The notes under the pieces: model-generated | Seen by the model: the letters and a program-made list of their open reading frames with translations, nothing else | Database searches by the model: none | What the model was told of the DNA's origin: nothing | Part shown: positions 1-64,000 of the stretch, one piece after another | How the letters are laid out: each line of letters starts with the position of its first letter | How positions within the stretch are numbered: position 1 is the stretch's first letter | Source: Nitrospirales bacterium | GTDB lineage: Bacteria > Nitrospirota > Nitrospiria > Nitrospirales > UBA8639 | NCBI GenBank assembly: GCA_020027535.1 | Contig: JAHRAK010000135.1 | Span: forward strand, 1-64,000 | DNA length: 64,000 bases | Direction: 5' to 3' | Made by a program: the position numbers and the translations under genes

Positions 1-2
1 GC

Positions 3-374
3 GTCCTGGTCACGGTGGCCCTGGGCGTCTCGATCGGGGTGGGGGATTTCATCGGGACGCAAATCAAGTCCTGGATCGCCCGTCCGCGGCCGTGCCACGT
101 TCTGCAGGACGTCAATGAACTGGCCGGATGCTGGAAACTGTTCAGCCTGCCTTCCAATCATGCCGTGAATGCGGCGGCCGCCGCGGCGTTGCTTGGAGTG
201 CTGTTCCCCAGGACCCGCTGGCCTCTGGGGATCCTTGTGGCGCTTGGGGGCCTCTCCCGGGTCTACCTCGGGGCCCATTACCCGACGGACGTACTCGCGG
301 GCTGGTGTCTCGGCGGTCTACTGGGCGCGACGGTTGGGTATCTGATCGCGAAGAGTCCCTGGGTCCGGCCTTGA
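3..374 (+). CDS. PAP2-family phosphatase, 5'-truncated by window edge
   Basis: Translation ends ...SRVYLGAHYPTDVLAGWCLGG..., the C-terminal PAP2 motif (SR.Y.G.HY..DV.AG); frame is open to the window start. Confidence 0.8.
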   Translation, partial: VLVTVALGVSIGVGDFIGTQIKSWIARPRPCHVLQDVNELAGCWKLFSLPSNHAVNAAAAAALLGVLFPRTRWPLGILVALGGLSRVYLGAHYPTDVLAGWCLGGLLGATVGYLIAKSPWVRP

Positions 375-449
375 CCTGGGGCAGACGCATTCGTAGCTGG
401 GCATCGTATCCCGCTTTTTCCCACTATCCCGCCCCCCCTTCCTCTATAG

Positions 450-570
450 GTCATTCCCGACATTTTCAATCGGGAATCCAGGGTCTTTGTATTTGGCCTT
501 TGTCGACGCGCGCTCCCAGGTCTTATAACACCCTCTCCCCAACGTGGGAGAGGGCTGGGGTGAGGGGGGG
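450..570. repeat. Composite intergenic palindromic repeat (TCATTCCCGA..TCGGGAATCCAGGGTCTTT plus CCCTCTCCCC..GTGGGAGAGGG)
   Basis: Two inverted-repeat modules that recur together near 2131-2209 and 49957-50130. Confidence 0.75.
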
Positions 571-636
571 GCAGGGACATGCCTTACGCGCATACGAAGT
601 CTTGCATGCAGGGACCCTGTTACTTATAATCGTCTC

Positions 637-954
637 ATGAGCGAAGCGATTGCTTTTGATACTCACCGATTTGTCAAAAATCTGACGGCCAGCGGCTTTA
701 CAGAGAAACAAGCTGAGGCCCTTGCGAATGAGCAGGTCCAGTTGCTCAACGCCAATCTGGCCACCAAGGCCGACATCCTGGCTGTCAAAGGCGAACTGGA
801 AGCCAAGCTCGAATCTGTCAAGGGCGACATCCTGGCTGTCAAGGCTGATCTTGAGGTAAAGATCGAAACCGTCAAGAGCGACTTGTTGAAATGGATGGTG
901 ATGGCCATGATTGCTCAGGGCGGGCTGATCGTTGCGCTGGTCAAGGCGTTGTAA
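637..954 (+). CDS. Small coiled-coil protein with C-terminal TM helix (DUF1640-like)
   Basis: MSEAIAFDTHRFVKNLTASGFTEKQAEALANEQ... with repeated K-x-D/E-L heptads and hydrophobic tail WMVMAMIAQGGLIVALV. Confidence 0.7.
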   Translation: MSEAIAFDTHRFVKNLTASGFTEKQAEALANEQVQLLNANLATKADILAVKGELEAKLESVKGDILAVKADLEVKIETVKSDLLKWMVMAMIAQGGLIVALVKAL

Positions 955-1054
955 GGGCCATCCTGCCATCCTCACCCTCATCGTAAGCTCCCCCTGTCGG
1001 GTTACGCTTGCTAAAACCCGGCCTGCCTCACTGTCAACGAATGAATGACACAAG

Positions 1055-1939
1055 TTACAGCTTCTGCAAGGCTGAAACCCGATCTTCGATCGGCGGATGC
1101 GTCGAGAAGATCTGCATGAAACTTCGAGACTGCCCTGAGATTTTCATGGTCGCCAGGGCATCCTCCGTCTGATACTGGTGTTCGACCCCCTTGACCCATC
1201 GGTCGATCGCTTGCAGCGCCGAAATCATGTGTTCCTTGCCGACCGTATTGGCTGCAAATGTATCGGCGGAGAATTCCCTGCGTCGTGACCACCAACTGAT
1301 GGGAATCATCGCGAGGATCGACAAGACGATCTGGAGAAAAAAGTAGACGCCGATGCCCAGCATGGGATTGCGTTCGGCCACCTGGCGGTACACGATGCGG
1401 CTGATAAAATAGACGAAGGTATTCATCAAGCCGGCGAGGATCGTCGTCGTGAACATATCGCCGTTATAGACGTGACCCATTTCATGCGCCAGCACGGCCC
1501 GCACTTCATCTTCGTTCAGGTTGTTCAATAAGCCGGTTGACACGGCAACCATCGAGTTGTTCTTCGACGGCCCCGTGGCAAAGGCATTGGGGTCCGGCGA
1601 GTCGTACAGCCAGACTTCCGGCATTTTAATGTCCAGCCGATTGGCGATTTTCCGTACCGTCTCATACACGAGCAATTCGGCGGGGTGCTGCGGTTGGGTG
1701 ATCTGCCTGCAATTCAACATCATTCGCGCCATTTTCTTGGAAAACGCCAGGCTGAGAAAGGCTCCGCCGAATCCAAGAACAAAGGCCCACAAGAGGTCCT
1801 GATGAACGAACGATCCGCGGAGGTCAATCCCGAACGCGGGAAGGACGAATTCCGAGAGAATCGTGAAGGTGATCGAAAGGGTGATGAAGATCAGAATATT
1901 GGCCAACAGCAGCAGGCCGATGCCTTTCATCTTTTTCAT
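1055..1939 (-). CDS. htpX: Membrane zinc metalloprotease HtpX
   Basis: HEMGHVYNGD motif, N-terminal TM helices, PDPNAFATGPSKNNSMVAVSTGLL; AGGAGG ribosome-binding site upstream of ATG. Confidence 0.93.
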   Translation of the reverse strand: MKKMKGIGLLLLANILIFITLSITFTILSEFVLPAFGIDLRGSFVHQDLLWAFVLGFGGAFLSLAFSKKMARMMLNCRQITQPQHPAELLVYETVRKIANRLDIKMPEVWLYDSPDPNAFATGPSKNNSMVAVSTGLLNNLNEDEVRAVLAHEMGHVYNGDMFTTTILAGLMNTFVYFISRIVYRQVAERNPMLGIGVYFFLQIVLSILAMIPISWWSRRREFSADTFAANTVGKEHMISALQAIDRWVKGVEHQYQTEDALATMKISGQSRSFMQIFSTHPPIEDRVSALQKL

Positions 1940-2130
1940 GCGTTCCTCCTCTGTAGCAACACCAGGCTTTCCGATGAGTGATGTGTGACGAATTCTGTTT
2001 GATGCAACGCCGCAACGGGCCGTTGGTGACACGGTCAGGACTTTTCTTGAAACCCTCGAAAGTCCCGTCTATATTCTATCATGGTATAGTAATATCATTT
2101 TTTTGTGAGTCAAGGCGAGAAGCTACTACG

Positions 2131-2209
2131 CCCTCTCCCCGATGTGGGAGAGGGTAGGGGTGAGGGGGAAAAAGACCCTGGATTCCCGATTAAGGATGTC
2201 GGGAATGAC
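2131..2209. repeat. Composite intergenic palindromic repeat, second copy
   Basis: CCCTCTCCCCGATGTGGGAGAGGGTAGGGGTGAGGGGG followed by AAAGACCCTGGATTCCCG...CGGGAATGAC. Confidence 0.75.
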
Positions 2210-2248
2210 AAAAAAAGAAGACGGGAATTGTTCACGATTGAGGGAAAC

Positions 2249-2698
2249 ATGAAGGGAGAACTGATGGGACATAAATGTTGGTTAGCCGTGCTGATGTGTG
2301 CAGGTGCGCTGGTTTTGTCTTCGGGGATCGCGCTCGGGGAGGACGAACAGGAGGTGCTGGTGCTCCAGCCGGATGCCGATGGCATACAACGGGCCTTGAT
2401 CGTCTTGGACAGTTACGCGTATACGCCGCCGCATATCAGCGTTCAGGCGGGCCTGCCCATCGAGTTTCGATTTGAAAACCAGAGTTTTCTGACCCCTCAC
2501 AATTTCGTCCTTGATTATCCGGACGTGGCTTTGCAGCATGACGTCAGCGTGGATGCCGGAGATAGCGTCACGATCAGGTTTTCGGTGCAGACTTCGGGAA
2601 CCTACACTTTTTATTGCGATAAACAATTGCTGTTCTTCCCCAGCCATCGCGAAGAGGGGATGGAAGGGCGCCTCGAGGTTCGGCCGGAGAGTCGATGA
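2249..2698 (+). CDS. Exported cupredoxin-like protein
   Basis: Signal peptide; TPHNFVLD...GTYTFYCDKQLLFFPSHREEGMEG resembles a type-1 copper site (His...Cys...His...Met). Confidence 0.72.
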   Translation: MKGELMGHKCWLAVLMCAGALVLSSGIALGEDEQEVLVLQPDADGIQRALIVLDSYAYTPPHISVQAGLPIEFRFENQSFLTPHNFVLDYPDVALQHDVSVDAGDSVTIRFSVQTSGTYTFYCDKQLLFFPSHREEGMEGRLEVRPESR

Positions 2699-3741
2699 TG
2701 AGTGCGAAACACGTCGAGCGGTATTTACTGCATGACGTTTTAAAGCAGGTTTCGCGTTCATTTTATCTGACCCTGGCCGTATTGCCGGGGAGCGTGGCCA
2801 AACAGGTGGGGTTGGCGTATCTGTTCGCGCGCGCGGCCGATACGATTGCGGATGCGGGCCGGATGGATCGGGGCACCAGGGCAACGTTGTTGCGGCAGCT
2901 CAAGCTCCAATTCGTTCAGACATGCGGCAATCGGGAAGAAATCAAGGCCATTCAGGCCATGACGGCCTCTCAACAGGGGCATCCCGGTGAACGCACGTTA
3001 CTCGAACACCTGGATCGCTGTTTCGAGGTGTACGAAACCCTGGCACCTGACGATCAGGCAGAGATCCGTCAGGTTTTACCGATTCTTATCAGTGGCATGG
3101 AAATGGATCTGGATCGTTTCCCCGGGGAATCCGAAGCTGAACTGGCCGCGCTTTCTTCGTTGGAGGATCTAGACCTTTATACGTATAAGATCGCGGGCTG
3201 CGTCGGGGAGTTTTGGACCAATATCATGTATGCCCATTTACCGCGCATACGCCGGACCTGGGACAGGGAATCCAAAATTCGCACGGGCATCCGGTTCGGC
3301 AAAGGGCTCCAATTGACCAACATTTTGAAAGATCTGTCCAAGGACCTGCGCCGCGGGCGCTGTTACATTCCCTTGGAGTTGTTGGGGCAGGCAGGCTTGG
3401 AACCTCGCGACCTACTGGATAAGCGCACGATGGCCGGTTTCAGCCCCGTCCTGCACACGTTGGTGAAGACCGCCCTCGCACATTTGGATCAGGGATGGCT
3501 CTACGCCACGTCTATTCCGCAACGCGACGTTCGTCTTCGCCTAGCCTGTATGTGGCCGATTCTCATCGCCTTGAAAACGCTGCATCGCCTGACCACGTGC
3601 GACAATCTCCTGGACCCCGCCCAACCATTGAAGATTACACGGTTCGAGGTCTACCGGATTATGGCGGCCTCGACACTGACCGGCGGCAGCCGAACCATGG
3701 GCACGGCCTATTGGGGACACCTCCGCAAGACAATCGGATAA
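2695..3741 (+). CDS. Squalene/phytoene synthase family protein
   Basis: SRSFYLTLAVLP, ARAADTIAD, FGKGLQLTNILKDLSKDLRRGRCYIP motifs; start overlaps the stop of the cupredoxin gene. Confidence 0.88.
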   Translation: MMSAKHVERYLLHDVLKQVSRSFYLTLAVLPGSVAKQVGLAYLFARAADTIADAGRMDRGTRATLLRQLKLQFVQTCGNREEIKAIQAMTASQQGHPGERTLLEHLDRCFEVYETLAPDDQAEIRQVLPILISGMEMDLDRFPGESEAELAALSSLEDLDLYTYKIAGCVGEFWTNIMYAHLPRIRRTWDRESKIRTGIRFGKGLQLTNILKDLSKDLRRGRCYIPLELLGQAGLEPRDLLDKRTMAGFSPVLHTLVKTALAHLDQGWLYATSIPQRDVRLRLACMWPILIALKTLHRLTTCDNLLDPAQPLKITRFEVYRIMAASTLTGGSRTMGTAYWGHLRKTIG

Positions 3742-3747
3742 CGTCGA

Positions 3748-4038
3748 TTACTCGGGTTGGGGAACGAGCAGTTTTTCGCCTTTTCGAAAAACCGCGTAAA
3801 TGGCTTGTGAAGGACAGGCATCGAGGCACATCCGACACGTTTCCATACACCGCGATTCGTCGAATTTATAGGGAGGGGTCGATAACCATGCCCCGGTGGG
3901 ACAGACAGGAATACACACGGCCTTATGCGTGCAGCGCTCCGGATGACGAACCAAATGATCCCGCGTTACCATCATGGGTTTTACTCCTTCAAAGAGCCCC
4001 CCGGAGAACATATCCAGCATATTTTCGGGGCGCCGCAT
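3748..4038 (-). CDS. Ferredoxin-like 4Fe-4S protein
   Basis: Two Cys clusters, CTHKAVCIPVCPTG and CMETCRMCLDACPSQAI. Confidence 0.75.
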   Translation of the reverse strand: MRRPENMLDMFSGGLFEGVKPMMVTRDHLVRHPERCTHKAVCIPVCPTGAWLSTPPYKFDESRCMETCRMCLDACPSQAIYAVFRKGEKLLVPQPE

Positions 4039-4039
4039 G

Positions 4040-4456
4040 TTAAGAATTCCACTTTTTGACGAGCGACCGAATACGGTCTTTTAACTCGGGGATGGCTTCC
4101 AGGTTATTGTGAATGGCCCCGAGGATGTTTTCCATTCGTGCCGTCCGGGTCGCTTCCCTGTCACGTTGGGCAAGCGCTTCATATTTGCGATAGGCGTCGG
4201 GGTAGAGGGTGCGGAGACGGGCTGCCGCGGCAGTGATCCCATCCCGGAGTTGCCGAGGTTCCGGCGCAAGAGGTGGTACAATGGCAAAAGAACCGTTATC
4301 CAGCATGAGTACTTTTGCGTCGCTTTGTTCAATCGAGGTCACGGACGTGACGGTGTGGCCGGCCACCTCATCCCAGGTCCGAAGTAATCCGGGAAACTGT
4401 TTGAGGAACGCGACTTTTTCCTGATTCGCTTTCCATTTGGCTTCGTTTGCCGACAT
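4040..4456 (-). CDS. Hypothetical protein
   Basis: 138-aa ORF co-oriented with and adjacent to the ferredoxin gene. Confidence 0.55.
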   Translation of the reverse strand: MSANEAKWKANQEKVAFLKQFPGLLRTWDEVAGHTVTSVTSIEQSDAKVLMLDNGSFAIVPPLAPEPRQLRDGITAAAARLRTLYPDAYRKYEALAQRDREATRTARMENILGAIHNNLEAIPELKDRIRSLVKKWNS

Positions 4457-4529
4457 GTGGGGCTTGTGTGCTTTGATCGCTGGGGTTGAGGTCGAGTATG
4501 CTTGCTTGTCACGCCATGGGGTTGAACGT

Positions 4530-4895
4530 CTAAGGGGAAATCAGGGTGGCGCGAGATTCGAGCTGTTGCGGAGGAACGTCATGCCCCGGCATTAGCAGGC
4601 GTTCAACCAATTCACCCTTGACCACGTGCCGTTCCATGATTTCAGTGACGTCGGCCTCGTTCCCGACCCAATACCAGACGCCTTCCGGATAAATGACGAC
4701 GCTGGGACCATATTCACAATGATCCAAACACCCTGCCTTATTGGCACGGACAATGCCTTTGAGCCCAAGCCGCTGGACTTCCTCTTTGAAGAATGCGTGA
4801 AGTTCCGCGGACCGGTTATCGGCACAGCACCCTCTCGGGTCGCCCTTGGGCCGTTGATTAATGCAAATGAAAATATGATGCTTGAATCCACTCAT
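4530..4895 (-). CDS. (2Fe-2S) thioredoxin-like ferredoxin
   Basis: HHIFICINQRPKGDPRGCC...ANKAGCLDHCEYGPSVVIYPEGVWY, typical of the thioredoxin-like 2Fe-2S ferredoxin fold. Confidence 0.85.
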   Translation of the reverse strand: MSGFKHHIFICINQRPKGDPRGCCADNRSAELHAFFKEEVQRLGLKGIVRANKAGCLDHCEYGPSVVIYPEGVWYWVGNEADVTEIMERHVVKGELVERLLMPGHDVPPQQLESRATLISP

Positions 4896-4996
4896 GATTG
4901 CGTTTCTTAGCAGATTTCGTTGCGAAGCACAAAAAAAAATAGTACAGGAGGATTCTTTCCCGTGTCCAGTATTATGCGAGAACGGAGAGGTGAAAA

Positions 4997-5141
4997 GGGC
5001 AGGCACATAGGCCTGTCCCTACCAGAATAATCCATGATTCCGTAGGGGACGGCCTGCGTGCCGTCCCTAATGGATGGTGGAGTTGCACGAATGGAGGATA
5101 GACGGGAAAGACCCTGGATGCCTGCTTTCGCAGGAATGATT
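4997..5141. repeat. Cluster of short intergenic inverted repeats
   Basis: GGGCAGGCACATAGGCCTGTCCCTACC, GTAGGGGACGGCCTGCGTGCCGTCCCTA and AAAGACCCTGGATGCCTGCTTTCGCAGGAATGA. Confidence 0.65.
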
Positions 5142-5191
5142 GTTCGGGGTGCATTGGATATTTTCGTATCAACAACCGCCGCTGAATCGAG

Positions 5192-6301
5192 ATGAAGATC
5201 GGAATTCCCAAAGAACGCAAAGACCATGAATTTCGGGTCGCCTTAACCCCGGAGGGTGTGGACGAACTCGTCCGGAACGGCCATGAGGTGTGGGTCGAGA
5301 CTCATGCTGGGCAGGGAGTGGATTTTCCTGATGACTTGTATCATGCCGTGGGAGCTCGAATCGCCTCGTCGGAAGAAGAGATCTTCGACCGGGCCGATTT
5401 GGTCCTGAAAGTCAAAGATCCGCTTATAACGGAGGTTGCGTACTTGCAGCCCCGCCACACGTTGTTCACGTTTCTTCATTTGGCTTCTTCCAAGTCTCTG
5501 ACCGAGGCCTTGATGCAATCGGGGAGTACGGCCATTGCGTATGAAACAACGGAAAATGAATGGGGGCATCTGCCGATGTTGCAGCCCATGAGTCAAATTG
5601 CCGGGAAATTGGCGATTCAAATCGGTGCTCATTTTCTGGAGCAGACGCACGGCGGCAAGGGGATTCTCCTGGGCGGCGTCCCGGGGGTGCCCCGGGGACA
5701 CGTCGTGATTCTCGGGGCCGGCGGAGTGAGCTCGGCCGCCGTGGGAGTCGCACTTGGGATCGGGGCGCGAGTCACCGTCATCGGCAATGATATCAATCAA
5801 CTGCAAGGGTTACAGGAGCGCTTCGGGAACAGCCTGACGACCTTGGTCTCTCAAAGACTCACGATTGCAGAGACCGTGAATAGCGCGGATTTGTTGATTG
5901 GCGCCGTCATGATCAAAGGTGCGAAAAGCCCGGTTCTGGTTTCCCGGTCCATGGTGGCGACGATGAAAAAAGGCACGTTAATCATGGATATTGCGGTTGA
6001 CCAGGGAGGATGTATTGAAACCACGAGGCCGACAACGCATGCCGATCCCATTTTCGAAGTGGATGGAGTCCGGCACTATGGCGTGACAAATATTCCCGGT
6101 ATTGTGCCACAAACTTCAACCTATGCCTTGACCCACGCAACTCTACCTTTTATAGTCCGGTTGGCCAACGTGGGAATCGAAGCATCTCTCCGGGCTGATC
6201 CGGGTATTGCCCGAGGCGTAAATATTCGTCATGGGGCGATCACCTATCCGGCTGTCGCCGAGGCGCATGGATTATCCTGTGAGCCACTTGTCCGGAAATA
6301 G
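5192..6301 (+). CDS. ald: Alanine dehydrogenase
   Basis: [23 protein letters not shown]..., [55 protein letters not shown]. Confidence 0.93.
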
Positions 6302-6320
6302 GAAACAGAAGCAAGGTCGT

Positions 6321-6397
<77 letters not shown>

Positions 6398-6493
6398 TCC
6401 ATTGCTTCATGTCTTGATGGACCGCGGTCAAAATTTCCCCAAATTCACGCCGGAATCCTTGTCCGTTCCTTACGGCATCGGGAACCTGATCCG

Positions 6494-7135
6494 ATGACTT
6501 TTCTGATTGTCATCGGAATCGGAATCGTGGCCGGCGGGATGGCCTTGGTCTGGTGGCGCCTCAAGTCGCTGACGCAAAAAGTCAAAGATGTCACGCGTCA
6601 ACAGTATGACGGCCAGAACGAGTTGAGGGAGACGGCCCGGCAACAGTCCGAAGCGCTCGCAATCCTGCGATTGCAGCTCGCCCAGTTGGCATCGGGCAAA
6701 GAACTTGACGGCACCCTGGTTCGGACGGGGAATCTGTATCACCAGGCAAGTGCGGATGAAGTACGGCAAATGATGGAGGACCATGCTGCGGGGACAGGTT
6801 CAGACTTGGTCGTCGTGGACGTTCGGAGCCAAAAAGAATTTCTCGCAAATCACGTGCCTGGGGCCAAACATATTCCGTTCGAACACCTGGAAACGCGTTT
6901 TCAGGCCGAAATCCCCAAGGAGACAAAAACTATTTTAGTGTATTGTGCCCAAGGTGAACGAAGCCGGCTCGCTTGTGATTTCCTGAGCCGGGAAGGCTAT
7001 ACGACCCTTGTGACCATGCGGGATGGTTTTCAAAAATGGACGGGCCCGGTTCTGGGCACGGGGAGTCTCGACCTGGTACAAATTCAATCCAGGACCCCGC
7101 CCAACAACGTCGTCCGGGAAAGGGCGCAGTCGTAA
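6494..7135 (+). CDS. Membrane-anchored rhodanese-domain protein
   Basis: N-terminal TM helix; VVDVRSQKEFLANHVPGAKHIPFEHLE...ILVYCAQGERSRLACDFL with rhodanese active-site Cys. Confidence 0.87.
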   Translation: MTFLIVIGIGIVAGGMALVWWRLKSLTQKVKDVTRQQYDGQNELRETARQQSEALAILRLQLAQLASGKELDGTLVRTGNLYHQASADEVRQMMEDHAAGTGSDLVVVDVRSQKEFLANHVPGAKHIPFEHLETRFQAEIPKETKTILVYCAQGERSRLACDFLSREGYTTLVTMRDGFQKWTGPVLGTGSLDLVQIQSRTPPNNVVRERAQS

Positions 7136-7542
7136 TGGCTGAACCGTATACCATCCTGAAGGTGATGGGGCCGTATCGTGAGCCGAGAGAGACTGCCTTG
7201 TCTTTTGATTATTCCGTCCAACGCCCGCATTGGGCGACTCCACAGGGGGTTCGGGTCAAGATTGGCCTCGAAGAAGAATTGGACCTGCTCAAGACGAAGA
7301 TCTTACAGATTTCAGGAGGAACGGCGGGCCAGCAACTTCGAATCAATCAACTGCTCGGACGCGCGATCGGAGACCGCAAGCTCGAAATCGCCAATGAAGA
7401 AAGTTTGTTCAACGACCGCCGGGACGCCATGCTCGACCCCTTTACGGGCGAATGGTCCCACCTCTTTCCCCGTCTTGAATCCTGGATGAACCAGGAACGC
7501 GACAGACTCCGACAGGAAATTCAAGAGAAAGTCGGCCTGTAG
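7135..7542 (+). CDS. Hypothetical protein
   Basis: 135-aa ORF whose ATG overlaps the previous stop codon (translational coupling). Confidence 0.6.
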   Translation: MAEPYTILKVMGPYREPRETALSFDYSVQRPHWATPQGVRVKIGLEEELDLLKTKILQISGGTAGQQLRINQLLGRAIGDRKLEIANEESLFNDRRDAMLDPFTGEWSHLFPRLESWMNQERDRLRQEIQEKVGL

Positions 7543-7650
7543 TTTATTGTCAGGTTTGACAATGCTGACTCGTTTGTTGACGGCATAGGAGCTGTCTGTC
7601 TTTTCTCTCATTTGCAGTCCTGTCATCCCTGTCGTTCTCTTTTTTGTATG

Positions 7651-7706
7651 TGTAGCGGCGCCATCTCATGGCGCTTTCTTCCAGCGGCATGCCATGCCGC
7701 CCTACA
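7651..7706. repeat. Intergenic palindromic repeat
   Basis: TGTAGCGGCGCCATCTCATGGCGC...GCGGCATGCCATGCCGCCCTACA: paired hairpins bounded by TGTAG/CTACA. Confidence 0.6.
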
Positions 7707-7730
7707 AGAGAGAAAGAGGAAACGTCGACT

Positions 7731-8363
7731 TTAAAACAATGGTTGATACCGTCGCGAATACAGGCCCGTCGCTTTTTCTCCGAATCCCAGGGAGGCGTGT
7801 TCGGGTTGACTTTTCCGGTTGAGATTGACGGCGTAATGTCCTCGAACCTGTTCCATGGCTATTTCGTACGGGATGGTCCTCTGGTAAAAATCGCCCGGCG
7901 CATGTGCCCCGACGGATAAAATCTCAACGGCCTCGGGAACTGCGTATTTAGGATCGGAAAAGATATAAATATCGGCGACGGCAAATTCACCCAGGTTGTT
8001 CCCCGGCGTCGTTGCAGGAATCCGTGAAACAAGAGAGCCATCCTTTCGTGACAGTCTTAGGTGATTGAGTAAGGCCACGACTTGGCTGTCGGTGGTTTGT
8101 CGAGGAACGAGCAGGCTCAGGGCATTCATTTCTTGCACGTGAGCCGTGACTTTAATCGAAGGCACCGGTGCCGATTCGGCTTCCTTGAGCAACAGCGCCA
8201 GTTGTTCCGAGCGAACTTCGTTCCCCTGTGGGGGATGAATATCTTTGGATTTGGGAATAATCGCTTGGATAAAAAGCCAAAGCCCGATAATCACTCCAAA
8301 GATAACGATCAGCGGATGCAGGCCAACGCGTTTGTTCTGCTCTGGGGGGTCCGAGTCATTCAT
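7731..8363 (-). CDS. Hypothetical single-TM protein
   Basis: N-terminal TM segment HPLIVIFGVIIGLWLFIQAII; start overlaps the 3' end of mazG. Confidence 0.6.
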   Translation of the reverse strand: MNDSDPPEQNKRVGLHPLIVIFGVIIGLWLFIQAIIPKSKDIHPPQGNEVRSEQLALLLKEAESAPVPSIKVTAHVQEMNALSLLVPRQTTDSQVVALLNHLRLSRKDGSLVSRIPATTPGNNLGEFAVADIYIFSDPKYAVPEAVEILSVGAHAPGDFYQRTIPYEIAMEQVRGHYAVNLNRKSQPEHASLGFGEKATGLYSRRYQPLF

Positions 8364-9231
8364 TGTCTTGGGTTTCGAGAGGAACGGAAGCCTGGTGCGA
8401 TTCGATTTTTTCCTGGCTCTTGGCTGCTTCCCACAACGTATCCCATTCCAAAGCCGTCATCTCCTGGAGGGCTCTTCCCTCCGGAGCCGCGTGACGTTCC
8501 ATATATTGGAAGCGTGCGATGAAACGGTTATTCGCCTTGCGAAGGGCTTCTTCCGGGTTGATTCGTAAAAAACGCGCCAGGTTCACGATGGTGAATAACA
8601 CGTCCCCCAACTCGTGTTCAACAGCCGCGCTCGGTTGCTGGACGGAAGGCTCGGAGACGGGGAGGCGGGAGGTTGCCCCTCGCAGCTCCCCCAATTCTTC
8701 ATCCAGTTTTTCAAGAACCTGTTCGGAGGTTTTCCAGTCAAAACCGGTACGTGAAGCTCGTTTTTGAATTTGATGAGCCCGTAACAGGGAGGGAAGAGAG
8801 GTAGGGATTCCCGCCAAAACCGAGTCGGATGGAGTCGAACGTTCGGCTCGTTTGATCGCCTCCCATTGATTGACGACTTGTTCGGAGTCCAACTTCGGGG
8901 CCTCACCGGATGTGGCCGTAAAGACGTGGGGATGCCGCCTGATGAGTTTATGTATTAAATCGGCGATCACGTCTTCAATGTCGAACGTCTGCTCCTCGGA
9001 TTTGATGTGGGCATGAAGCAGAATCTGGAGCAGAAGATCCCCAAGCTCTTCGCGCAGGTGTCGGGGATCTTGCGTGTCGAGAGCTTCGAGTACTTCATAC
9101 GCTTCTTCCAATAAAAAAGGCTTGAGTGACTCGTGGGTCTGCTTGATGTCCCAAGGACATCCCTCGGGAGAACGAAGTCGAGCCACCACTCCGACAAGAT
9201 CGCGAAAAGCTTGAGACATCATATTCTCCAT
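8356..9231 (-). CDS. mazG: Nucleoside triphosphate pyrophosphohydrolase MazG
   Basis: LRSPEGCPWDIKQTHESLKPFLLEEAYEVLEALD, EELGDLLLQILLHA, RRHPHVF; repeated MazG domain. Confidence 0.93.
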   Translation of the reverse strand: MENMMSQAFRDLVGVVARLRSPEGCPWDIKQTHESLKPFLLEEAYEVLEALDTQDPRHLREELGDLLLQILLHAHIKSEEQTFDIEDVIADLIHKLIRRHPHVFTATSGEAPKLDSEQVVNQWEAIKRAERSTPSDSVLAGIPTSLPSLLRAHQIQKRASRTGFDWKTSEQVLEKLDEELGELRGATSRLPVSEPSVQQPSAAVEHELGDVLFTIVNLARFLRINPEEALRKANNRFIARFQYMERHAAPEGRALQEMTALEWDTLWEAAKSQEKIESHQASVPLETQDNE

Positions 9232-9354
9232 TGCCGCGCCTCGTGTTTGCGCGTGGGCTAGAATAACCGGTTTTCTCGACTGCTTCAATCGACTTCTTGT
9301 CTTGCGAGGTTGTTGGGATTGTGCTACTTTTATTGTGACACGTGAGTGAGTGCC

Positions 9355-9762
9355 ATGGCTGATATTTCAGAATCAGAGTTTGTTGTCCGCGACAAACGCG
9401 GCCAGTCGAGAGAGGAACCGGCTGCCGAGTCCCTTGACACAGCGGCTTCTTCCCCGACGACGGCGCCCCCGCCATCAGACTCAACGCCTTCCCACGAAGG
9501 ACCACCGCTTTCCTTCTCGACGTTTGTTCTTTCCTTGGGCACGTCAGCGCTTATGCTGATGGGAGAACAACTGTCGCCGGAGAACCCCGCTCTTCCGGTC
9601 AACTTGCCGCAAGCCAAGGAAATCATCGATATTCTTCGTATATTGGAAGAAAAAACCAAAGGTAATCTGAACGAAGAAGAGACGAACGTGATGCGTGACA
9701 TGTTGTACACGTTGCAGATGAAGTACGTTGAATTGGCTTCGGATTCCCCTTCGTCCACATAA
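9355..9762 (+). CDS. DUF1844-family protein
   Basis: FSTFVLSLGTSALMLMGE...NLPQAKEIIDILRILEEKTKGNLNEEE, characteristic of DUF1844. Confidence 0.75.
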   Translation: MADISESEFVVRDKRGQSREEPAAESLDTAASSPTTAPPPSDSTPSHEGPPLSFSTFVLSLGTSALMLMGEQLSPENPALPVNLPQAKEIIDILRILEEKTKGNLNEEETNVMRDMLYTLQMKYVELASDSPSST

Positions 9763-9938
9763 TTTTCGTTGTTCCTGCCTTTTCTTTCCCGTACACTTGG
9801 GCGTGAGTGAAAACCCCTTTGTTTTTTTCAGTCCAAGAGGCTCCTGTCGGTAATGGAAAACTGAAGACGGCAGCCCCTTATGCCTCTGTTTGCACATGCA
9901 TAACGCGTGCTTCCTGGGGGTAGCCTCCCGTTATCGTC

Positions 9939-12236
9939 ATGGCGACTTCTAAATTGACCCCACGTTTATTTCCTCCCGCGAAATTGAAGAAACGGCTCAT
10001 TCTCGAGGATGAATCGGGCCCCCAAGCCCAGCGTCTTCATTTGAAGCCGGTCGGGATTGTCCTGTTCCTCCTGATTTCCTCTCTGCTCTTGACGATGTAC
10101 TACGCACAGTATGGAGGATTCGGGGGAAAGACGGCAGACTCGCTTTTCCCAAGCGCCAGTTACGCATTGGTTCTGTTTCTCGTCTATTTAGACGTCGTCG
10201 GATTGGTCGGCCTAACCCTTTTATTATCCCGTAATTTGATCAAAGCCTATTTCGAACGACGGCACCGGCTGTTGGGGTCGGGATTTCGCACGAAATTAAT
10301 CGCCGCATTCATTGGTTTTTCGTTGGTCCCAACCCTGTTGTTGGCGGTGATGGCCAGTGAGGTGATCAATGAGGTGATGAACATCTGGTTCAATGATCAG
10401 ATCGAGGAGGTCCTGAAAGACTCCGAAGAATTATCCAGGATGTATCATGAGGGACATACGGTCTTGGCCATGCAGAGTGCCAGGGCCATCAGCAAGGAAA
10501 TTTATCGAGAAGATTTTTTGCGGCCGGACCATCGTGAATTATTAACGGCCGCCATGGCCCGAAAGCGTGCGGAATTCAACGTCACGGACGTAGAAGTCTT
10601 TTCGTCAAAATTGGAATTGCTCGTTCGCAAGACCGCCCCGGAGGCAACCGACAGGATGTTCCATTTGCCGGTAGGGCAACTTGTTCGTCGGGTCTTGGAT
10701 TCGCATGAGGAAGTGGCCTCGGTGCAAGTCGCACAATCCGGACGACTGATCCGCGCAGCGGTGCCGATTGCCTCCAACACCCAACCCGGAGAGATTGACG
10801 GAGTGGTTGTCGTCAACACCTACGTCTCGGAAACGATCTTGGCGAAAATGCAAGGAATTGCCAAACAATATACTGATTACCGGCAGATGAAGGCGTTGGA
10901 AAATCCGATTAAGGCCGGGGCCTATTTGTTTGTTGCGGTCGTCACGGTTTTATTGTTGTTCAGCGCTACCTGGTTTGGATTTTACGTGGCGAGAGGCATC
11001 ACCGTGCCGATTCAGAAATTGGCTGAAGGGACCGAAGCCGTAGCCCGTGGGGACCTCAACGTGAGAATTAGAGTCAATGCCACCGATGAGATTGGGACGT
11101 TGATCGACTCGTTTAACCGAATGACCGAAGATTTATCAAACGGCAAAGTCAGACTGGAAGAAGCCAATCAATCCCTCATGAAATCAAACGTGGAAGCTGA
11201 TCGCCGGCGGGCGTATACGGAAGCCGTCATGGATACGATTGCTTCAGGCGTGATGTCCATCGATACTCAGCACACGATTACCACGTTCAATCATTCGGCT
11301 GAGCGGATATTGGGGGTCAGTGCCGACGCTGTCCGCAGGCGCTTGGCGTTTGACGTCTTCAAATTTCATCAATTCCCGTTGTTTCAAGAGGCCTATGACC
11401 GGATTTTACACGATCGCCAGGACAGTCTCACCCTCGAAGGTCAAATGGAGGTGCAGGAAAAACTCCTCACCATGGGGCTGAATCTTTCCCGCATGAGAGA
11501 CGAGGCCGGCAAGGAGTTGGGGTTCGTGTTTGTCTTCGAGGATCGGACCGAATTGATCAAGGCGCAGAAAACGGCGGCTTGGCAGGAAGTGGTCCAACGG
11601 GTGGCGCATGAAATCAAGAATCCCTTGACGCCCATTCAGCTTGCGGCCCAGCGGTTACGAAAAAAGTTTTTTGAAGGGTCTGCTGATTTTAAAGCCATTT
11701 TTGATCAATCGACGAACGTCATTGTGAACGAAGTGGGCAGTTTAAAACGGATGGTGGACGAATTTTCGAAATTTGCCAGGATGCCCGCTCCGCATATGGC
11801 CAAGGAATCGTTACACGACATCATTGAAAAAGTGAGTGCCCTGTATCGTGGGGGACACCATGACGTCGAGTTTATTCCAGCCTTTGATCCCTTGGTCCCG
11901 GATATCAATATCGACCGGGAACAGATGCGTCGCGTCTTCGTCAATTTGTTTGACAATGCCATCCAGGCCATGAAGCAAAAAGGGCGCATCTGGGTTTCCA
12001 CGAAAATGGATTGGAAGCTTAAGCGGGTCCGAATCACGGTGGCCGACGAAGGATCGGGCATTCCTCAAGAAGATCAGGAAAAATTATTCATCCCGTATTT
12101 TTCGCGAAAACGAACGGGAACCGGACTTGGGTTGGCGATTGTTCATCGAATCGTGACGGATCACAATGGGACGATCCAAGCCTCCAATCGCCACCCTCAA
12201 GGGGCCTTGTTTATTATCGAACTTCCCGTCGCTTGA
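9939..12236 (+). CDS. NtrY-like membrane sensor histidine kinase (HAMP-PAS-HisKA-HATPase)
   Basis: TM helices, HAMP (RGDLNVRIRV..DEIGTLIDSFNRMT), HEIKNPLTPIQLAAQRLRKK, GTGLGLAIVHRIV. Confidence 0.9.
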   Translation: MATSKLTPRLFPPAKLKKRLILEDESGPQAQRLHLKPVGIVLFLLISSLLLTMYYAQYGGFGGKTADSLFPSASYALVLFLVYLDVVGLVGLTLLLSRNLIKAYFERRHRLLGSGFRTKLIAAFIGFSLVPTLLLAVMASEVINEVMNIWFNDQIEEVLKDSEELSRMYHEGHTVLAMQSARAISKEIYREDFLRPDHRELLTAAMARKRAEFNVTDVEVFSSKLELLVRKTAPEATDRMFHLPVGQLVRRVLDSHEEVASVQVAQSGRLIRAAVPIASNTQPGEIDGVVVVNTYVSETILAKMQGIAKQYTDYRQMKALENPIKAGAYLFVAVVTVLLLFSATWFGFYVARGITVPIQKLAEGTEAVARGDLNVRIRVNATDEIGTLIDSFNRMTEDLSNGKVRLEEANQSLMKSNVEADRRRAYTEAVMDTIASGVMSIDTQHTITTFNHSAERILGVSADAVRRRLAFDVFKFHQFPLFQEAYDRILHDRQDSLTLEGQMEVQEKLLTMGLNLSRMRDEAGKELGFVFVFEDRTELIKAQKTAAWQEVVQRVAHEIKNPLTPIQLAAQRLRKKFFEGSADFKAIFDQSTNVIVNEVGSLKRMVDEFSKFARMPAPHMAKESLHDIIEKVSALYRGGHHDVEFIPAFDPLVPDINIDREQMRRVFVNLFDNAIQAMKQKGRIWVSTKMDWKLKRVRITVADEGSGIPQEDQEKLFIPYFSRKRTGTGLGLAIVHRIVTDHNGTIQASNRHPQGALFIIELPVA

Positions 12237-12335
12237 TACCGGCAGACGGTGCATGGAACAACAAAACGGCGGATTCGCCAAAGATCTTTTATGACGTTCC
12301 GGCTTACGATCTGGTCATAACTTGGAGGAATAGGC

Positions 12336-13697
12336 ATGTCCGGCACCATCTGTATCGTCGATGATGAACCTTCCATCTTGGATACCTTGAGCAGTATTTT
12401 GGAAGACGAGAGGTATCAGGTCGCGATCGCGAAAACCGGTGGGGAGGCCCTGAAAGTCATTCAAATGGAGGTGCCGGACGTCGTGCTTCTCGACATTTGG
12501 ATGCCGGAGTTGGATGGCTTGGAGGTGTTAAAACGCGTTCGCGAGCAATTTCCACACATCATGGTCATTATGATGTCCGGTCATGGATCCGTCGAAACAG
12601 CGGTGAAAGCCACAAAATTGGGCGCCTATGATTACCTGGAAAAACCGCTGGACCTTGAAAAAGTCACCATCCTGATCCGCAATGCTCTGCACCAGCGTAA
12701 GCTGGAAGAAGAAAATATCAACCTTCGCGTTAAGATCGAGCGGCATTCGAAACTCGTCGGAGCCTCTTCCGTTATGGAGACGCTTCGACAGCAAATCGCG
12801 GCTGCGGCGCCGACCCATAGTCGGGTTCTGATTTCCGGGGAAAACGGCACGGGGAAGGAATTGGTGGCACGGGCCATCCATCTTCAAAGCCCTCGCCATA
12901 ATCGTCCGTTTGTCGAAGTCAATTGTGCGGCGATCCCCGAGACGTTGATTGAGACGGAGTTGTTCGGGCATGAACGCGGTGCGTTTACGGGAGCCGTTTC
13001 TCAAAAACGCGGAAAATTCGATTTTGCGGACGGTGGCACCCTGTTTCTCGACGAAATCGGCGATATGAGTCTAGCCACTCAAGCGAAAGTGCTTCGCGTC
13101 TTGGCGGAACAACAGTTTACCCGGATAGGAGGGGAGAAGCTGATTAAGGTCAACGTCCGCGTCATCGCGGCATCCAATAAGGATTTTAATCAGGAAATCG
13201 AAAAAGGAAACTTTCGCGATGATCTGTTTTATCGGTTAAACGTGTTGCCGATAGAAGTCCCGCCGCTTCGCGCCCGACGTGAGGATATTCCGGCTCTCAC
13301 CCGGCATTTCTTGAAGATTCATGCAGAAGAGCAGGGGGTGAAGTTAAAAGAGATCACTCCGGAGGCCTTGGAGGCACTGGCGCGTCATGAGTGGCCGGGC
13401 AACATACGAGAACTTCGCAATCAAGTCGAGCGCCTGATGATTATGGTACCCAAAACCACCATAGAGGTGGGCGACGTCTTACCGTTTATGCCGAGAGGTT
13501 TCAGCCGGATCAATCCCCTGGACGCATACGATTCCTTGCGGGATGCCCGGCATGCGTTTGAACGTGAGTATATTACCATCCGTTTGCGGGAGAATGGCGG
13601 GAACGTCTCGAAGACCGCCGATGACCTGAAAATCGAACGAAGTCACTTGCATCGAAGAATTAAAGATCTGAACGTGGAATTTCGCTCGGGAAACTGA
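12336..13697 (+). CDS. NtrX-like sigma54-dependent response regulator
   Basis: Receiver (IVDDEPSI..LLDIWMPELDG), AAA+ (GENGTGKELVARAIH, ELFGHERGAFTGA), C-terminal HTH. Confidence 0.92.
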   Translation: MSGTICIVDDEPSILDTLSSILEDERYQVAIAKTGGEALKVIQMEVPDVVLLDIWMPELDGLEVLKRVREQFPHIMVIMMSGHGSVETAVKATKLGAYDYLEKPLDLEKVTILIRNALHQRKLEEENINLRVKIERHSKLVGASSVMETLRQQIAAAAPTHSRVLISGENGTGKELVARAIHLQSPRHNRPFVEVNCAAIPETLIETELFGHERGAFTGAVSQKRGKFDFADGGTLFLDEIGDMSLATQAKVLRVLAEQQFTRIGGEKLIKVNVRVIAASNKDFNQEIEKGNFRDDLFYRLNVLPIEVPPLRARREDIPALTRHFLKIHAEEQGVKLKEITPEALEALARHEWPGNIRELRNQVERLMIMVPKTTIEVGDVLPFMPRGFSRINPLDAYDSLRDARHAFEREYITIRLRENGGNVSKTADDLKIERSHLHRRIKDLNVEFRSGN

Positions 13698-15007
13698 TGT
13701 CCCAGTCTCTCACTATTGAACGTGTGGTTGCCGGTGGATGGGGATTATCCCGTTCAGGCTCCATCGTTACGTTCGTCCGGGGCGGATTGCCCGGCGAGGT
13801 GGTCACGGTTATCCCCAACGAACGGCATTCCGATTACGAGTTCGCCACCCTTCATGAAGTTCGCGTGGCGTCACCGCATCGCATTCAGGCTCCGTGTTCC
13901 GTCTATGAAGACTGTGGGAGCTGTCAATTTCAGCATGTTCGCTATGAGGCACAATTGCAGTATAAACAGGGCGTGCTGGAGGAAGCGTTTTCGCGTATCG
14001 GCCGAATCGAACAGGCAATATTCAACGATCCCGTTCCTTCACCCTTGCCCTATGAATACCGGCGAAGAGTTCGCTTCAGGGTGTTTCAGCATCACGGTAC
14101 GTTTCACCTCGGATTCGTACGGGAACGATCGCACAACCCGGTCAAGGGAGTGGGCTGCCTGTTGGTTTCAAAGCCGATGGGAAAGGTGATCGAAAACATC
14201 GAAGGACAATTGGCTCGCCTGCGCAGGTTACCCGCGTTTCTCTCGCATGTGGAAATTCGATCCTCGGACGCGTTCGGGACGCACCTGATTCTGTGCACGG
14301 TCCCCCGTGCTTCGCAAAACCAGGCACGAGAACTCTTGGCATTGTTTGAGGGGATTCCTGCCGTCGTCGGGTGCGTCCTGACCTCCTCTTCCACGACAGC
14401 GTCTCAAAAAAGACACCTGCGGCGAGTCGTCCGGGGTGAACCCCATTTATTTGAACGATTTCAGGATATGGTCATTCGTGTCAGCGACCGATCGTTTATG
14501 CAGGCGAATTGGACGGTCTATTCGCTTATTTTTCAAACGTTGGCGGATTGGATGAACGTACGGGATCGGCAAACTTGCGTGCTTGAGTTGTATGCCGGAG
14601 TCGGATGCGTGGGATTGGGTTTGGCAAGAAACGGAGCACTGGTCACGGAAGTCGAGGAGAATCCCTATGCCGTGGCTGATGCCAAACAATCAGCCTCTCA
14701 AAACCATATCGGGCGTTATCGTACACGCGCGGCAAAGGTCGAGGACTTTTTGGAGACGGTGGCCGACGACGAATACGACGTGATTGTGATGGACCCGCCG
14801 CGAACGGGATTGAGCCGGCGTTGCGTCGAATCCCTGGAGCGCATCCGGACGCCCCACGTGTTTTATCTTTCGTGTGACGCTTCCTCCCTGGCTCGTGATC
14901 TCAACCGGCTTTGTGCGACCCGGTACCACGTCCGTCGAGTACAGGCATTTGACATGTTCCCGCAAACCGCGCATATCGAAACCCTGGTGGAACTCGTCCG
15001 TGCATAG
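13697..15007 (+). CDS. TrmA/RlmD-family 23S rRNA (uracil-5-)-methyltransferase
   Basis: TRAM-like N-terminus, Fe-S Cys (CSVYEDCGSCQFQH), ELYAGVGCVGLGLA, VMDPPRTGLSRR, FYLSCDASSLARDL. Confidence 0.88.
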   Translation: MSQSLTIERVVAGGWGLSRSGSIVTFVRGGLPGEVVTVIPNERHSDYEFATLHEVRVASPHRIQAPCSVYEDCGSCQFQHVRYEAQLQYKQGVLEEAFSRIGRIEQAIFNDPVPSPLPYEYRRRVRFRVFQHHGTFHLGFVRERSHNPVKGVGCLLVSKPMGKVIENIEGQLARLRRLPAFLSHVEIRSSDAFGTHLILCTVPRASQNQARELLALFEGIPAVVGCVLTSSSTTASQKRHLRRVVRGEPHLFERFQDMVIRVSDRSFMQANWTVYSLIFQTLADWMNVRDRQTCVLELYAGVGCVGLGLARNGALVTEVEENPYAVADAKQSASQNHIGRYRTRAAKVEDFLETVADDEYDVIVMDPPRTGLSRRCVESLERIRTPHVFYLSCDASSLARDLNRLCATRYHVRRVQAFDMFPQTAHIETLVELVRA

Positions 15008-15052
15008 TTTTGGTTTTCGAATCGAGCATTCGTCATGCATTGAGATGCCGCA

Positions 15053-15679
15053 ATGAACATGCTCCGACTGGGCGTTCTTGTTTCAGGCAGGGGGTCCAAT
15101 CTTCAAGCCATTATGAATGAGATTGAAGCTGGAACCGTCAAGGCCGAGATTGCGGTCGTGATCAGTAATAAACAGGGGGTCCCGGCCTTGGAGCGTGCGG
15201 AACGCCACGGGTTGACAACCGTTTTTCTCGATCCAAAGTCAGTGGCGGATACGCCGAACCCCCGGCAAGCGTATGATCAAAAACTTTTGGAGACGTTGCA
15301 GCATCACCAGGTGCAATTGGTGGTATTGGCAGGCTATATGAAAATTGTCACTTCGGTCCTTATCGATTCGTATGAATCGCGCATCATGAATATTCATCCT
15401 GCACTTCTTCCGAGCTTTCCGGGCTTGGATGCCCAACGGCAGGCATTGAACCATGGGGTGAAAGTGTCCGGCTGCACGGTTCATTTTGTGACCGAAGGCA
15501 TGGATACGGGCCCTATCATCCTGCAGCGAGCCGTACCCGTGGAAGAAGGTGATACCGCAGATACCTTATCCGAACGAATCCTGAAAGAAGAGCATGGACT
15601 TTTGCCCAGGGCCATCCAGTTATTTGCGGAGGGGCGACTGACGGTTGAAGGCCGGGTCGTCCACATACGCGATGTCTGA
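15053..15679 (+). CDS. purN: Phosphoribosylglycinamide formyltransferase
   Basis: LVSGRGSNLQAI, MNIHPALLPSFPGLDAQRQAL, HFVTEGMDTGPIILQ. Confidence 0.94.
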   Translation: MNMLRLGVLVSGRGSNLQAIMNEIEAGTVKAEIAVVISNKQGVPALERAERHGLTTVFLDPKSVADTPNPRQAYDQKLLETLQHHQVQLVVLAGYMKIVTSVLIDSYESRIMNIHPALLPSFPGLDAQRQALNHGVKVSGCTVHFVTEGMDTGPIILQRAVPVEEGDTADTLSERILKEEHGLLPRAIQLFAEGRLTVEGRVVHIRDV

Positions 15680-15722
15680 CTTGATTGCAGGGCGCCGGTC
15701 CTTTTGATAGAGTGCCAGACGT

Positions 15723-15798
15723 GGGGGGCTAGCTCAGTTGGGAGAGCACAACGTTCGCAACGTTGGGGTCGGGGGTTCAAGTCCCCTGCCCTCCACCA
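15723..15798 (+). tRNA. tRNA-Ala (anticodon CGC), CCA encoded
   Basis: GGGGGGC..GCCCTCC acceptor stem, anticodon stem-loop CAACG-TTCGCAA-CGTTG, GGGGGTTCAAGTCCCC T arm, ACCA. Confidence 0.95.
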
Positions 15799-15919
15799 AA
15801 CCTTGTCTTTGTTTGCGGAACCTCATGGGATGCCTTGACAACGGCAAAGAAAGGTTGGGTAAGGAAAGAAAAATTTTTTGTGATAATCCTTAATAATTTT
15901 TCTAAACATTGTTAAGAAT

Positions 15920-16402
15920 ATGAAACTGTCCAGAAAAAGCGAATACGGGTTGCGGGCCTTGATTGAATTGACCAAGGCTTACGATCGGTCGCCGTTGCGA
16001 CGGTCCGACATTGCAGAATCCCAACAAATTCCCGTGGGCTTTTTGGAAACCATTCTATTGGAATTAAAGCGGGCGGGGATCCTGGGGAGTCGGCCCGGCG
16101 TTCAGGGCGGATACCGGTTGATTAAACCCCCGGAAGACGTGTCGCTCGGACAGGTCATTCGTATTCTGGACGGTCCCCTTGCACCGATTGCCTGTGTGAG
16201 TCAGACGGCCTATCAAACCTGTCAGGATTGTCCGTATTCCGAAGACCGGGAATGTCCGATTCAAAGCGTTATGTTCGAGGTCAGGAACGCCGTTGCCAAC
16301 GTGTTGGACCGGTATACGTTGAGAGCCTTTTACGACCAAGGTCGGAATCGTCGCCTCCGGAAATCTTCGAAACACCGAAGGGGCAGCACCCGCGGTCAAT
16401 AA
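15920..16402 (+). CDS. Rrf2-family transcriptional regulator with Cys cluster
   Basis: MKLSRKSEYGLRALIEL...GSRPGVQGGYRL and C..(x)..CQDCPYSEDREC. Confidence 0.88.
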   Translation: MKLSRKSEYGLRALIELTKAYDRSPLRRSDIAESQQIPVGFLETILLELKRAGILGSRPGVQGGYRLIKPPEDVSLGQVIRILDGPLAPIACVSQTAYQTCQDCPYSEDRECPIQSVMFEVRNAVANVLDRYTLRAFYDQGRNRRLRKSSKHRRGSTRGQ

Positions 16403-16412
16403 GGAGTGGGTT

Positions 16413-16634
16413 ATGGATACACATCTTCGGAGCGTGGTCAAAGGTATCAGTTGGAGGATTTTGGCCACCATGGTGACCACGATTGTCGTTTTTCTGTATT
16501 CGGGTGAGTTGATGGCTGCGGCTATTGTCGGTAGTTTTGATGCTCTGGCCAAAATTTTCCTGTACTGGGGACATGAACGAATATGGCAATGGATCACGTG
16601 GGGCCGTATTCTGCCGACGGTCTTCTCGCCCTAG
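16413..16634 (+). CDS. DUF2061 small membrane protein
   Basis: RSVVKGISWRILATMVTTIVVFLYSGELMAAAIVGSFDALAKIFLYWGHERIWQWITWGR. Confidence 0.85.
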   Translation: MDTHLRSVVKGISWRILATMVTTIVVFLYSGELMAAAIVGSFDALAKIFLYWGHERIWQWITWGRILPTVFSP

Positions 16635-16679
16635 TCGTCTTCTGCCAATGTTTTTTCTTCTTCGTGATCTTTTATTAGG

Positions 16680-17516
16680 CTATCGCCCAATCTCTCCCAG
16701 GGGTTGTTCGGTGACAATGCAGGCTCCTCGTGGGTTTTCACCAAGCGCGTTACAGGATAGAAGCTGATCAAGCTCTGGCGTTGACCGGGAGTCGGGTGTC
16801 ATCACGAGGCCCCAGTGGAAATTGTCGTGACATTCATTCTCCAGGATCAATGCCTGAGCCCCGTAAAACAGGAGTATGCCGCTGAGCATATTGTGACGGC
16901 AGATATTTCTAATTAAATCCGGTCGCGTGCCATCGTCCCGAACCGCCAGGCCGAAATGGTGATTCTCGAAACACACATTCCCGGCCAGGTAAGGTTGCGC
17001 ACCGGCAAAACTGAAAATGCCCGATTCGCGGTTCCGGCACACCTCGTTGTCCATCAGGGAGGGCCTGCAGTTCGGGCCGTAAATGACGATTCCCGAGAGC
17101 AGGCCTTCGGTTGCCCGGCACTGCGTAATCGTACAAGTAGAATCAAAAATGTTGATCGCGGAATGCTGGTCGCTTCCCACGTAACGGAACGTCATGCCGG
17201 AAATGCGTCCACCGGGAACTTGCTGCAGATACAGGGGGCCGCTCCGGCGGCTGAAGATTTGGACGTGGTCCCGCCCGGCTCCGATTAATCGAATGGGTTG
17301 CTGCGTGCCGAATAGACGGTCTTCATAGATTCCCGGACGAACGAAAATCTGGTCATCGGATCCCGCATCTTTAAGGGCTGCGCTCGGACGGGGATAACAG
17401 GAGGCATCTGCGTGGTCTACAATAAGGGTCTTGCCACCTTCGGGATTCGGAGGAGGTTCGTCGAGCGCGGGAGGGTTCCGGAAGGAATCCGAAGGTGAGG
17501 AGAAGTCGTCAGGCAT
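16680..17516 (-). CDS. Right-handed parallel beta-helix repeat protein (FBXO11/NosD-like)
   Basis: Repeated ~22-aa rungs (GIVIYGPNCRPSLMDNEVCRNRESGIFSFAGAQPYLAGNVCFENHHFGLAVRDDG...); no evident signal peptide. Confidence 0.75.
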   Translation of the reverse strand: MPDDFSSPSDSFRNPPALDEPPPNPEGGKTLIVDHADASCYPRPSAALKDAGSDDQIFVRPGIYEDRLFGTQQPIRLIGAGRDHVQIFSRRSGPLYLQQVPGGRISGMTFRYVGSDQHSAINIFDSTCTITQCRATEGLLSGIVIYGPNCRPSLMDNEVCRNRESGIFSFAGAQPYLAGNVCFENHHFGLAVRDDGTRPDLIRNICRHNMLSGILLFYGAQALILENECHDNFHWGLVMTPDSRSTPELDQLLSCNALGENPRGACIVTEQPLGEIGR

Positions 17517-17579
17517 GACGGTGAATTCTATAACACAGCCTGCTTGTCAGGTTCAGCATATAGTTCCAACAATTTTGTC

Positions 17580-17608
17580 TTGACTGATAGGTAGAACTGA
17601 TGTAAAAG
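17580..17608 (+). promoter_or_regulatory. Candidate sigma70 promoter for porin-amt operon
   Basis: TTGACT, 17-nt spacer, TAAAAG (5/6 and 4/6 matches to consensus), just upstream of the leader hairpins. Confidence 0.45.
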
Positions 17609-17616
17609 AGAGAAAC

Positions 17617-17710
17617 TGCTGTGACATCGGTGTCTCGGCGTGTATTATTTATATTCAAAGGACGATGAAGTCCTCAACCACGCAAACAGCGGTTGAGGGC
17701 TTTTTTTTGG
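17617..17710 (+). ncRNA. Candidate attenuator/antiterminator leader RNA upstream of porin-amt operon
   Basis: Hairpin 1 17617-17640 with ATCGGT loop; hairpin 2 AGGAC-GATGAA-GTCCT 17659-17674; its 3' arm overlaps the 5' arm of an intrinsic terminator. Confidence 0.5.
17672..17708 (+). terminator. Intrinsic terminator in leader
   Basis: CCTCAACC-ACGCAAACAGC-GGTTGAGG followed by GC and T8. Confidence 0.8.
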
Positions 17711-17825
17711 TCATGGAGGGGCCTTGGAGAATAAGTCAAGGTTCCTTCATTCACCACGAGGCGCACACAAGGAAGTGTGCCGAATTGACTCTCCAACAAC
17801 GAATTTCGACTAAGGAGAACCTGAC

Positions 17826-19034
17826 ATGGTCAAACGAATGATGACTCGAATGGTTTTGTTTGTTTTCAGCATTGCGGTTATTGGGTGGCTTCCCATGCCG
17901 CTTGTGAGTTCCATGGCTCTTGCTGAAGATGACTCATTGGCTAATAAACTGAATCTTTCGCTGTACGGCTATGTGGAAACGTCGTATACGCAAAATTTCA
18001 ACAATCCTTCCACCGGCGTGAACAACAATCGGAGTTTCGACGGCGAGGCGAATTCCTTCCGGCCCAACATGGCGCAACTTGTCCTGGAAAAAGCCGCGAG
18101 TTCGGGAGGGGCGTTGGCCGACCGGGCGGGATTCCGCCTGAAGCTGAACTTCGGGGAAGACGCCAAGTTTACTGGTGGGACCGGTAGCGACGATTTCGAC
18201 TTTCAGGAAGCCTACGTCCAGTACATGCCGGCGGATAATCTCACGTTACAGGCCGGACGCATGAACACGTTGATCGGGTATGAAGTGATCGAAAGCCCGC
18301 TCAACCCCAATTTCTCGCGTTCGTTCCTGTTCGGTATCGGGGAACCGTTCACGGTGACGGGGTTCCGCGCCTCGTTTGATTTCTCGGATTCGGCTTCATT
18401 GGCCGTCAGCGCCATCAATTCTTTTACCGGGCTGCAAGCGGATGACAATAACAGCAAATCCATCGAAGCGCTTCTGTCTCTCGCGCCCATGGATAACCTG
18501 GGCGTTTCGATATTCGGGTTCTGGGGACCTGAGGGCAATACTCGAGGAGAAGCCACTGCGGACCGCATGCAGGTCGGAGGGATCGTCGACGTGCAGGCCA
18601 CCGATCAACTGGAACTCGTGTTGGAGGGCTATTACGGGAACCAGGCCATACCGGGAAGTCCCAACGCCCGGTGGAACGGCGTGGCAGGCTACGCCATTTA
18701 TGACTTCAACGACCAGTGGGGACTCCACGTCCGCGCGGAAGTCTTTGAAGATGCGGCGGGTGCATTCTCGTGCTTCGGGTCGGATTCGGATAATTACGGC
18801 GATTTAGGTAATGCCCATTTGTGTCCTGGCTGGGTCTCGGCCGCACAAGAAGCCGGAACGTTTAATCAGACATTGTGGGAAACCACGTGGACCCTGCAAT
18901 ACAAGCCGACTCCCAATCTCATTACCCGGGCGGAATTCCGTTACGACAAATCCGACAGGGAGACGTTCAGCGATGGCGATGGTGTGAGCGACAGCCAATC
19001 AACGTTGGCGGGAGAAATGATCTTCCTCTTTTAG
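17826..19034 (+). CDS. Outer-membrane beta-barrel porin (Bbp2/OmpL-like)
   Basis: Signal peptide, LNLSLYGYVETSYTQNFNNP...FDFQEAYVQYMPADNLTLQAGRMNTLIGYEVIESPLNPNFSRSFLFG, C-terminal aromatic-rich strand ending IFLF. Confidence 0.82.
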   Translation: MVKRMMTRMVLFVFSIAVIGWLPMPLVSSMALAEDDSLANKLNLSLYGYVETSYTQNFNNPSTGVNNNRSFDGEANSFRPNMAQLVLEKAASSGGALADRAGFRLKLNFGEDAKFTGGTGSDDFDFQEAYVQYMPADNLTLQAGRMNTLIGYEVIESPLNPNFSRSFLFGIGEPFTVTGFRASFDFSDSASLAVSAINSFTGLQADDNNSKSIEALLSLAPMDNLGVSIFGFWGPEGNTRGEATADRMQVGGIVDVQATDQLELVLEGYYGNQAIPGSPNARWNGVAGYAIYDFNDQWGLHVRAEVFEDAAGAFSCFGSDSDNYGDLGNAHLCPGWVSAAQEAGTFNQTLWETTWTLQYKPTPNLITRAEFRYDKSDRETFSDGDGVSDSQSTLAGEMIFLF

Positions 19035-19067
19035 GGAAGTTCTCAAACGCTTATGGGGAGGGAGAAA

Positions 19068-20369
19068 ATGGAAAACAAGAGAATGTCATTCAAGAATATA
19101 AGTATATTATTCTCAGTATTACTACTTTCAATCTTTGCCGGATCGGCCTTGGCTGACGAAGGGGGTGCAGCGATCAGCGCGGGGGACACAGGATGGCTCC
19201 TGACTTCCTCCGCCTTGGTTCTCGCCATGATCATTCCGGGCCTGGCTCTCTTTTACGGAGGGATGGTACGCGATAAAAACGTGCTGAGCACCATGATGTA
19301 CAGTGTCATCTCCGTGTGCGTGGTCAGCGTGGTCTGGGTGTTGTGGGGTTATACCATTGCCTTTGGCACGGACGTGGGCGGCCTCGTGGGCAATTTCGAG
19401 TTTCTGTGGTCGGATAGCGTCGGGCCGGAAGCCTTTCCCGGTACGGCAGTCCCGCATCTTGCCTTCATGGTATTTCAACTCATGTTCGCAGGGATTACGG
19501 TGGCGCTGATCAGCGGGGCCATTGCGGAACGCATGAAGTTCAGCGCGTTCGTGCTATTTGCGATCCTGTGGGTCACCCTGATCTATGCACCGTTGGCCCA
19601 TTGGGTCTGGGGCGGTGGATGGTTGGGCGAATTGGGAGCCCTGGATTTTGCCGGCGGCACCGTCGTGCACATCAGTTCGGGTGTGGCTGCCTTGGCCGCA
19701 GCGTTGGTCCTGGGGAAACGGCACGGCTACGGGTCCGAAAAGATGGCTCCCCATAACCTGCCTTTTACCGTGGTCGGGGCGGCCTTGCTCTGGGTGGGAT
19801 GGTTCGGGTTCAACGCGGGGAGCGCCCTGGCGGCCGACGGGATTGCCGCCGGCGCGTTTGTCGCAACCCAGGTGGCCACGTCCGCCGGTGTGTTGGGGTG
19901 GCTGGTGGTCGAATGGATGAAGAGCGGCAAACCCACGGTCTTGGGCGGGGCCAGCGGCGCCATTGCGGGTTTGGTGGCGATTACGCCCGCGGCGGGGTTT
20001 GTCGGCCCGATTTCCTCGATTCTGATCGGTTTCGGCGCTGGGATCCTGTGTTATTTAGCCGTGGTATGGAAAGCCAAATTCGGCTATGATGATGCTCTTG
20101 ACGTATTGGGCATTCACGGCATCGGAGGAACGTGGGGAGCGATAGCCACGGGACTCTTTGCCAGCGTGGGGGCGACCGGCTTGTTTTTCGGAAATCCGGG
20201 GCAGGTGTTCATTCAGGCCGTGGGTGTGGGAGCCACTTGGGTGTTTTCGTTTGTCGGAACCTTTATTATTTTGAAAGTGTTGGATATGGTTATCGGCCTT
20301 CGCGTCGGGAAGGACGAGGAGATCGTCGGACTTGATCTGAGCGAACATAGCGAACGCGCCTATACCTAG
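19068..20369 (+). CDS. amt: Ammonium transporter (first copy)
   Basis: GLALFYGGMVRDKNVLSTMM, AHWVWGGGWLGELGALDFAGGTVVHISSG, GIHGIGGTWGAIATGLFA. Confidence 0.95.
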   Translation: MENKRMSFKNISILFSVLLLSIFAGSALADEGGAAISAGDTGWLLTSSALVLAMIIPGLALFYGGMVRDKNVLSTMMYSVISVCVVSVVWVLWGYTIAFGTDVGGLVGNFEFLWSDSVGPEAFPGTAVPHLAFMVFQLMFAGITVALISGAIAERMKFSAFVLFAILWVTLIYAPLAHWVWGGGWLGELGALDFAGGTVVHISSGVAALAAALVLGKRHGYGSEKMAPHNLPFTVVGAALLWVGWFGFNAGSALAADGIAAGAFVATQVATSAGVLGWLVVEWMKSGKPTVLGGASGAIAGLVAITPAAGFVGPISSILIGFGAGILCYLAVVWKAKFGYDDALDVLGIHGIGGTWGAIATGLFASVGATGLFFGNPGQVFIQAVGVGATWVFSFVGTFIILKVLDMVIGLRVGKDEEIVGLDLSEHSERAYT

Positions 20370-20388
20370 AGTTCGGATTGATTCATGA

Positions 20389-20817
<429 letters not shown>

Positions 20818-20939
20818 CCGGTTCTTCAGCAATCATGCGAACACCATGAAAACCTTGTGAAAGATCAGGAACTGCCGCGGGAACGGCTCCGGGACACTGA
20901 GCTTGCAACTTCACGGCATGGGATCATTTCCGGCTGTTT

Positions 20940-20963
20940 GCGTATCCGGACGACCGGATACGC
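20940..20963 (+). other. Perfect 10-bp hairpin in glnK-amt intergenic region
   Basis: GCGTATCCGG-ACGA-CCGGATACGC, no following T tract. Confidence 0.7.
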
Positions 20964-20996
20964 CGGTTCATCTAACCCTTAACCAGAGGTGGAACC

Positions 20997-22295
20997 GTGA
21001 AGCACTCGACCTTCTCATTCATGTGGCTGTTGGTTGTAATTCTGAGCGTCTGTTGCGGGCCGGCAACCGTATGGGCCCAGGACGGGACCCCCGGAGCCAT
21101 TGATACGGGTGATACGGCGTGGATCCTGGTGTCGTCCGCATTCGTCTTGTGTATGACCTTGCCCGGGTTGGCGCTCTTTTATGGCGGGCTTGTCCGGAGC
21201 AAAAACGTACTCGGGACGCTGATGCATACCGCCATCATTCTGTGCTTGATCAGCATCGTGTGGGTCCTGCTCGGCTATACATTGGCGTTCGGCACGGACG
21301 TGGGCGGAGTGATCGGCAGTCTGGAATTTCTTTTCTCCCTGGGCGTGGGACAGGACGCCTATCCCGGCACCGGCATTCCACATTTGGCCTTTATGGTGTT
21401 TCAACTCATGTTCGCCGCCATCACCGTGGCGCTGATCACCGGCAGCTTTGCCGAACGGATGAAATTTACGGCGTTGCTGCTGTTTGCCGTGCTCTGGTCG
21501 GTCCTGATTTATTCGCCTCTGGCCCATTGGGTGTGGGGGGGAGGCTGGCTGGCGGAGATGGGCGCGTTGGACTTTGCCGGAGGGGCCGTCGTGCATATCA
21601 GTTCAGGTTTCGCCGCCCTCGTCTGTGCGCTGATGTTGGGACAACGGAAAGGTTACGGGGTTGAGTCCATGGTGCCACACAACCTTCCCATGACGGTCAT
21701 GGGGACGGGCCTGTTGTGGTTCGGGTGGTTTGGCTTCAACGCGGGGAGTGCCCTGGGCGCCAACGGAGGCGCGGCTTCAGCCTTTGTCGCCACGCATATT
21801 GCGGCTTGCGCCGGCGGGATCAGTTGGATGGGTGCGGAATGGCTACGGACCGGCAAACCAACCATGCTTGGAGTGGCGAGCGGTATCATCGCGGGACTGG
21901 CCACCATCACTCCCGGAGCCGGGTTCGTTTCGCCTTTGGCGGCGTTACTGATCGGCCTCGTGGCCGGCGTCGTCTGTTACGCCGCGGTTGTCCTGAAAAT
22001 CAGACTCGGGTACGATGATTCGCTCGACGTGGTGGCCATTCACGGCGTCGGCGGGTTTACCGGGATCCTGGCAACCGGGATCTTCGCGTCCGTCGGGGCC
22101 CAGGGGTTACTGTACGGGACCCCGGGTCAATTCGTGATTCAGTTCGTGCTGGCCGTTTCCACGCTCGTGTTTGTCGTGGTCGGCACCTTTGTGATTTTGA
22201 AAGTCGTCGACTTGGTGGTCGGCCTTCGAGTGTCGTCTGAGGAGGAAGAAATCGGGCTCGATTTGAGTCAACATAGTGAGCGCGCCTATTCTTGA
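20997..22295 (+). CDS. amt: Ammonium transporter (second copy)
   Basis: GLALFYGGLVRSKNVLGTLMH, AHWVWGGGWLAEMGALDFAGGAVVHISSG, AIHGVGGFTGILATGIFA; GTG start. Confidence 0.95.
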   Translation: MKHSTFSFMWLLVVILSVCCGPATVWAQDGTPGAIDTGDTAWILVSSAFVLCMTLPGLALFYGGLVRSKNVLGTLMHTAIILCLISIVWVLLGYTLAFGTDVGGVIGSLEFLFSLGVGQDAYPGTGIPHLAFMVFQLMFAAITVALITGSFAERMKFTALLLFAVLWSVLIYSPLAHWVWGGGWLAEMGALDFAGGAVVHISSGFAALVCALMLGQRKGYGVESMVPHNLPMTVMGTGLLWFGWFGFNAGSALGANGGAASAFVATHIAACAGGISWMGAEWLRTGKPTMLGVASGIIAGLATITPGAGFVSPLAALLIGLVAGVVCYAAVVLKIRLGYDDSLDVVAIHGVGGFTGILATGIFASVGAQGLLYGTPGQFVIQFVLAVSTLVFVVVGTFVILKVVDLVVGLRVSSEEEEIGLDLSQHSERAYS

Positions 22296-22348
22296 AAAGC
22301 GTTGGTGCCAGCGTTGTAAACCCTATTGTGTGAAGAAGGAGGTACGGA

Positions 22349-23758
22349 ATGACTCCGCGTGAGGTATTGGATTTTGCAAAAAAGAACAAAGTGGAAATGG
22401 TCGATCTTAAATTTGTGGACCTGGTGGGGACGTGGCAACATTTTTCCACCCCGACATCGGAACTGAGTCTCGATTTGTTTAAAGATGGCTCGGGCTTTGA
22501 CGGGTCGTCCATCCGAGGGTGGAAAGCGATTCAGAACAGCGACATGCTGATTTTTCCTGACCCGAACACCGCCCGCTTGGATCCGTTTACCGAACTGCCC
22601 ACTCTCAGCATGGTGTGTAACGTGCAAGATCCGATCACGCGCGCCGTCTATGAGCGTGACCCGCGAGGCGTCGCTCAACGGGCGGAGCAATACCTGAAGA
22701 GTACCAGAATCGGCGATCTTTCCTATTGGGGGCCTGAAGCCGAGTTCTTTATTTTTGATCATGCCAGTTATGACCAAACCAGCAATTCGGGATATTATTT
22801 TATCGACTCCGAGGAGGGTATTTGGAATTCAGGCGAAGACGGTCACAATTTAGGATCACGGCCGCGGCACAAGGAAGGCTATTTCCCCGTCGCGCCAACG
22901 GATACGCAACAGGATATCCGCTCCGAAATGGTCCGGGAAATGGAAAAAGCCGGCATTCGCGTTGAAAAACATCACCACGAAGTGGCAACGGCGGGACAAG
23001 CTGAAATCGATCTTCGCTTTGATACCCTACTGAGTATGGCCGACAAAATGATGATGTATAAGTACATTGTCAAAAACGTGGCACGGCGTCACAACAAAAC
23101 TGCCACGTTTATGCCCAAGCCGTTATTCCAGGATAACGGTACGGGTATGCACACCCATCAAAGTATTTGGAAGGACGGGAAGCCGACGTTCGCCGGCAAG
23201 GAATACGCGGGCGTGTCGAAAACGTGTTTGTATTACATCGGCGGCGTCCTGAAACATGCGCAGGCCCTGGCGGCGTTCACGAATCCCACGACCAATTCCT
23301 ATAAACGGTTGACCCCGGGATTCGAAGCGCCCGTACTGTTGGCGTATTCCAGCCGAAACCGGTCAGCTGGCATTCGGATTCCAATGTATTCTCCCAATCC
23401 GAAGGCCAAACGGATCGAAGTCAGATTTCCCGACCCCTCGGCCAATTTTTATCTGGCGTTCAGTGCGATGCTGATGGCGGGACTCGACGGCATTCAAAAC
23501 AAGATCGATCCCGGGGAGGCCATGGATAAAAACCTCTACGATTTGGCACCGGAAGAAGCCGGTGATATTCCAACCGTTCCCGCAAGTTTGGATGAAGCCC
23601 TCGACAATCTGGAAAACGACTATCAGTTCCTGTTAAAAGGCGGCGTCTTCAGTGAAGACCTGGTGGAAGCCTGGATCGGCTATAAACGGGAAAATGAAGT
23701 TGATCAAGTCAGAATTCGACCCCATCCGCATGAATTCTTTTTGTACTACGATATTTAA
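22349..23758 (+). CDS. glnA: Glutamine synthetase type I
   Basis: [55 protein letters not shown], adenylylation-site motif [11 protein letters not shown]. Confidence 0.96.
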
Positions 23759-23794
23759 TTCAGCAGTGCTTGGGACATGAAGATTCGATCAGAC

Positions 23795-23836
23795 AAAACG
23801 GCGCATTTTCGATTCAATCGGAAATGCGCCGTTTTT
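23795..23836. terminator. Bidirectional terminator between glnA and convergent GlnE-like gene
   Basis: AAAACGGCGCATTT...AAATGCGCCGTTTTT; overlaps the last codons of the minus-strand gene. Confidence 0.8.
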
Positions 23837-26114
23837 CTTTCCCGGATTGCTTTCGGCAAAACAATTTGACAAAGATGGCGTGTGACCGGTTCATTCGTTT
23901 TTGCAACTCGCTTTCAAACGCCCGTGCCCCTTCTTGCCAGACGTCGGTCATATATCCCAATCTTCTTGCAAGATACGTCATGGCGTCGGAACCCGATTCC
24001 GGTAGCACCAGGTCCTTGGCATTTCCCCGAACGATGCGCAATCCATCGATGACCTTTCTCAGAAACAGATAATCGTCCACCAGGATCGTTCCATCCTGAC
24101 GAGAGAGAAGTTTTGTCGCTTGAAGGGCCTTGAGCGCTTGCAGGGTGTTGGGTGTATGGAGTGAGGACTCCCGGTGTCCATACTGTATTTGAAGGTATTG
24201 CGCGGTGTATTCAATGTCGATGAGCCCACCCGGGCTGTATTTGGCGTGAATGGTTCCCTGGGGAATCAACTCTCGTATCTGCCTGCGGCGCAGGTGCAAC
24301 GCGGTGTCCAGCGGCCAGGAGGACCGGCTGTATACGAAGTCATTACGGTAGCGTTCGATGCGCCGGCCAAGTGCGGCATTCCCTGCAACGTGCCGCAGCT
24401 TAATCCAGGCTTGCCGTTCAAAAGGCGCGGCGGCGCCTCCCGTCCGATAGTAGCGTTGAATTTCTTCAAATGAATTCGCGAGCAGGCCTTTTTCTCCGTG
24501 AGGTCGAAGTCTGATGTCGAGTTGAAAAATTCCTTCCTGTTTCGCCTCGATCCAATGAAGGAATTCCTGCACGATTCGTTCGTAGTATTCACCGATGATG
24601 GGATTGGCAACGCCGGAAGCGCTCGTCCCATAGACAAAAACGAGCTCGATATCGGAGGCGTAGCCCAACTCACGTCCACCCAACTTGCCCAATCCGCAAA
24701 TACTGAAGGGCAGAGGACTCCTCTTCAGCGTGGACGGCGGCGAGTGTTTTCGATTGACCATGGCCTGGGCTTCGATGAGGGCTTGTGCTAAGATCACTTC
24801 CGCCAAGGTCGTGAGAGATTCGGAGAACGCGGGGAGAGGTGTCTCGTTGAGAATATGATGCATGTCGATACGAAACAATTCCTGATCCTTAAACTGATTC
24901 AAGAGCCTTTTTCGGATTTCAGATTGTTTGCTCTTTTCGAGTCCGGCCTTCAACGTTTTGGCGAGCGAGATTTTTGATGAACGGGCCTGGGGTTGATGAA
25001 ACTTTTCAATAACAGGCAAAAGGTTGGCGTGTTGTCGGCGAAGGAAGTCTTCCCACAAGAAATCGCTCGTGCCGAATAACCGGGCGAGGTTAGCCAACGA
25101 ATCTTTTCTGGTGAGCCAGTTGATCTGTTTCTTGTTGAGATGATGTTCCAGCAACTGATCGAGAAAGTGACTAAAGTGGTTTAAAGCCCTGCCGGGGTCC
25201 GGGGCCCACGTGAGGTAATGGGTAAATTCCTTGATGAGAGCCGCAGCCACGGTCAGTTCCTGTTGTTCCTGCGTCGAAACGATTTTCTTTCTATGTTGAT
25301 CCCTGACAAAAAATCGGTTGTGAACTCTGAGCCCGTCTCCTTCGATTGTGGCTTTTGATAAATAGAGTCCTCTCATGGCCAACGCATTCGTAAAGGCATA
25401 CAAAAAAGCCGGAGAATCCGTGCCCCTGATATCTACGACAGTTTCACGTGCAGAAAGCGCATTGTTGAAGACAATTTCTGCCGGATGCACAAGAGCGGAA
25501 GCAGCCGCTTTTCTTTGTCCAAGCGTTTCGACCAATTTTCGGTTCACCCAATTCCGAACCTCCTGGGTTTTCCGGGACTCGAGCAATCGAATCATGTTCG
25601 TCAATTCCCGACTCAGTTCTTTTTGAATTTCTGTATTGAAGAGCGCACCCGGTAGAACGTGAACCAGAAACACGTCCACGACTTTTTTTCTTGATAACCC
25701 GGGCTGCTGGAGGTGACGACGAACCGGCCATTTGGAGGCTTGCCGGCGATGCATGGATTTCGGCTGGAGGGTAGGAGACACAACGGGCGGGTCTTCATAC
25801 GTAAAAATCAAGGCTTCTCGTATATCGAAGCCATAGGCAGACAGCAACCCGCAAATTGTGGCAAATTCCGCAAAATAATCGTAGGCGACCACCGTGAGCC
25901 GGTACCAGCCTGCATCCTTTTCAGGTTCGACGTGGAGCGTACAGGGGGATTCAGGGGTCAGGGTGTTGGCCAAAGCCACGTGTTTCGCAATGGTCCGTAG
26001 TCGAAATTGGGAGAAATAATCCGTATCCATGCGATTCAGAAAGTCTTTGAAAATCGCCGGATCGACTTCTGGAAACCGTGTCTGGAATTCCGTCCATTTC
26101 GGGGTCTCTTTCAT
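23814..26114 (-). CDS. ACT-like region plus GlnE-type nucleotidyltransferase (adenylyltransferase-half-like)
   Basis: Tandem ACT-like segments (YRLTVVAYDYFAEFATICGLLSAYGFDIREALIFTYED; ETVVDIRGTDSPAFLYAFTNALAMRGLYLSKATIEGDGLRVHNRFFVRD), then ICGLGKLGGRELGYASDIELVFVYG and KYSPGGLIDIEYTAQYLQ. Confidence 0.85.
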   Translation of the reverse strand: MKETPKWTEFQTRFPEVDPAIFKDFLNRMDTDYFSQFRLRTIAKHVALANTLTPESPCTLHVEPEKDAGWYRLTVVAYDYFAEFATICGLLSAYGFDIREALIFTYEDPPVVSPTLQPKSMHRRQASKWPVRRHLQQPGLSRKKVVDVFLVHVLPGALFNTEIQKELSRELTNMIRLLESRKTQEVRNWVNRKLVETLGQRKAAASALVHPAEIVFNNALSARETVVDIRGTDSPAFLYAFTNALAMRGLYLSKATIEGDGLRVHNRFFVRDQHRKKIVSTQEQQELTVAAALIKEFTHYLTWAPDPGRALNHFSHFLDQLLEHHLNKKQINWLTRKDSLANLARLFGTSDFLWEDFLRRQHANLLPVIEKFHQPQARSSKISLAKTLKAGLEKSKQSEIRKRLLNQFKDQELFRIDMHHILNETPLPAFSESLTTLAEVILAQALIEAQAMVNRKHSPPSTLKRSPLPFSICGLGKLGGRELGYASDIELVFVYGTSASGVANPIIGEYYERIVQEFLHWIEAKQEGIFQLDIRLRPHGEKGLLANSFEEIQRYYRTGGAAAPFERQAWIKLRHVAGNAALGRRIERYRNDFVYSRSSWPLDTALHLRRRQIRELIPQGTIHAKYSPGGLIDIEYTAQYLQIQYGHRESSLHTPNTLQALKALQATKLLSRQDGTILVDDYLFLRKVIDGLRIVRGNAKDLVLPESGSDAMTYLARRLGYMTDVWQEGARAFESELQKRMNRSHAIFVKLFCRKQSGKEKRRISD

Positions 26115-26198
26115 GATAAAGAAGTATACCGTAAAATGCTGCCATTGGAAGGGTTCCCGGTTTTTTTACAATGAGGACTTTTCACATGAGTCGTTCTC

Positions 26199-27806
26199 AT
26201 GTCCATGATGTCTAATCCACAATCGTCCCCGACCCCGGATCCTCGCTCGCTCCTGCTTTCGCCGGATTTGGCGCGTTCGGAAGTGGCACGGTTGTTGGCC
26301 CCGTACGGGTTCCAGGATTGGGAGCAAGCCGATGCCAACCTTCAGCTTATGGCCGGTGATCCGCGAAGCCGAAAACGGCTTGCCGTCGTTCTCCCTGACC
26401 TGTTGCATGCCGTTTCAGAAACGGCCGATCCTGACCAAGCCCTAAGTGAATGGGAACGATACCTTGATGCCGGCAATGCACGAGCCCAAACGTTCGGCTT
26501 TTTAGCGCAAGCGCCACAGGTCCTGCAATTGCTGTGCGTCCTGTTTGGAAACAGTCCCGCGATGGCGGAGACGCTCATTCGAGACCCCATGCTGATGTAT
26601 TGGATCGAGGAAGAGCATATCTTGAAATCCCGCCCCACTCCCAAACGTCTTCAGGCGTCGTTATCCGAAACCCTTGGTCTCATGGAAGGTTATGAATATA
26701 AGCTCGACGCGCTTCGACGCTTTCACCGCCGTGAAATGCTACGTATCGGCGCACGTGATCTCTTTCGTGTATCGTCGGTCAGGGAAACAACGCAATCTCT
26801 GTCCCGACTCGTGGATATGGTCATTCATGCCGCATATCAACTTGTGAACGAAAAACTTCGGAAAAAATACGGCATTTTTTGTGAGCAAAGTCCCGGATGG
26901 GTCAAGAGTGAAACGGGATTTGTGGTGTTGGGAATGGGGAAATTAGGTGGGTGCGAACTGAATTACAGCTCCGACGTCGATCTCATCTATTTGTATGCAT
27001 CGGCAAAAAAAGAGACCCACGTTGCAAAAGACCAGATCAGTCTTGACGTTTTTTTCCAATTGATTGCGAGGGAACTTACGCGGGTCCTGTCGATGGCCAC
27101 TTCAGAAGGATGTTTGTTTCGCGTGGATTTGCGATTGCGACCCGAGGGATCCGTCGGACCATTGGCGTGGTCGAACCGTGAAGCCGTGCAATACTATCAA
27201 ACGCGGGGGAGGACCTGGGAACGGCTGGCATTGCTAAGGGCTCGCCCCATAGCCGGCCAGCGCTCCTTGGGACAGGCCTTCCTCAGGAAAATCCGGCCTT
27301 TTGTCATAGGGCGAGAAAAACGGAACACCCAAAACGTCATCAACACGGTTCACAAGCTCAGGGCAGAGATTCATCAAAAAGTCCAGCGAAAAGGAGAGTA
27401 TGAGCGCAACGTCAAACTCAGCCCCGGAGGAATCCGCGACATTGAATTCATGATCCAGACACTTCAATTACTGCACGCTGCCACGCATCCGCAATTGCTT
27501 GAGTCGAATACGCCCACGAGTCTTCAACATCTTCGCACCCTCAAGCTTCTGCAAGACGATGATGGGCAATTTCTTGAAGAAGCCTATCTGTTTTTGCGTG
27601 ACGTCGAGCATAAATTGCAAATGGTTCACGAATTGCAAACCCATACCTTGCCTCGTGAATCTTCTGAATTGACCAAATGTGCGATTCGCATGGGTTACAG
27701 GGAACAACCTTCTTCTTCTGCGACAACAACATTTCTTGCCCGCTACGAATCAGTCAGGTCCAGGGTTCAAGCCGTCTACGAACGGATCTTGTCTTCGCCA
27801 AGTTGA
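26199..27806 (+). CDS. GlnE N-terminal (adenylyl-removase-like) half as a separate protein
   Basis: VLGMGKLGGCELNYSSDVDLIYLYA, FRVDLRLRPEGSVGPLAWS, KLSPGGIRDIEFMIQTLQLLHA; ends after one NTase module. Confidence 0.85.
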   Translation: MSMMSNPQSSPTPDPRSLLLSPDLARSEVARLLAPYGFQDWEQADANLQLMAGDPRSRKRLAVVLPDLLHAVSETADPDQALSEWERYLDAGNARAQTFGFLAQAPQVLQLLCVLFGNSPAMAETLIRDPMLMYWIEEEHILKSRPTPKRLQASLSETLGLMEGYEYKLDALRRFHRREMLRIGARDLFRVSSVRETTQSLSRLVDMVIHAAYQLVNEKLRKKYGIFCEQSPGWVKSETGFVVLGMGKLGGCELNYSSDVDLIYLYASAKKETHVAKDQISLDVFFQLIARELTRVLSMATSEGCLFRVDLRLRPEGSVGPLAWSNREAVQYYQTRGRTWERLALLRARPIAGQRSLGQAFLRKIRPFVIGREKRNTQNVINTVHKLRAEIHQKVQRKGEYERNVKLSPGGIRDIEFMIQTLQLLHAATHPQLLESNTPTSLQHLRTLKLLQDDDGQFLEEAYLFLRDVEHKLQMVHELQTHTLPRESSELTKCAIRMGYREQPSSSATTTFLARYESVRSRVQAVYERILSSPS

Positions 27807-27942
27807 TCGTTCGAGAAACACAAGCGTTCCCAACTTCCTTTTCCCGACTTTTCACGTCGTACTCCTTGATTTTTAAGAGATGGTGGCTATCTGTGATACT
27901 CGACCATGCAATCAATGAATGAGGAAAGGGGATCCTGAAATT

Positions 27943-30537
27943 ATGGACATGAATCGTATGACGTTGAAAGTGCAGGAGGCCCTGCAAGCCGCGTCTGCCC
28001 TCGCCATGCACCGCAGTCACCAGGGCATCGACGTCGAGCACCTGCTGGCGGCATTACTGGACCAACCCGACGGGTCCGCCGGCCCGATCCTGGAACAGGC
28101 CGGGGTATCCAGCTCCGCGGCCAAAGCCAGGGCCGAGCAACGTCTGGCAAAAATTCCTCAGGTCCGCGGGTCGGGAGCGGCGCCGGGACAGCTTCACTTG
28201 ACCCAACGAACGGCCACGCTTCTTTCTCGCGCCGAGGACGAAAAACAGGCGTTGAAAGACGAATACATCAGTGTCGAGCATCTCTTGCTTGCCATGGCGG
28301 TCCATGAAGGCGTGTTAAAAGACCTGGGAGTGACACGCGATAAATTGTTGGCCGGGTTGCAACACATTCGCGGCAATCAACGCGTGACCAGCCAGGATCC
28401 CGAGGGAACGTTTCAAGCGCTGGAAAAGTATGGCCGGGATTTGACCGGGTTGGCCGGCCAGGGGAAATTGGACCCGGTTATCGGTCGTGATGAGGAAATC
28501 CGGCGGACGATTCAGATTTTATCCAGACGAACCAAGAATAACCCCGTTCTTATCGGTGAACCCGGAGTCGGGAAAACGGCCATTGTCGAGGGACTGGCCC
28601 AGCGGATTATCAAGGGGGACGTGCCTGAAGGATTGAAACGGAAACGCGTGGTCGTCCTGGACATGGGAGCATTGGTGGCAGGGGCCAAATTCCGGGGAGA
28701 GTTTGAGGAACGGTTGAAGGCCGTCTTAAAAGAAATTCAGTCGTCGCAGGGCGAGATCCTCCTTTTTATCGACGAGTTGCACACCGTCGTGGGCACGGGA
28801 GCGGCAGAAGGGGCCATGGACGCCGCCAACCTGCTCAAACCGATGCTTGCCAGGGGAGAACTCCACCTGATCGGGGCAACGACCTTGGATGAATATCGAA
28901 AGCATATTGAAAAAGATGCGGCTCTCGAGCGTCGTTTCCAACCCGTGCTCGTGGAACAACCATCGGTGGAAAACACGATTTCGATTCTGCGGGGGCTCAA
29001 GGAACGGTACGAGGTTCATCATGGGGTCCGCATCAAAGACGCGGCTTTGGTTGCGGCCGCACGGCTCTCTCATCGGTATATTGGCGACCGATTTCTTCCG
29101 GACAAGGCTATCGATCTTGTTGATGAATCCGCCGCGCGACTTCGTACGGAGATCGATAGCATGCCCGCCGAATTGGACGAGGTGTCCCGAAAGGTTCTGC
29201 AACTCGAAATTGAACGAGAAGCCCTCAAAAAGGAGGATGATCCTGGCAGTCAAGCGAGACTCAAAACGTTGGAAAATGAACTTGAGGACAAGCGTCGAGA
29301 ATGCACCGCATTGAAACAACAATGGGAAGCGGAAAAATCCGCCGTCGGGCGATTGCAGCAGATCCGGCAACAGCTTGAAGACTTGAAGCACCAGATTGAA
29401 AAAGCCGAACGCGAATACGATCTCAATCGCGTTGCGGAACTCCGCTATGGAACGATACCCCGGCTGGAAAGAGAGCTTCAGACTGAAGAAGCCCATCTTG
29501 ACCGACAAGAGGGGGAGTCACGTCTTCTGAAAGAGGAAGTCGATGAAGAAGATATTGCGGAAGTCGTCAGCCGTTGGACGGGCATTCCGATTAGCCGGCT
29601 TCTTCAGGGAGAAATGGAAAAACTTTTGCAATTGGGAGAACGACTTCATCAACGCGTTGTCGGCCAGGATGAAGGGGTTCGAGCCGTCGCCGATGCGGTT
29701 CTCCGGGCCCGATCAGGCATCAAGGACCCCAATCGACCGATCGGATCGTTTTTATTTCTTGGCCCGACCGGCGTCGGAAAAACCGAACTGGCTCGAGCTC
29801 TGGCGCATATCCTCTTTGATGACGAAGCCAACCTCATACGGATTGATCTGTCGGAATATATGGAAAAACATGCCGTGGCGCGACTCATCGGCGCCCCGCC
29901 GGGCTACGTTGGCTATGAAGAGGGCGGGCAATTGACCGAAGCTGTGAGGCACCGTCCTTTTTGCGTGATTCTGTTGGACGAGATCGAGAAAGCCCATCAT
30001 GACGTGTTCAATATTTTGTTGCAGGTGCTTGATGACGGCCGGTTGACCGATTCCCAAGGGCGGACCGTCGATTTCAAAAATACGGTATTGATTATGACGT
30101 CGAATGTCGGCAGTCAGGAAATTCTGGAGGCGCAACAGCGCGAACAAACTTATGAAGAATTGCAGACTCTTGTCTTGCATGAGGTCAAACACCATTTCCG
30201 TCCTGAATTTTTGAATCGCATCGATGAAACCGTCGTATTTCATCCACTCAGCACGGATGAAGTCGGTCTTATCGCGGAAATTCAACTGGTTCGCCTCAGA
30301 GTCAGACTGGAGGACCGGAGAATTCGCTTAGAGGTAACCGACGAGGCGTTGTCGAATTTGGGAATGCGAGGCTATAGTCCCACGTATGGTGCTCGGCCGT
30401 TGAAACGATTGATCCAACATGACGTGGAAACACCCTTGTCGAAGCTGCTGGTCAAAGGGGAACTGAAAGACGGTGACGCGGTGACGGTCGATTGCAAAGA
30501 CGGGCAGGTGGTTATCGTCCCCATGATTGGAGGATAG
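27943..30537 (+). CDS. clpB: ATP-dependent disaggregase ClpB
   Basis: Clp-N repeats, two AAA+ modules ([32 protein letters not shown]) and long coiled-coil middle domain. Confidence 0.96.
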
Positions 30538-30595
30538 GCGCGCCGTTACCCCAATCGGCCTCGGCTTTTTCACACACAAGCATTGGTGTTACTGC

Positions 30596-31321
30596 TTATT
30601 TGGTTGCCGTCATGATAATTTGACGAAGCCCTGATGAATGCTCATTCTTGACGGACTTGATCACAAGAATATCCACGGGCCGAACTTTTTTCCCGTAATA
30701 GGCTTCATTGGAATCATCGTCTGCATAGATAATCGATCCTTCCAATGAGATACCCGCATAGGCCCCTTTTGAACGCGAAAACGACAGAAAGTCGGCATTC
30801 AAATTTGCCGAAGTCGCGCCCTCGACTCCGGCTCCATAGGGTCCGACTGCAATGGAGGCATCCCCGCCGAGTTTAAAGGATGAGGAATAGAGCTTTTCGA
30901 CTGCCCCTTGGGTCATGGCCAGGATGATGACTTCCGAGGCTTCCCCACCGAATTGAAATCCAAAACTGAGTCCGCCCAATACGTAAAAAGCCGGTTCGCT
31001 CCACTTCCCCGTCTGTGTATCACGGGCGACCAGAACACCGCTTCCTCCATCCGCACCAAAGAAGAAGGCAGCCTTCAATTGTTGAGGAAAAATCAAGAGG
31101 GCTTTGGCGTCTTTGACGTGATCCTGAAACCAGGTAAAATTCGGATCGCCCATAAAACTTTCAATAGTGTGCGTGGCTTTTTCTACGAGTTGTTGCTCGT
31201 CCAGGCCGTTGGCCCAGGCAGGGGTCCAACAGAAGCAAATGAAAAGAAGTGTCGTCATCCACAAGAATAACGGTTTCTTTTTTGCGTGTCGTTGTATGTC
31301 GGACTGGGTTTTCTGTGTCAT
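30596..31321 (-). CDS. SYLF/Ysc84-domain lipid-binding exported protein
   Basis: Signal peptide; DAKALLIFPQQLKAAFFFGADGGSGVLVARD...SFGFQFGGEASEVIILAMTQGAVEKL...IAVGPYGAGVEG. Confidence 0.85.
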   Translation of the reverse strand: MTQKTQSDIQRHAKKKPLFLWMTTLLFICFCWTPAWANGLDEQQLVEKATHTIESFMGDPNFTWFQDHVKDAKALLIFPQQLKAAFFFGADGGSGVLVARDTQTGKWSEPAFYVLGGLSFGFQFGGEASEVIILAMTQGAVEKLYSSSFKLGGDASIAVGPYGAGVEGATSANLNADFLSFSRSKGAYAGISLEGSIIYADDDSNEAYYGKKVRPVDILVIKSVKNEHSSGLRQIIMTATK

Positions 31322-31521
31322 GGATTGTCCCTCCGTGAACCCATAATGAAATGAACGATATAATCTATTGTCCCGCATTTTCGAAAAAAAGCAAGAAAGA
31401 TCCATCAGCCTGTGGTCAAATGAATGTCCCGGGCTTTATGAACGAAAGGAGTCTTACAAAACACGCCACAACCCAAAAAGTTGGCAAAGGCACGTCTTTA
31501 TGAACCGGAATGCAAGCAGGC

Positions 31522-31944
31522 TCATTCCCCCATGACTTGTACGACAATCTCTCGAGAGCGTGCCCGTGTATCGAAATCGAGAATGACGATTTCCTGCCAC
31601 GTCCCTAAAAGCAATTGGTGGTCGGCAAAAGGAATAGTGAGGGATGGCCCTTGGATTTGGCCTCGCAGATGACTGTGCCCGTTGTTTTCCCCGGGATTCC
31701 TGGTGTTATGCTGCCAGGTGGAGTCTGCGGGAACCAGACTGTCCCAGACGGTTTTGGTGTCGGCGCGCAAGCCGGGTTCATCCTCGATGATCAGAACCGA
31801 GGCGGTGGTATGTTTCACGAATATGGTGACAATGCCGGCTTGCATGGGCGTGGAGGCAAGAAATTGACGAACGGGCTCGGAGATGTTTTCAATCTGCGAG
31901 TGGCCTTGCATCGTGACTGAAAAGTTGTGCGTCATGACGGGCAT
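31522..31944 (-). CDS. YjbQ family (UPF0047) protein
   Basis: GIVTIFVKHTTASVLIIEDEPGLRAD...HNTRNPGENNGHSHLRGQIQGPSLTIPFADHQLLLGTWQEIVILDFD. Confidence 0.92.
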   Translation of the reverse strand: MPVMTHNFSVTMQGHSQIENISEPVRQFLASTPMQAGIVTIFVKHTTASVLIIEDEPGLRADTKTVWDSLVPADSTWQHNTRNPGENNGHSHLRGQIQGPSLTIPFADHQLLLGTWQEIVILDFDTRARSREIVVQVMGE

Positions 31945-31954
31945 TGGATTTTAC

Positions 31955-32842
31955 CTATTGGAGGGATCGAAGAAATTGTTGTTCTCGTCGCGATAATATC
32001 CCGCCTCGGGCTGCTTTGAGAATGGGGTCGAAGAGCCCGGAGGCTGTTAATTGCCGAACGGCTTTGACCACCTTTGCGCGTAATCGGCCTTGCCGTTTTA
32101 ATGAGTCAAGGTAGCGAAAGGCCTCACGAAAGCTTTCTTTGGAGCGAACGTAGTAGTCTGTTCCTCGCCGGCGATTGCTGTAGGCTTCCAACTGTTCGCA
32201 AGCGACAAGAATTTCCCCGAGTTCCCTGACCCATTCCGGAGATTTTGCCAGTTTTTCAGGGTAATAATAATACAACGTCACCTGCTCCATCCACGGCAAC
32301 CAACGAATTCCCAGGCTTTCCAACAGGGGTTTGACCCTTTTGAGTTGCCGGCGATGGCGACGTGCAAATCCCAAACGCATTTCGACTTGCTCGCATGCCC
32401 ACTCCGTGAGCGGCAATCCTTCTTCGGCCAATGACTGTCCATACGTCTTTACAAACGTTTCGGTCTCTCTGCCATAACTCGAATGGGGGTGTCGCGACCG
32501 CCATTCGGCGGGTCTCGTCGGAATATTCCGGCTACGTGCCCAGGACCATATTTTGCCGAAAAGCCGGCGGTCAAGCCCGGCTCTTCCCAAATCATGAAGC
32601 AGACAGGCGATTTGAAATTGACGGACTCGTGAGTGTTCATACGAGAGGTGTTGGGCAACAACCGCACACATCTTCGCCGTTCGAAAGGCATGTGCCTTGT
32701 CATATCCTCTGATAATGGCATGAGATTTAAGCGGGTGAGGGTAGTCATAACATTTCAGCAGCGTACCGGCTAAGGATGGCGACACGAGAAGATACGTGTA
32801 TGAAGATTGCAAGGCAGACGTGGTTCGAGAAGTCGATCTCAT
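31955..32842 (-). CDS. HD-domain protein
   Basis: KAHAFRTAKMCAVVAQHL...RQFQIACLLHDLGRAGLD. Confidence 0.75.
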   Translation of the reverse strand: MRSTSRTTSALQSSYTYLLVSPSLAGTLLKCYDYPHPLKSHAIIRGYDKAHAFRTAKMCAVVAQHLSYEHSRVRQFQIACLLHDLGRAGLDRRLFGKIWSWARSRNIPTRPAEWRSRHPHSSYGRETETFVKTYGQSLAEEGLPLTEWACEQVEMRLGFARRHRRQLKRVKPLLESLGIRWLPWMEQVTLYYYYPEKLAKSPEWVRELGEILVACEQLEAYSNRRRGTDYYVRSKESFREAFRYLDSLKRQGRLRAKVVKAVRQLTASGLFDPILKAARGGILSRREQQFLRSLQ

Positions 32843-33030
32843 GGCCCGTGAACTGCCGATAGAATAACGAGTGAACTTTCGTTAGAATGGGGAAGGACCA
32901 TAACGGTGAAATCCTCAGACTGTCAAGAAAACGCTGAGGTGACGCTGTGTAAACCAACGCGGCATCTTTGCGAAAACGCCGATTGGTTCGCCCCCTGAAA
33001 TCCGTGACCGTCAAAGTCAAGCATAAACAA

Positions 33031-36000
33031 ATGCCTTCCAAGCGCAAGCGTCTGATTTCCAGCCTGTTTCTCGTCATCATTCTCTGTGTCGTGGGTGTCG
33101 TGTACGTTGCGACGTTCCACATGGAGGACTTGCAACGAATGGTTCGAGAGCTCGTAGTAAGATCCTTTGGCGAACACGTCGTCGTTGAACACATGCAAGT
33201 AAGCTTTTTCCCGTATCCCCAGTTGGAACTGACGGGTATCAGTATCAATGATCCCAAACAGGGCACCCCGATTTTTCGGGCCTCTCATATTCAACTGGAT
33301 TTAAGTTTTTTGTCACTGATGCAGGATACGTTCATGCCGAATGCATTGATGATCGAAAATGCCTTTCTTGATCTTAAACGAAATGAAAAAGGGCAATGGA
33401 ACTACCGGAACATTCTTCAACAGGAAACAACCGATCAGGTGGGGATAGGGACTTGGCTCTCGGGGCGTTCATTAAAATTAACCAACGGATCAGTCCATCT
33501 GGAGGATCGATACCGCCGCGAATCCGCGTTCATCGTCCATGCGGAAGAAGTGGAATTGCAAGTGGAGCAACTCGTGCTGGATGGTCCCACGGAAGTGTTT
33601 CTTTCCGCACGATTGTCCGAATGGGACGCGGGATCCGTCATCTCTTCCTACGGGACCCTCCAGCATATCGGCGGGTTTCTCGGAGTCGGATCAACGGCAC
33701 GGCATAACGCTTCTCCTCAATTCGATCTCCACACCCGCATAGACCTTGATCGGAAAACGCTTCTACAACTGGCCGATCTTTTTGAAGTACGTGGGGTGCC
33801 GGCCGGGTTCCAAGGTCGAACCAAGGCCCAAGGGCATATCCATTTTGCTCCGGGCCGTGAGGGATATGATTTGGTCTTGTCCGATCTTGTGGTTCTGACG
33901 GACAGCATTGACCTCAATGCAGAAGTGAGCGTGACGGGTTTATTGCGGCCTGAGCCTCCAATGTTCTCCGGTCAATGGACGAGTGGCCCCGTGGCTATTC
34001 AGCATCTACCACATTTGCTTCCGGCAGAACTTGTCCCCTCAGAACTCTATGATGCCATTCATCGTCAAACCATCAGTGGAAAAGTACAGGCAATTTCAGC
34101 AACGTTTACCGGTTCTGCCCGTCCGGAAGTCGGGTATTCTCTAACGGGAAAGTTTCAATTTTCGGAAGGAAGAGTGAGCTTGGGACCTGAGCGGGGAGCA
34201 ATCGAGGGAATCACATGTGCCATTCACATCCAGCCCGATGAGATTCAACTGTCTGACTTTTATGGCCAATATGAGGAAATTCCCGTGACTCAAGGCGACG
34301 GAACGATTGTTTTTACCGAACAGGGGCCATGGCTAACAACGGAATTCGGTGGAAAGGTGCCCTCAAAAAGATTCGTCGGTCTCATGCAAACCGTACTTGC
34401 ATTGGACACGTCACAGCACCCGATACAGTCCTTGCAAGGCAAGGCGGGGAGTGGATTGCTGACTCTACGATTTGCGGGGCCCCTCAAGGATCCTCAAGCC
34501 ATAACGTTTCAAGGTGCCGAGTATCGTCCTGAACGTATCGCCGTACAACTTCCCGGATTACGGGCCCCTCTTACCCAAGTCGAGGGAACGCTTGTATTTT
34601 CCAAAAAGCATCTTCGCTTTGAGAATGTCATGGGGCTCTACGGACAAAGCAATTTTCAAATCGAAGGAAAGATGAAATTTGAAGAACAACTCTCCCTTGA
34701 GGACGTGAGAATTCAGGGTCGTTTCAGTGACAACGATTTATTGAATCTTTTTCCCGGCCCAACCCTTTCAGCGCAAAAGTTTATTTCGGGCAAGACGGAT
34801 TACCTCGTCATAGTCAACGGCAAACTGCAAAATCCTATCATGCGAGGAAGAGTGACACTCCAAGGATTGGAAATTCTTCTGCCGGGGATCCTCTACAAAC
34901 CCCAAACCCTTGCCGGCAGTCTGGATTTTCACGTTCAGGTGGGCAAAAACCATCGCTTCACGTTTGAGCGCATGATCCTGACCCTTCCCTCTGTCCGCTT
35001 CGCGGGGCAGGGAGAGTTTCAATACGATCAAACGTTGACCTTCAATGCTTCGCTGAAGGCTGAACCGATACGCTTCGAGTTGTTGCCGCCGGAGCTTGAA
35101 TTATTTGATAAAACGATTTCTTCCGGAACCCTGGAAGGGTTGGTCAATCTTCGAGGAGCGGGGAGTGATTGGAGGTCATGGAACAAGTCAGGATGGGTAG
35201 CGTTAACGAATGGAGTCGTCGAAGTCGAAGGGATAAGGTCACCGATTTCGCAGGTGGTGCTTCAAGTGAAACTGGATGGACATACCGCTGAGCTGAAGCA
35301 GCTTCGATGGAATTTGGAGGAAAGCCAAGCTCAAGTCACGGGAATCATCCGCACGTGGGACAGGAAACCGAAAATGAACCTGGCACTGACTGCGCCCCAA
35401 TTCAATATCGATCTTCTGCTACCAAAAGAACAACAATCTCCTCTTCGAGAGTTTTTGAAAAAAATCGCCAACACAGTCAAAGTCGTAGGCGCCCTGCGAT
35501 TCGATCGTGCGTCGTACAAAAACTTGCATTTTCGGAAATTAACCGGCCAATTGCGGATAGAGAACGGTAGAATTCGCGTCGATCGCATTCGGGGGAAAGC
35601 CGACAACGGGACCATTCAAGGACGACTTTTAGTCCATCTGCCCGTTCAACAGCCTGCCATGATGAAAACGTGGTTTAAGGCACACTCGATTCCCCTGTTA
35701 GCCTTGGAACGAACCTTTTTTGATGAGAAAACGCTCGACAAACGATTGATGACGGGCCTGCTGTCCGCGGAAGGCACACTTCAAGGAGATGGCAAGAATC
35801 CTCTCGGCGTGCTTCCGACTCTCAAGGGAACACTGAAACTCTCAATCGTAGATGGCAGGATCAAAAGAGGTATCGTGATTCCAAAAATATTGGCCTTCAT
35901 GAACCTGCCGAGCATGTTGCAGGGGACGGTTGACCTTGAGAAAGACGGCTATCCCTTTGACCGACAAGCCGGAACCTTTGCCATAGCCGATGGCCGAGTT

Positions 36001-36417
36001 GTCTCAAAAGACATTGTCATGGATGGACCGATTCTGAAGATGACGGCCGCGGGGCAGTACGACCTGGTGAACGATAAGTTGGACGTCGTGACCGCGGCCA
36101 GCCCCTTAGGCCCGTATTTTGAGCTTCTTCAACAAATTCCGTTATTGCATCTGTTACTTGACGGAGAAGAACGGGGAGTCGACTTGGCCATGTTTTCAGT
36201 CAAAGGCTCGCTTCATGCTCCGGCGATCGAGCCGATGGCTGTGGAATCCGTGGCGTTCGGAATAACGGGATTTGCCAAATTGGCCCTGACGATTTTGAAA
36301 AATACGCTCACTTTGCCACAAAAAATATTGTTCCCTGAAGACAATAAAGAACCCGGTTCCCAATTGAATGATCCCAAAGAGCAAAAGTCTGAGGATACGG
36401 ACATGGAAAGTTATTGA
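33031..36417 (+). CDS. AsmA-family large periplasmic protein
   Basis: ~1130 aa, N-terminal TM, YPQLELTGISINDPKQGTPIFRASHIQLDLSFLSLM, C-terminal AsmA-like region LPSMLQGTVDLEKDGYPFDRQAGTFAIADG; start codon uncertain (ORF opens at 32968). Confidence 0.82.
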   Translation: MPSKRKRLISSLFLVIILCVVGVVYVATFHMEDLQRMVRELVVRSFGEHVVVEHMQVSFFPYPQLELTGISINDPKQGTPIFRASHIQLDLSFLSLMQDTFMPNALMIENAFLDLKRNEKGQWNYRNILQQETTDQVGIGTWLSGRSLKLTNGSVHLEDRYRRESAFIVHAEEVELQVEQLVLDGPTEVFLSARLSEWDAGSVISSYGTLQHIGGFLGVGSTARHNASPQFDLHTRIDLDRKTLLQLADLFEVRGVPAGFQGRTKAQGHIHFAPGREGYDLVLSDLVVLTDSIDLNAEVSVTGLLRPEPPMFSGQWTSGPVAIQHLPHLLPAELVPSELYDAIHRQTISGKVQAISATFTGSARPEVGYSLTGKFQFSEGRVSLGPERGAIEGITCAIHIQPDEIQLSDFYGQYEEIPVTQGDGTIVFTEQGPWLTTEFGGKVPSKRFVGLMQTVLALDTSQHPIQSLQGKAGSGLLTLRFAGPLKDPQAITFQGAEYRPERIAVQLPGLRAPLTQVEGTLVFSKKHLRFENVMGLYGQSNFQIEGKMKFEEQLSLEDVRIQGRFSDNDLLNLFPGPTLSAQKFISGKTDYLVIVNGKLQNPIMRGRVTLQGLEILLPGILYKPQTLAGSLDFHVQVGKNHRFTFERMILTLPSVRFAGQGEFQYDQTLTFNASLKAEPIRFELLPPELELFDKTISSGTLEGLVNLRGAGSDWRSWNKSGWVALTNGVVEVEGIRSPISQVVLQVKLDGHTAELKQLRWNLEESQAQVTGIIRTWDRKPKMNLALTAPQFNIDLLLPKEQQSPLREFLKKIANTVKVVGALRFDRASYKNLHFRKLTGQLRIENGRIRVDRIRGKADNGTIQGRLLVHLPVQQPAMMKTWFKAHSIPLLALERTFFDEKTLDKRLMTGLLSAEGTLQGDGKNPLGVLPTLKGTLKLSIVDGRIKRGIVIPKILAFMNLPSMLQGTVDLEKDGYPFDRQAGTFAIADGRVVSKDIVMDGPILKMTAAGQYDLVNDKLDVVTAASPLGPYFELLQQIPLLHLLLDGEERGVDLAMFSVKGSLHAPAIEPMAVESVAFGITGFAKLALTILKNTLTLPQKILFPEDNKEPGSQLNDPKEQKSEDTDMESY

Positions 36418-36529
36418 ACGTTTCTCGTCACAGGGCCTTCCGGTCCTTCAGCAACGGACTGTCCACCATTGTCCCGTCTCCTCTCTCCCCAAAAGGCTGA
36501 AAAGCAGAAGGGCCTCTCTCTGATTTCCA

Positions 36530-36985
36530 TTGGCAGATGATATGGGGAAAGCATACCGGTTTCGCGACGAGATCGTCCTGGGCGACCTTGCTTTTGAAGC
36601 CACCGGTGATTCGGTGTCCGAGTTGTTTGCGGCTGCGGCATTGGCCGTGATCGAAGCAATGGTGGATCCCCTGAGCGTGGAGACGAGTTGGACGCAAGAG
36701 GTTCGGCTTTCCGAAGCTGAAATAGCAGATTTGCTTTTCGAATGGTTGAACGCCATTGTGTTTATCAAGGATACGGAAGGGGTGGTGTTTCATGACGTCC
36801 GGGCAACGGTGATCCGTGATTCAGAGAAGAACCCGTGGCATCTTGAGGCCGTACTTATCGGTGACCGGGTTGATGCCACCCGACAGGATTTACGAACCGA
36901 CGTCAAGGCGGTGACCAAACATTTGTATGAAGTCAGACAACAAGAAGAAGGGGCCTGGTATGCTCACGTGGTTCTAGACGTGTAA
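36530..36985 (+). CDS. Archease
   Basis: GDLAFEATGDSVSELFAAAALAVIEAM...LFEWLNAIVFIKDTEG...VDATRQDLRTDVKAVTKHLYEV; next to rtcB. Start may be ATG 36542. Confidence 0.87.
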   Translation: MADDMGKAYRFRDEIVLGDLAFEATGDSVSELFAAAALAVIEAMVDPLSVETSWTQEVRLSEAEIADLLFEWLNAIVFIKDTEGVVFHDVRATVIRDSEKNPWHLEAVLIGDRVDATRQDLRTDVKAVTKHLYEVRQQEEGAWYAHVVLDV

Positions 36986-37070
36986 CACGATTCAATGAAT
37001 TTGCCAGACTCGACTTTTGCATGAATAGCTTGAACGGCAACCGAAAATACTTATTGAGGTTTTGCGTTTC

Positions 37071-38522
37071 ATGAAACTCGCCACTGCAATGAAGGTCAAT
37101 CGGCTCACCGACGTCGTGTGGGAAATTCCAGAAACGGAAAAGTCCGACATGCTGGTTCCCGCCAGAATTTATGGAACGGAAAAGGTTCTCAGGGCAATGG
37201 ATGCCGGCGTGTTTGAGCAAGTGACGAACGTGGCGTGTTTGCCAGGGATTCAACGGTATGCCCTGTGTATGCTGGACGGACATTGGGGCTATGGATTTCC
37301 CATCGGGGGCGTTGCGGCATTCGACGTTGAGAAGGGTATTATTTCTCCGGGCGGTGTAGGTTATGATATCAATTGCGGAATGCGGCTGATCCGTACGGAT
37401 TTGACGCTGGCCGACGTGAAACCGCGGTTGGATGCCCTGATGACGGAGTTGTTTCGCACGGTCCCTGCCGGCGTCGGGTCGAAAGGCTTCGTGAATCTGT
37501 CCCGTCGGACCTTTCAGGAAGTGATGCAGAAAGGAGCACGATGGAGCGTCAAACAAGGGTATGGATGGGACAGTGATCTCGCCCATACGGAAGAAGAGGG
37601 CTGTCTGACGGAGGCCGACCCCGAACACGTTTCTGAACACGCCTGCCAGCGGGGAATGGGGCAATTGGGCACATTGGGATCGGGGAATCATTACCTTGAA
37701 GTCCAAGTGGTCAGGAATGACCGCATTTACGATCGACACGTGGCTGAACAATTCGGCATTCATGGAGATGACCAAATTGTGATCATGGTTCATTGTGGGT
37801 CTCGAGGCCTTGGGCACCAAGTCGGCACCGATTATGTACGGATCTTTGAAAAGGCCATGAAACGCTATGGCATCACCGTGAAGGATCAACAATTGGCCTG
37901 TGCGCCTTATCAGTCACCGGAGGGGCAGAACTATTTTTCGGCTATGAACTGTGCGGCAAACACGGCCTTTGCCAATCGGCAGGTTATTGCCCATCAAATT
38001 CGCGAAGCTTTTCGGACGGTGTTCCAACAATCCCCCGAGAGGCTCGGCATGCGCCAAGTCTATGACGTGGCCCATAATATCGCCAAAGTGGAACGTTATG
38101 AAAAGACGCCATTCCTGGTCCATCGTAAAGGCGCGACCCGGGCGTTTGGCCCGGGAAGTCCCGACGTGCCGGAACCATTCCGAAAAGTCGGCCAACCGGT
38201 GATCTGCGGCGGTTCCATGGAAATGGGGTCGTATCTGCTGGTGGGTACGGTGCAAGCCAATAAGGAATCCTTCGGATCTACGATGCATGGCGCCGGCCGG
38301 ACGATGTCTCGGGCGCAAGCAAAGCGAACGGTCCACGGGGCAACCCTTCAGCAAGCCATGGCCCAACGGGGCATCCTGGTGAAAACGGTCTCGATGTCGG
38401 GATTGGCCGAAGAAGCAGGAATCGCGTATAAGAATATTTCCGACGTCGTGGAGTCGGTGGATACTGCCGGGATCACCAGAAAAGTCGCCGAATTGCTGCC
38501 AATAGGTAACATTAAAGGATAA
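37071..38522 (+). CDS. rtcB: RNA-splicing ligase RtcB
   Basis: LPGIQRYALCMLDGHWGYGFPIGG, GGVGYDINCGMRLIRT, GTLGSGNHYLEVQ, HGAGRTMSRAQAKR. Confidence 0.96.
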   Translation: MKLATAMKVNRLTDVVWEIPETEKSDMLVPARIYGTEKVLRAMDAGVFEQVTNVACLPGIQRYALCMLDGHWGYGFPIGGVAAFDVEKGIISPGGVGYDINCGMRLIRTDLTLADVKPRLDALMTELFRTVPAGVGSKGFVNLSRRTFQEVMQKGARWSVKQGYGWDSDLAHTEEEGCLTEADPEHVSEHACQRGMGQLGTLGSGNHYLEVQVVRNDRIYDRHVAEQFGIHGDDQIVIMVHCGSRGLGHQVGTDYVRIFEKAMKRYGITVKDQQLACAPYQSPEGQNYFSAMNCAANTAFANRQVIAHQIREAFRTVFQQSPERLGMRQVYDVAHNIAKVERYEKTPFLVHRKGATRAFGPGSPDVPEPFRKVGQPVICGGSMEMGSYLLVGTVQANKESFGSTMHGAGRTMSRAQAKRTVHGATLQQAMAQRGILVKTVSMSGLAEEAGIAYKNISDVVESVDTAGITRKVAELLPIGNIKG

Positions 38523-38570
38523 GAAACCGGAAACCGGCATGTTTCACGAAATCGATAAAAGGTTTTGGAA

Positions 38571-39602
38571 ATGATCCCCACTGTGGAATGGAAAGAGGGG
38601 GGTGTGTGGCTCCTTGATCAAAGTCAGTTGCCCGGCCACACCAAACTGCTCGAGTGCAAAGACGTTGATGCCGTGGCATCCGCCATTCAAGAGCTGAAGG
38701 TGCGAGGGGCGCCTGCCATTGGCGTGACCGCAGCCATGGGGGTCGCATTGGGAGCGCAATCCGTATTCGAGAGCGCTGTCTCGACGTTTGAACAAAAAGT
38801 TCTGGCCATTTGCGATCAATTAGCTGCAACTCGACCCACGGCCGTGAATCTTTTTTGGGCTCTTGCGCGCATGAAAGACGTAGTACGGGAAAACTGCGAC
38901 CGCACGGTGCCTGAAATCCAATCTCGACTCGTACAGGAAGCGTTGGCCATTCAACGGGAAGACATTGCGATGTGTAAGGCCATGGGCCAAAAAGGAGCCT
39001 GCCTCATCAAGGATGGACATAACATCTTAACGCACTGTAATGCAGGGGCCTTGGCAACTGCCGGATATGGTACGGCTTTGGGAGTGGTCAGGGCGGCGTC
39101 GGGGCAGAGGAAAAAGGTTCACGTTTTTGTGAATGAAACCCGGCCTGTCCTTCAAGGGGCCCGGTTGACGGCTTGGGAGTTGATGGAAGACGGCATTCCC
39201 GTCACCCTGATCACGGACAGTATGGCCGGAGTCGTCATGCAGCAAGGGAAAATTGATCTGTGCGTGGTCGGTGCCGACCGGATTGCTGCCAACGGCGACG
39301 TGGCGAATAAAATCGGGACGTATGCCGTCGCGGTCCTCGCCAAGGCCCATGGCATCCCCTTTTACGTTGCGGCACCTTCTTCTACCATCGACGTTTCGAC
39401 GCCATCCGGTTCCGCTATTCCTATTGAAGAACGTCCCGGTCATGAAGTGACGACCATCAATGGAGAGACATGGATTGCCCCAAGAGGCGTGGCCGTCTTT
39501 AATCCGGCCTTTGACGTGACTCCTGCCGAGTATGTCACCGGGATCATTACGGAGCAGGGGGTCGTGACTCCAAACCGGATTGCAGAACACTTTAAACGCT
39601 GA
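38571..39602 (+). CDS. mtnA: S-methyl-5-thioribose-1-phosphate isomerase
   Basis: [76 protein letters not shown]. Confidence 0.95.
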
Positions 39603-39650
39603 AGGAAGATCCGGCTTCGCCTAAGGCACCTCTGAGGCGCAAGGTGGACC

Positions 39651-40034
39651 ATGAGAAACGAAGTTCCCAATAAGCCACGATCCGGATTCCTTATTTATGA
39701 CTCCCATTGTCGTCTTTGCGTGACAGTGACGCGGAAATTAGAGCAGTCTTCCGAAGATATTCAGTTTGTACCTTATGAAAGTCAAAAGGCTGCCGAATGT
39801 CTGGGAAAAAGCCATCAACCCGGATGTCGGCCTTCCATGGCCTATTGGGTCGATGAGAAGGGAACGGTTGTTGGTGGGCTGGAAGCGTTTCTTCCGTTTC
39901 TTCATGGACTGACGGGCGGAAAAATCTTCATGTTTTTCTGGAGGTTCCGCGCATGGCGTCAAATCATGATTGCACTATATGAATGTGTGGCCAAGCATCG
40001 CTATCGTTGGTTTGGTGTGAGTGAGAAATCCTAG
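39651..40034 (+). CDS. Thiol-disulfide oxidoreductase DCC/DUF393 family protein
   Basis: FLIYDSHCRLCVTVTRKLEQ (DxxCxxC), ...GGLEAFLPFLHGL. Confidence 0.8.
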   Translation: MRNEVPNKPRSGFLIYDSHCRLCVTVTRKLEQSSEDIQFVPYESQKAAECLGKSHQPGCRPSMAYWVDEKGTVVGGLEAFLPFLHGLTGGKIFMFFWRFRAWRQIMIALYECVAKHRYRWFGVSEKS

Positions 40035-40071
40035 TTAATGATCCAAACCCCTGTTTATAGCCGGGCCAATC

Positions 40072-40695
40072 TCAGGAGGATTCCTCAGGAAGGCGAAACT
40101 TGAGCACCTGTCCTTGGACTTCGACTTTTTCCAGAAATTCCTCGAAGCCCTCCGCGAGCACTTCTCCGATAAGTTTTTCCATATCCTCTTCAGCGAAGAA
40201 CACTTCATTGTCCGTTCCGCCAACCCCGATAGCGATCCGGACGGTACTTTCGTCGGCTGCGTTATGGACCGTAAATGCCATGATCGTGTCAACTTCGAGG
40301 AAAGTGGAAAGAGGTCTATCGGTAGCCCGTACCGTGAACTTTTGGATGGCCGGCTCAATGCTGACATCGGCGGGTCCTGCGCCATTGGCCGGTTTGGCAG
40401 AAAGTCCCGCTTGATTCAAAAACTCGACGAAAGAACGCGTGACGCGTTGACTGAGAGTGCCGTCCATCACGTCAAAATACGTTTGGCTTCCTCCTCCACG
40501 TGCCCGCATGCCCAAGTGTTCGGATGACTGTCGTCGATCATCGAATGGAGAAACCGAAACGGTAAGGGGAGAGCCTTTGGAATCAACTGCGGACTCGACG
40601 TGCTGGATACGTAATTTGACAATTTCTCCAGCCCCTTGACATCCGGAAATGAACAGAGCTGCCAAGAGGAATCCTGCAAGACACAATCGTTTCAT
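40072..40695 (-). CDS. Putative lipoprotein
   Basis: Lipobox LFISGCQG after a signal peptide. Confidence 0.7.
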   Translation of the reverse strand: MKRLCLAGFLLAALFISGCQGAGEIVKLRIQHVESAVDSKGSPLTVSVSPFDDRRQSSEHLGMRARGGGSQTYFDVMDGTLSQRVTRSFVEFLNQAGLSAKPANGAGPADVSIEPAIQKFTVRATDRPLSTFLEVDTIMAFTVHNAADESTVRIAIGVGGTDNEVFFAEEDMEKLIGEVLAEGFEEFLEKVEVQGQVLKFRLPEESS

Positions 40696-40900
40696 GAGGC
40701 GACACTCCTTTTTTCCTATGTGGTTCGACAAATGACGCTGCACGTCAATAGTACATTCTTGATAACGGTTTCGGCACTCAATTTTTTACCCAACAGTTAT
40801 CCGATAACACTATGACAAGCCAACAAGAAAATACAAGCGTTATCTTGCGCAATAAGGTATAAACTGTAACATTTGACTTTCATGACGGCTCCTTGACACT

Positions 40901-41314
40901 ATGAGGTGCCGTTTTTCATCCCTTTATTTTCTCCTCATGTGGAATCGAAATTTTCTCTTTCGGGCTCATGAAGCCGTCCCGTTACCTGAAACGGAGAATG
41001 ACGTCTTTCATGAAACGGATCCGGCGCTGGACAGTTCAGGCTTGACCATGGACAAGTATATCTCGGTCTGGCTCCAGGGGGAGGGAGAAAACGACGAACC
41101 CTTGGCCTATACCAACGTCTACGTACGGACCGCCACGCTCGACCCTGTTAAAAAGGTCGGGTTTTTGCAGCCCTTGCAGGGCCGTTCCCACCAGATCAGA
41201 CAGATGCTCTCTCCTGAACAGAAAGCATTTTTGAAAGATTGGCTGAAAAACACGAACCCTACGGCATGGGAAGAATCCGACGAGTACTTTCAAAAAATAT
41301 TTGAATCCGAGTAG
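40901..41314 (+). CDS. Hypothetical protein
   Basis: 137-aa ORF, no family recognised; start uncertain. Confidence 0.45.
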   Translation: MRCRFSSLYFLLMWNRNFLFRAHEAVPLPETENDVFHETDPALDSSGLTMDKYISVWLQGEGENDEPLAYTNVYVRTATLDPVKKVGFLQPLQGRSHQIRQMLSPEQKAFLKDWLKNTNPTAWEESDEYFQKIFESE

Positions 41315-41375
41315 ACGGTTTTTCCCTGATACTATGCTCTGAGCCCTTCGTGTCGCTCCTTTCCCTTCGTTTTGT

Positions 41376-42647
41376 ATGGATATGCAAGTTGATGTCGTTG
41401 TGGTCGGCGCCGGAGGTGGCGGAGCGGTCCTGGGCCTTTTGCTCGCCAATAAAGGAATTCGAACCCTCGTGCTCGAACAAGCCTCGGGTCCTCCCCACGG
41501 CATACGAGGAGAAATTCTTCAGCCAAACGGGCAAAAAATCCTGGACAATTTAGGTCTGTTGGCTCAACTGCCGAAAGACGCGGTGCAGCCCGTTCGACAT
41601 TTTCATTTTCGGCAAGTTGGTGGGAGTCGGCTGTGTTCGATTGACTACGGCGAACTGCCTCCTCCCTATAATCATGCCCTCGTCACCTTGCCACATGCCG
41701 CTCATCGGACGGTGCTGGAAGCCTTGGAGAAACAGAATCCCGGAGGCTTATGGTACAATGCGTCTTTTACCGATGTCTTGAAAAAAGACGAAACAATCAT
41801 TGGGGTACAAGCGGACGTTCAAGGCAAGCCCGTACACATTTCCGCCAAATTAGTCGTCGGGGCTGATGGCCCAGCCTCCAAAGTTCGTGAAGCCCTCGAC
41901 ATTCCAACCAAACTGTACCGGTACCCTGAAAGCTATCTTGTCGCCATACTGGACTGTCCCGAGAGATTGGATGAAGCGCAATACTTTCTCGGGAAAAAAG
42001 AAATTCTGGGTTTATTCCCGGCCGCAAAAGAGAAAATTTATCTCGTCTACTTGATCGACGCCGAATCCCGCAACGCGATACACGCAGCCGGAGTCAAACC
42101 ACTTCAAAAACGCTGGTCGGGCATTTATCCTGAATTGTCGGCTACGTTTCAAGGCTTCACAAACTGGGAGCAATCAACGGTGATGCCCACGGGTCGAACC
42201 CGTGCGCAAACGTGGGTCACCGATGGGGCCGTGCTGATCGGGGATGCAGCCCATGGGATGAATCCCCATGCCTCTCAAGGACGCATGCAGGCCATGGTCG
42301 ACGCCACGGTCTTGGCAGAGTTGATTCCTTCGTGTTTGGCAGAAGACAATTTTAGGGGACCGCGCTTGAAAGTGTATGAAAAGCAGCGTCGCCCGAAAGT
42401 CGAAATGTTGCAGAGGCTTGCCGATGAAGAGGCATTTTTTTGGAATACGGAGAACCCCGTGCTCGCATGGCTGCGCAACCGGGTCTTTTCCACCATCGAT
42501 CAAAACCGGCGACTCAAATATCAAGTCCTGACTGCGACCGCCGGACTCCGTGAGACTCCACCATTGGGGATGCTGGATCGCTTCCTGGCCCTGGGACTGG
42601 TGCCGGATCCCCGTGCCGATCAACGACCACCTCATGCCCTTTCGTAA
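41376..42647 (+). CDS. FAD-dependent monooxygenase (UbiH/PHBH-like)
   Basis: VDVVVVGAGGGGAVLGLLLANKGIRTLVLE, VGADGPASKVREAL, VLIGDAAHGMNPHASQGRMQAMVDA. Confidence 0.88.
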   Translation: MDMQVDVVVVGAGGGGAVLGLLLANKGIRTLVLEQASGPPHGIRGEILQPNGQKILDNLGLLAQLPKDAVQPVRHFHFRQVGGSRLCSIDYGELPPPYNHALVTLPHAAHRTVLEALEKQNPGGLWYNASFTDVLKKDETIIGVQADVQGKPVHISAKLVVGADGPASKVREALDIPTKLYRYPESYLVAILDCPERLDEAQYFLGKKEILGLFPAAKEKIYLVYLIDAESRNAIHAAGVKPLQKRWSGIYPELSATFQGFTNWEQSTVMPTGRTRAQTWVTDGAVLIGDAAHGMNPHASQGRMQAMVDATVLAELIPSCLAEDNFRGPRLKVYEKQRRPKVEMLQRLADEEAFFWNTENPVLAWLRNRVFSTIDQNRRLKYQVLTATAGLRETPPLGMLDRFLALGLVPDPRADQRPPHALS

Positions 42648-42686
42648 GATCGACTTCCACGACACGTTACGTGCGAGGCAATAAGA

Positions 42687-43445
42687 ATGACCACCAATTT
42701 TCCCTGGTCCCAGCTTCAGGAAGACACGCATGCCCCGCTACGCGGCTTTCTCCGTTCCATAAAAAAACACCTCGCGCCTCAAGCCATCCTCGTCTATGGA
42801 AGTGCGGCGCGTGGTGAGTTTCTGCAAGGATACTCCAACATCAACGTGCTGATCATGCTCGAACACATCACACAGCCCGTTCTTCAACAGTGGAGCGGCA
42901 TTCAAAAACAATGGGCCAGGGAAAAAATCGTTGCCCCGTTGTTTCTCACGCACAAGGATCTCCAGCAATCCCTGGACGTGTTTCCGTTGGAATTTCTGGA
43001 TATCAAGGAACGGCACATCCTGCTTGAAGGACGTGATCCGTTCCCTGAATTACACGTCAACTCCACGAACCTGTTTTTCCAATGCCGTCAAGAAGTGCAC
43101 GGGAATCTCCTGCGGGTTCGCCAATGTTACGTCGAAGGATGGGCCAAGGTTGAAGCCATTCAAACCCTGTTGCCCATCTCATTAACCGCACTTCTGCCGT
43201 GTCTTCGTGGACTGTATCGCCTGCTGGACCGCCCGTCGAACATGAAATCTCCGGAAGTATTGGATGAGTTGAACGCCACATTGGATCTGGACCCTTCAGT
43301 GTTTCTCGAAGTCTGGCACTTGAAGCGCGGCCTCAGTACCCCGGGAAAACATGAGCTTCCCAAATTATTGGAGCGGTACCTTGCCGGCCTGGGTCAACTG
43401 GTGGACCAGGTCGACTCAATGAAACACGAGGAACGATTTCAATGA
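42687..43445 (+). CDS. Nucleotidyltransferase-fold protein with altered active site
   Basis: LVYGSAARGEFLQGYSNINVLIML resembles the GSxARGE..SDIDLLV NTase signature. Confidence 0.7.
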   Translation: MTTNFPWSQLQEDTHAPLRGFLRSIKKHLAPQAILVYGSAARGEFLQGYSNINVLIMLEHITQPVLQQWSGIQKQWAREKIVAPLFLTHKDLQQSLDVFPLEFLDIKERHILLEGRDPFPELHVNSTNLFFQCRQEVHGNLLRVRQCYVEGWAKVEAIQTLLPISLTALLPCLRGLYRLLDRPSNMKSPEVLDELNATLDLDPSVFLEVWHLKRGLSTPGKHELPKLLERYLAGLGQLVDQVDSMKHEERFQ

Positions 43446-44173
43446 TGCGTTTGTGGCGTACAGTGCCCATGTTTCTTCTGTTTGTATGGGTGTCTCTTGG
43501 GGCGGCCGCTGTCGCCGGAGGAGAGAAGAAACCCGTTTTTCCGACGCCGCTCGGTTATGTCAGCGATTATGCGGATTTGATTGAACCCGACTGGCAAAAG
43601 CGAATTCGTGAAGTCTGCAAGGAACTGGAAGACCGGACCGGTATCGAAATGATCGTCGTGACGGTTGAGACGGCCAGTCCTCATTCGCATGCACGGGAGT
43701 ACGCCCAGGGATTGTATAAGGAATGGCACATTGGCTCGGCGCAACAGGAGCAGGGGATGTTGTTGCTCGCTTCGTTGAAGGAGCGACAAGCGGTGGTTGT
43801 ACTCGGACGGACTCTGCTCCCGTTGATCGGAAAACCGCAGTTGGATGAATTATCAACGCCGTATCTCATCCCCATGTTCCAAAATGCCCGGTACGGAGAA
43901 TCCTTGTATCGTACGGCGGTAGGATTGGCCTCAGCCTCGGGCAGTGCGATCCAGACGGCCGCAAAAACCAAACGCTCTTCAAGTACGGGGTTCTGGATGA
44001 ACGTTGCCGCAGCGTTGGCCATGCTGTTTGCCCTCTGGCGTTTTACCCGCCCGGAACGGCGACATCCTTTTCAACGTTGGCGACGGGGCGGGTATTGGAG
44101 TACCGGCCAGGGTGGGTTTGGCGGGAACTTCGGAGGGTTTGGCGGAAGCACAAAAGGGCAGGGGTTATCATAA
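43442..44173 (+). CDS. TPM-domain (YgcG-like) protein
   Basis: Signal peptide, YVSDYADLIEPDWQKRIREVCKELEDRTGIEMIVVTV, C-terminal TM and Gly-rich tail; ATG overlaps upstream stop. Confidence 0.82.
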   Translation: MMRLWRTVPMFLLFVWVSLGAAAVAGGEKKPVFPTPLGYVSDYADLIEPDWQKRIREVCKELEDRTGIEMIVVTVETASPHSHAREYAQGLYKEWHIGSAQQEQGMLLLASLKERQAVVVLGRTLLPLIGKPQLDELSTPYLIPMFQNARYGESLYRTAVGLASASGSAIQTAAKTKRSSSTGFWMNVAAALAMLFALWRFTRPERRHPFQRWRRGGYWSTGQGGFGGNFGGFGGSTKGQGLS

Positions 44174-44240
44174 CGAGTGCCGTAGATCCGGAAAATCCGC
44201 TCTGCCTCCCCTTCGCCCCTCCAGACCCTTCGCTACGCTT

Positions 44241-44264
44241 CCTTCGACAAGCTCAGGACAGGCA
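44241..44264 (+). repeat. Dispersed short repeat CCTTCGACAAGCTCAGGACAGGCA
   Basis: Near-identical copy at 45033-45057. Confidence 0.7.
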
Positions 44265-44306
44265 GGGCAGGCAAAGGAGGGGAAGGGAAAGCAGCAACCG
44301 TCACGC

Positions 44307-44978
44307 TTACAACGGTTTGTGGTTTTCAAACGTCATGGTGCGCGTCACCGTGGCGCCTTTTTCATACGAAATAATGCGGCGGGTCGAAGGCAGATCCGCA
44401 TTGCCCACCCTGGCGTAAGAATCCGAAAAGCTTTCCACGTTGGCCAGTGAGCCATCCTTGGGCGAGTAGTAATACACGATATAGCGGGTCGTGAGATATT
44501 TCTCGTCCTGCGTCAACGCGCTGTCTTCGACGTTGATCGTAAAGGCCACGTGCGGCATCTTTCTGTTAATCTGGGTGATGCGATCATCTTTGATACGATA
44601 GGTGGAGCCCATGGAATCACCCAAACCGATCCGTGGACCCTGGGGATGATTGTCTTCGCCTTCAAACGACAGATTGTACTTTCCGTCTGATTCCTCGAAG
44701 TTTCGCGGCCCCCGATGCGCGGCGATCATGGAGATTTGACCTTGAGCCCACTTTTGAAGCTCTTCATTCGGAAGAGATACTTCGACTTCTTTTGAGGACT
44801 TCACCGTGACTTTCCCGATCGTTTCCTCACCATTCACGTTGATACGAAGATCGGCTTCGAATCCGCCAAAGGTATCGGGCCACCGTGAGGTTTTTGTAAA
44901 CGCACGTCGTAACAGCTCGCGAGCCTTGGAGTCATCGGTGTTTTCGGTTTTGACTTCTTCACGTGTATACGTTTCCAT
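44307..44978 (-). CDS. DUF3386-like protein
   Basis: METYTREEVKTENTDDSKARELLRRAFTKTSRWPDTFGGFEADLRIN... resembles DUF3386. Confidence 0.6.
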   Translation of the reverse strand: METYTREEVKTENTDDSKARELLRRAFTKTSRWPDTFGGFEADLRINVNGEETIGKVTVKSSKEVEVSLPNEELQKWAQGQISMIAAHRGPRNFEESDGKYNLSFEGEDNHPQGPRIGLGDSMGSTYRIKDDRITQINRKMPHVAFTINVEDSALTQDEKYLTTRYIVYYYSPKDGSLANVESFSDSYARVGNADLPSTRRIISYEKGATVTRTMTFENHKPL

Positions 44979-45032
44979 TGTGACGCTCCTTCGTTTTAAG
45001 AACAATTGGACATGGATAAACAGAACACTCTC

Positions 45033-45057
45033 CCTTCGACAGGCTCAGGACAGGCAT
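45033..45057 (+). repeat. Dispersed short repeat CCTTCGACAGGCTCAGGACAGGC
   Basis: Near-identical to 44241-44264. Confidence 0.7.
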
Positions 45058-45281
45058 TGCCGTATCATAAAAAAATCACCGGGACAGGCCAACTGATTCT
45101 CCTCCTTAAGTGAGCCTGTCTTATCGCAAACGAATAACATCGGGCATTGCGTGGGAATGTTCCCTGCCCCTAGCATCAAGCTCTGCCTTTCCTTTATGAT
45201 ACAAGTTTGTTCTTAAGGTCAAATCCATCTACCCGGTAGGCTGCGGCAAATCAATTCGCACGGAAGCAAAGGGCTCGTTTC

Positions 45282-46145
45282 ATGAAAAGATCTCGCAAGA
45301 ATGCCGGCACACGTTCGCGTATGGCTGACCTGGCCGATCCCCATGTCCTGTATGAAAAAAGCGTACAAAGTCCGGATTATGACATTCCGTTTTTTGCCGA
45401 GTATTTTGAGAACTATACGGGCCGCCTCCTGCGCTTGCTGCGTGAAGACTTCTGCGGTACCGCCGCGTTGTCCGCGTATTTCGTGAAACAACACCCCGAA
45501 AACCACGCCGTCGGCATCGATCTGGATTGGCCGACTCTCAATTGGGGCATGAAACATCACGTGTCGCTCCTGCCCGTGGATCAGCAAAATCGCCTGACGC
45601 TCATTCATGGCAACGTGTTGGACCGTCATCCCTCGCACGTTCAACTGGCGGTGGCGTTGAATTTCAGCTACATGATCTTCAAGGATCGCCCCACGCTCCT
45701 GCAATATTTCAAAAGAGCGAAAGAATCGCTTCAGCCCGGCGGCATGTTTATATTGGACATTTGGGGAGGCAGCGAAAGCCAGGTCTTGCAGGAAGAACCC
45801 CGTGACATCGACAACCTCGAAGATGACGGCATCGGCGATTTTACCTTCATTTGGGACCAGGACGCCTTCGATCCCGCAACCTACTTCTGTACGATGCGTA
45901 TGCATTTCACCTTTCAAGACGACAGTGAAATGCGTAATGCCTTCGTCTATGACTGGCGCATGTGGACCATGCCCGAGGTCATGGAACTCATGAACGAGGC
46001 CGGGTTCCGGGACGTGCATTTCCTGTGGGAAGGCACCAACCGAAAAACCAACGAAGGGACCGGTACCTATCACCGCGTAGAAAAAGGTGAAGCCGATTTG
46101 GCGTGGGTGACCTATATCGTAGGCGTCAATCCCAATGCGGATTGA
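45282..46145 (+). CDS. Class I SAM-dependent methyltransferase
   Basis: LLREDFCGTAALSAYFVKQHPENHAVGIDLDWPTLNWG...LQPGGMFILDIWGG. Confidence 0.82.
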   Translation: MKRSRKNAGTRSRMADLADPHVLYEKSVQSPDYDIPFFAEYFENYTGRLLRLLREDFCGTAALSAYFVKQHPENHAVGIDLDWPTLNWGMKHHVSLLPVDQQNRLTLIHGNVLDRHPSHVQLAVALNFSYMIFKDRPTLLQYFKRAKESLQPGGMFILDIWGGSESQVLQEEPRDIDNLEDDGIGDFTFIWDQDAFDPATYFCTMRMHFTFQDDSEMRNAFVYDWRMWTMPEVMELMNEAGFRDVHFLWEGTNRKTNEGTGTYHRVEKGEADLAWVTYIVGVNPNAD

Positions 46146-46221
46146 GAGTATTTCCCGCTCTACCACCGGCTTCTGACTATACCGTAACTGAACACATCAT
46201 TAAAGTTTTACTTTAAATTTT

Positions 46222-48465
46222 ATGGAGCATGCACCGCCTCACGTGACACCGGAAGTGATTCAACGGCACGGCCTGACGGAGGAGGAATTCGAGCAGATTC
46301 TCACGCACCTGGGTCGTGAGCCGAACCTGACGGAACTCGGGATTTTTTCGGTGATGTGGAGCGAGCATTGTTCCTACAAAAGTTCCCGGATCCATTTGAA
46401 GCGATTTCCCACCGAAGGCGAGCGGGTGGTCCAGGGACCGGGAGAGAATGCCGGAGCCGTGGATATCGGCAATGGGCTCTCCGCCGTCTTTAAAATGGAG
46501 TCCCATAATCATCCTTCGTTTATCGAACCCTTTCAGGGCGCCGCGACCGGAGTCGGCGGGATCCTGCGCGACATTTTCACCATGGGCGCACGGCCGATCG
46601 CTTTGCTAGATTCCCTTCGATTCGGTGAACTGGACCTTCCCAAAAATCGTCATTTGCTGAAAGGCGTGGTTTCCGGCATCTCGTGGTACGGCAACTGTAT
46701 TGGAGTCCCCACCGTTGGTGGCGAAATCACCTTTAACGATATCTATGCCAAAAACCCCCTGGTCAACGTCTTTTGTCTCGGCATTGTGAAAACCGATCAA
46801 TTGCTTCGAGGCCAAGCCGGCGGTGTCGGCAACCCGGTGTTGTATATCGGCGCAAAAACCGGGCGTGACGGCATCCACGGGGCCACGATGGCTTCGGACA
46901 GTTTTGACGATGCTTCGGAACACAAGCGACCAAACGTGCAGGTCGGCGATCCTTTTCTTGAAAAATTGCTCCTGGAAGCCTGCCTGGAATTCCTGGACCA
47001 ACGTCTCCTGGTCGGCATTCAGGATATGGGGGCGGCCGGGCTCACGAGTTCATCATGTGAAATGGCCTCCCGGGCAGGAACGGGCATTGAACTGGAATTG
47101 GCCAACGTGCCTCGCCGCGAGCCGAATATGACGCCCTATGAATTGATGCTTTCGGAATCCCAGGAACGCATGTTACTCGTGGCCGAAGCCGGAAAAGAAG
47201 ACCGGGTTATTGCCATTTGCCAAAAATGGGGGATTGACGCGGCGGTGATCGGGAAGGTCACGGACGACGGGTTCGTGCGCGTAAAGGAGCAGGGAAGGGT
47301 GGTGGCCGAGATTCCCGCCAAGGCCCTGGTGGATGAGAGTCCCAAGTATGAGCGTCCGGCTAAGCCCCCCGAGTATCAGGAACTTCTGCAATCCCTGACG
47401 GTTGAAAATCTGCCTGATGTACAGGATGCCGGGAACGTCCTGCTCCGGTTACTGGATTCACCGACGATTGCCAGCAAAGCCTGGGTCTATCGACAATACG
47501 ACCACATGGTAGGCCTCAATACCATCGTCCGCCCGGGTTCGGATGCGGCCGTGGTGCGTATCAAAGACACGAACAAGGCCTTGGCCGTCACAACGGACGG
47601 CAACAGCCGGTACTGCCTCCTGAACCCATACATGGGCGGCACACTGGCCGTGGCGGAAGCAGCCCGGAATTTAGTGTGCTCGGGCGCGCAGCCCATTGGG
47701 GTGACGGATTGCCTGAATTTCGGAAACCCCGAACGACCGGACATCATGTGGCAGTTCGTGTTGGCCGTCGAAGGCATTGCCGATGCGTGCCGGACCTTTC
47801 ACGTCCCCATTGTCAGCGGGAACGTCAGCCTGTATAACGAAACTAACGGCCTGTCCATTTATCCCACGCCCATCATTGGCATGGTCGGGCTCATCGAGCC
47901 GGCCGAGCACGTGACCACTCAATGGTTTAAAAATCCCGGAGATAGGATTATTCTTTTAGGAGAGACCAAGGAAGATTTAGGTGGAACCGAATATTTGAAA
48001 GTCGTACATTATCGGGAGCAGGGGGCTCCTCCATGGATCAACCTTGAAACGGAAAAAGCCTTGCACAATTGCACGCTCCGATTGATTGCGGAAGGCGTGG
48101 TGCAATCGGCGCACGATTGTTCAGACGGGGGATTGGCCGTGACGGTGGCGGAATGTTGCCTTTCACCTCAGGTGGCCCAAGGCAAACCGTTGGGCGCGAC
48201 AATCCGGCTTGATTCAAACGGACTTCGGACGGACGAATTGCTCTTTGGCGAAAGTCCTTCACGCATCATTCTCTCGGTATCGCCCGCACAGGCCGAACAC
48301 GTGCTGGCCATAGCCCGTGAGCATGAGGTGCCCGCCCGGGATATTGGCACGGTCGGCGACGACCGTTTGATCGTCCATGTGAACGAGCACCCGACGGTCG
48401 ATATGCCGGTTACCTCATTATTCGAACAATGGAGCCGAAGTTTGGAATTGAAATTGTCAGCCTGA
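46222..48465 (+). CDS. purL: Phosphoribosylformylglycinamidine synthase subunit PurL (small type)
   Basis: [64 protein letters not shown]; 747 aa. Confidence 0.96.
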
Positions 48466-48493
48466 ATGGAGGTAGAGACTGAATTCTTGAGAT

Positions 48494-49954
48494 ATGAATA
48501 ATCCGCCAAAAGAAGCACGAACCTCTTTCCCTTTGGTTGCCCCGGACAAGTTTCATGATGAATGTGCGGTGTTCGGCATTTACGGGCATCGGGAAGCCGC
48601 GAATTTCACCTATCTGGGGTTGTATGCGCTACAGCATCGCGGGCAGGAAGGTTCCGGAATCGTCTCGTCGGATGAACGAAAGTTTTACATGGAAAAAGGC
48701 ATCGGGCTGGTCTCGGATATTTTCACAAAAAAAGAAATTCGTCGCCTGCGCGGGAACAAAGCCATCGGGCACAATCGGTATTCCACCGCCGGAGACGGCC
48801 ACCTTCGCAACGTCCAACCGCTTACCGTCAATTTCGCATTCGGAAACCTGGCCGTGGCACACAACGGCAATCTCACCAATGCCTGGATGCTCCGGAGCGA
48901 ACTCGAAGCCTATGGCGCCATTTTTCAATCCGATTCCGATACGGAAGTGATCATCCATCTGATGGCCCATTCCAAAGGAGATACCTTACTCGAACGATTG
49001 ACCGAAGCGCTCTCCCTGGTTCGAGGAGCCTATTCACTGGTGCTGCTGACCGATCACGACCTGATCGCCGTGCGGGACCCCTATGGGTTCCGGCCATTGT
49101 GTTTGGGAAAATTCAAAGACGCCTGGGTGGTCGCGTCAGAGACCTGTGCGTTTGATCTCATGGGAGGCGAGTTTATACGGGAAGTCGAGCCCGGAGAACT
49201 CATCGTCATCAACGACGAGGGGATGACCTCGCATCACCCGTTTATTCTTCCCGAACGTCCTGCAAAATGCGTCTTTGAGTACGTCTATTTTGCGAGGCCG
49301 GATTCCAAAATATTCGGCGACCACACCGTCTATCCCATTCGAAAAGCCCTGGGCCGGCAACTGGCCAAAGAAGCGCACGTGCCGGCCGACGTGGTTATTC
49401 CCGTCCCGGACTCCGGTGTGCCGGCGGCCTTGGGGTATGCGGAAGGGTCGGGGATTCCGTTTGAAATCGGGCTCATTCGCAACCATTATATCGGCCGGAC
49501 GTTTATCGAACCTGAACAATCCATTCGGCACTTTGGCGTAAAATTGAAATTAAACGTCGTGCCCGACGTCCTGAAAGGACGCCGCGTCGTGGTGGTGGAT
49601 GATTCCATCGTGCGTGGCACGACAAGCCGAAAAATCATCAAAATGATTCGAAACGCCGGAGTCAAGGAAGTACACGTACGCATCAGTTCTCCGCCGACGA
49701 TCGCTCCGTGTTTTTACGGCATTGACACGCCCACCCAAAAAGAACTGATCGGTTCGAGTCATTCCATCGAGGAAATCCGCAAATACATCACCGCCGACAG
49801 CCTTCAATACCTGAGCTTGGAAGGCATGCTGACCGCTGCCCCTGGTCGAAACGACCACTACTGTCATGCCTGCTTCACCGAACAATACCCCATTCCCTTC
49901 ACCAAAGCCGAAGAACAACAACTCGGCTTGTTTGATGCAAACGCTTCCAGATAA
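48494..49954 (+). CDS. purF: Amidophosphoribosyltransferase
   Basis: DECAVFGIYGHREAANFTYLGLYALQHRGQEGSGI, GHNRYSTAG, VVVVDDSIVRGTTSRKI. Confidence 0.96.
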   Translation: MNNPPKEARTSFPLVAPDKFHDECAVFGIYGHREAANFTYLGLYALQHRGQEGSGIVSSDERKFYMEKGIGLVSDIFTKKEIRRLRGNKAIGHNRYSTAGDGHLRNVQPLTVNFAFGNLAVAHNGNLTNAWMLRSELEAYGAIFQSDSDTEVIIHLMAHSKGDTLLERLTEALSLVRGAYSLVLLTDHDLIAVRDPYGFRPLCLGKFKDAWVVASETCAFDLMGGEFIREVEPGELIVINDEGMTSHHPFILPERPAKCVFEYVYFARPDSKIFGDHTVYPIRKALGRQLAKEAHVPADVVIPVPDSGVPAALGYAEGSGIPFEIGLIRNHYIGRTFIEPEQSIRHFGVKLKLNVVPDVLKGRRVVVVDDSIVRGTTSRKIIKMIRNAGVKEVHVRISSPPTIAPCFYGIDTPTQKELIGSSHSIEEIRKYITADSLQYLSLEGMLTAAPGRNDHYCHACFTEQYPIPFTKAEEQQLGLFDANASR

Positions 49955-49956
49955 TC

Positions 49957-50130
49957 TCCCTCTCCCCAAGGTGGGAGAGGGTTGGGTGAGGGGGCAAAAG
50001 ATTCTGGATACCCGCTTTCGCGGGTATGACAGATTTTGGTATCTTTGATCCTTTTCCCCTTCCGTCATTCCCGACGCTTGTCCCCGACATTCGTAATCGG
50101 GGATCTAAATCGGGAATCCAGAGTCTTTTG
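49957..50130. repeat. Array of composite intergenic palindromic repeats
   Basis: CTCCCTCTCCCC..GTGGGAGAGG, GGATACCCGCTTTCGCGGGTATGACAG and CGTCATTCCCGAC...TCGGGAATCCAGAGTCTTTT. Confidence 0.75.
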
Positions 50131-50279
50131 TGTTTTGTTCACCTAAAAGGGCTTGTTTTAAGAGAACTGCCGGGGAACCGTCTAACCTCCACTAATTGCC
50201 CGCCTGAAAAATCGTGTGTTAAGATTCCGTATAGGCCTGCTGTCGCTTGCCTGCATTGCTTATCAAAGTGGAGGATGCC

Positions 50280-50813
50280 ATGAAACGCCAAATCTTTTTG
50301 CCGGTTACGCTTTCCATAGCCATGGTGACGATGGCCTGGGCCGGTGGGTTTTTTAAAGTCGGTGAACCGGCGCCGTCGTTTTCGCTCACCTCTGTCACGG
50401 GGAAACCCGTTTCACTGAAAGACTTACAAGGCAAAGTCGTGGTGCTTGGCCTGTTTCATATTTGCGAACCGTGTTTGATTCAAAGCACGAATTTGCAAAA
50501 AGTGCATGACGCCACGCGCGGCCAGAACGTCGCGGTGATCGGTGTGAACTCCTCGGGCGATTCCCGGGCCGACGTCCTGGAATTTCTCAGCGTCTTTCCC
50601 ATGAAAATCACGTATCCTTATCTCACGGACCCGGACCAGATTACCGACAAGTTGTACGGCGGAGGACGTTTTATTCCGAACGTGTATATCCTAGATCAAA
50701 ACGGCGTGATCCGGTGGCAACGAGTCGGCAATATGGACTTGGCGAACGATACGGCGATTCTGGATGAGGTCAATAAATTGTTGGGGGCATCTTCCGGATC
50801 GACCAGCTTATAG
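50280..50813 (+). CDS. Redoxin/TlpA-like exported thiol-disulfide protein
   Basis: Signal peptide; KVGEPAPSFSLTSVTGKPVSLKDLQGKVVVLGLFHICEPCLIQ...IPNVYILDQNGVIRW. Confidence 0.88.
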   Translation: MKRQIFLPVTLSIAMVTMAWAGGFFKVGEPAPSFSLTSVTGKPVSLKDLQGKVVVLGLFHICEPCLIQSTNLQKVHDATRGQNVAVIGVNSSGDSRADVLEFLSVFPMKITYPYLTDPDQITDKLYGGGRFIPNVYILDQNGVIRWQRVGNMDLANDTAILDEVNKLLGASSGSTSL

Positions 50814-50824
50814 ACAGGTGAATT

Positions 50825-51073
50825 ATGGCAACAAAATACGATCTTGCTGGTTGGCTAGTTGAAGCGTTGCAATCCTCGGGTGGTCAAGGTTCTATCGTGG
50901 ACCTGTGTAAGCACGTATGGAAGAACCATGAAGACGATCTTCGGGCGTCAGACGACCTCTTCTACACATGGCAATACGATATCCGTTGGGCAGCAACTGA
51001 ACTCAGAAAATCTGGGGAAATAAAGCCGGCTCATTTATCCCCGACGGGTATCTGGGAACTATCCGACGATTAA
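50825..51073 (+). CDS. Small protein, possible winged-helix
   Basis: 82-aa ORF with good spacing; ...YTWQYDIRWAATELRKSGEIKPAHLSPTGIWELSDD resembles the end of a wHTH. Confidence 0.55.
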   Translation: MATKYDLAGWLVEALQSSGGQGSIVDLCKHVWKNHEDDLRASDDLFYTWQYDIRWAATELRKSGEIKPAHLSPTGIWELSDD

Positions 51074-51109
51074 TTCTTCATATGCAAATGTAAGGATTGA
51101 ATAGATCAA

Positions 51110-51349
51110 ATGGATGAGTTTGAAGAGGGGAAAGCAAAGTTCTGTGAACTGGTGAAGGGTATCGAGAGCACGGTCGAGGTGGTCATCCCCACCACTCCTT
51201 CCAATGGCCGGTTTTTGATTTCTCTGACCAAGGGAGCCAATCGAAAATTTATCACGGTGCCGGAAGACGATATTCTTGACCTGCCTTCGGAAGAGGACGT
51301 TCTTTCCAAAACGACGGCCATGCTACAGGAGGCGATCGCCGAGCTATGA
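51110..51349 (+). CDS. Hypothetical protein
   Basis: 79-aa ORF overlapping by 4 nt (ATGA) with the MBL-like gene. Confidence 0.6.
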   Translation: MDEFEEGKAKFCELVKGIESTVEVVIPTTPSNGRFLISLTKGANRKFITVPEDDILDLPSEEDVLSKTTAMLQEAIAEL

Positions 51350-51939
51350 AGCCGATTCTGCCGGGGATAGCCACGTGGTCGTGGTTTTCCGAGGAAAAAC
51401 AGATTCATTTTAACGGCCACCTGCTGGACGTGGGCGAACATCGAATCCTGGTCGATCCTCCGCCTCTCTCGGATGCCGATTTGTCGCAACTGAAGAATGC
51501 GGGGCAAGTCGATTACATTCTTCTCACCAATCGGGATCATGAACGGGAAAGCGCGACGTACAAAGACGCATTGAACACTCGCGTGTACGTTCCCCAGTCC
51601 GATGCCCCGGAAATGTCGGTGACTCCCGAAAAGACTTTTGTCGACGGAGAATTGCTGCCCGGCGGGATTTGGGTCGTGCACCTCTCTCATCAAAAGTCGC
51701 CGGGCGAATCGGCCCTGTTTCTCCAACAAGGACGTGGCATTCTTATTGTCGGCGATGCCTTGCTGGGCAAGCCTGAAGGGTCGGTGAGTATGTTGCCTGC
51801 CGAGAAGTACGCCGATCCCGTCAAGGCGCGTGAAGGATTGCGTCGATTGCTCAAATACAATTTTGATTCGCTCCTGGTCGGGGACGGGACCTCTATTTTG
51901 GCCGGCGCTAAAGCCGTTGTGGCGCAGGCGTTGGAATAG
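51346..51939 (+). CDS. Metallo-beta-lactamase-fold protein lacking canonical HxHxDH
   Basis: NGHLLDVGEHRILVDPPPLSDADLSQL...YILLTNRDHERES...GILIVGDALLG..; motif position has NRDHER. Confidence 0.65.
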   Translation: MKPILPGIATWSWFSEEKQIHFNGHLLDVGEHRILVDPPPLSDADLSQLKNAGQVDYILLTNRDHERESATYKDALNTRVYVPQSDAPEMSVTPEKTFVDGELLPGGIWVVHLSHQKSPGESALFLQQGRGILIVGDALLGKPEGSVSMLPAEKYADPVKAREGLRRLLKYNFDSLLVGDGTSILAGAKAVVAQALE

Positions 51940-52004
51940 GCGGGAGCCATGGCCTCGTTGGTATGAAAGAGCCCATCGGTATATCTCTCTCTTTACCCGT
52001 CCCT

Positions 52005-52100
52005 CTACCCCACCGTCCCTCCCCTTGCAAAGGGGAGGCAAAGTCGAGCATGCCCCGCTGCTTCCCCTCCTTTGTAAGGAGGGGCGAGGGGAGGTAGAGC
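52005..52100. repeat. Short palindromic repeats (CCCTCCCCTTGCAAAGGGGAGG; CTTCCCCTCCTTTGTAAGGAGGGGCGAGGGGAGGTAGAG)
   Basis: Second unit recurs at 57229-57268 and, shortened, at 62559-62591. Confidence 0.75.
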
Positions 52101-52120
52101 TCATATAGATTAAGACGACC

Positions 52121-52939
52121 GTGCGACAGTCTCATTCGGCACAACTCAACCAACGCGGCAATGACCATTTCTCGCGGGGCTTCTATACGGAGGCCTACGA
52201 GTGCTATGCCAGGGCGTTGGAAGCTGATCGAAAAAGCGGCGATCCCAGGGCCCTGTCGGCGACGTTGGGGAATCTCGGAAATATCTGTGCCGTCAGCGGC
52301 AAACGCCAACAAGCCCAGGAATATTATCAGGAGGTATTGGAACTGCAGAAGACAGTCGGGGACAACCGCGGGATCAGTGCGACGCTTGCCAATCTTGGCA
52401 ACTTGCACGTAGACACCGGTGAATGGGAACGAGGCCGCGCGTATTATCTCGAGGCCCTGGACAGAATGGAGTTGTTTGAAGACCACGCAGCCGAGGCGGT
52501 GTTGCTCTCCGATTTGGGGTTGGTTGCGAAGGAAACCCGGCACTTCGAGCAAGCCATGGACTATTATTCGAAGTCCATTACCTTGATGAAGCGAGTGGGC
52601 AATGACGCCGGTCAGGCCGATGTATTCAAGATGATGGCGCGGATGTACCTGGCATGGGAGCGTTATGATGATGCCATGGCTTGTGCGCAAACGAGTTTGG
52701 CCATTGCCAGGCGGCTTCGTGATGAACTGCGCATGGGTGGGGCTTGGTACGTGATGGCTGATTGCCATAACGCGAAGGGCTGTGAGGAGCAAGAAGCCCG
52801 ATTCCTTCATCGCGTGGTTCGCGTGGATCGAAAATACGGGTTGCCCAAGCTGGAAGAAAACACCAGGCGACTCGAGGCGCTTCGGACGAGGCTGCTGCAG
52901 AAGCGCACGAAATCAATGGCAGGGGAGGGCGCTTCATGA
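52121..52939 (+). CDS. Tetratricopeptide repeat protein
   Basis: Repeated TPR units (ALSATLGNLGNICAVSGKRQQAQEYYQEVLELQKTVGD...). Confidence 0.85.
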   Translation: MRQSHSAQLNQRGNDHFSRGFYTEAYECYARALEADRKSGDPRALSATLGNLGNICAVSGKRQQAQEYYQEVLELQKTVGDNRGISATLANLGNLHVDTGEWERGRAYYLEALDRMELFEDHAAEAVLLSDLGLVAKETRHFEQAMDYYSKSITLMKRVGNDAGQADVFKMMARMYLAWERYDDAMACAQTSLAIARRLRDELRMGGAWYVMADCHNAKGCEEQEARFLHRVVRVDRKYGLPKLEENTRRLEALRTRLLQKRTKSMAGEGAS

Positions 52940-53364
52940 TTGACGGATCCCGCTGGCAATACGTCCAGGACCACCTGAAGCAAGCCAACGCAGACTTTAT
53001 CCAATATCAACCCGATGGGGCCTTGACTCTCGAATTGGATGATGAGGACTGGCAACTCGAAATCACACCGGCCGGATTGTTTGTGTGTCAGGCGGGGTAT
53101 GCCCTGGAAGACATGCAGAGCCTGCTGTCGGACGGCACGGCCGAAGACCTTGGAAGCGATGAACTCGCCAAGCAAGCCAAGTTTTGCATTCAACAAGTCG
53201 TCTCGAAATATCGTGATCGGCTCATCAAGGACGGCTTCAGCGAACGCGTCGAAATGAACGACGACTACGTCGCGGTATTTTTCGAGCGTCCGGTCGATTT
53301 CGACAATCTGTCGGAACTTGAGCAATTGATCGCGCGCTATCGACGGCAATTCGCCGCCACCTGA
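52936..53364 (+). CDS. Hypothetical protein
   Basis: 142-aa acidic ORF overlapping by 4 nt with the TPR gene. Confidence 0.65.
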   Translation: MIDGSRWQYVQDHLKQANADFIQYQPDGALTLELDDEDWQLEITPAGLFVCQAGYALEDMQSLLSDGTAEDLGSDELAKQAKFCIQQVVSKYRDRLIKDGFSERVEMNDDYVAVFFERPVDFDNLSELEQLIARYRRQFAAT

Positions 53365-53398
53365 ACTCTTTCTCACCTCAACCTCAAAAGGAATTCTT

Positions 53399-54412
53399 AT
53401 GGATGCGCAACTTCCGGTTCGGACAATGGATGATTTTCGTGACGTCGTCTATAACTTTCGTTTAGCCCGTGTGTTTGCCACCGCACTGGATCTCGACCTC
53501 TTTACTCATATGGGGAACAGATTCTGGACGCCCAAGACCCTGGCCAAAACGTTGAAAGCCAATGAACGGGGAGTCGAAATTCTCCTTCGCAACCTGGAAA
53601 CTGCGGGCTTGCTCAAACGACGAGGAACGGCTTATGGCGTGGAAAAAGTCGGGCGCACGTATCTGAACCGGAACAGTCCTGCTTACCAGGGGGCCTATTT
53701 GGATCTGGTTCATCGCCAGTGGGAGAATTGGGCACAGCTTACCGATTCCGTCCGAACGGGCAAGCCGATCGAAGATGACGGGCCGGACGATCCGGAATAT
53801 CGGCAATCATTCACCTGGGCGATGCATCAACGTTCTGAAAGACCGGCCAAACAAGTGTCGGCACAACTTGACCTGAACAATGCAAAGACGCTGTTGGACG
53901 TTGGAGGAGGACCCGGCACGTATGCGTTGGCATTCCTGAAAAAAAATACCACGTTACAGGCGGGCGTCTGGGACCGTGCCCCGGCGCTTGAAGTCGCCAG
54001 GGAAATCGCCAAACCCTTACGGCACGGCAAACGGCTGTCCTATTACCCGGGCGATCTTTTTGACAATCCGGTCCCCGGAAAATTCGACGTGATGTGGGTG
54101 TCGAACGTGCTGCACATTTTTTCGCCGGCTGAAAACAAGACCCTGTTCCGAAAACTCAAACGCGCGCTCAATCCCGGCGGACGCATTCTGATTCAAGACA
54201 CGTTCCTCATGAACAAACCAGGGTTTGATACTCTAGACACCAATCTGTTCGCGATCACGATGCTCTTATTCACACCGACGGGGGATACCTACAGCGCTCA
54301 AGCCGTTCAAGAGTGGCTCAAGGCCAGCGGGCTCAAAAAAACCAAGTGCCTTCAATTAAAAAAAGGAACCGGCGATTGGGACGGGGTCATCATCGAGGGA
54401 AGAGTATCGTAG
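53399..54412 (+). CDS. O-methyltransferase family 2 (acetylserotonin O-methyltransferase-like)
   Basis: N-terminal winged-helix dimerisation domain, TLLDVGGGPGTYALAFLKKN, DVMWVSNVLHIFSPAENKTLFRKLKRALNPGGRILIQD. Confidence 0.87.
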   Translation: MDAQLPVRTMDDFRDVVYNFRLARVFATALDLDLFTHMGNRFWTPKTLAKTLKANERGVEILLRNLETAGLLKRRGTAYGVEKVGRTYLNRNSPAYQGAYLDLVHRQWENWAQLTDSVRTGKPIEDDGPDDPEYRQSFTWAMHQRSERPAKQVSAQLDLNNAKTLLDVGGGPGTYALAFLKKNTTLQAGVWDRAPALEVAREIAKPLRHGKRLSYYPGDLFDNPVPGKFDVMWVSNVLHIFSPAENKTLFRKLKRALNPGGRILIQDTFLMNKPGFDTLDTNLFAITMLLFTPTGDTYSAQAVQEWLKASGLKKTKCLQLKKGTGDWDGVIIEGRVS

Positions 54413-54427
54413 CTGCCGCATCTCAAT

Positions 54428-54805
54428 TTATACGGTGACAACCTGTCGTCCGCCGATCACAATGAGTAGAAAGTTGAATAGGGCAGTCAGGAGAATCAGG
54501 CCGACAAAGTGCAGTGAATCCATTTCAGAAGTGATGCTCTGTACAAATGTGGCAATGTCCAAGGCCAAGCCGATTGTTCCATACATCACCCCAACCATGG
54601 ACGTCCATCGTTTTCCGATCAGGCAGACTCCACCGACGAGCAAGGGAAGTCCGAATTGAAACCCGTACCAGATGGATCGATGGAGATCCGAAGTAAAGGC
54701 GCTCTCAGGTTGAAGGGCATCGGAGGCTATGGCGCTGACGAAAAGCCCGAAACAAATCGCTGCCATCAGGCGAGACATCCGGCTGCCTGCTCCGGTCTTG
54801 GTCAT
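54428..54805 (-). CDS. Hypothetical multi-TM protein
   Basis: Several hydrophobic helices; start uncertain. Confidence 0.55.
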   Translation of the reverse strand: MTKTGAGSRMSRLMAAICFGLFVSAIASDALQPESAFTSDLHRSIWYGFQFGLPLLVGGVCLIGKRWTSMVGVMYGTIGLALDIATFVQSITSEMDSLHFVGLILLTALFNFLLIVIGGRQVVTV

Positions 54806-54857
54806 GAGAAATCCATGACTGGCACGTTGTAAAGTTTGTTCATTTCCGTGGAATAAT

Positions 54858-54992
54858 CCATATCTGTCATTCCCGCGCACGCGGGAATCCAGAGTCCGTA
54901 TCCTCGTGAACGAAGGGGAAAAACCTGGATTCCCGTATATCGCCTGGATCCCCGATCAAGTCGGGGACAAGCGTCGGGAATGACAGATATGG
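54858..54992. mobile_element. MITE-like element with perfect 18-bp terminal inverted repeats
   Basis: CCATATCTGTCATTCCCG ... CGGGAATGACAGATATGG bounding 135 bp with nested palindromes; no ORF. Confidence 0.6.
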
Positions 54993-55113
54993 TGTCTTCA
55001 ACTTCTTATCCTGTCAACGACTGACTAATCGTTTCCCCTGCCCTCCGCCCTGCAATTCATTGACACTCAATTCGGCCAAGCCTAGAATGGCCGAAATTAC
55101 AAGGGGAGGGCGT

Positions 55114-57204
55114 ATGACACATTCTCAAGCCATTCGAAACGTTGTTGTGACGTCGTATGTCGGTGCCGGAAAAACTTCTCTCGTTGAAGCCCTGTTGTTT
55201 TCCGCCGGTGTGACGTCGTCAATGGGTACGAGCGCCAACGGAAATACCGTGGCCGATTTCGAAGCAGAAGAGGTTCAGCATCGTCATTCCATGAGTACGG
55301 CCCTTCTTCAGTATGAACACAAAGAGACCTTCCTGAACCTGCTCGACACTCCGGGCTCGCTGGATTTTTTTGCCGATACCAAAAATACGATTCACGTAGC
55401 AGACGGCGCCCTGTTGGTCGTAGGTGCTTCGGGCATACGATCGGAATTGGATCGGATCTGGGATTATATTCAAGCACGAGAACTTCCCTGTCTTATGTTT
55501 ATCAACGAATTGGATAAAGAACGAGCGAATTTTGAATCCGTGTTGGAAGAAATTCAGAAAACGCTTGAGACCAAATGCGTCCCGATTGCCTATCCGATCG
55601 GCGAGGAGGCGAATCTTCGAGGCGTGGTGGATCTGCTGACACAAAAAGCCATTATCCCAATACCCAACAGTCATAAGGTGCAGGAAGAAGAAATCCCCGC
55701 GGACCTGAAAGATAAAATTTCCGAGTTGCGGAAACAATTGGTTGAAACCGTGGCTGAAGCCAGCGATGACCTCGTGGAAAAATATTTGAGTGACGGGGAT
55801 CTGACGCAGGAAGAAGTCCTCCAAGGGTTGGTCTCGGGCACGAAAACCCGCCAGTATATTCCGGTGTTATGTGGTTCGGCGATCATGAATCTCGGCACCA
55901 CGGTGCTGCACAATGCGATTATTCAATGCCTGCCTTCTCCCGAAGAACGAGCCGAAACCTTTTCGCTGGCCGGATCGCATCCCGACACGAATGAAGAACT
56001 CGTGCGACCCATGAGCGCGGAAGAACCGTTTTCCGGCTACGTGTTCAAGACCACCATCGATCCCTTTATGGGCCGGCTCACGTATCTCAAGGTCTGTTCG
56101 GGAGCGCTTGAAGCCGATTCAACCTTTTTTAATTTCGTGAAAAATGTGAAAGAAAAAGGGGGGCACCTGTATTATCTGCAAGGGAAGAAAAGCACGCAGA
56201 CGCAACGAGCCACGGCAGGTGAGATTGTGGTCATGGGAAAATTAAAGGAAACCCACACGGGTGAAACGATTTGCACCGACAAAGCTCCCATCGTCTTTCC
56301 CGCGGTGCAACTCCGCCGGCCCGTGATGTCGTTTGCGCTTGAACCGAAATCGAAGGGGGACATCGATAAGGTGAGCATGGGACTGCACAAGCTTGTGGAA
56401 GAAGATGCGTCATTGAAATTTATCCGCAATGACGAGACCAAGGAAATGTTGTTGAGCGGAGTCGGGCAGACTCATATCGAACTGACCCTGGAAAAACTCC
56501 ACCGGAAATACGGAGTAGACGTCAACCTGCATACACCGAAAGTCGCCTATCGCGAGACCATTCAAAAAATGGCCCAGGCCCAGGGAAAATACAAAAAGCA
56601 AACGGGCGGCCACGGGCAATACGGCGATTGCTGGCTCCAGCTCGACCCGTTGCCACGCAATGGCGGATTTGAATTTCTCAACAAAATCGTTGGAGGTGTG
56701 ATTCCCAGGAATTTCATCCCCGCGGTGGAAAAGGGCGTGGTCGAAGCCATGCACGAGGGCATTCTCGCCGGCTTCCCGGTCGTGGACGTGCAAGTGAAGG
56801 TCTATGACGGGTCTCATCATCCTGTTGACTCTTCGGAAATGGCCTTTAAGGTCGCAGCCTCGATGGGTTTCAAAAAAGCCATGGAATCGGCACAGCCCGT
56901 GCTTCTCGAACCGATCATGAACGTGGAAGTGACGGCGCCGGACGACATGGTGGGCGCAGTGATTGGAGATTTAAACAGCCGGCGAGGTCGAATTCTGGGA
57001 ATGGATGCCAAAGGGCATAATCAAATCGTGAAAGCCGTGGTCCCGTTAGCCGAAATTCTGAAGTATGCGCCCGTCCTGACCTCCATTACCGCGGGGAAGG
57101 GTTCTTATGCCATGGAATTTTCAGGCTATGAGCAGGCGCCTCGTGAAGTCGTCAACAAGGTCGTCGAAGAACACAAAGCCGAAAAAGAGGCTGCTTCGTC
57201 TTAA
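55114..57204 (+). CDS. Elongation factor G-like GTPase (EF-G2-type)
   Basis: SYVGAGKTSLVEALLF, LLDTPGSLDF, five EF-G-like domains, ...KKQTGGHGQYGDCWLQLDPL. Confidence 0.88.
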   Translation: MTHSQAIRNVVVTSYVGAGKTSLVEALLFSAGVTSSMGTSANGNTVADFEAEEVQHRHSMSTALLQYEHKETFLNLLDTPGSLDFFADTKNTIHVADGALLVVGASGIRSELDRIWDYIQARELPCLMFINELDKERANFESVLEEIQKTLETKCVPIAYPIGEEANLRGVVDLLTQKAIIPIPNSHKVQEEEIPADLKDKISELRKQLVETVAEASDDLVEKYLSDGDLTQEEVLQGLVSGTKTRQYIPVLCGSAIMNLGTTVLHNAIIQCLPSPEERAETFSLAGSHPDTNEELVRPMSAEEPFSGYVFKTTIDPFMGRLTYLKVCSGALEADSTFFNFVKNVKEKGGHLYYLQGKKSTQTQRATAGEIVVMGKLKETHTGETICTDKAPIVFPAVQLRRPVMSFALEPKSKGDIDKVSMGLHKLVEEDASLKFIRNDETKEMLLSGVGQTHIELTLEKLHRKYGVDVNLHTPKVAYRETIQKMAQAQGKYKKQTGGHGQYGDCWLQLDPLPRNGGFEFLNKIVGGVIPRNFIPAVEKGVVEAMHEGILAGFPVVDVQVKVYDGSHHPVDSSEMAFKVAASMGFKKAMESAQPVLLEPIMNVEVTAPDDMVGAVIGDLNSRRGRILGMDAKGHNQIVKAVVPLAEILKYAPVLTSITAGKGSYAMEFSGYEQAPREVVNKVVEEHKAEKEAASS

Positions 57205-57228
57205 AACAACGGAGCAGAATGTGTCCCA

Positions 57229-57268
57229 GTTCCCCTCCTTTGTAAGGAGGGGCGAGGGGAGGTAGAGG
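57229..57268. repeat. Short palindromic repeat CCCCTCCTTTGTAAGGAGGGGCGAGGGGAGGTAGAG
   Basis: Near-identical to 52061-52100. Confidence 0.75.
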
Positions 57269-57271
57269 CAT

Positions 57272-58618
57272 TTACGGTTTCAACACGACAAAAAACGCTT
57301 TCGACTCTCGAAGGATCCGAAGGAGAATCGTCTCGCCGGGATGAATCGCTTCGAGGATGTCGCGAAATTTCCTCATGGTCGGCACTTCGACCCGATTGAC
57401 TTCCCGGATAATGTCTCCTTTTCGTAATCCTTCCGCATACGCGGCACTTCCCTGAACAACCTGAACCACCAGGATGCCCGTCGTTTGTTCAAGGGAAAAC
57501 TGTTCGGCCAACTCCCCGGTAATGGGAGACACGTCGATTCCCAAATCGACTTCCGCCGCTGTCGGGGGCAATGACGCGACAATGGGGTGCTCCTCCTTGA
57601 CTCCCAACAAAACGGGGAGTCGGAGCAACGTCCCATCCCGGATGACGTGAACCATCACCGTCTCATCAGGAGAAAAACCCGCGACCACCCGGGATAACTG
57701 GTTGGGAGACTCCAGGCGTTCATTGCCGATTTGCGTCATGATGTCCCCGGATTGAATGCCTGCCTGATCCGCCGGGTCGCCGGGAAACACTTCATTGACC
57801 AGCACGCCTTTGCCGTCAGGGACGCCGAATTTCTCCGCGAGTTGGGGCGTCAGCGGCTGAATCCCCACCCCAAGCCAACCCCGAACCACTTTGCCGCCGG
57901 TTTTGAGCTGCTCGATAATACGGCTCGCCATGTTGGATGGAATCGCAAAGCCGATTCCTTGAGCGAGATTGATAATGGCCGTATTGATCCCGATGACCTC
58001 GCCTCGCAAATTAAAGAGCGGCCCGCCGGAATTTCCCGGATTGATCGACGCATCGGTTTGAATGAAGTTCTCATATCGGGACAGATTCATGTTTTCCCGG
58101 CCGATTCCACTCACGACCCCCAAGGTGACAGTTCGGTCCAACCCGAAGGGATTGCCCACGGCCAGGACCCATTGTCCGACCTTCACCGTACTGGAATCCC
58201 CGAACGTCGCGCTGGGCAGTTTGTGGTCTGTCTCGACTTTCAGAAGCGCAAGGTCGGTATCGGGATCCTGCGCCACGATTTCCGCAACAAGAGTCGATTG
58301 ATCGGAAAAATGGACCTCGGCTTCCACGCCATTACTGATGACGTGATTATTGGTCACAATATAACCATCTTCATGGATGACCACACCTGAACCCGACCCC
58401 GGCACCTTGAAACGACCCTGACGCGGAATGCTTCCGGGTGAGGAAAGTTGCCGGATAGTGGACACTCCCACCACTGTCGGCGTGACGTGCTCGGCCAAAT
58501 GCGAAATAGCCTCCTGGATCTCTTCCAAGAGCTGAAGCCCCTTGGACTCCAAGGGAGCAGAGGCAAAGGCCGGGACACTAACTGAAAGAATTACGGCCGC
58601 GATGACGATCAGTCGCAT
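57272..58618 (-). CDS. HtrA/DegP-type serine protease with two PDZ domains
   Basis: TNNHVI, DTDLALLKVE, FIQTDASINPGNSGGPL, two PDZ regions. Confidence 0.93.
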   Translation of the reverse strand: MRLIVIAAVILSVSVPAFASAPLESKGLQLLEEIQEAISHLAEHVTPTVVGVSTIRQLSSPGSIPRQGRFKVPGSGSGVVIHEDGYIVTNNHVISNGVEAEVHFSDQSTLVAEIVAQDPDTDLALLKVETDHKLPSATFGDSSTVKVGQWVLAVGNPFGLDRTVTLGVVSGIGRENMNLSRYENFIQTDASINPGNSGGPLFNLRGEVIGINTAIINLAQGIGFAIPSNMASRIIEQLKTGGKVVRGWLGVGIQPLTPQLAEKFGVPDGKGVLVNEVFPGDPADQAGIQSGDIMTQIGNERLESPNQLSRVVAGFSPDETVMVHVIRDGTLLRLPVLLGVKEEHPIVASLPPTAAEVDLGIDVSPITGELAEQFSLEQTTGILVVQVVQGSAAYAEGLRKGDIIREVNRVEVPTMRKFRDILEAIHPGETILLRILRESKAFFVVLKP

Positions 58619-58723
58619 AATACCTGTACATGTAAACGAATCATAAACGTCGCATAATCCGTAAGACTATAGGTAAATCTAAGATGTCGCATAAGAATGA
58701 TTATGTCAAATTATAAATTTATC

Positions 58724-59350
58724 TCAAACCCGCCCTATCCTTGGCTCGGTTCCAGCAAGCAAACGGACGATATTGCTCTTATGTTTCCCAATGACGAGGC
58801 CACTCAGGAATAGGCTGAATATCGTAAATTGCAGATCAAACGTCATAAACCAGCTTACCACTGGCAATGCCACGAAGGCCATGAGCGCTCCGCCAGCTGA
58901 ATATTTCCAAATTCCGACGGTGGCAGCCCATATCACAACAAGAACAAGTCCCATGGGAAAGTGCAGCCCCAGAATTCCTCCCAAGCCCGTGGCCACTCCT
59001 TTTCCTCCACGAAACTTTAAAAAAACGGGAAAAAGATGCCCGAGTATGACTGAGAGGACGGCCAGCAAGGCCCACAGATTCGGAAAAAAGCCCAAACTGG
59101 CGATCCACCCCACCAGCCACCCTTTTCCCAAGTCACCGGATAACGTGAGAATTCCAACTTTTTTTCCCGATACTCGCAAAACGTTCGTAAAGCCGATGTT
59201 TCGACTGCCGGCTTGCCGAGGATCAGGCGTTCCCAGCATATGTGAAAAAACGAGTCCGAATGGAATAGAGCCAAGCAAATAGGCTCCGAAACAGGAAAGT
59301 GGCCAGAGAATCTCAGGAGACATGGCCTGCGACGACGTTATGGGTGTCAC
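58724..59350 (-). CDS. plsY: Acyl-phosphate glycerol-3-phosphate acyltransferase
   Basis: GAYLLGSIPFGLVFSHML...GSRNIGFTNVLRVSGK...HLFPVFLKFRGGKGVATGLGG. Confidence 0.94.
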   Translation of the reverse strand: MTPITSSQAMSPEILWPLSCFGAYLLGSIPFGLVFSHMLGTPDPRQAGSRNIGFTNVLRVSGKKVGILTLSGDLGKGWLVGWIASLGFFPNLWALLAVLSVILGHLFPVFLKFRGGKGVATGLGGILGLHFPMGLVLVVIWAATVGIWKYSAGGALMAFVALPVVSWFMTFDLQFTIFSLFLSGLVIGKHKSNIVRLLAGTEPRIGRV

Positions 59351-59964
59351 CCTTTTTTGGAGAACTCATTCCAGGCCTCAAGAATATATTGTCCGGCAGA
59401 GACCAGAGAAAAAATCAGGGCCACATAGAGGGTCACGGTTCCGACCAGATGCACGTTCAAGACGGACAGGGAAACTGCTCCCTCCAGGGTCAAAAGAATG
59501 ATCGCGACAATTTGCAGTGCAACTTTATATTTCCCGAATATCCCGGCGGCGATGATCAGGCCTCGACTCGCGGCAATGGCTCGGATTCCGGTCACGGCAA
59601 GGTCACGGACAATGAGCGCAATCGCCAACCAAGCTGCGACTCGTTGAAATTGCACGAGTAATATCAAACCGGAGATCACAAGAAATTTATCGGCAAGAGG
59701 ATCGAACAAGCGGCCGACTTTGGTGATTTGCGCTCGTTGTCGTGCAATATACCCGTCCAGTAAGTCCGTTAAGGCCGCGAAACCGAAGACTGCCGCAGCG
59801 GCGATGGACCTCCCTACCGTTGGCGTTGAAAAGAGTCCGATATACACCGGTACCAATAAGATTCGTAAAAACGTGAGCGTATTCGGCAGATTGAACGTCT
59901 GCGCGACGTTTTTCTTTTGAGAGGCGGCTTTGGGTTGGGCTTTGGCGACGTGAGCTTGCGACAT
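59347..59964 (-). CDS. pgsA: CDP-diacylglycerol-glycerol-3-phosphate 3-phosphatidyltransferase
   Basis: NLPNTLTFLRILLVPVYIG, ALTDLLDGYIARQRAQITKVGRLFDPLADKFLV. Confidence 0.94.
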   Translation of the reverse strand: MSQAHVAKAQPKAASQKKNVAQTFNLPNTLTFLRILLVPVYIGLFSTPTVGRSIAAAAVFGFAALTDLLDGYIARQRAQITKVGRLFDPLADKFLVISGLILLVQFQRVAAWLAIALIVRDLAVTGIRAIAASRGLIIAAGIFGKYKVALQIVAIILLTLEGAVSLSVLNVHLVGTVTLYVALIFSLVSAGQYILEAWNEFSKKG

Positions 59965-59966
59965 GG

Positions 59967-60821
59967 TTAGAGCGTAACGTTCGAGCCTTTTCCGGAAACT
60001 TCGCAAATCTGCTTCAATTCTTCAAGCAACACTTTAAGTTTATTGAGCGGAACCATTGTAGGCCCGTCTGAAAGGGCCTTGTCCGGATTCGGATGCACTT
60101 CCATAAAAAACCCGTCACAGCCTGCTGCAGCGGCTGCACGAGCCAGGGGTGCGATAAATTCACGTTGACCTGATGAGTGTGTTCCTCCACCTCCGGGAAG
60201 TTGCACGCTGTGCGTGACATCGAAGACCACGGGATAGCCCAACCCTTTCAGGACCGGAAGGGCTCGCATATCCACCGCTAAATTATTATAGCCGAAGGAG
60301 AACCCTCTTTCAGTGAGGACAATCCGGCGAGTTCCGCTTTCTTCCAATTTTTTGACGACGTTACTCATATCCCATGGAGAAAGAAACTGCCCTTTCTTGA
60401 CATTAACGGTTTTGCCGGTTTGCGCCGCGGCAACGAGCAAATCGGTCTGCCTGCACAAAAACGCGGGAATCTGCACCACGTCCACAACCTGCGCGGCTTG
60501 CCGGACTTCCTCGACACTATGGACGTCCGTCAGGACGGGTACGTGAACCCGTTCTTTCACTTTTTGGAGGATGGCCAGGCCTTCTTGAATCCCGGGCCCC
60601 CGGTAAGAATGAATGGAGCTTCTGTTCGCCTTGTCGTAGGACGATTTGAAGAGACAGGGAAATCCTACCGCCTGGGCAACCTCGGCCAGTTGAAACGCCG
60701 TGTCCAGAACAATCTGCTCATTCTCGATCACGCAGGGCCCCGCAATCAGGAAATGCGGCTGCGCTCCTCCACCCGGGAAATCCCCTAACGTCACTTCCCG
60801 CATCATGGTGTCTTTTTCCAT
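59967..60821 (-). CDS. kdsA: 3-deoxy-8-phosphooctulonate synthase
   Basis: LIAGPCVIENEQ, FKSSYDKANRSSIHSYRGPG, VFDVTHSVQLPGGGG, FMEVHPNPDKALSDGP. Confidence 0.96.
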   Translation of the reverse strand: MEKDTMMREVTLGDFPGGGAQPHFLIAGPCVIENEQIVLDTAFQLAEVAQAVGFPCLFKSSYDKANRSSIHSYRGPGIQEGLAILQKVKERVHVPVLTDVHSVEEVRQAAQVVDVVQIPAFLCRQTDLLVAAAQTGKTVNVKKGQFLSPWDMSNVVKKLEESGTRRIVLTERGFSFGYNNLAVDMRALPVLKGLGYPVVFDVTHSVQLPGGGGTHSSGQREFIAPLARAAAAAGCDGFFMEVHPNPDKALSDGPTMVPLNKLKVLLEELKQICEVSGKGSNVTL

Positions 60822-60869
60822 CAGAGACCTTTGCGAGGTTGCGTCACCGCACTCCTTCTTATCTTTCAC

Positions 60870-60899
60870 GTAGGCGGACACGCAGGTCCGCCCCTACGA
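60870..60899. repeat. Short intergenic inverted repeat GTAGGCGGACACGCAGGTCCGCCCCTACG
   Basis: Same general design as the units at 4997-5070. Confidence 0.55.
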
Positions 60900-60916
60900 C
60901 GGATGCCGATCACCCG

Positions 60917-62539
<1,623 letters not shown>

Positions 62540-62558
62540 TCATTCGTTGACAATTCCC

Positions 62559-62591
62559 AACTTCCCCTCCTTTGTAAGGGGAGGGGAGGAA
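62559..62591. repeat. Short palindromic repeat CTTCCCCTCCTTTGTAAGGGGAGGGGAGG
   Basis: Variant of units at 52061 and 57229. Confidence 0.65.
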
Positions 62592-62624
62592 ACGAGAGAA
62601 GAAAGCCTGCCTTCCAAGCCGTTC

Positions 62625-63398
62625 TCAGCCATGCACATGCCTTGCCACTAGTTCGTCCCATGACGCGTTCGCCTTTTCCAAATCCTTTTCGGTATCGATC
62701 CGAAGTGAGGCATGGGTCGTCTCCCACACGTGAATGGGAATGCCGTGTTCCAGTGCCCGTAATTGTTCGAGTTTTTCCGCTTCCTCCAACTCCCCGCTCG
62801 ACAATGAAGCAAATCGATTCAAGGTGTGTCGACGAAAAATATACACTCCTACATGAAGCGAGGCAAAGGGTGCATCAACGTCTTCGTGGACGTGATCGCG
62901 CACGTGCGGAATCGGGGCCCTGGAAAAATAGAGGGCCTTCCCCTGCCGGTCCGTGACGACCTTCACGACGGAAGATTGCGCAAATTCCTCCCGGCGCTCG
63001 AGCGGGCGACGCAGGGTGCCCATTTCCGCGTCACCGGCAAGAAACGGATCGATTAAATCCAGCAAGAGATCGGGAGACAACAGGATTTCATCAGCCTGGA
63101 GGTTCACGACGATCTCGCAGGGAAGCTCCCGGATCGCCTCGGCTACACGGTCGGTCCCCGTGCGGCAAGGCCTGGTCACCATCGTGGAACGGCCGCCGAA
63201 ATGTTCTACGCTCTCGTGAATGCGAACGTCATCCGTCGCCACAAGAACCTGGGCAACCTTCGGGACGCGGGTGGCTTGTTCATAGACGTGACGGATTAAG
63301 GGTTTTCCCGCCAGGAGCGCCAAGGGTTTGCCGGGAAATCTGGAGGAGGCATATCGGGCCGGAATGACGATCGTGACATGGGGGTTATCCACCGGCAT
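62625..63398 (-). CDS. kdsB: 3-deoxy-manno-octulosonate cytidylyltransferase
   Basis: VIPARYASSRFPGKPLALLAGKPLIRHVYEQA, VATDDVRI, NLQADEILLSPDLL. Confidence 0.95.
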   Translation of the reverse strand: MPVDNPHVTIVIPARYASSRFPGKPLALLAGKPLIRHVYEQATRVPKVAQVLVATDDVRIHESVEHFGGRSTMVTRPCRTGTDRVAEAIRELPCEIVVNLQADEILLSPDLLLDLIDPFLAGDAEMGTLRRPLERREEFAQSSVVKVVTDRQGKALYFSRAPIPHVRDHVHEDVDAPFASLHVGVYIFRRHTLNRFASLSSGELEEAEKLEQLRALEHGIPIHVWETTHASLRIDTEKDLEKANASWDELVARHVHG

Positions 63399-63503
63399 GG
63401 CGAAGGACCTCTTTGAGTTGCGTTCCGGTAATGGCCGCAGTCCTCTTTTTCGGTGAAGGGGAACTAGTCGACGACGAGGCCACAACCTGCCATCCCTTGA
63501 GCA

Positions 63504-64000
63504 TTACTCAATCACTTTACCAATTCGATTCCATCGAACCCATTCCATCAACGAACCCTGCCCATGCCAGGACCAATAAACGAGAAAAGCCCGGCCTTTG
63601 ATTTTGTGCTCTTGCACGTATCCCCAAAAACGACTGTCCAGGCTTTGGTCCCGGTTGTCGCCCATGACAAAATAAGAGTTCGGGGGAACCGTAATGGGTC
63701 CGAGATTGTCACGGGGGTTGATCCGACCATCGATAACGCCGGGATCCACGCGTTGGGTAAACGGCTCATCCCGAAACGGTTCGCCGTTGATATAGACGAT
63801 TTTTTTGCGAATGTGAATGGTGTCGCCGGGCAGGCCGATGATGCGTTTAATGAAATCTTTATGCTCGTCTTCCGGGTATCGAAACACGATGATGTCTCCC
63901 CGTTCGGGTTTTTCAAACTCAAAGAGCATGGAAGAGGAATAGCAGGTAACCGGAAGCAGGGCGGCCTCAAATTCGCAATCCTGGGGAATCTGTAACCCAT
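63504..64000 (-). CDS. lepB: Signal peptidase I, N-terminus beyond window
   Basis: KPERGDIIVFRYPEDEHKDFIKRIIGLPGDTIHIRKKIVYINGEPF, YFVMGDNRDQSLDSRFWG; frame open to window end. Confidence 0.93.
   Translation of the reverse strand, partial: GLQIPQDCEFEAALLPVTCYSSSMLFEFEKPERGDIIVFRYPEDEHKDFIKRIIGLPGDTIHIRKKIVYINGEPFRDEPFTQRVDPGVIDGRINPRDNLGPITVPPNSYFVMGDNRDQSLDSRFWGYVQEHKIKGRAFLVYWSWHGQGSLMEWVRWNRIGKVIE

Follow-up and report, generated by a model that had tools for sequence, protein, structure and literature searches.

A probable ANTAR-responsive transcription attenuator upstream of a porin and ammonium transporter operon in the order Nitrospirales

Introduction

In the main text of the survey by Ramesh and co-workers from 2012 (PMC3369931), the RNA target of ANTAR proteins is described as a pair of hairpins with six-base loops, each loop carrying G at position 4 and the second hairpin overlapping an intrinsic terminator. 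According to the same text, published targets have A at loop position 1 and mutation of this base lowers induction by EutV; EutV makes no contact with the first loop base (PMC8934654). The linkers between the two hairpins used in PMC8164766 range from 2 to 25 nt. The survey text, moreover, predicts ANTAR-dependent nitrogen regulons in Desulfotomaculum acetoxidans and Pelobacter carbinolicus, and lists genes for PII, ammonium transport and glutamine/glutamate synthesis among the targets (PMC3369931).

The present analysis concerns a leader in a 64,000-nucleotide stretch of DNA (the window), whose source genome is close to Nitrospira sp. bin75 in the order Nitrospirales. Little is understood about how nitrite-oxidising and comammox Nitrospira apportion nitrite or ammonia between energy generation and assimilation. 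The leader is assigned here, with a probability of about 0.9, to the ANTAR-responsive transcription attenuators of the NasR/EutV/AmiR kind, in which a GAF-GAF-ANTAR protein would bring about conditional antitermination.

Results

The leader combines a promoter, two hairpins and an intrinsic terminator (17580–17708):

17580..17608, + strand: sigma-70-type promoter TTGACT-17-TAAAAG, read in the sequence; start predicted near 17615
17618..17639, + strand: P1 (hairpin 1), hexaloop AUCGGU (A1, G4), from sequence and covariation
17659..17674, + strand: P2 (hairpin 2, putative antiterminator), hexaloop GAUGAA (G1, G4), from sequence and pairing in 27/27 leaders
17668..17708, + strand: intrinsic terminator, 12-bp stem (one G-U) followed by T8, from sequence and kept in relatives

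The −35 element TTGACT (17580–17585) and the −10 element TAAAAG (17603–17608) are separated by 17 nt, exactly the letters given for this promoter in an earlier note on the same DNA. P1 reads GCUGUGAC-AUCGGU-GUCUCGGC with a single U-U mismatch; it is present as that note had proposed, its ends lying at 17618 and 17639 instead of 17617 and 17640. P2, AGGAC-GAUGAA-GUCCU, is read directly in the sequence at the coordinates originally given. The terminator stem is formed by AAGUCCUCAACC (17668–17679) and GGUUGAGGGCUU (17691–17702), with the T8 run at 17701–17708; its end at 17708 and the T8 agree with the earlier description, which had let the stem begin four bases too late, at 17672. The segment common to P2 and the terminator is accordingly 17668–17674 and not merely 17672–17674. 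Since this segment comprises the entire 3′ arm of P2 and the last two loop bases, the two structures are mutually exclusive, as had been claimed.

The fold of the leader has a z-score of −3.8, and none of 200 shuffled sequences folded equally well. The free leader favours the terminator, P1 plus terminator reaching −27.6 kcal/mol versus −16.3 kcal/mol for the dual hairpin. In a transcript that ends just after P2 both hairpins fold, which is a requirement for an antiterminator acting during transcription. A generic terminator scan overlooked the leader terminator because its loop exceeds the length limit of the scan.

Comparison with the published ANTAR target reveals two stem-loops with stems of 3 bp or more, six-base loops and a short linker between them, G at position 4 of both loops, overlap of P2 with the terminator, and an ANTAR protein encoded in the same genome. 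At loop position 1, P1 has the A of the published targets, whereas P2 has G. The linker of 20 nt (11–33 nt in relatives) is seemingly longer than that of eutP, yet lies inside the 2–25 nt range of PMC8164766. The class, which the earlier note had left unnamed, is supported as the dual-hexaloop target of ANTAR proteins (PMC8934654, PMC3369931). For a target of this kind the expected effector is a protein and not a free small molecule.

Downstream of the T-run, and 117 nt away from it, the first of five genes begins:

17826..19034, + strand: BBP2-family outer-membrane porin, the first gene past the attenuator (Pfam PF07642, 4e-69)
19053..20369, + strand: ammonium transporter 1 (Pfam PF00909)
20473..20817, + strand: PII signal protein GlnK/GlnB (Pfam PF00543)
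20997..22295, + strand: ammonium transporter 2 (Pfam PF00909)
22349..23758, + strand: glutamine synthetase (Pfam PF00120 and PF03951)

Between the first transporter gene and glnK, a strong terminator-like hairpin of 12 pairs followed by CTTTTT (20406–20435) may tune the expression of the downstream genes. A search of the window for sigma-54 sites gave 29 matches against a shuffle mean of 26, none of them convincing ahead of the operon.

Using the porin gene as bait, the same operon was collected from 80 related genomes. The alignment consists of 27 leaders with both hairpins, the window's own included; one leader (L006 of genome G004) was excluded owing to deletion of the P1 loop. All 27 share promoter, P1, P2 and terminator, and in each of them a TTGAC-(16–18)-T(A/T)nnnn promoter, the same kind as in the window, is situated just upstream of P1. 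The two hairpins with the overlapping terminator are kept through the order Nitrospirales. In P1 both sides change in six of the eight pairs across the 27 sequences, and the covariation score was reached in 0/500 shuffles; P2, in contrast, is paired in every leader but nearly invariant, with a compensatory change at one pair. Such near-invariance is as expected if P2 is constrained by both a protein and the terminator, and the support for P2 is conservation, not covariation.

A covariance model, R1, was built from the aligned leaders including the window's sequence. With this model the element of the window obtains 85 bits (E 5.6e-21), and the next-best match in the window has an E-value of 0.19. 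G occupies position 4 of both loops in 27/27 leaders, a count biased by the P1 and P2 finders, which required this base; R1 contains no such rule, and its matches in other families of the order still have G4. At position 1, P1 has A in 25/27 leaders, and P2 has G in 22/27 and A in 5/27. Both loops begin with A in L025, L028, L029 and the elements of family f3. In the leader of G004 (L170, 6332–6417, contig C7) the P1 hexaloop is deleted and P2, terminator and promoter are kept, making it, judged by its sequence, a candidate for a natural loss of function.

Outside the window, the following features of the same genome are relevant:

G000:C52:14620–15888: GAF-GAF-ANTAR protein, 422 residues, the only ANTAR domain in the genome (E 4e-20)
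L162, 2947–3031: element 2, between the ANTAR gene and nadE-glnD
L161, 2612–2707: element 3, upstream of a sigma-54 activator, followed by two formate/nitrite transporter (FNT) genes and nirA

By alignment, the closest solved ANTAR domains are those of Rv1626 (1s8n), EutV (6wsh) and NasR (4akk). Eleven residues of EutV, among them R142, K143, K149, E160, M172 and R175, contact RNA (PMC8934654). In the GAF-GAF-ANTAR protein seven of these are identical, two are conservatively exchanged (K147R, Y164F) and two differ (R168Q, R177S). Across 30 Nitrospirales ANTAR domains ten of the eleven positions are invariant and the remaining one is N or D; the six residues named above are identical in 30/30, and R and F replace K147 and Y164 in all 30 as well. 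Of the two GAF domains, the first is similar to those of PtsP, the nitrogen phosphotransferase enzyme, and of the regulator Nlh1. GAF domains of this kind respond to glutamine or 2-oxoglutarate, which are therefore the prime ligand candidates.

With presence of the element defined as an R1 match at E≤1e-3, the element was found in 58 of 66 ANTAR-positive but in none of 14 ANTAR-negative genomes (Fisher p 2e-10), in 2/2 versus 0/10 genomes of genus g12 (p 0.015), and together with the ANTAR gene at 16 porin loci of named Nitrospira, against 7 loci lacking both, 1 having just the element and 6 having just ANTAR (p 0.009), all three p-values being indicative only since the genomes are related. 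L155 was excluded from the last set owing to its truncated leader. Among the six ANTAR-only cases, at least GW928 does possess the element, at another of its porin loci (L150); the element-only case is the metagenome-assembled genome G108, in which the ANTAR gene was undetected. In a pattern search that made no use of the model, none of the 7 ANTAR-negative leaders of the named Nitrospira set showed a dual hexaloop upstream of a T-run. In the window's own family, each of 49 genomes has one ANTAR gene and an R1 match at the same threshold. Family f2 has ANTAR genes and no clear R1 match in the genomes searched, and its elements may be diverged or different; in the one genome read (G052, L173), ANTAR, nadE, amt, glnK and glnD are kept together.

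That the presence of the element follows the ANTAR gene also bears on whether the leader could itself bind glutamine, ammonium or nitrate and choose between P2 and terminator without a protein. Mutually exclusive hairpins beside nitrogen genes fit the geometry of such a metabolite riboswitch equally well. However, the only Rfam matches at gathering score in the window are two tRNAs, none of them a riboswitch, and a lax search added three weak, unrelated matches; moreover, only the terminator and two very small hexaloop hairpins are conserved, the linker is variable, and a pocket-like core is missing. A riboswitch is therefore considered very improbable.

The window's genome contains three elements in all, the other two likewise on nitrogen genes and each with its own TTGACA-type promoter. 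The distance from terminator to start codon is about 5 nt at nadE and about 17 nt at the sigma-54 activator, leaving no room for another promoter, so that both genes are reachable only by read-through; in the porin leader of G013 the T-run lies 18 nt from the start. These short distances count against a free-standing small RNA of about 90 nt followed by an operon with a promoter of its own downstream of the terminator. It is true that the strongest terminator comes immediately after a good promoter and that 117 nt separate it from the porin start in the window, but a small RNA alone would also leave unexplained why the arrangement is found in the corresponding position ahead of different operons. 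We regard this explanation as just as improbable as the riboswitch, although the terminated transcript could be a second product. Attenuation by ribosomes translating a leader peptide can be dismissed. An ATG at 17665 does begin a reading frame that crosses the terminator, but this sole ATG, situated inside the P2 loop, is not conserved, being replaced by ACG in L003, L004, L007, L009 and L010, among other relatives, and no conserved run of regulatory codons is present.

The additional elements deviate in detail from the one in the window. The nadE leaders of the window's genus have a clear P2 and a poorly formed P1. The leader of the sigma-54 activator displays a seven-base P2 loop, AAUGAAC, instead of the six-base loops found elsewhere, and this loop is kept in four other relatives of the genus (L169 8402–8497, L191, L192 and L193). 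In family f3 (G050, G075), a single cluster unites the ANTAR, nadE, amt, glnK, glnD, glnA, FNT and nirA genes and includes several elements, tandem ones among them; in G050 it also holds a porin and two amt genes, and G071 has the same gene order up to glnA within the stretch read.

Tandem attenuator pairs occur in other genera as well (L163 3375–3575, L164 1912–2113, L165 3403–3608, L167 8350–8531, L168 2515–2721), those of L163 and L165 preceding FNT-nirA genes. In L161 (4556–6903, G000:C15) the two FNT genes are 82–87% alike, and between them (5573–5761) the C-terminal end of the sigma-54 activator is present a second time, with 87% identity; to judge from these similarities, a tandem duplication has taken place next to the genes for nitrite assimilation.

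Discussion

Conservation, covariation, co-occurrence with ANTAR and recurrence on nitrogen operons all support the earlier proposal of a conditional antiterminator for nitrogen uptake. Under the assignment as an ANTAR-responsive attenuator, RNA polymerase would begin near 17615 and transcribe P1, then P2. With the regulator inactive, the 3′ half of P2 would enter the stronger terminator stem and transcription would stop at the U-tract (17701–17708). A nitrogen-status signal, perhaps glutamine or 2-oxoglutarate sensed through the GAF domains, would activate the sole ANTAR protein of the genome, which would then bind the hexaloops of P1 and P2. The bound P2 would stay closed, no terminator would form, and polymerase would read through into porin-amt-glnK-amt-glnA. 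Its further targets in this genome would be the nadE-glnD element and the sigma-54-activator element beside the nitrite-assimilation genes, both under control of the one ANTAR protein. On sequence grounds, it is thus most likely that the ANTAR protein grips P1 and P2 and prevents early termination; both the binding of RNA by this protein and the direction of its effect, promotion of read-through, are what we infer from the arrangement.

Several observations speak against the ANTAR assignment: G at position 1 of the P2 loop, the exchanges R168Q and R177S, the scant covariation of P2 and the loss of the P1 hexaloop in G004, and in addition the poor P1 of nadE, family f2 without a clear R1 match, G108, and the seemingly long linker between P1 and P2.

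A more far-reaching idea is that one GAF-GAF-ANTAR switch at the RNA level, its GAF domains sensing glutamine or 2-oxoglutarate, might be the main nitrogen-status regulator in Nitrospirales, an order to which nitrite oxidisers and comammox bacteria belong, and jointly induce ammonium uptake, PII, GlnD, glutamine synthetase, glutamine-dependent NAD synthesis and nitrite assimilation. We consider this possible, while leaning slightly against it. One predicted RNA-binding regulator with defined nitrogen targets represents a directly testable circuit, for which the order offers natural experiments: lineages in which ANTAR gene and element are both absent, and a species whose P1 loop has been lost.

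A literature search for ANTAR together with Nitrospira or Nitrospirae found no paper linking them in the library consulted, and the main text of PMC3369931 names no Nitrospira. The Nitrospirales leader nevertheless belongs to a known class, since ANTAR elements before PII, amt and glutamine-synthesis genes are known elsewhere. What seems new is that the element is present through the order, that its regulator has two GAF domains, and that the multi-operon regulon is of this size and conserved.

Among its closest counterparts is the NasR/nasF leader of Klebsiella oxytoca, with which the Nitrospirales leader shares a one-component ANTAR regulator, two G4 hexaloop hairpins, overlap of the second hairpin with an intrinsic terminator, and a nitrogen-assimilation operon. 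NasR senses through a nitrate-binding NIT domain, whereas the Nitrospirales sensor has two GAF domains; furthermore, the Nitrospirales system spans several operons including ammonium uptake, and its P2 loop starts with G. The eut leaders controlled by EutV in Enterococcus faecalis are alike in the dual-hexaloop RNA, the terminator overlap and several elements per genome, and most RNA-contacting residues of EutV are common to the Nitrospirales ANTAR. In contrast, EutV is a receiver-domain response regulator with the kinase EutW, acting on ethanolamine genes, the eut hexaloops begin with A, unlike P2 of the window, and the eut linker seems shorter. Finally, the regulons of D. acetoxidans and P. 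carbinolicus, as outlined in the main text of PMC3369931, resemble the present one in having multiple elements per genome on nitrogen genes, but differ from the Nitrospirales regulon, which lies in another phylum and in which a single GAF-GAF-ANTAR gene co-occurs and co-localises with the elements across one order.
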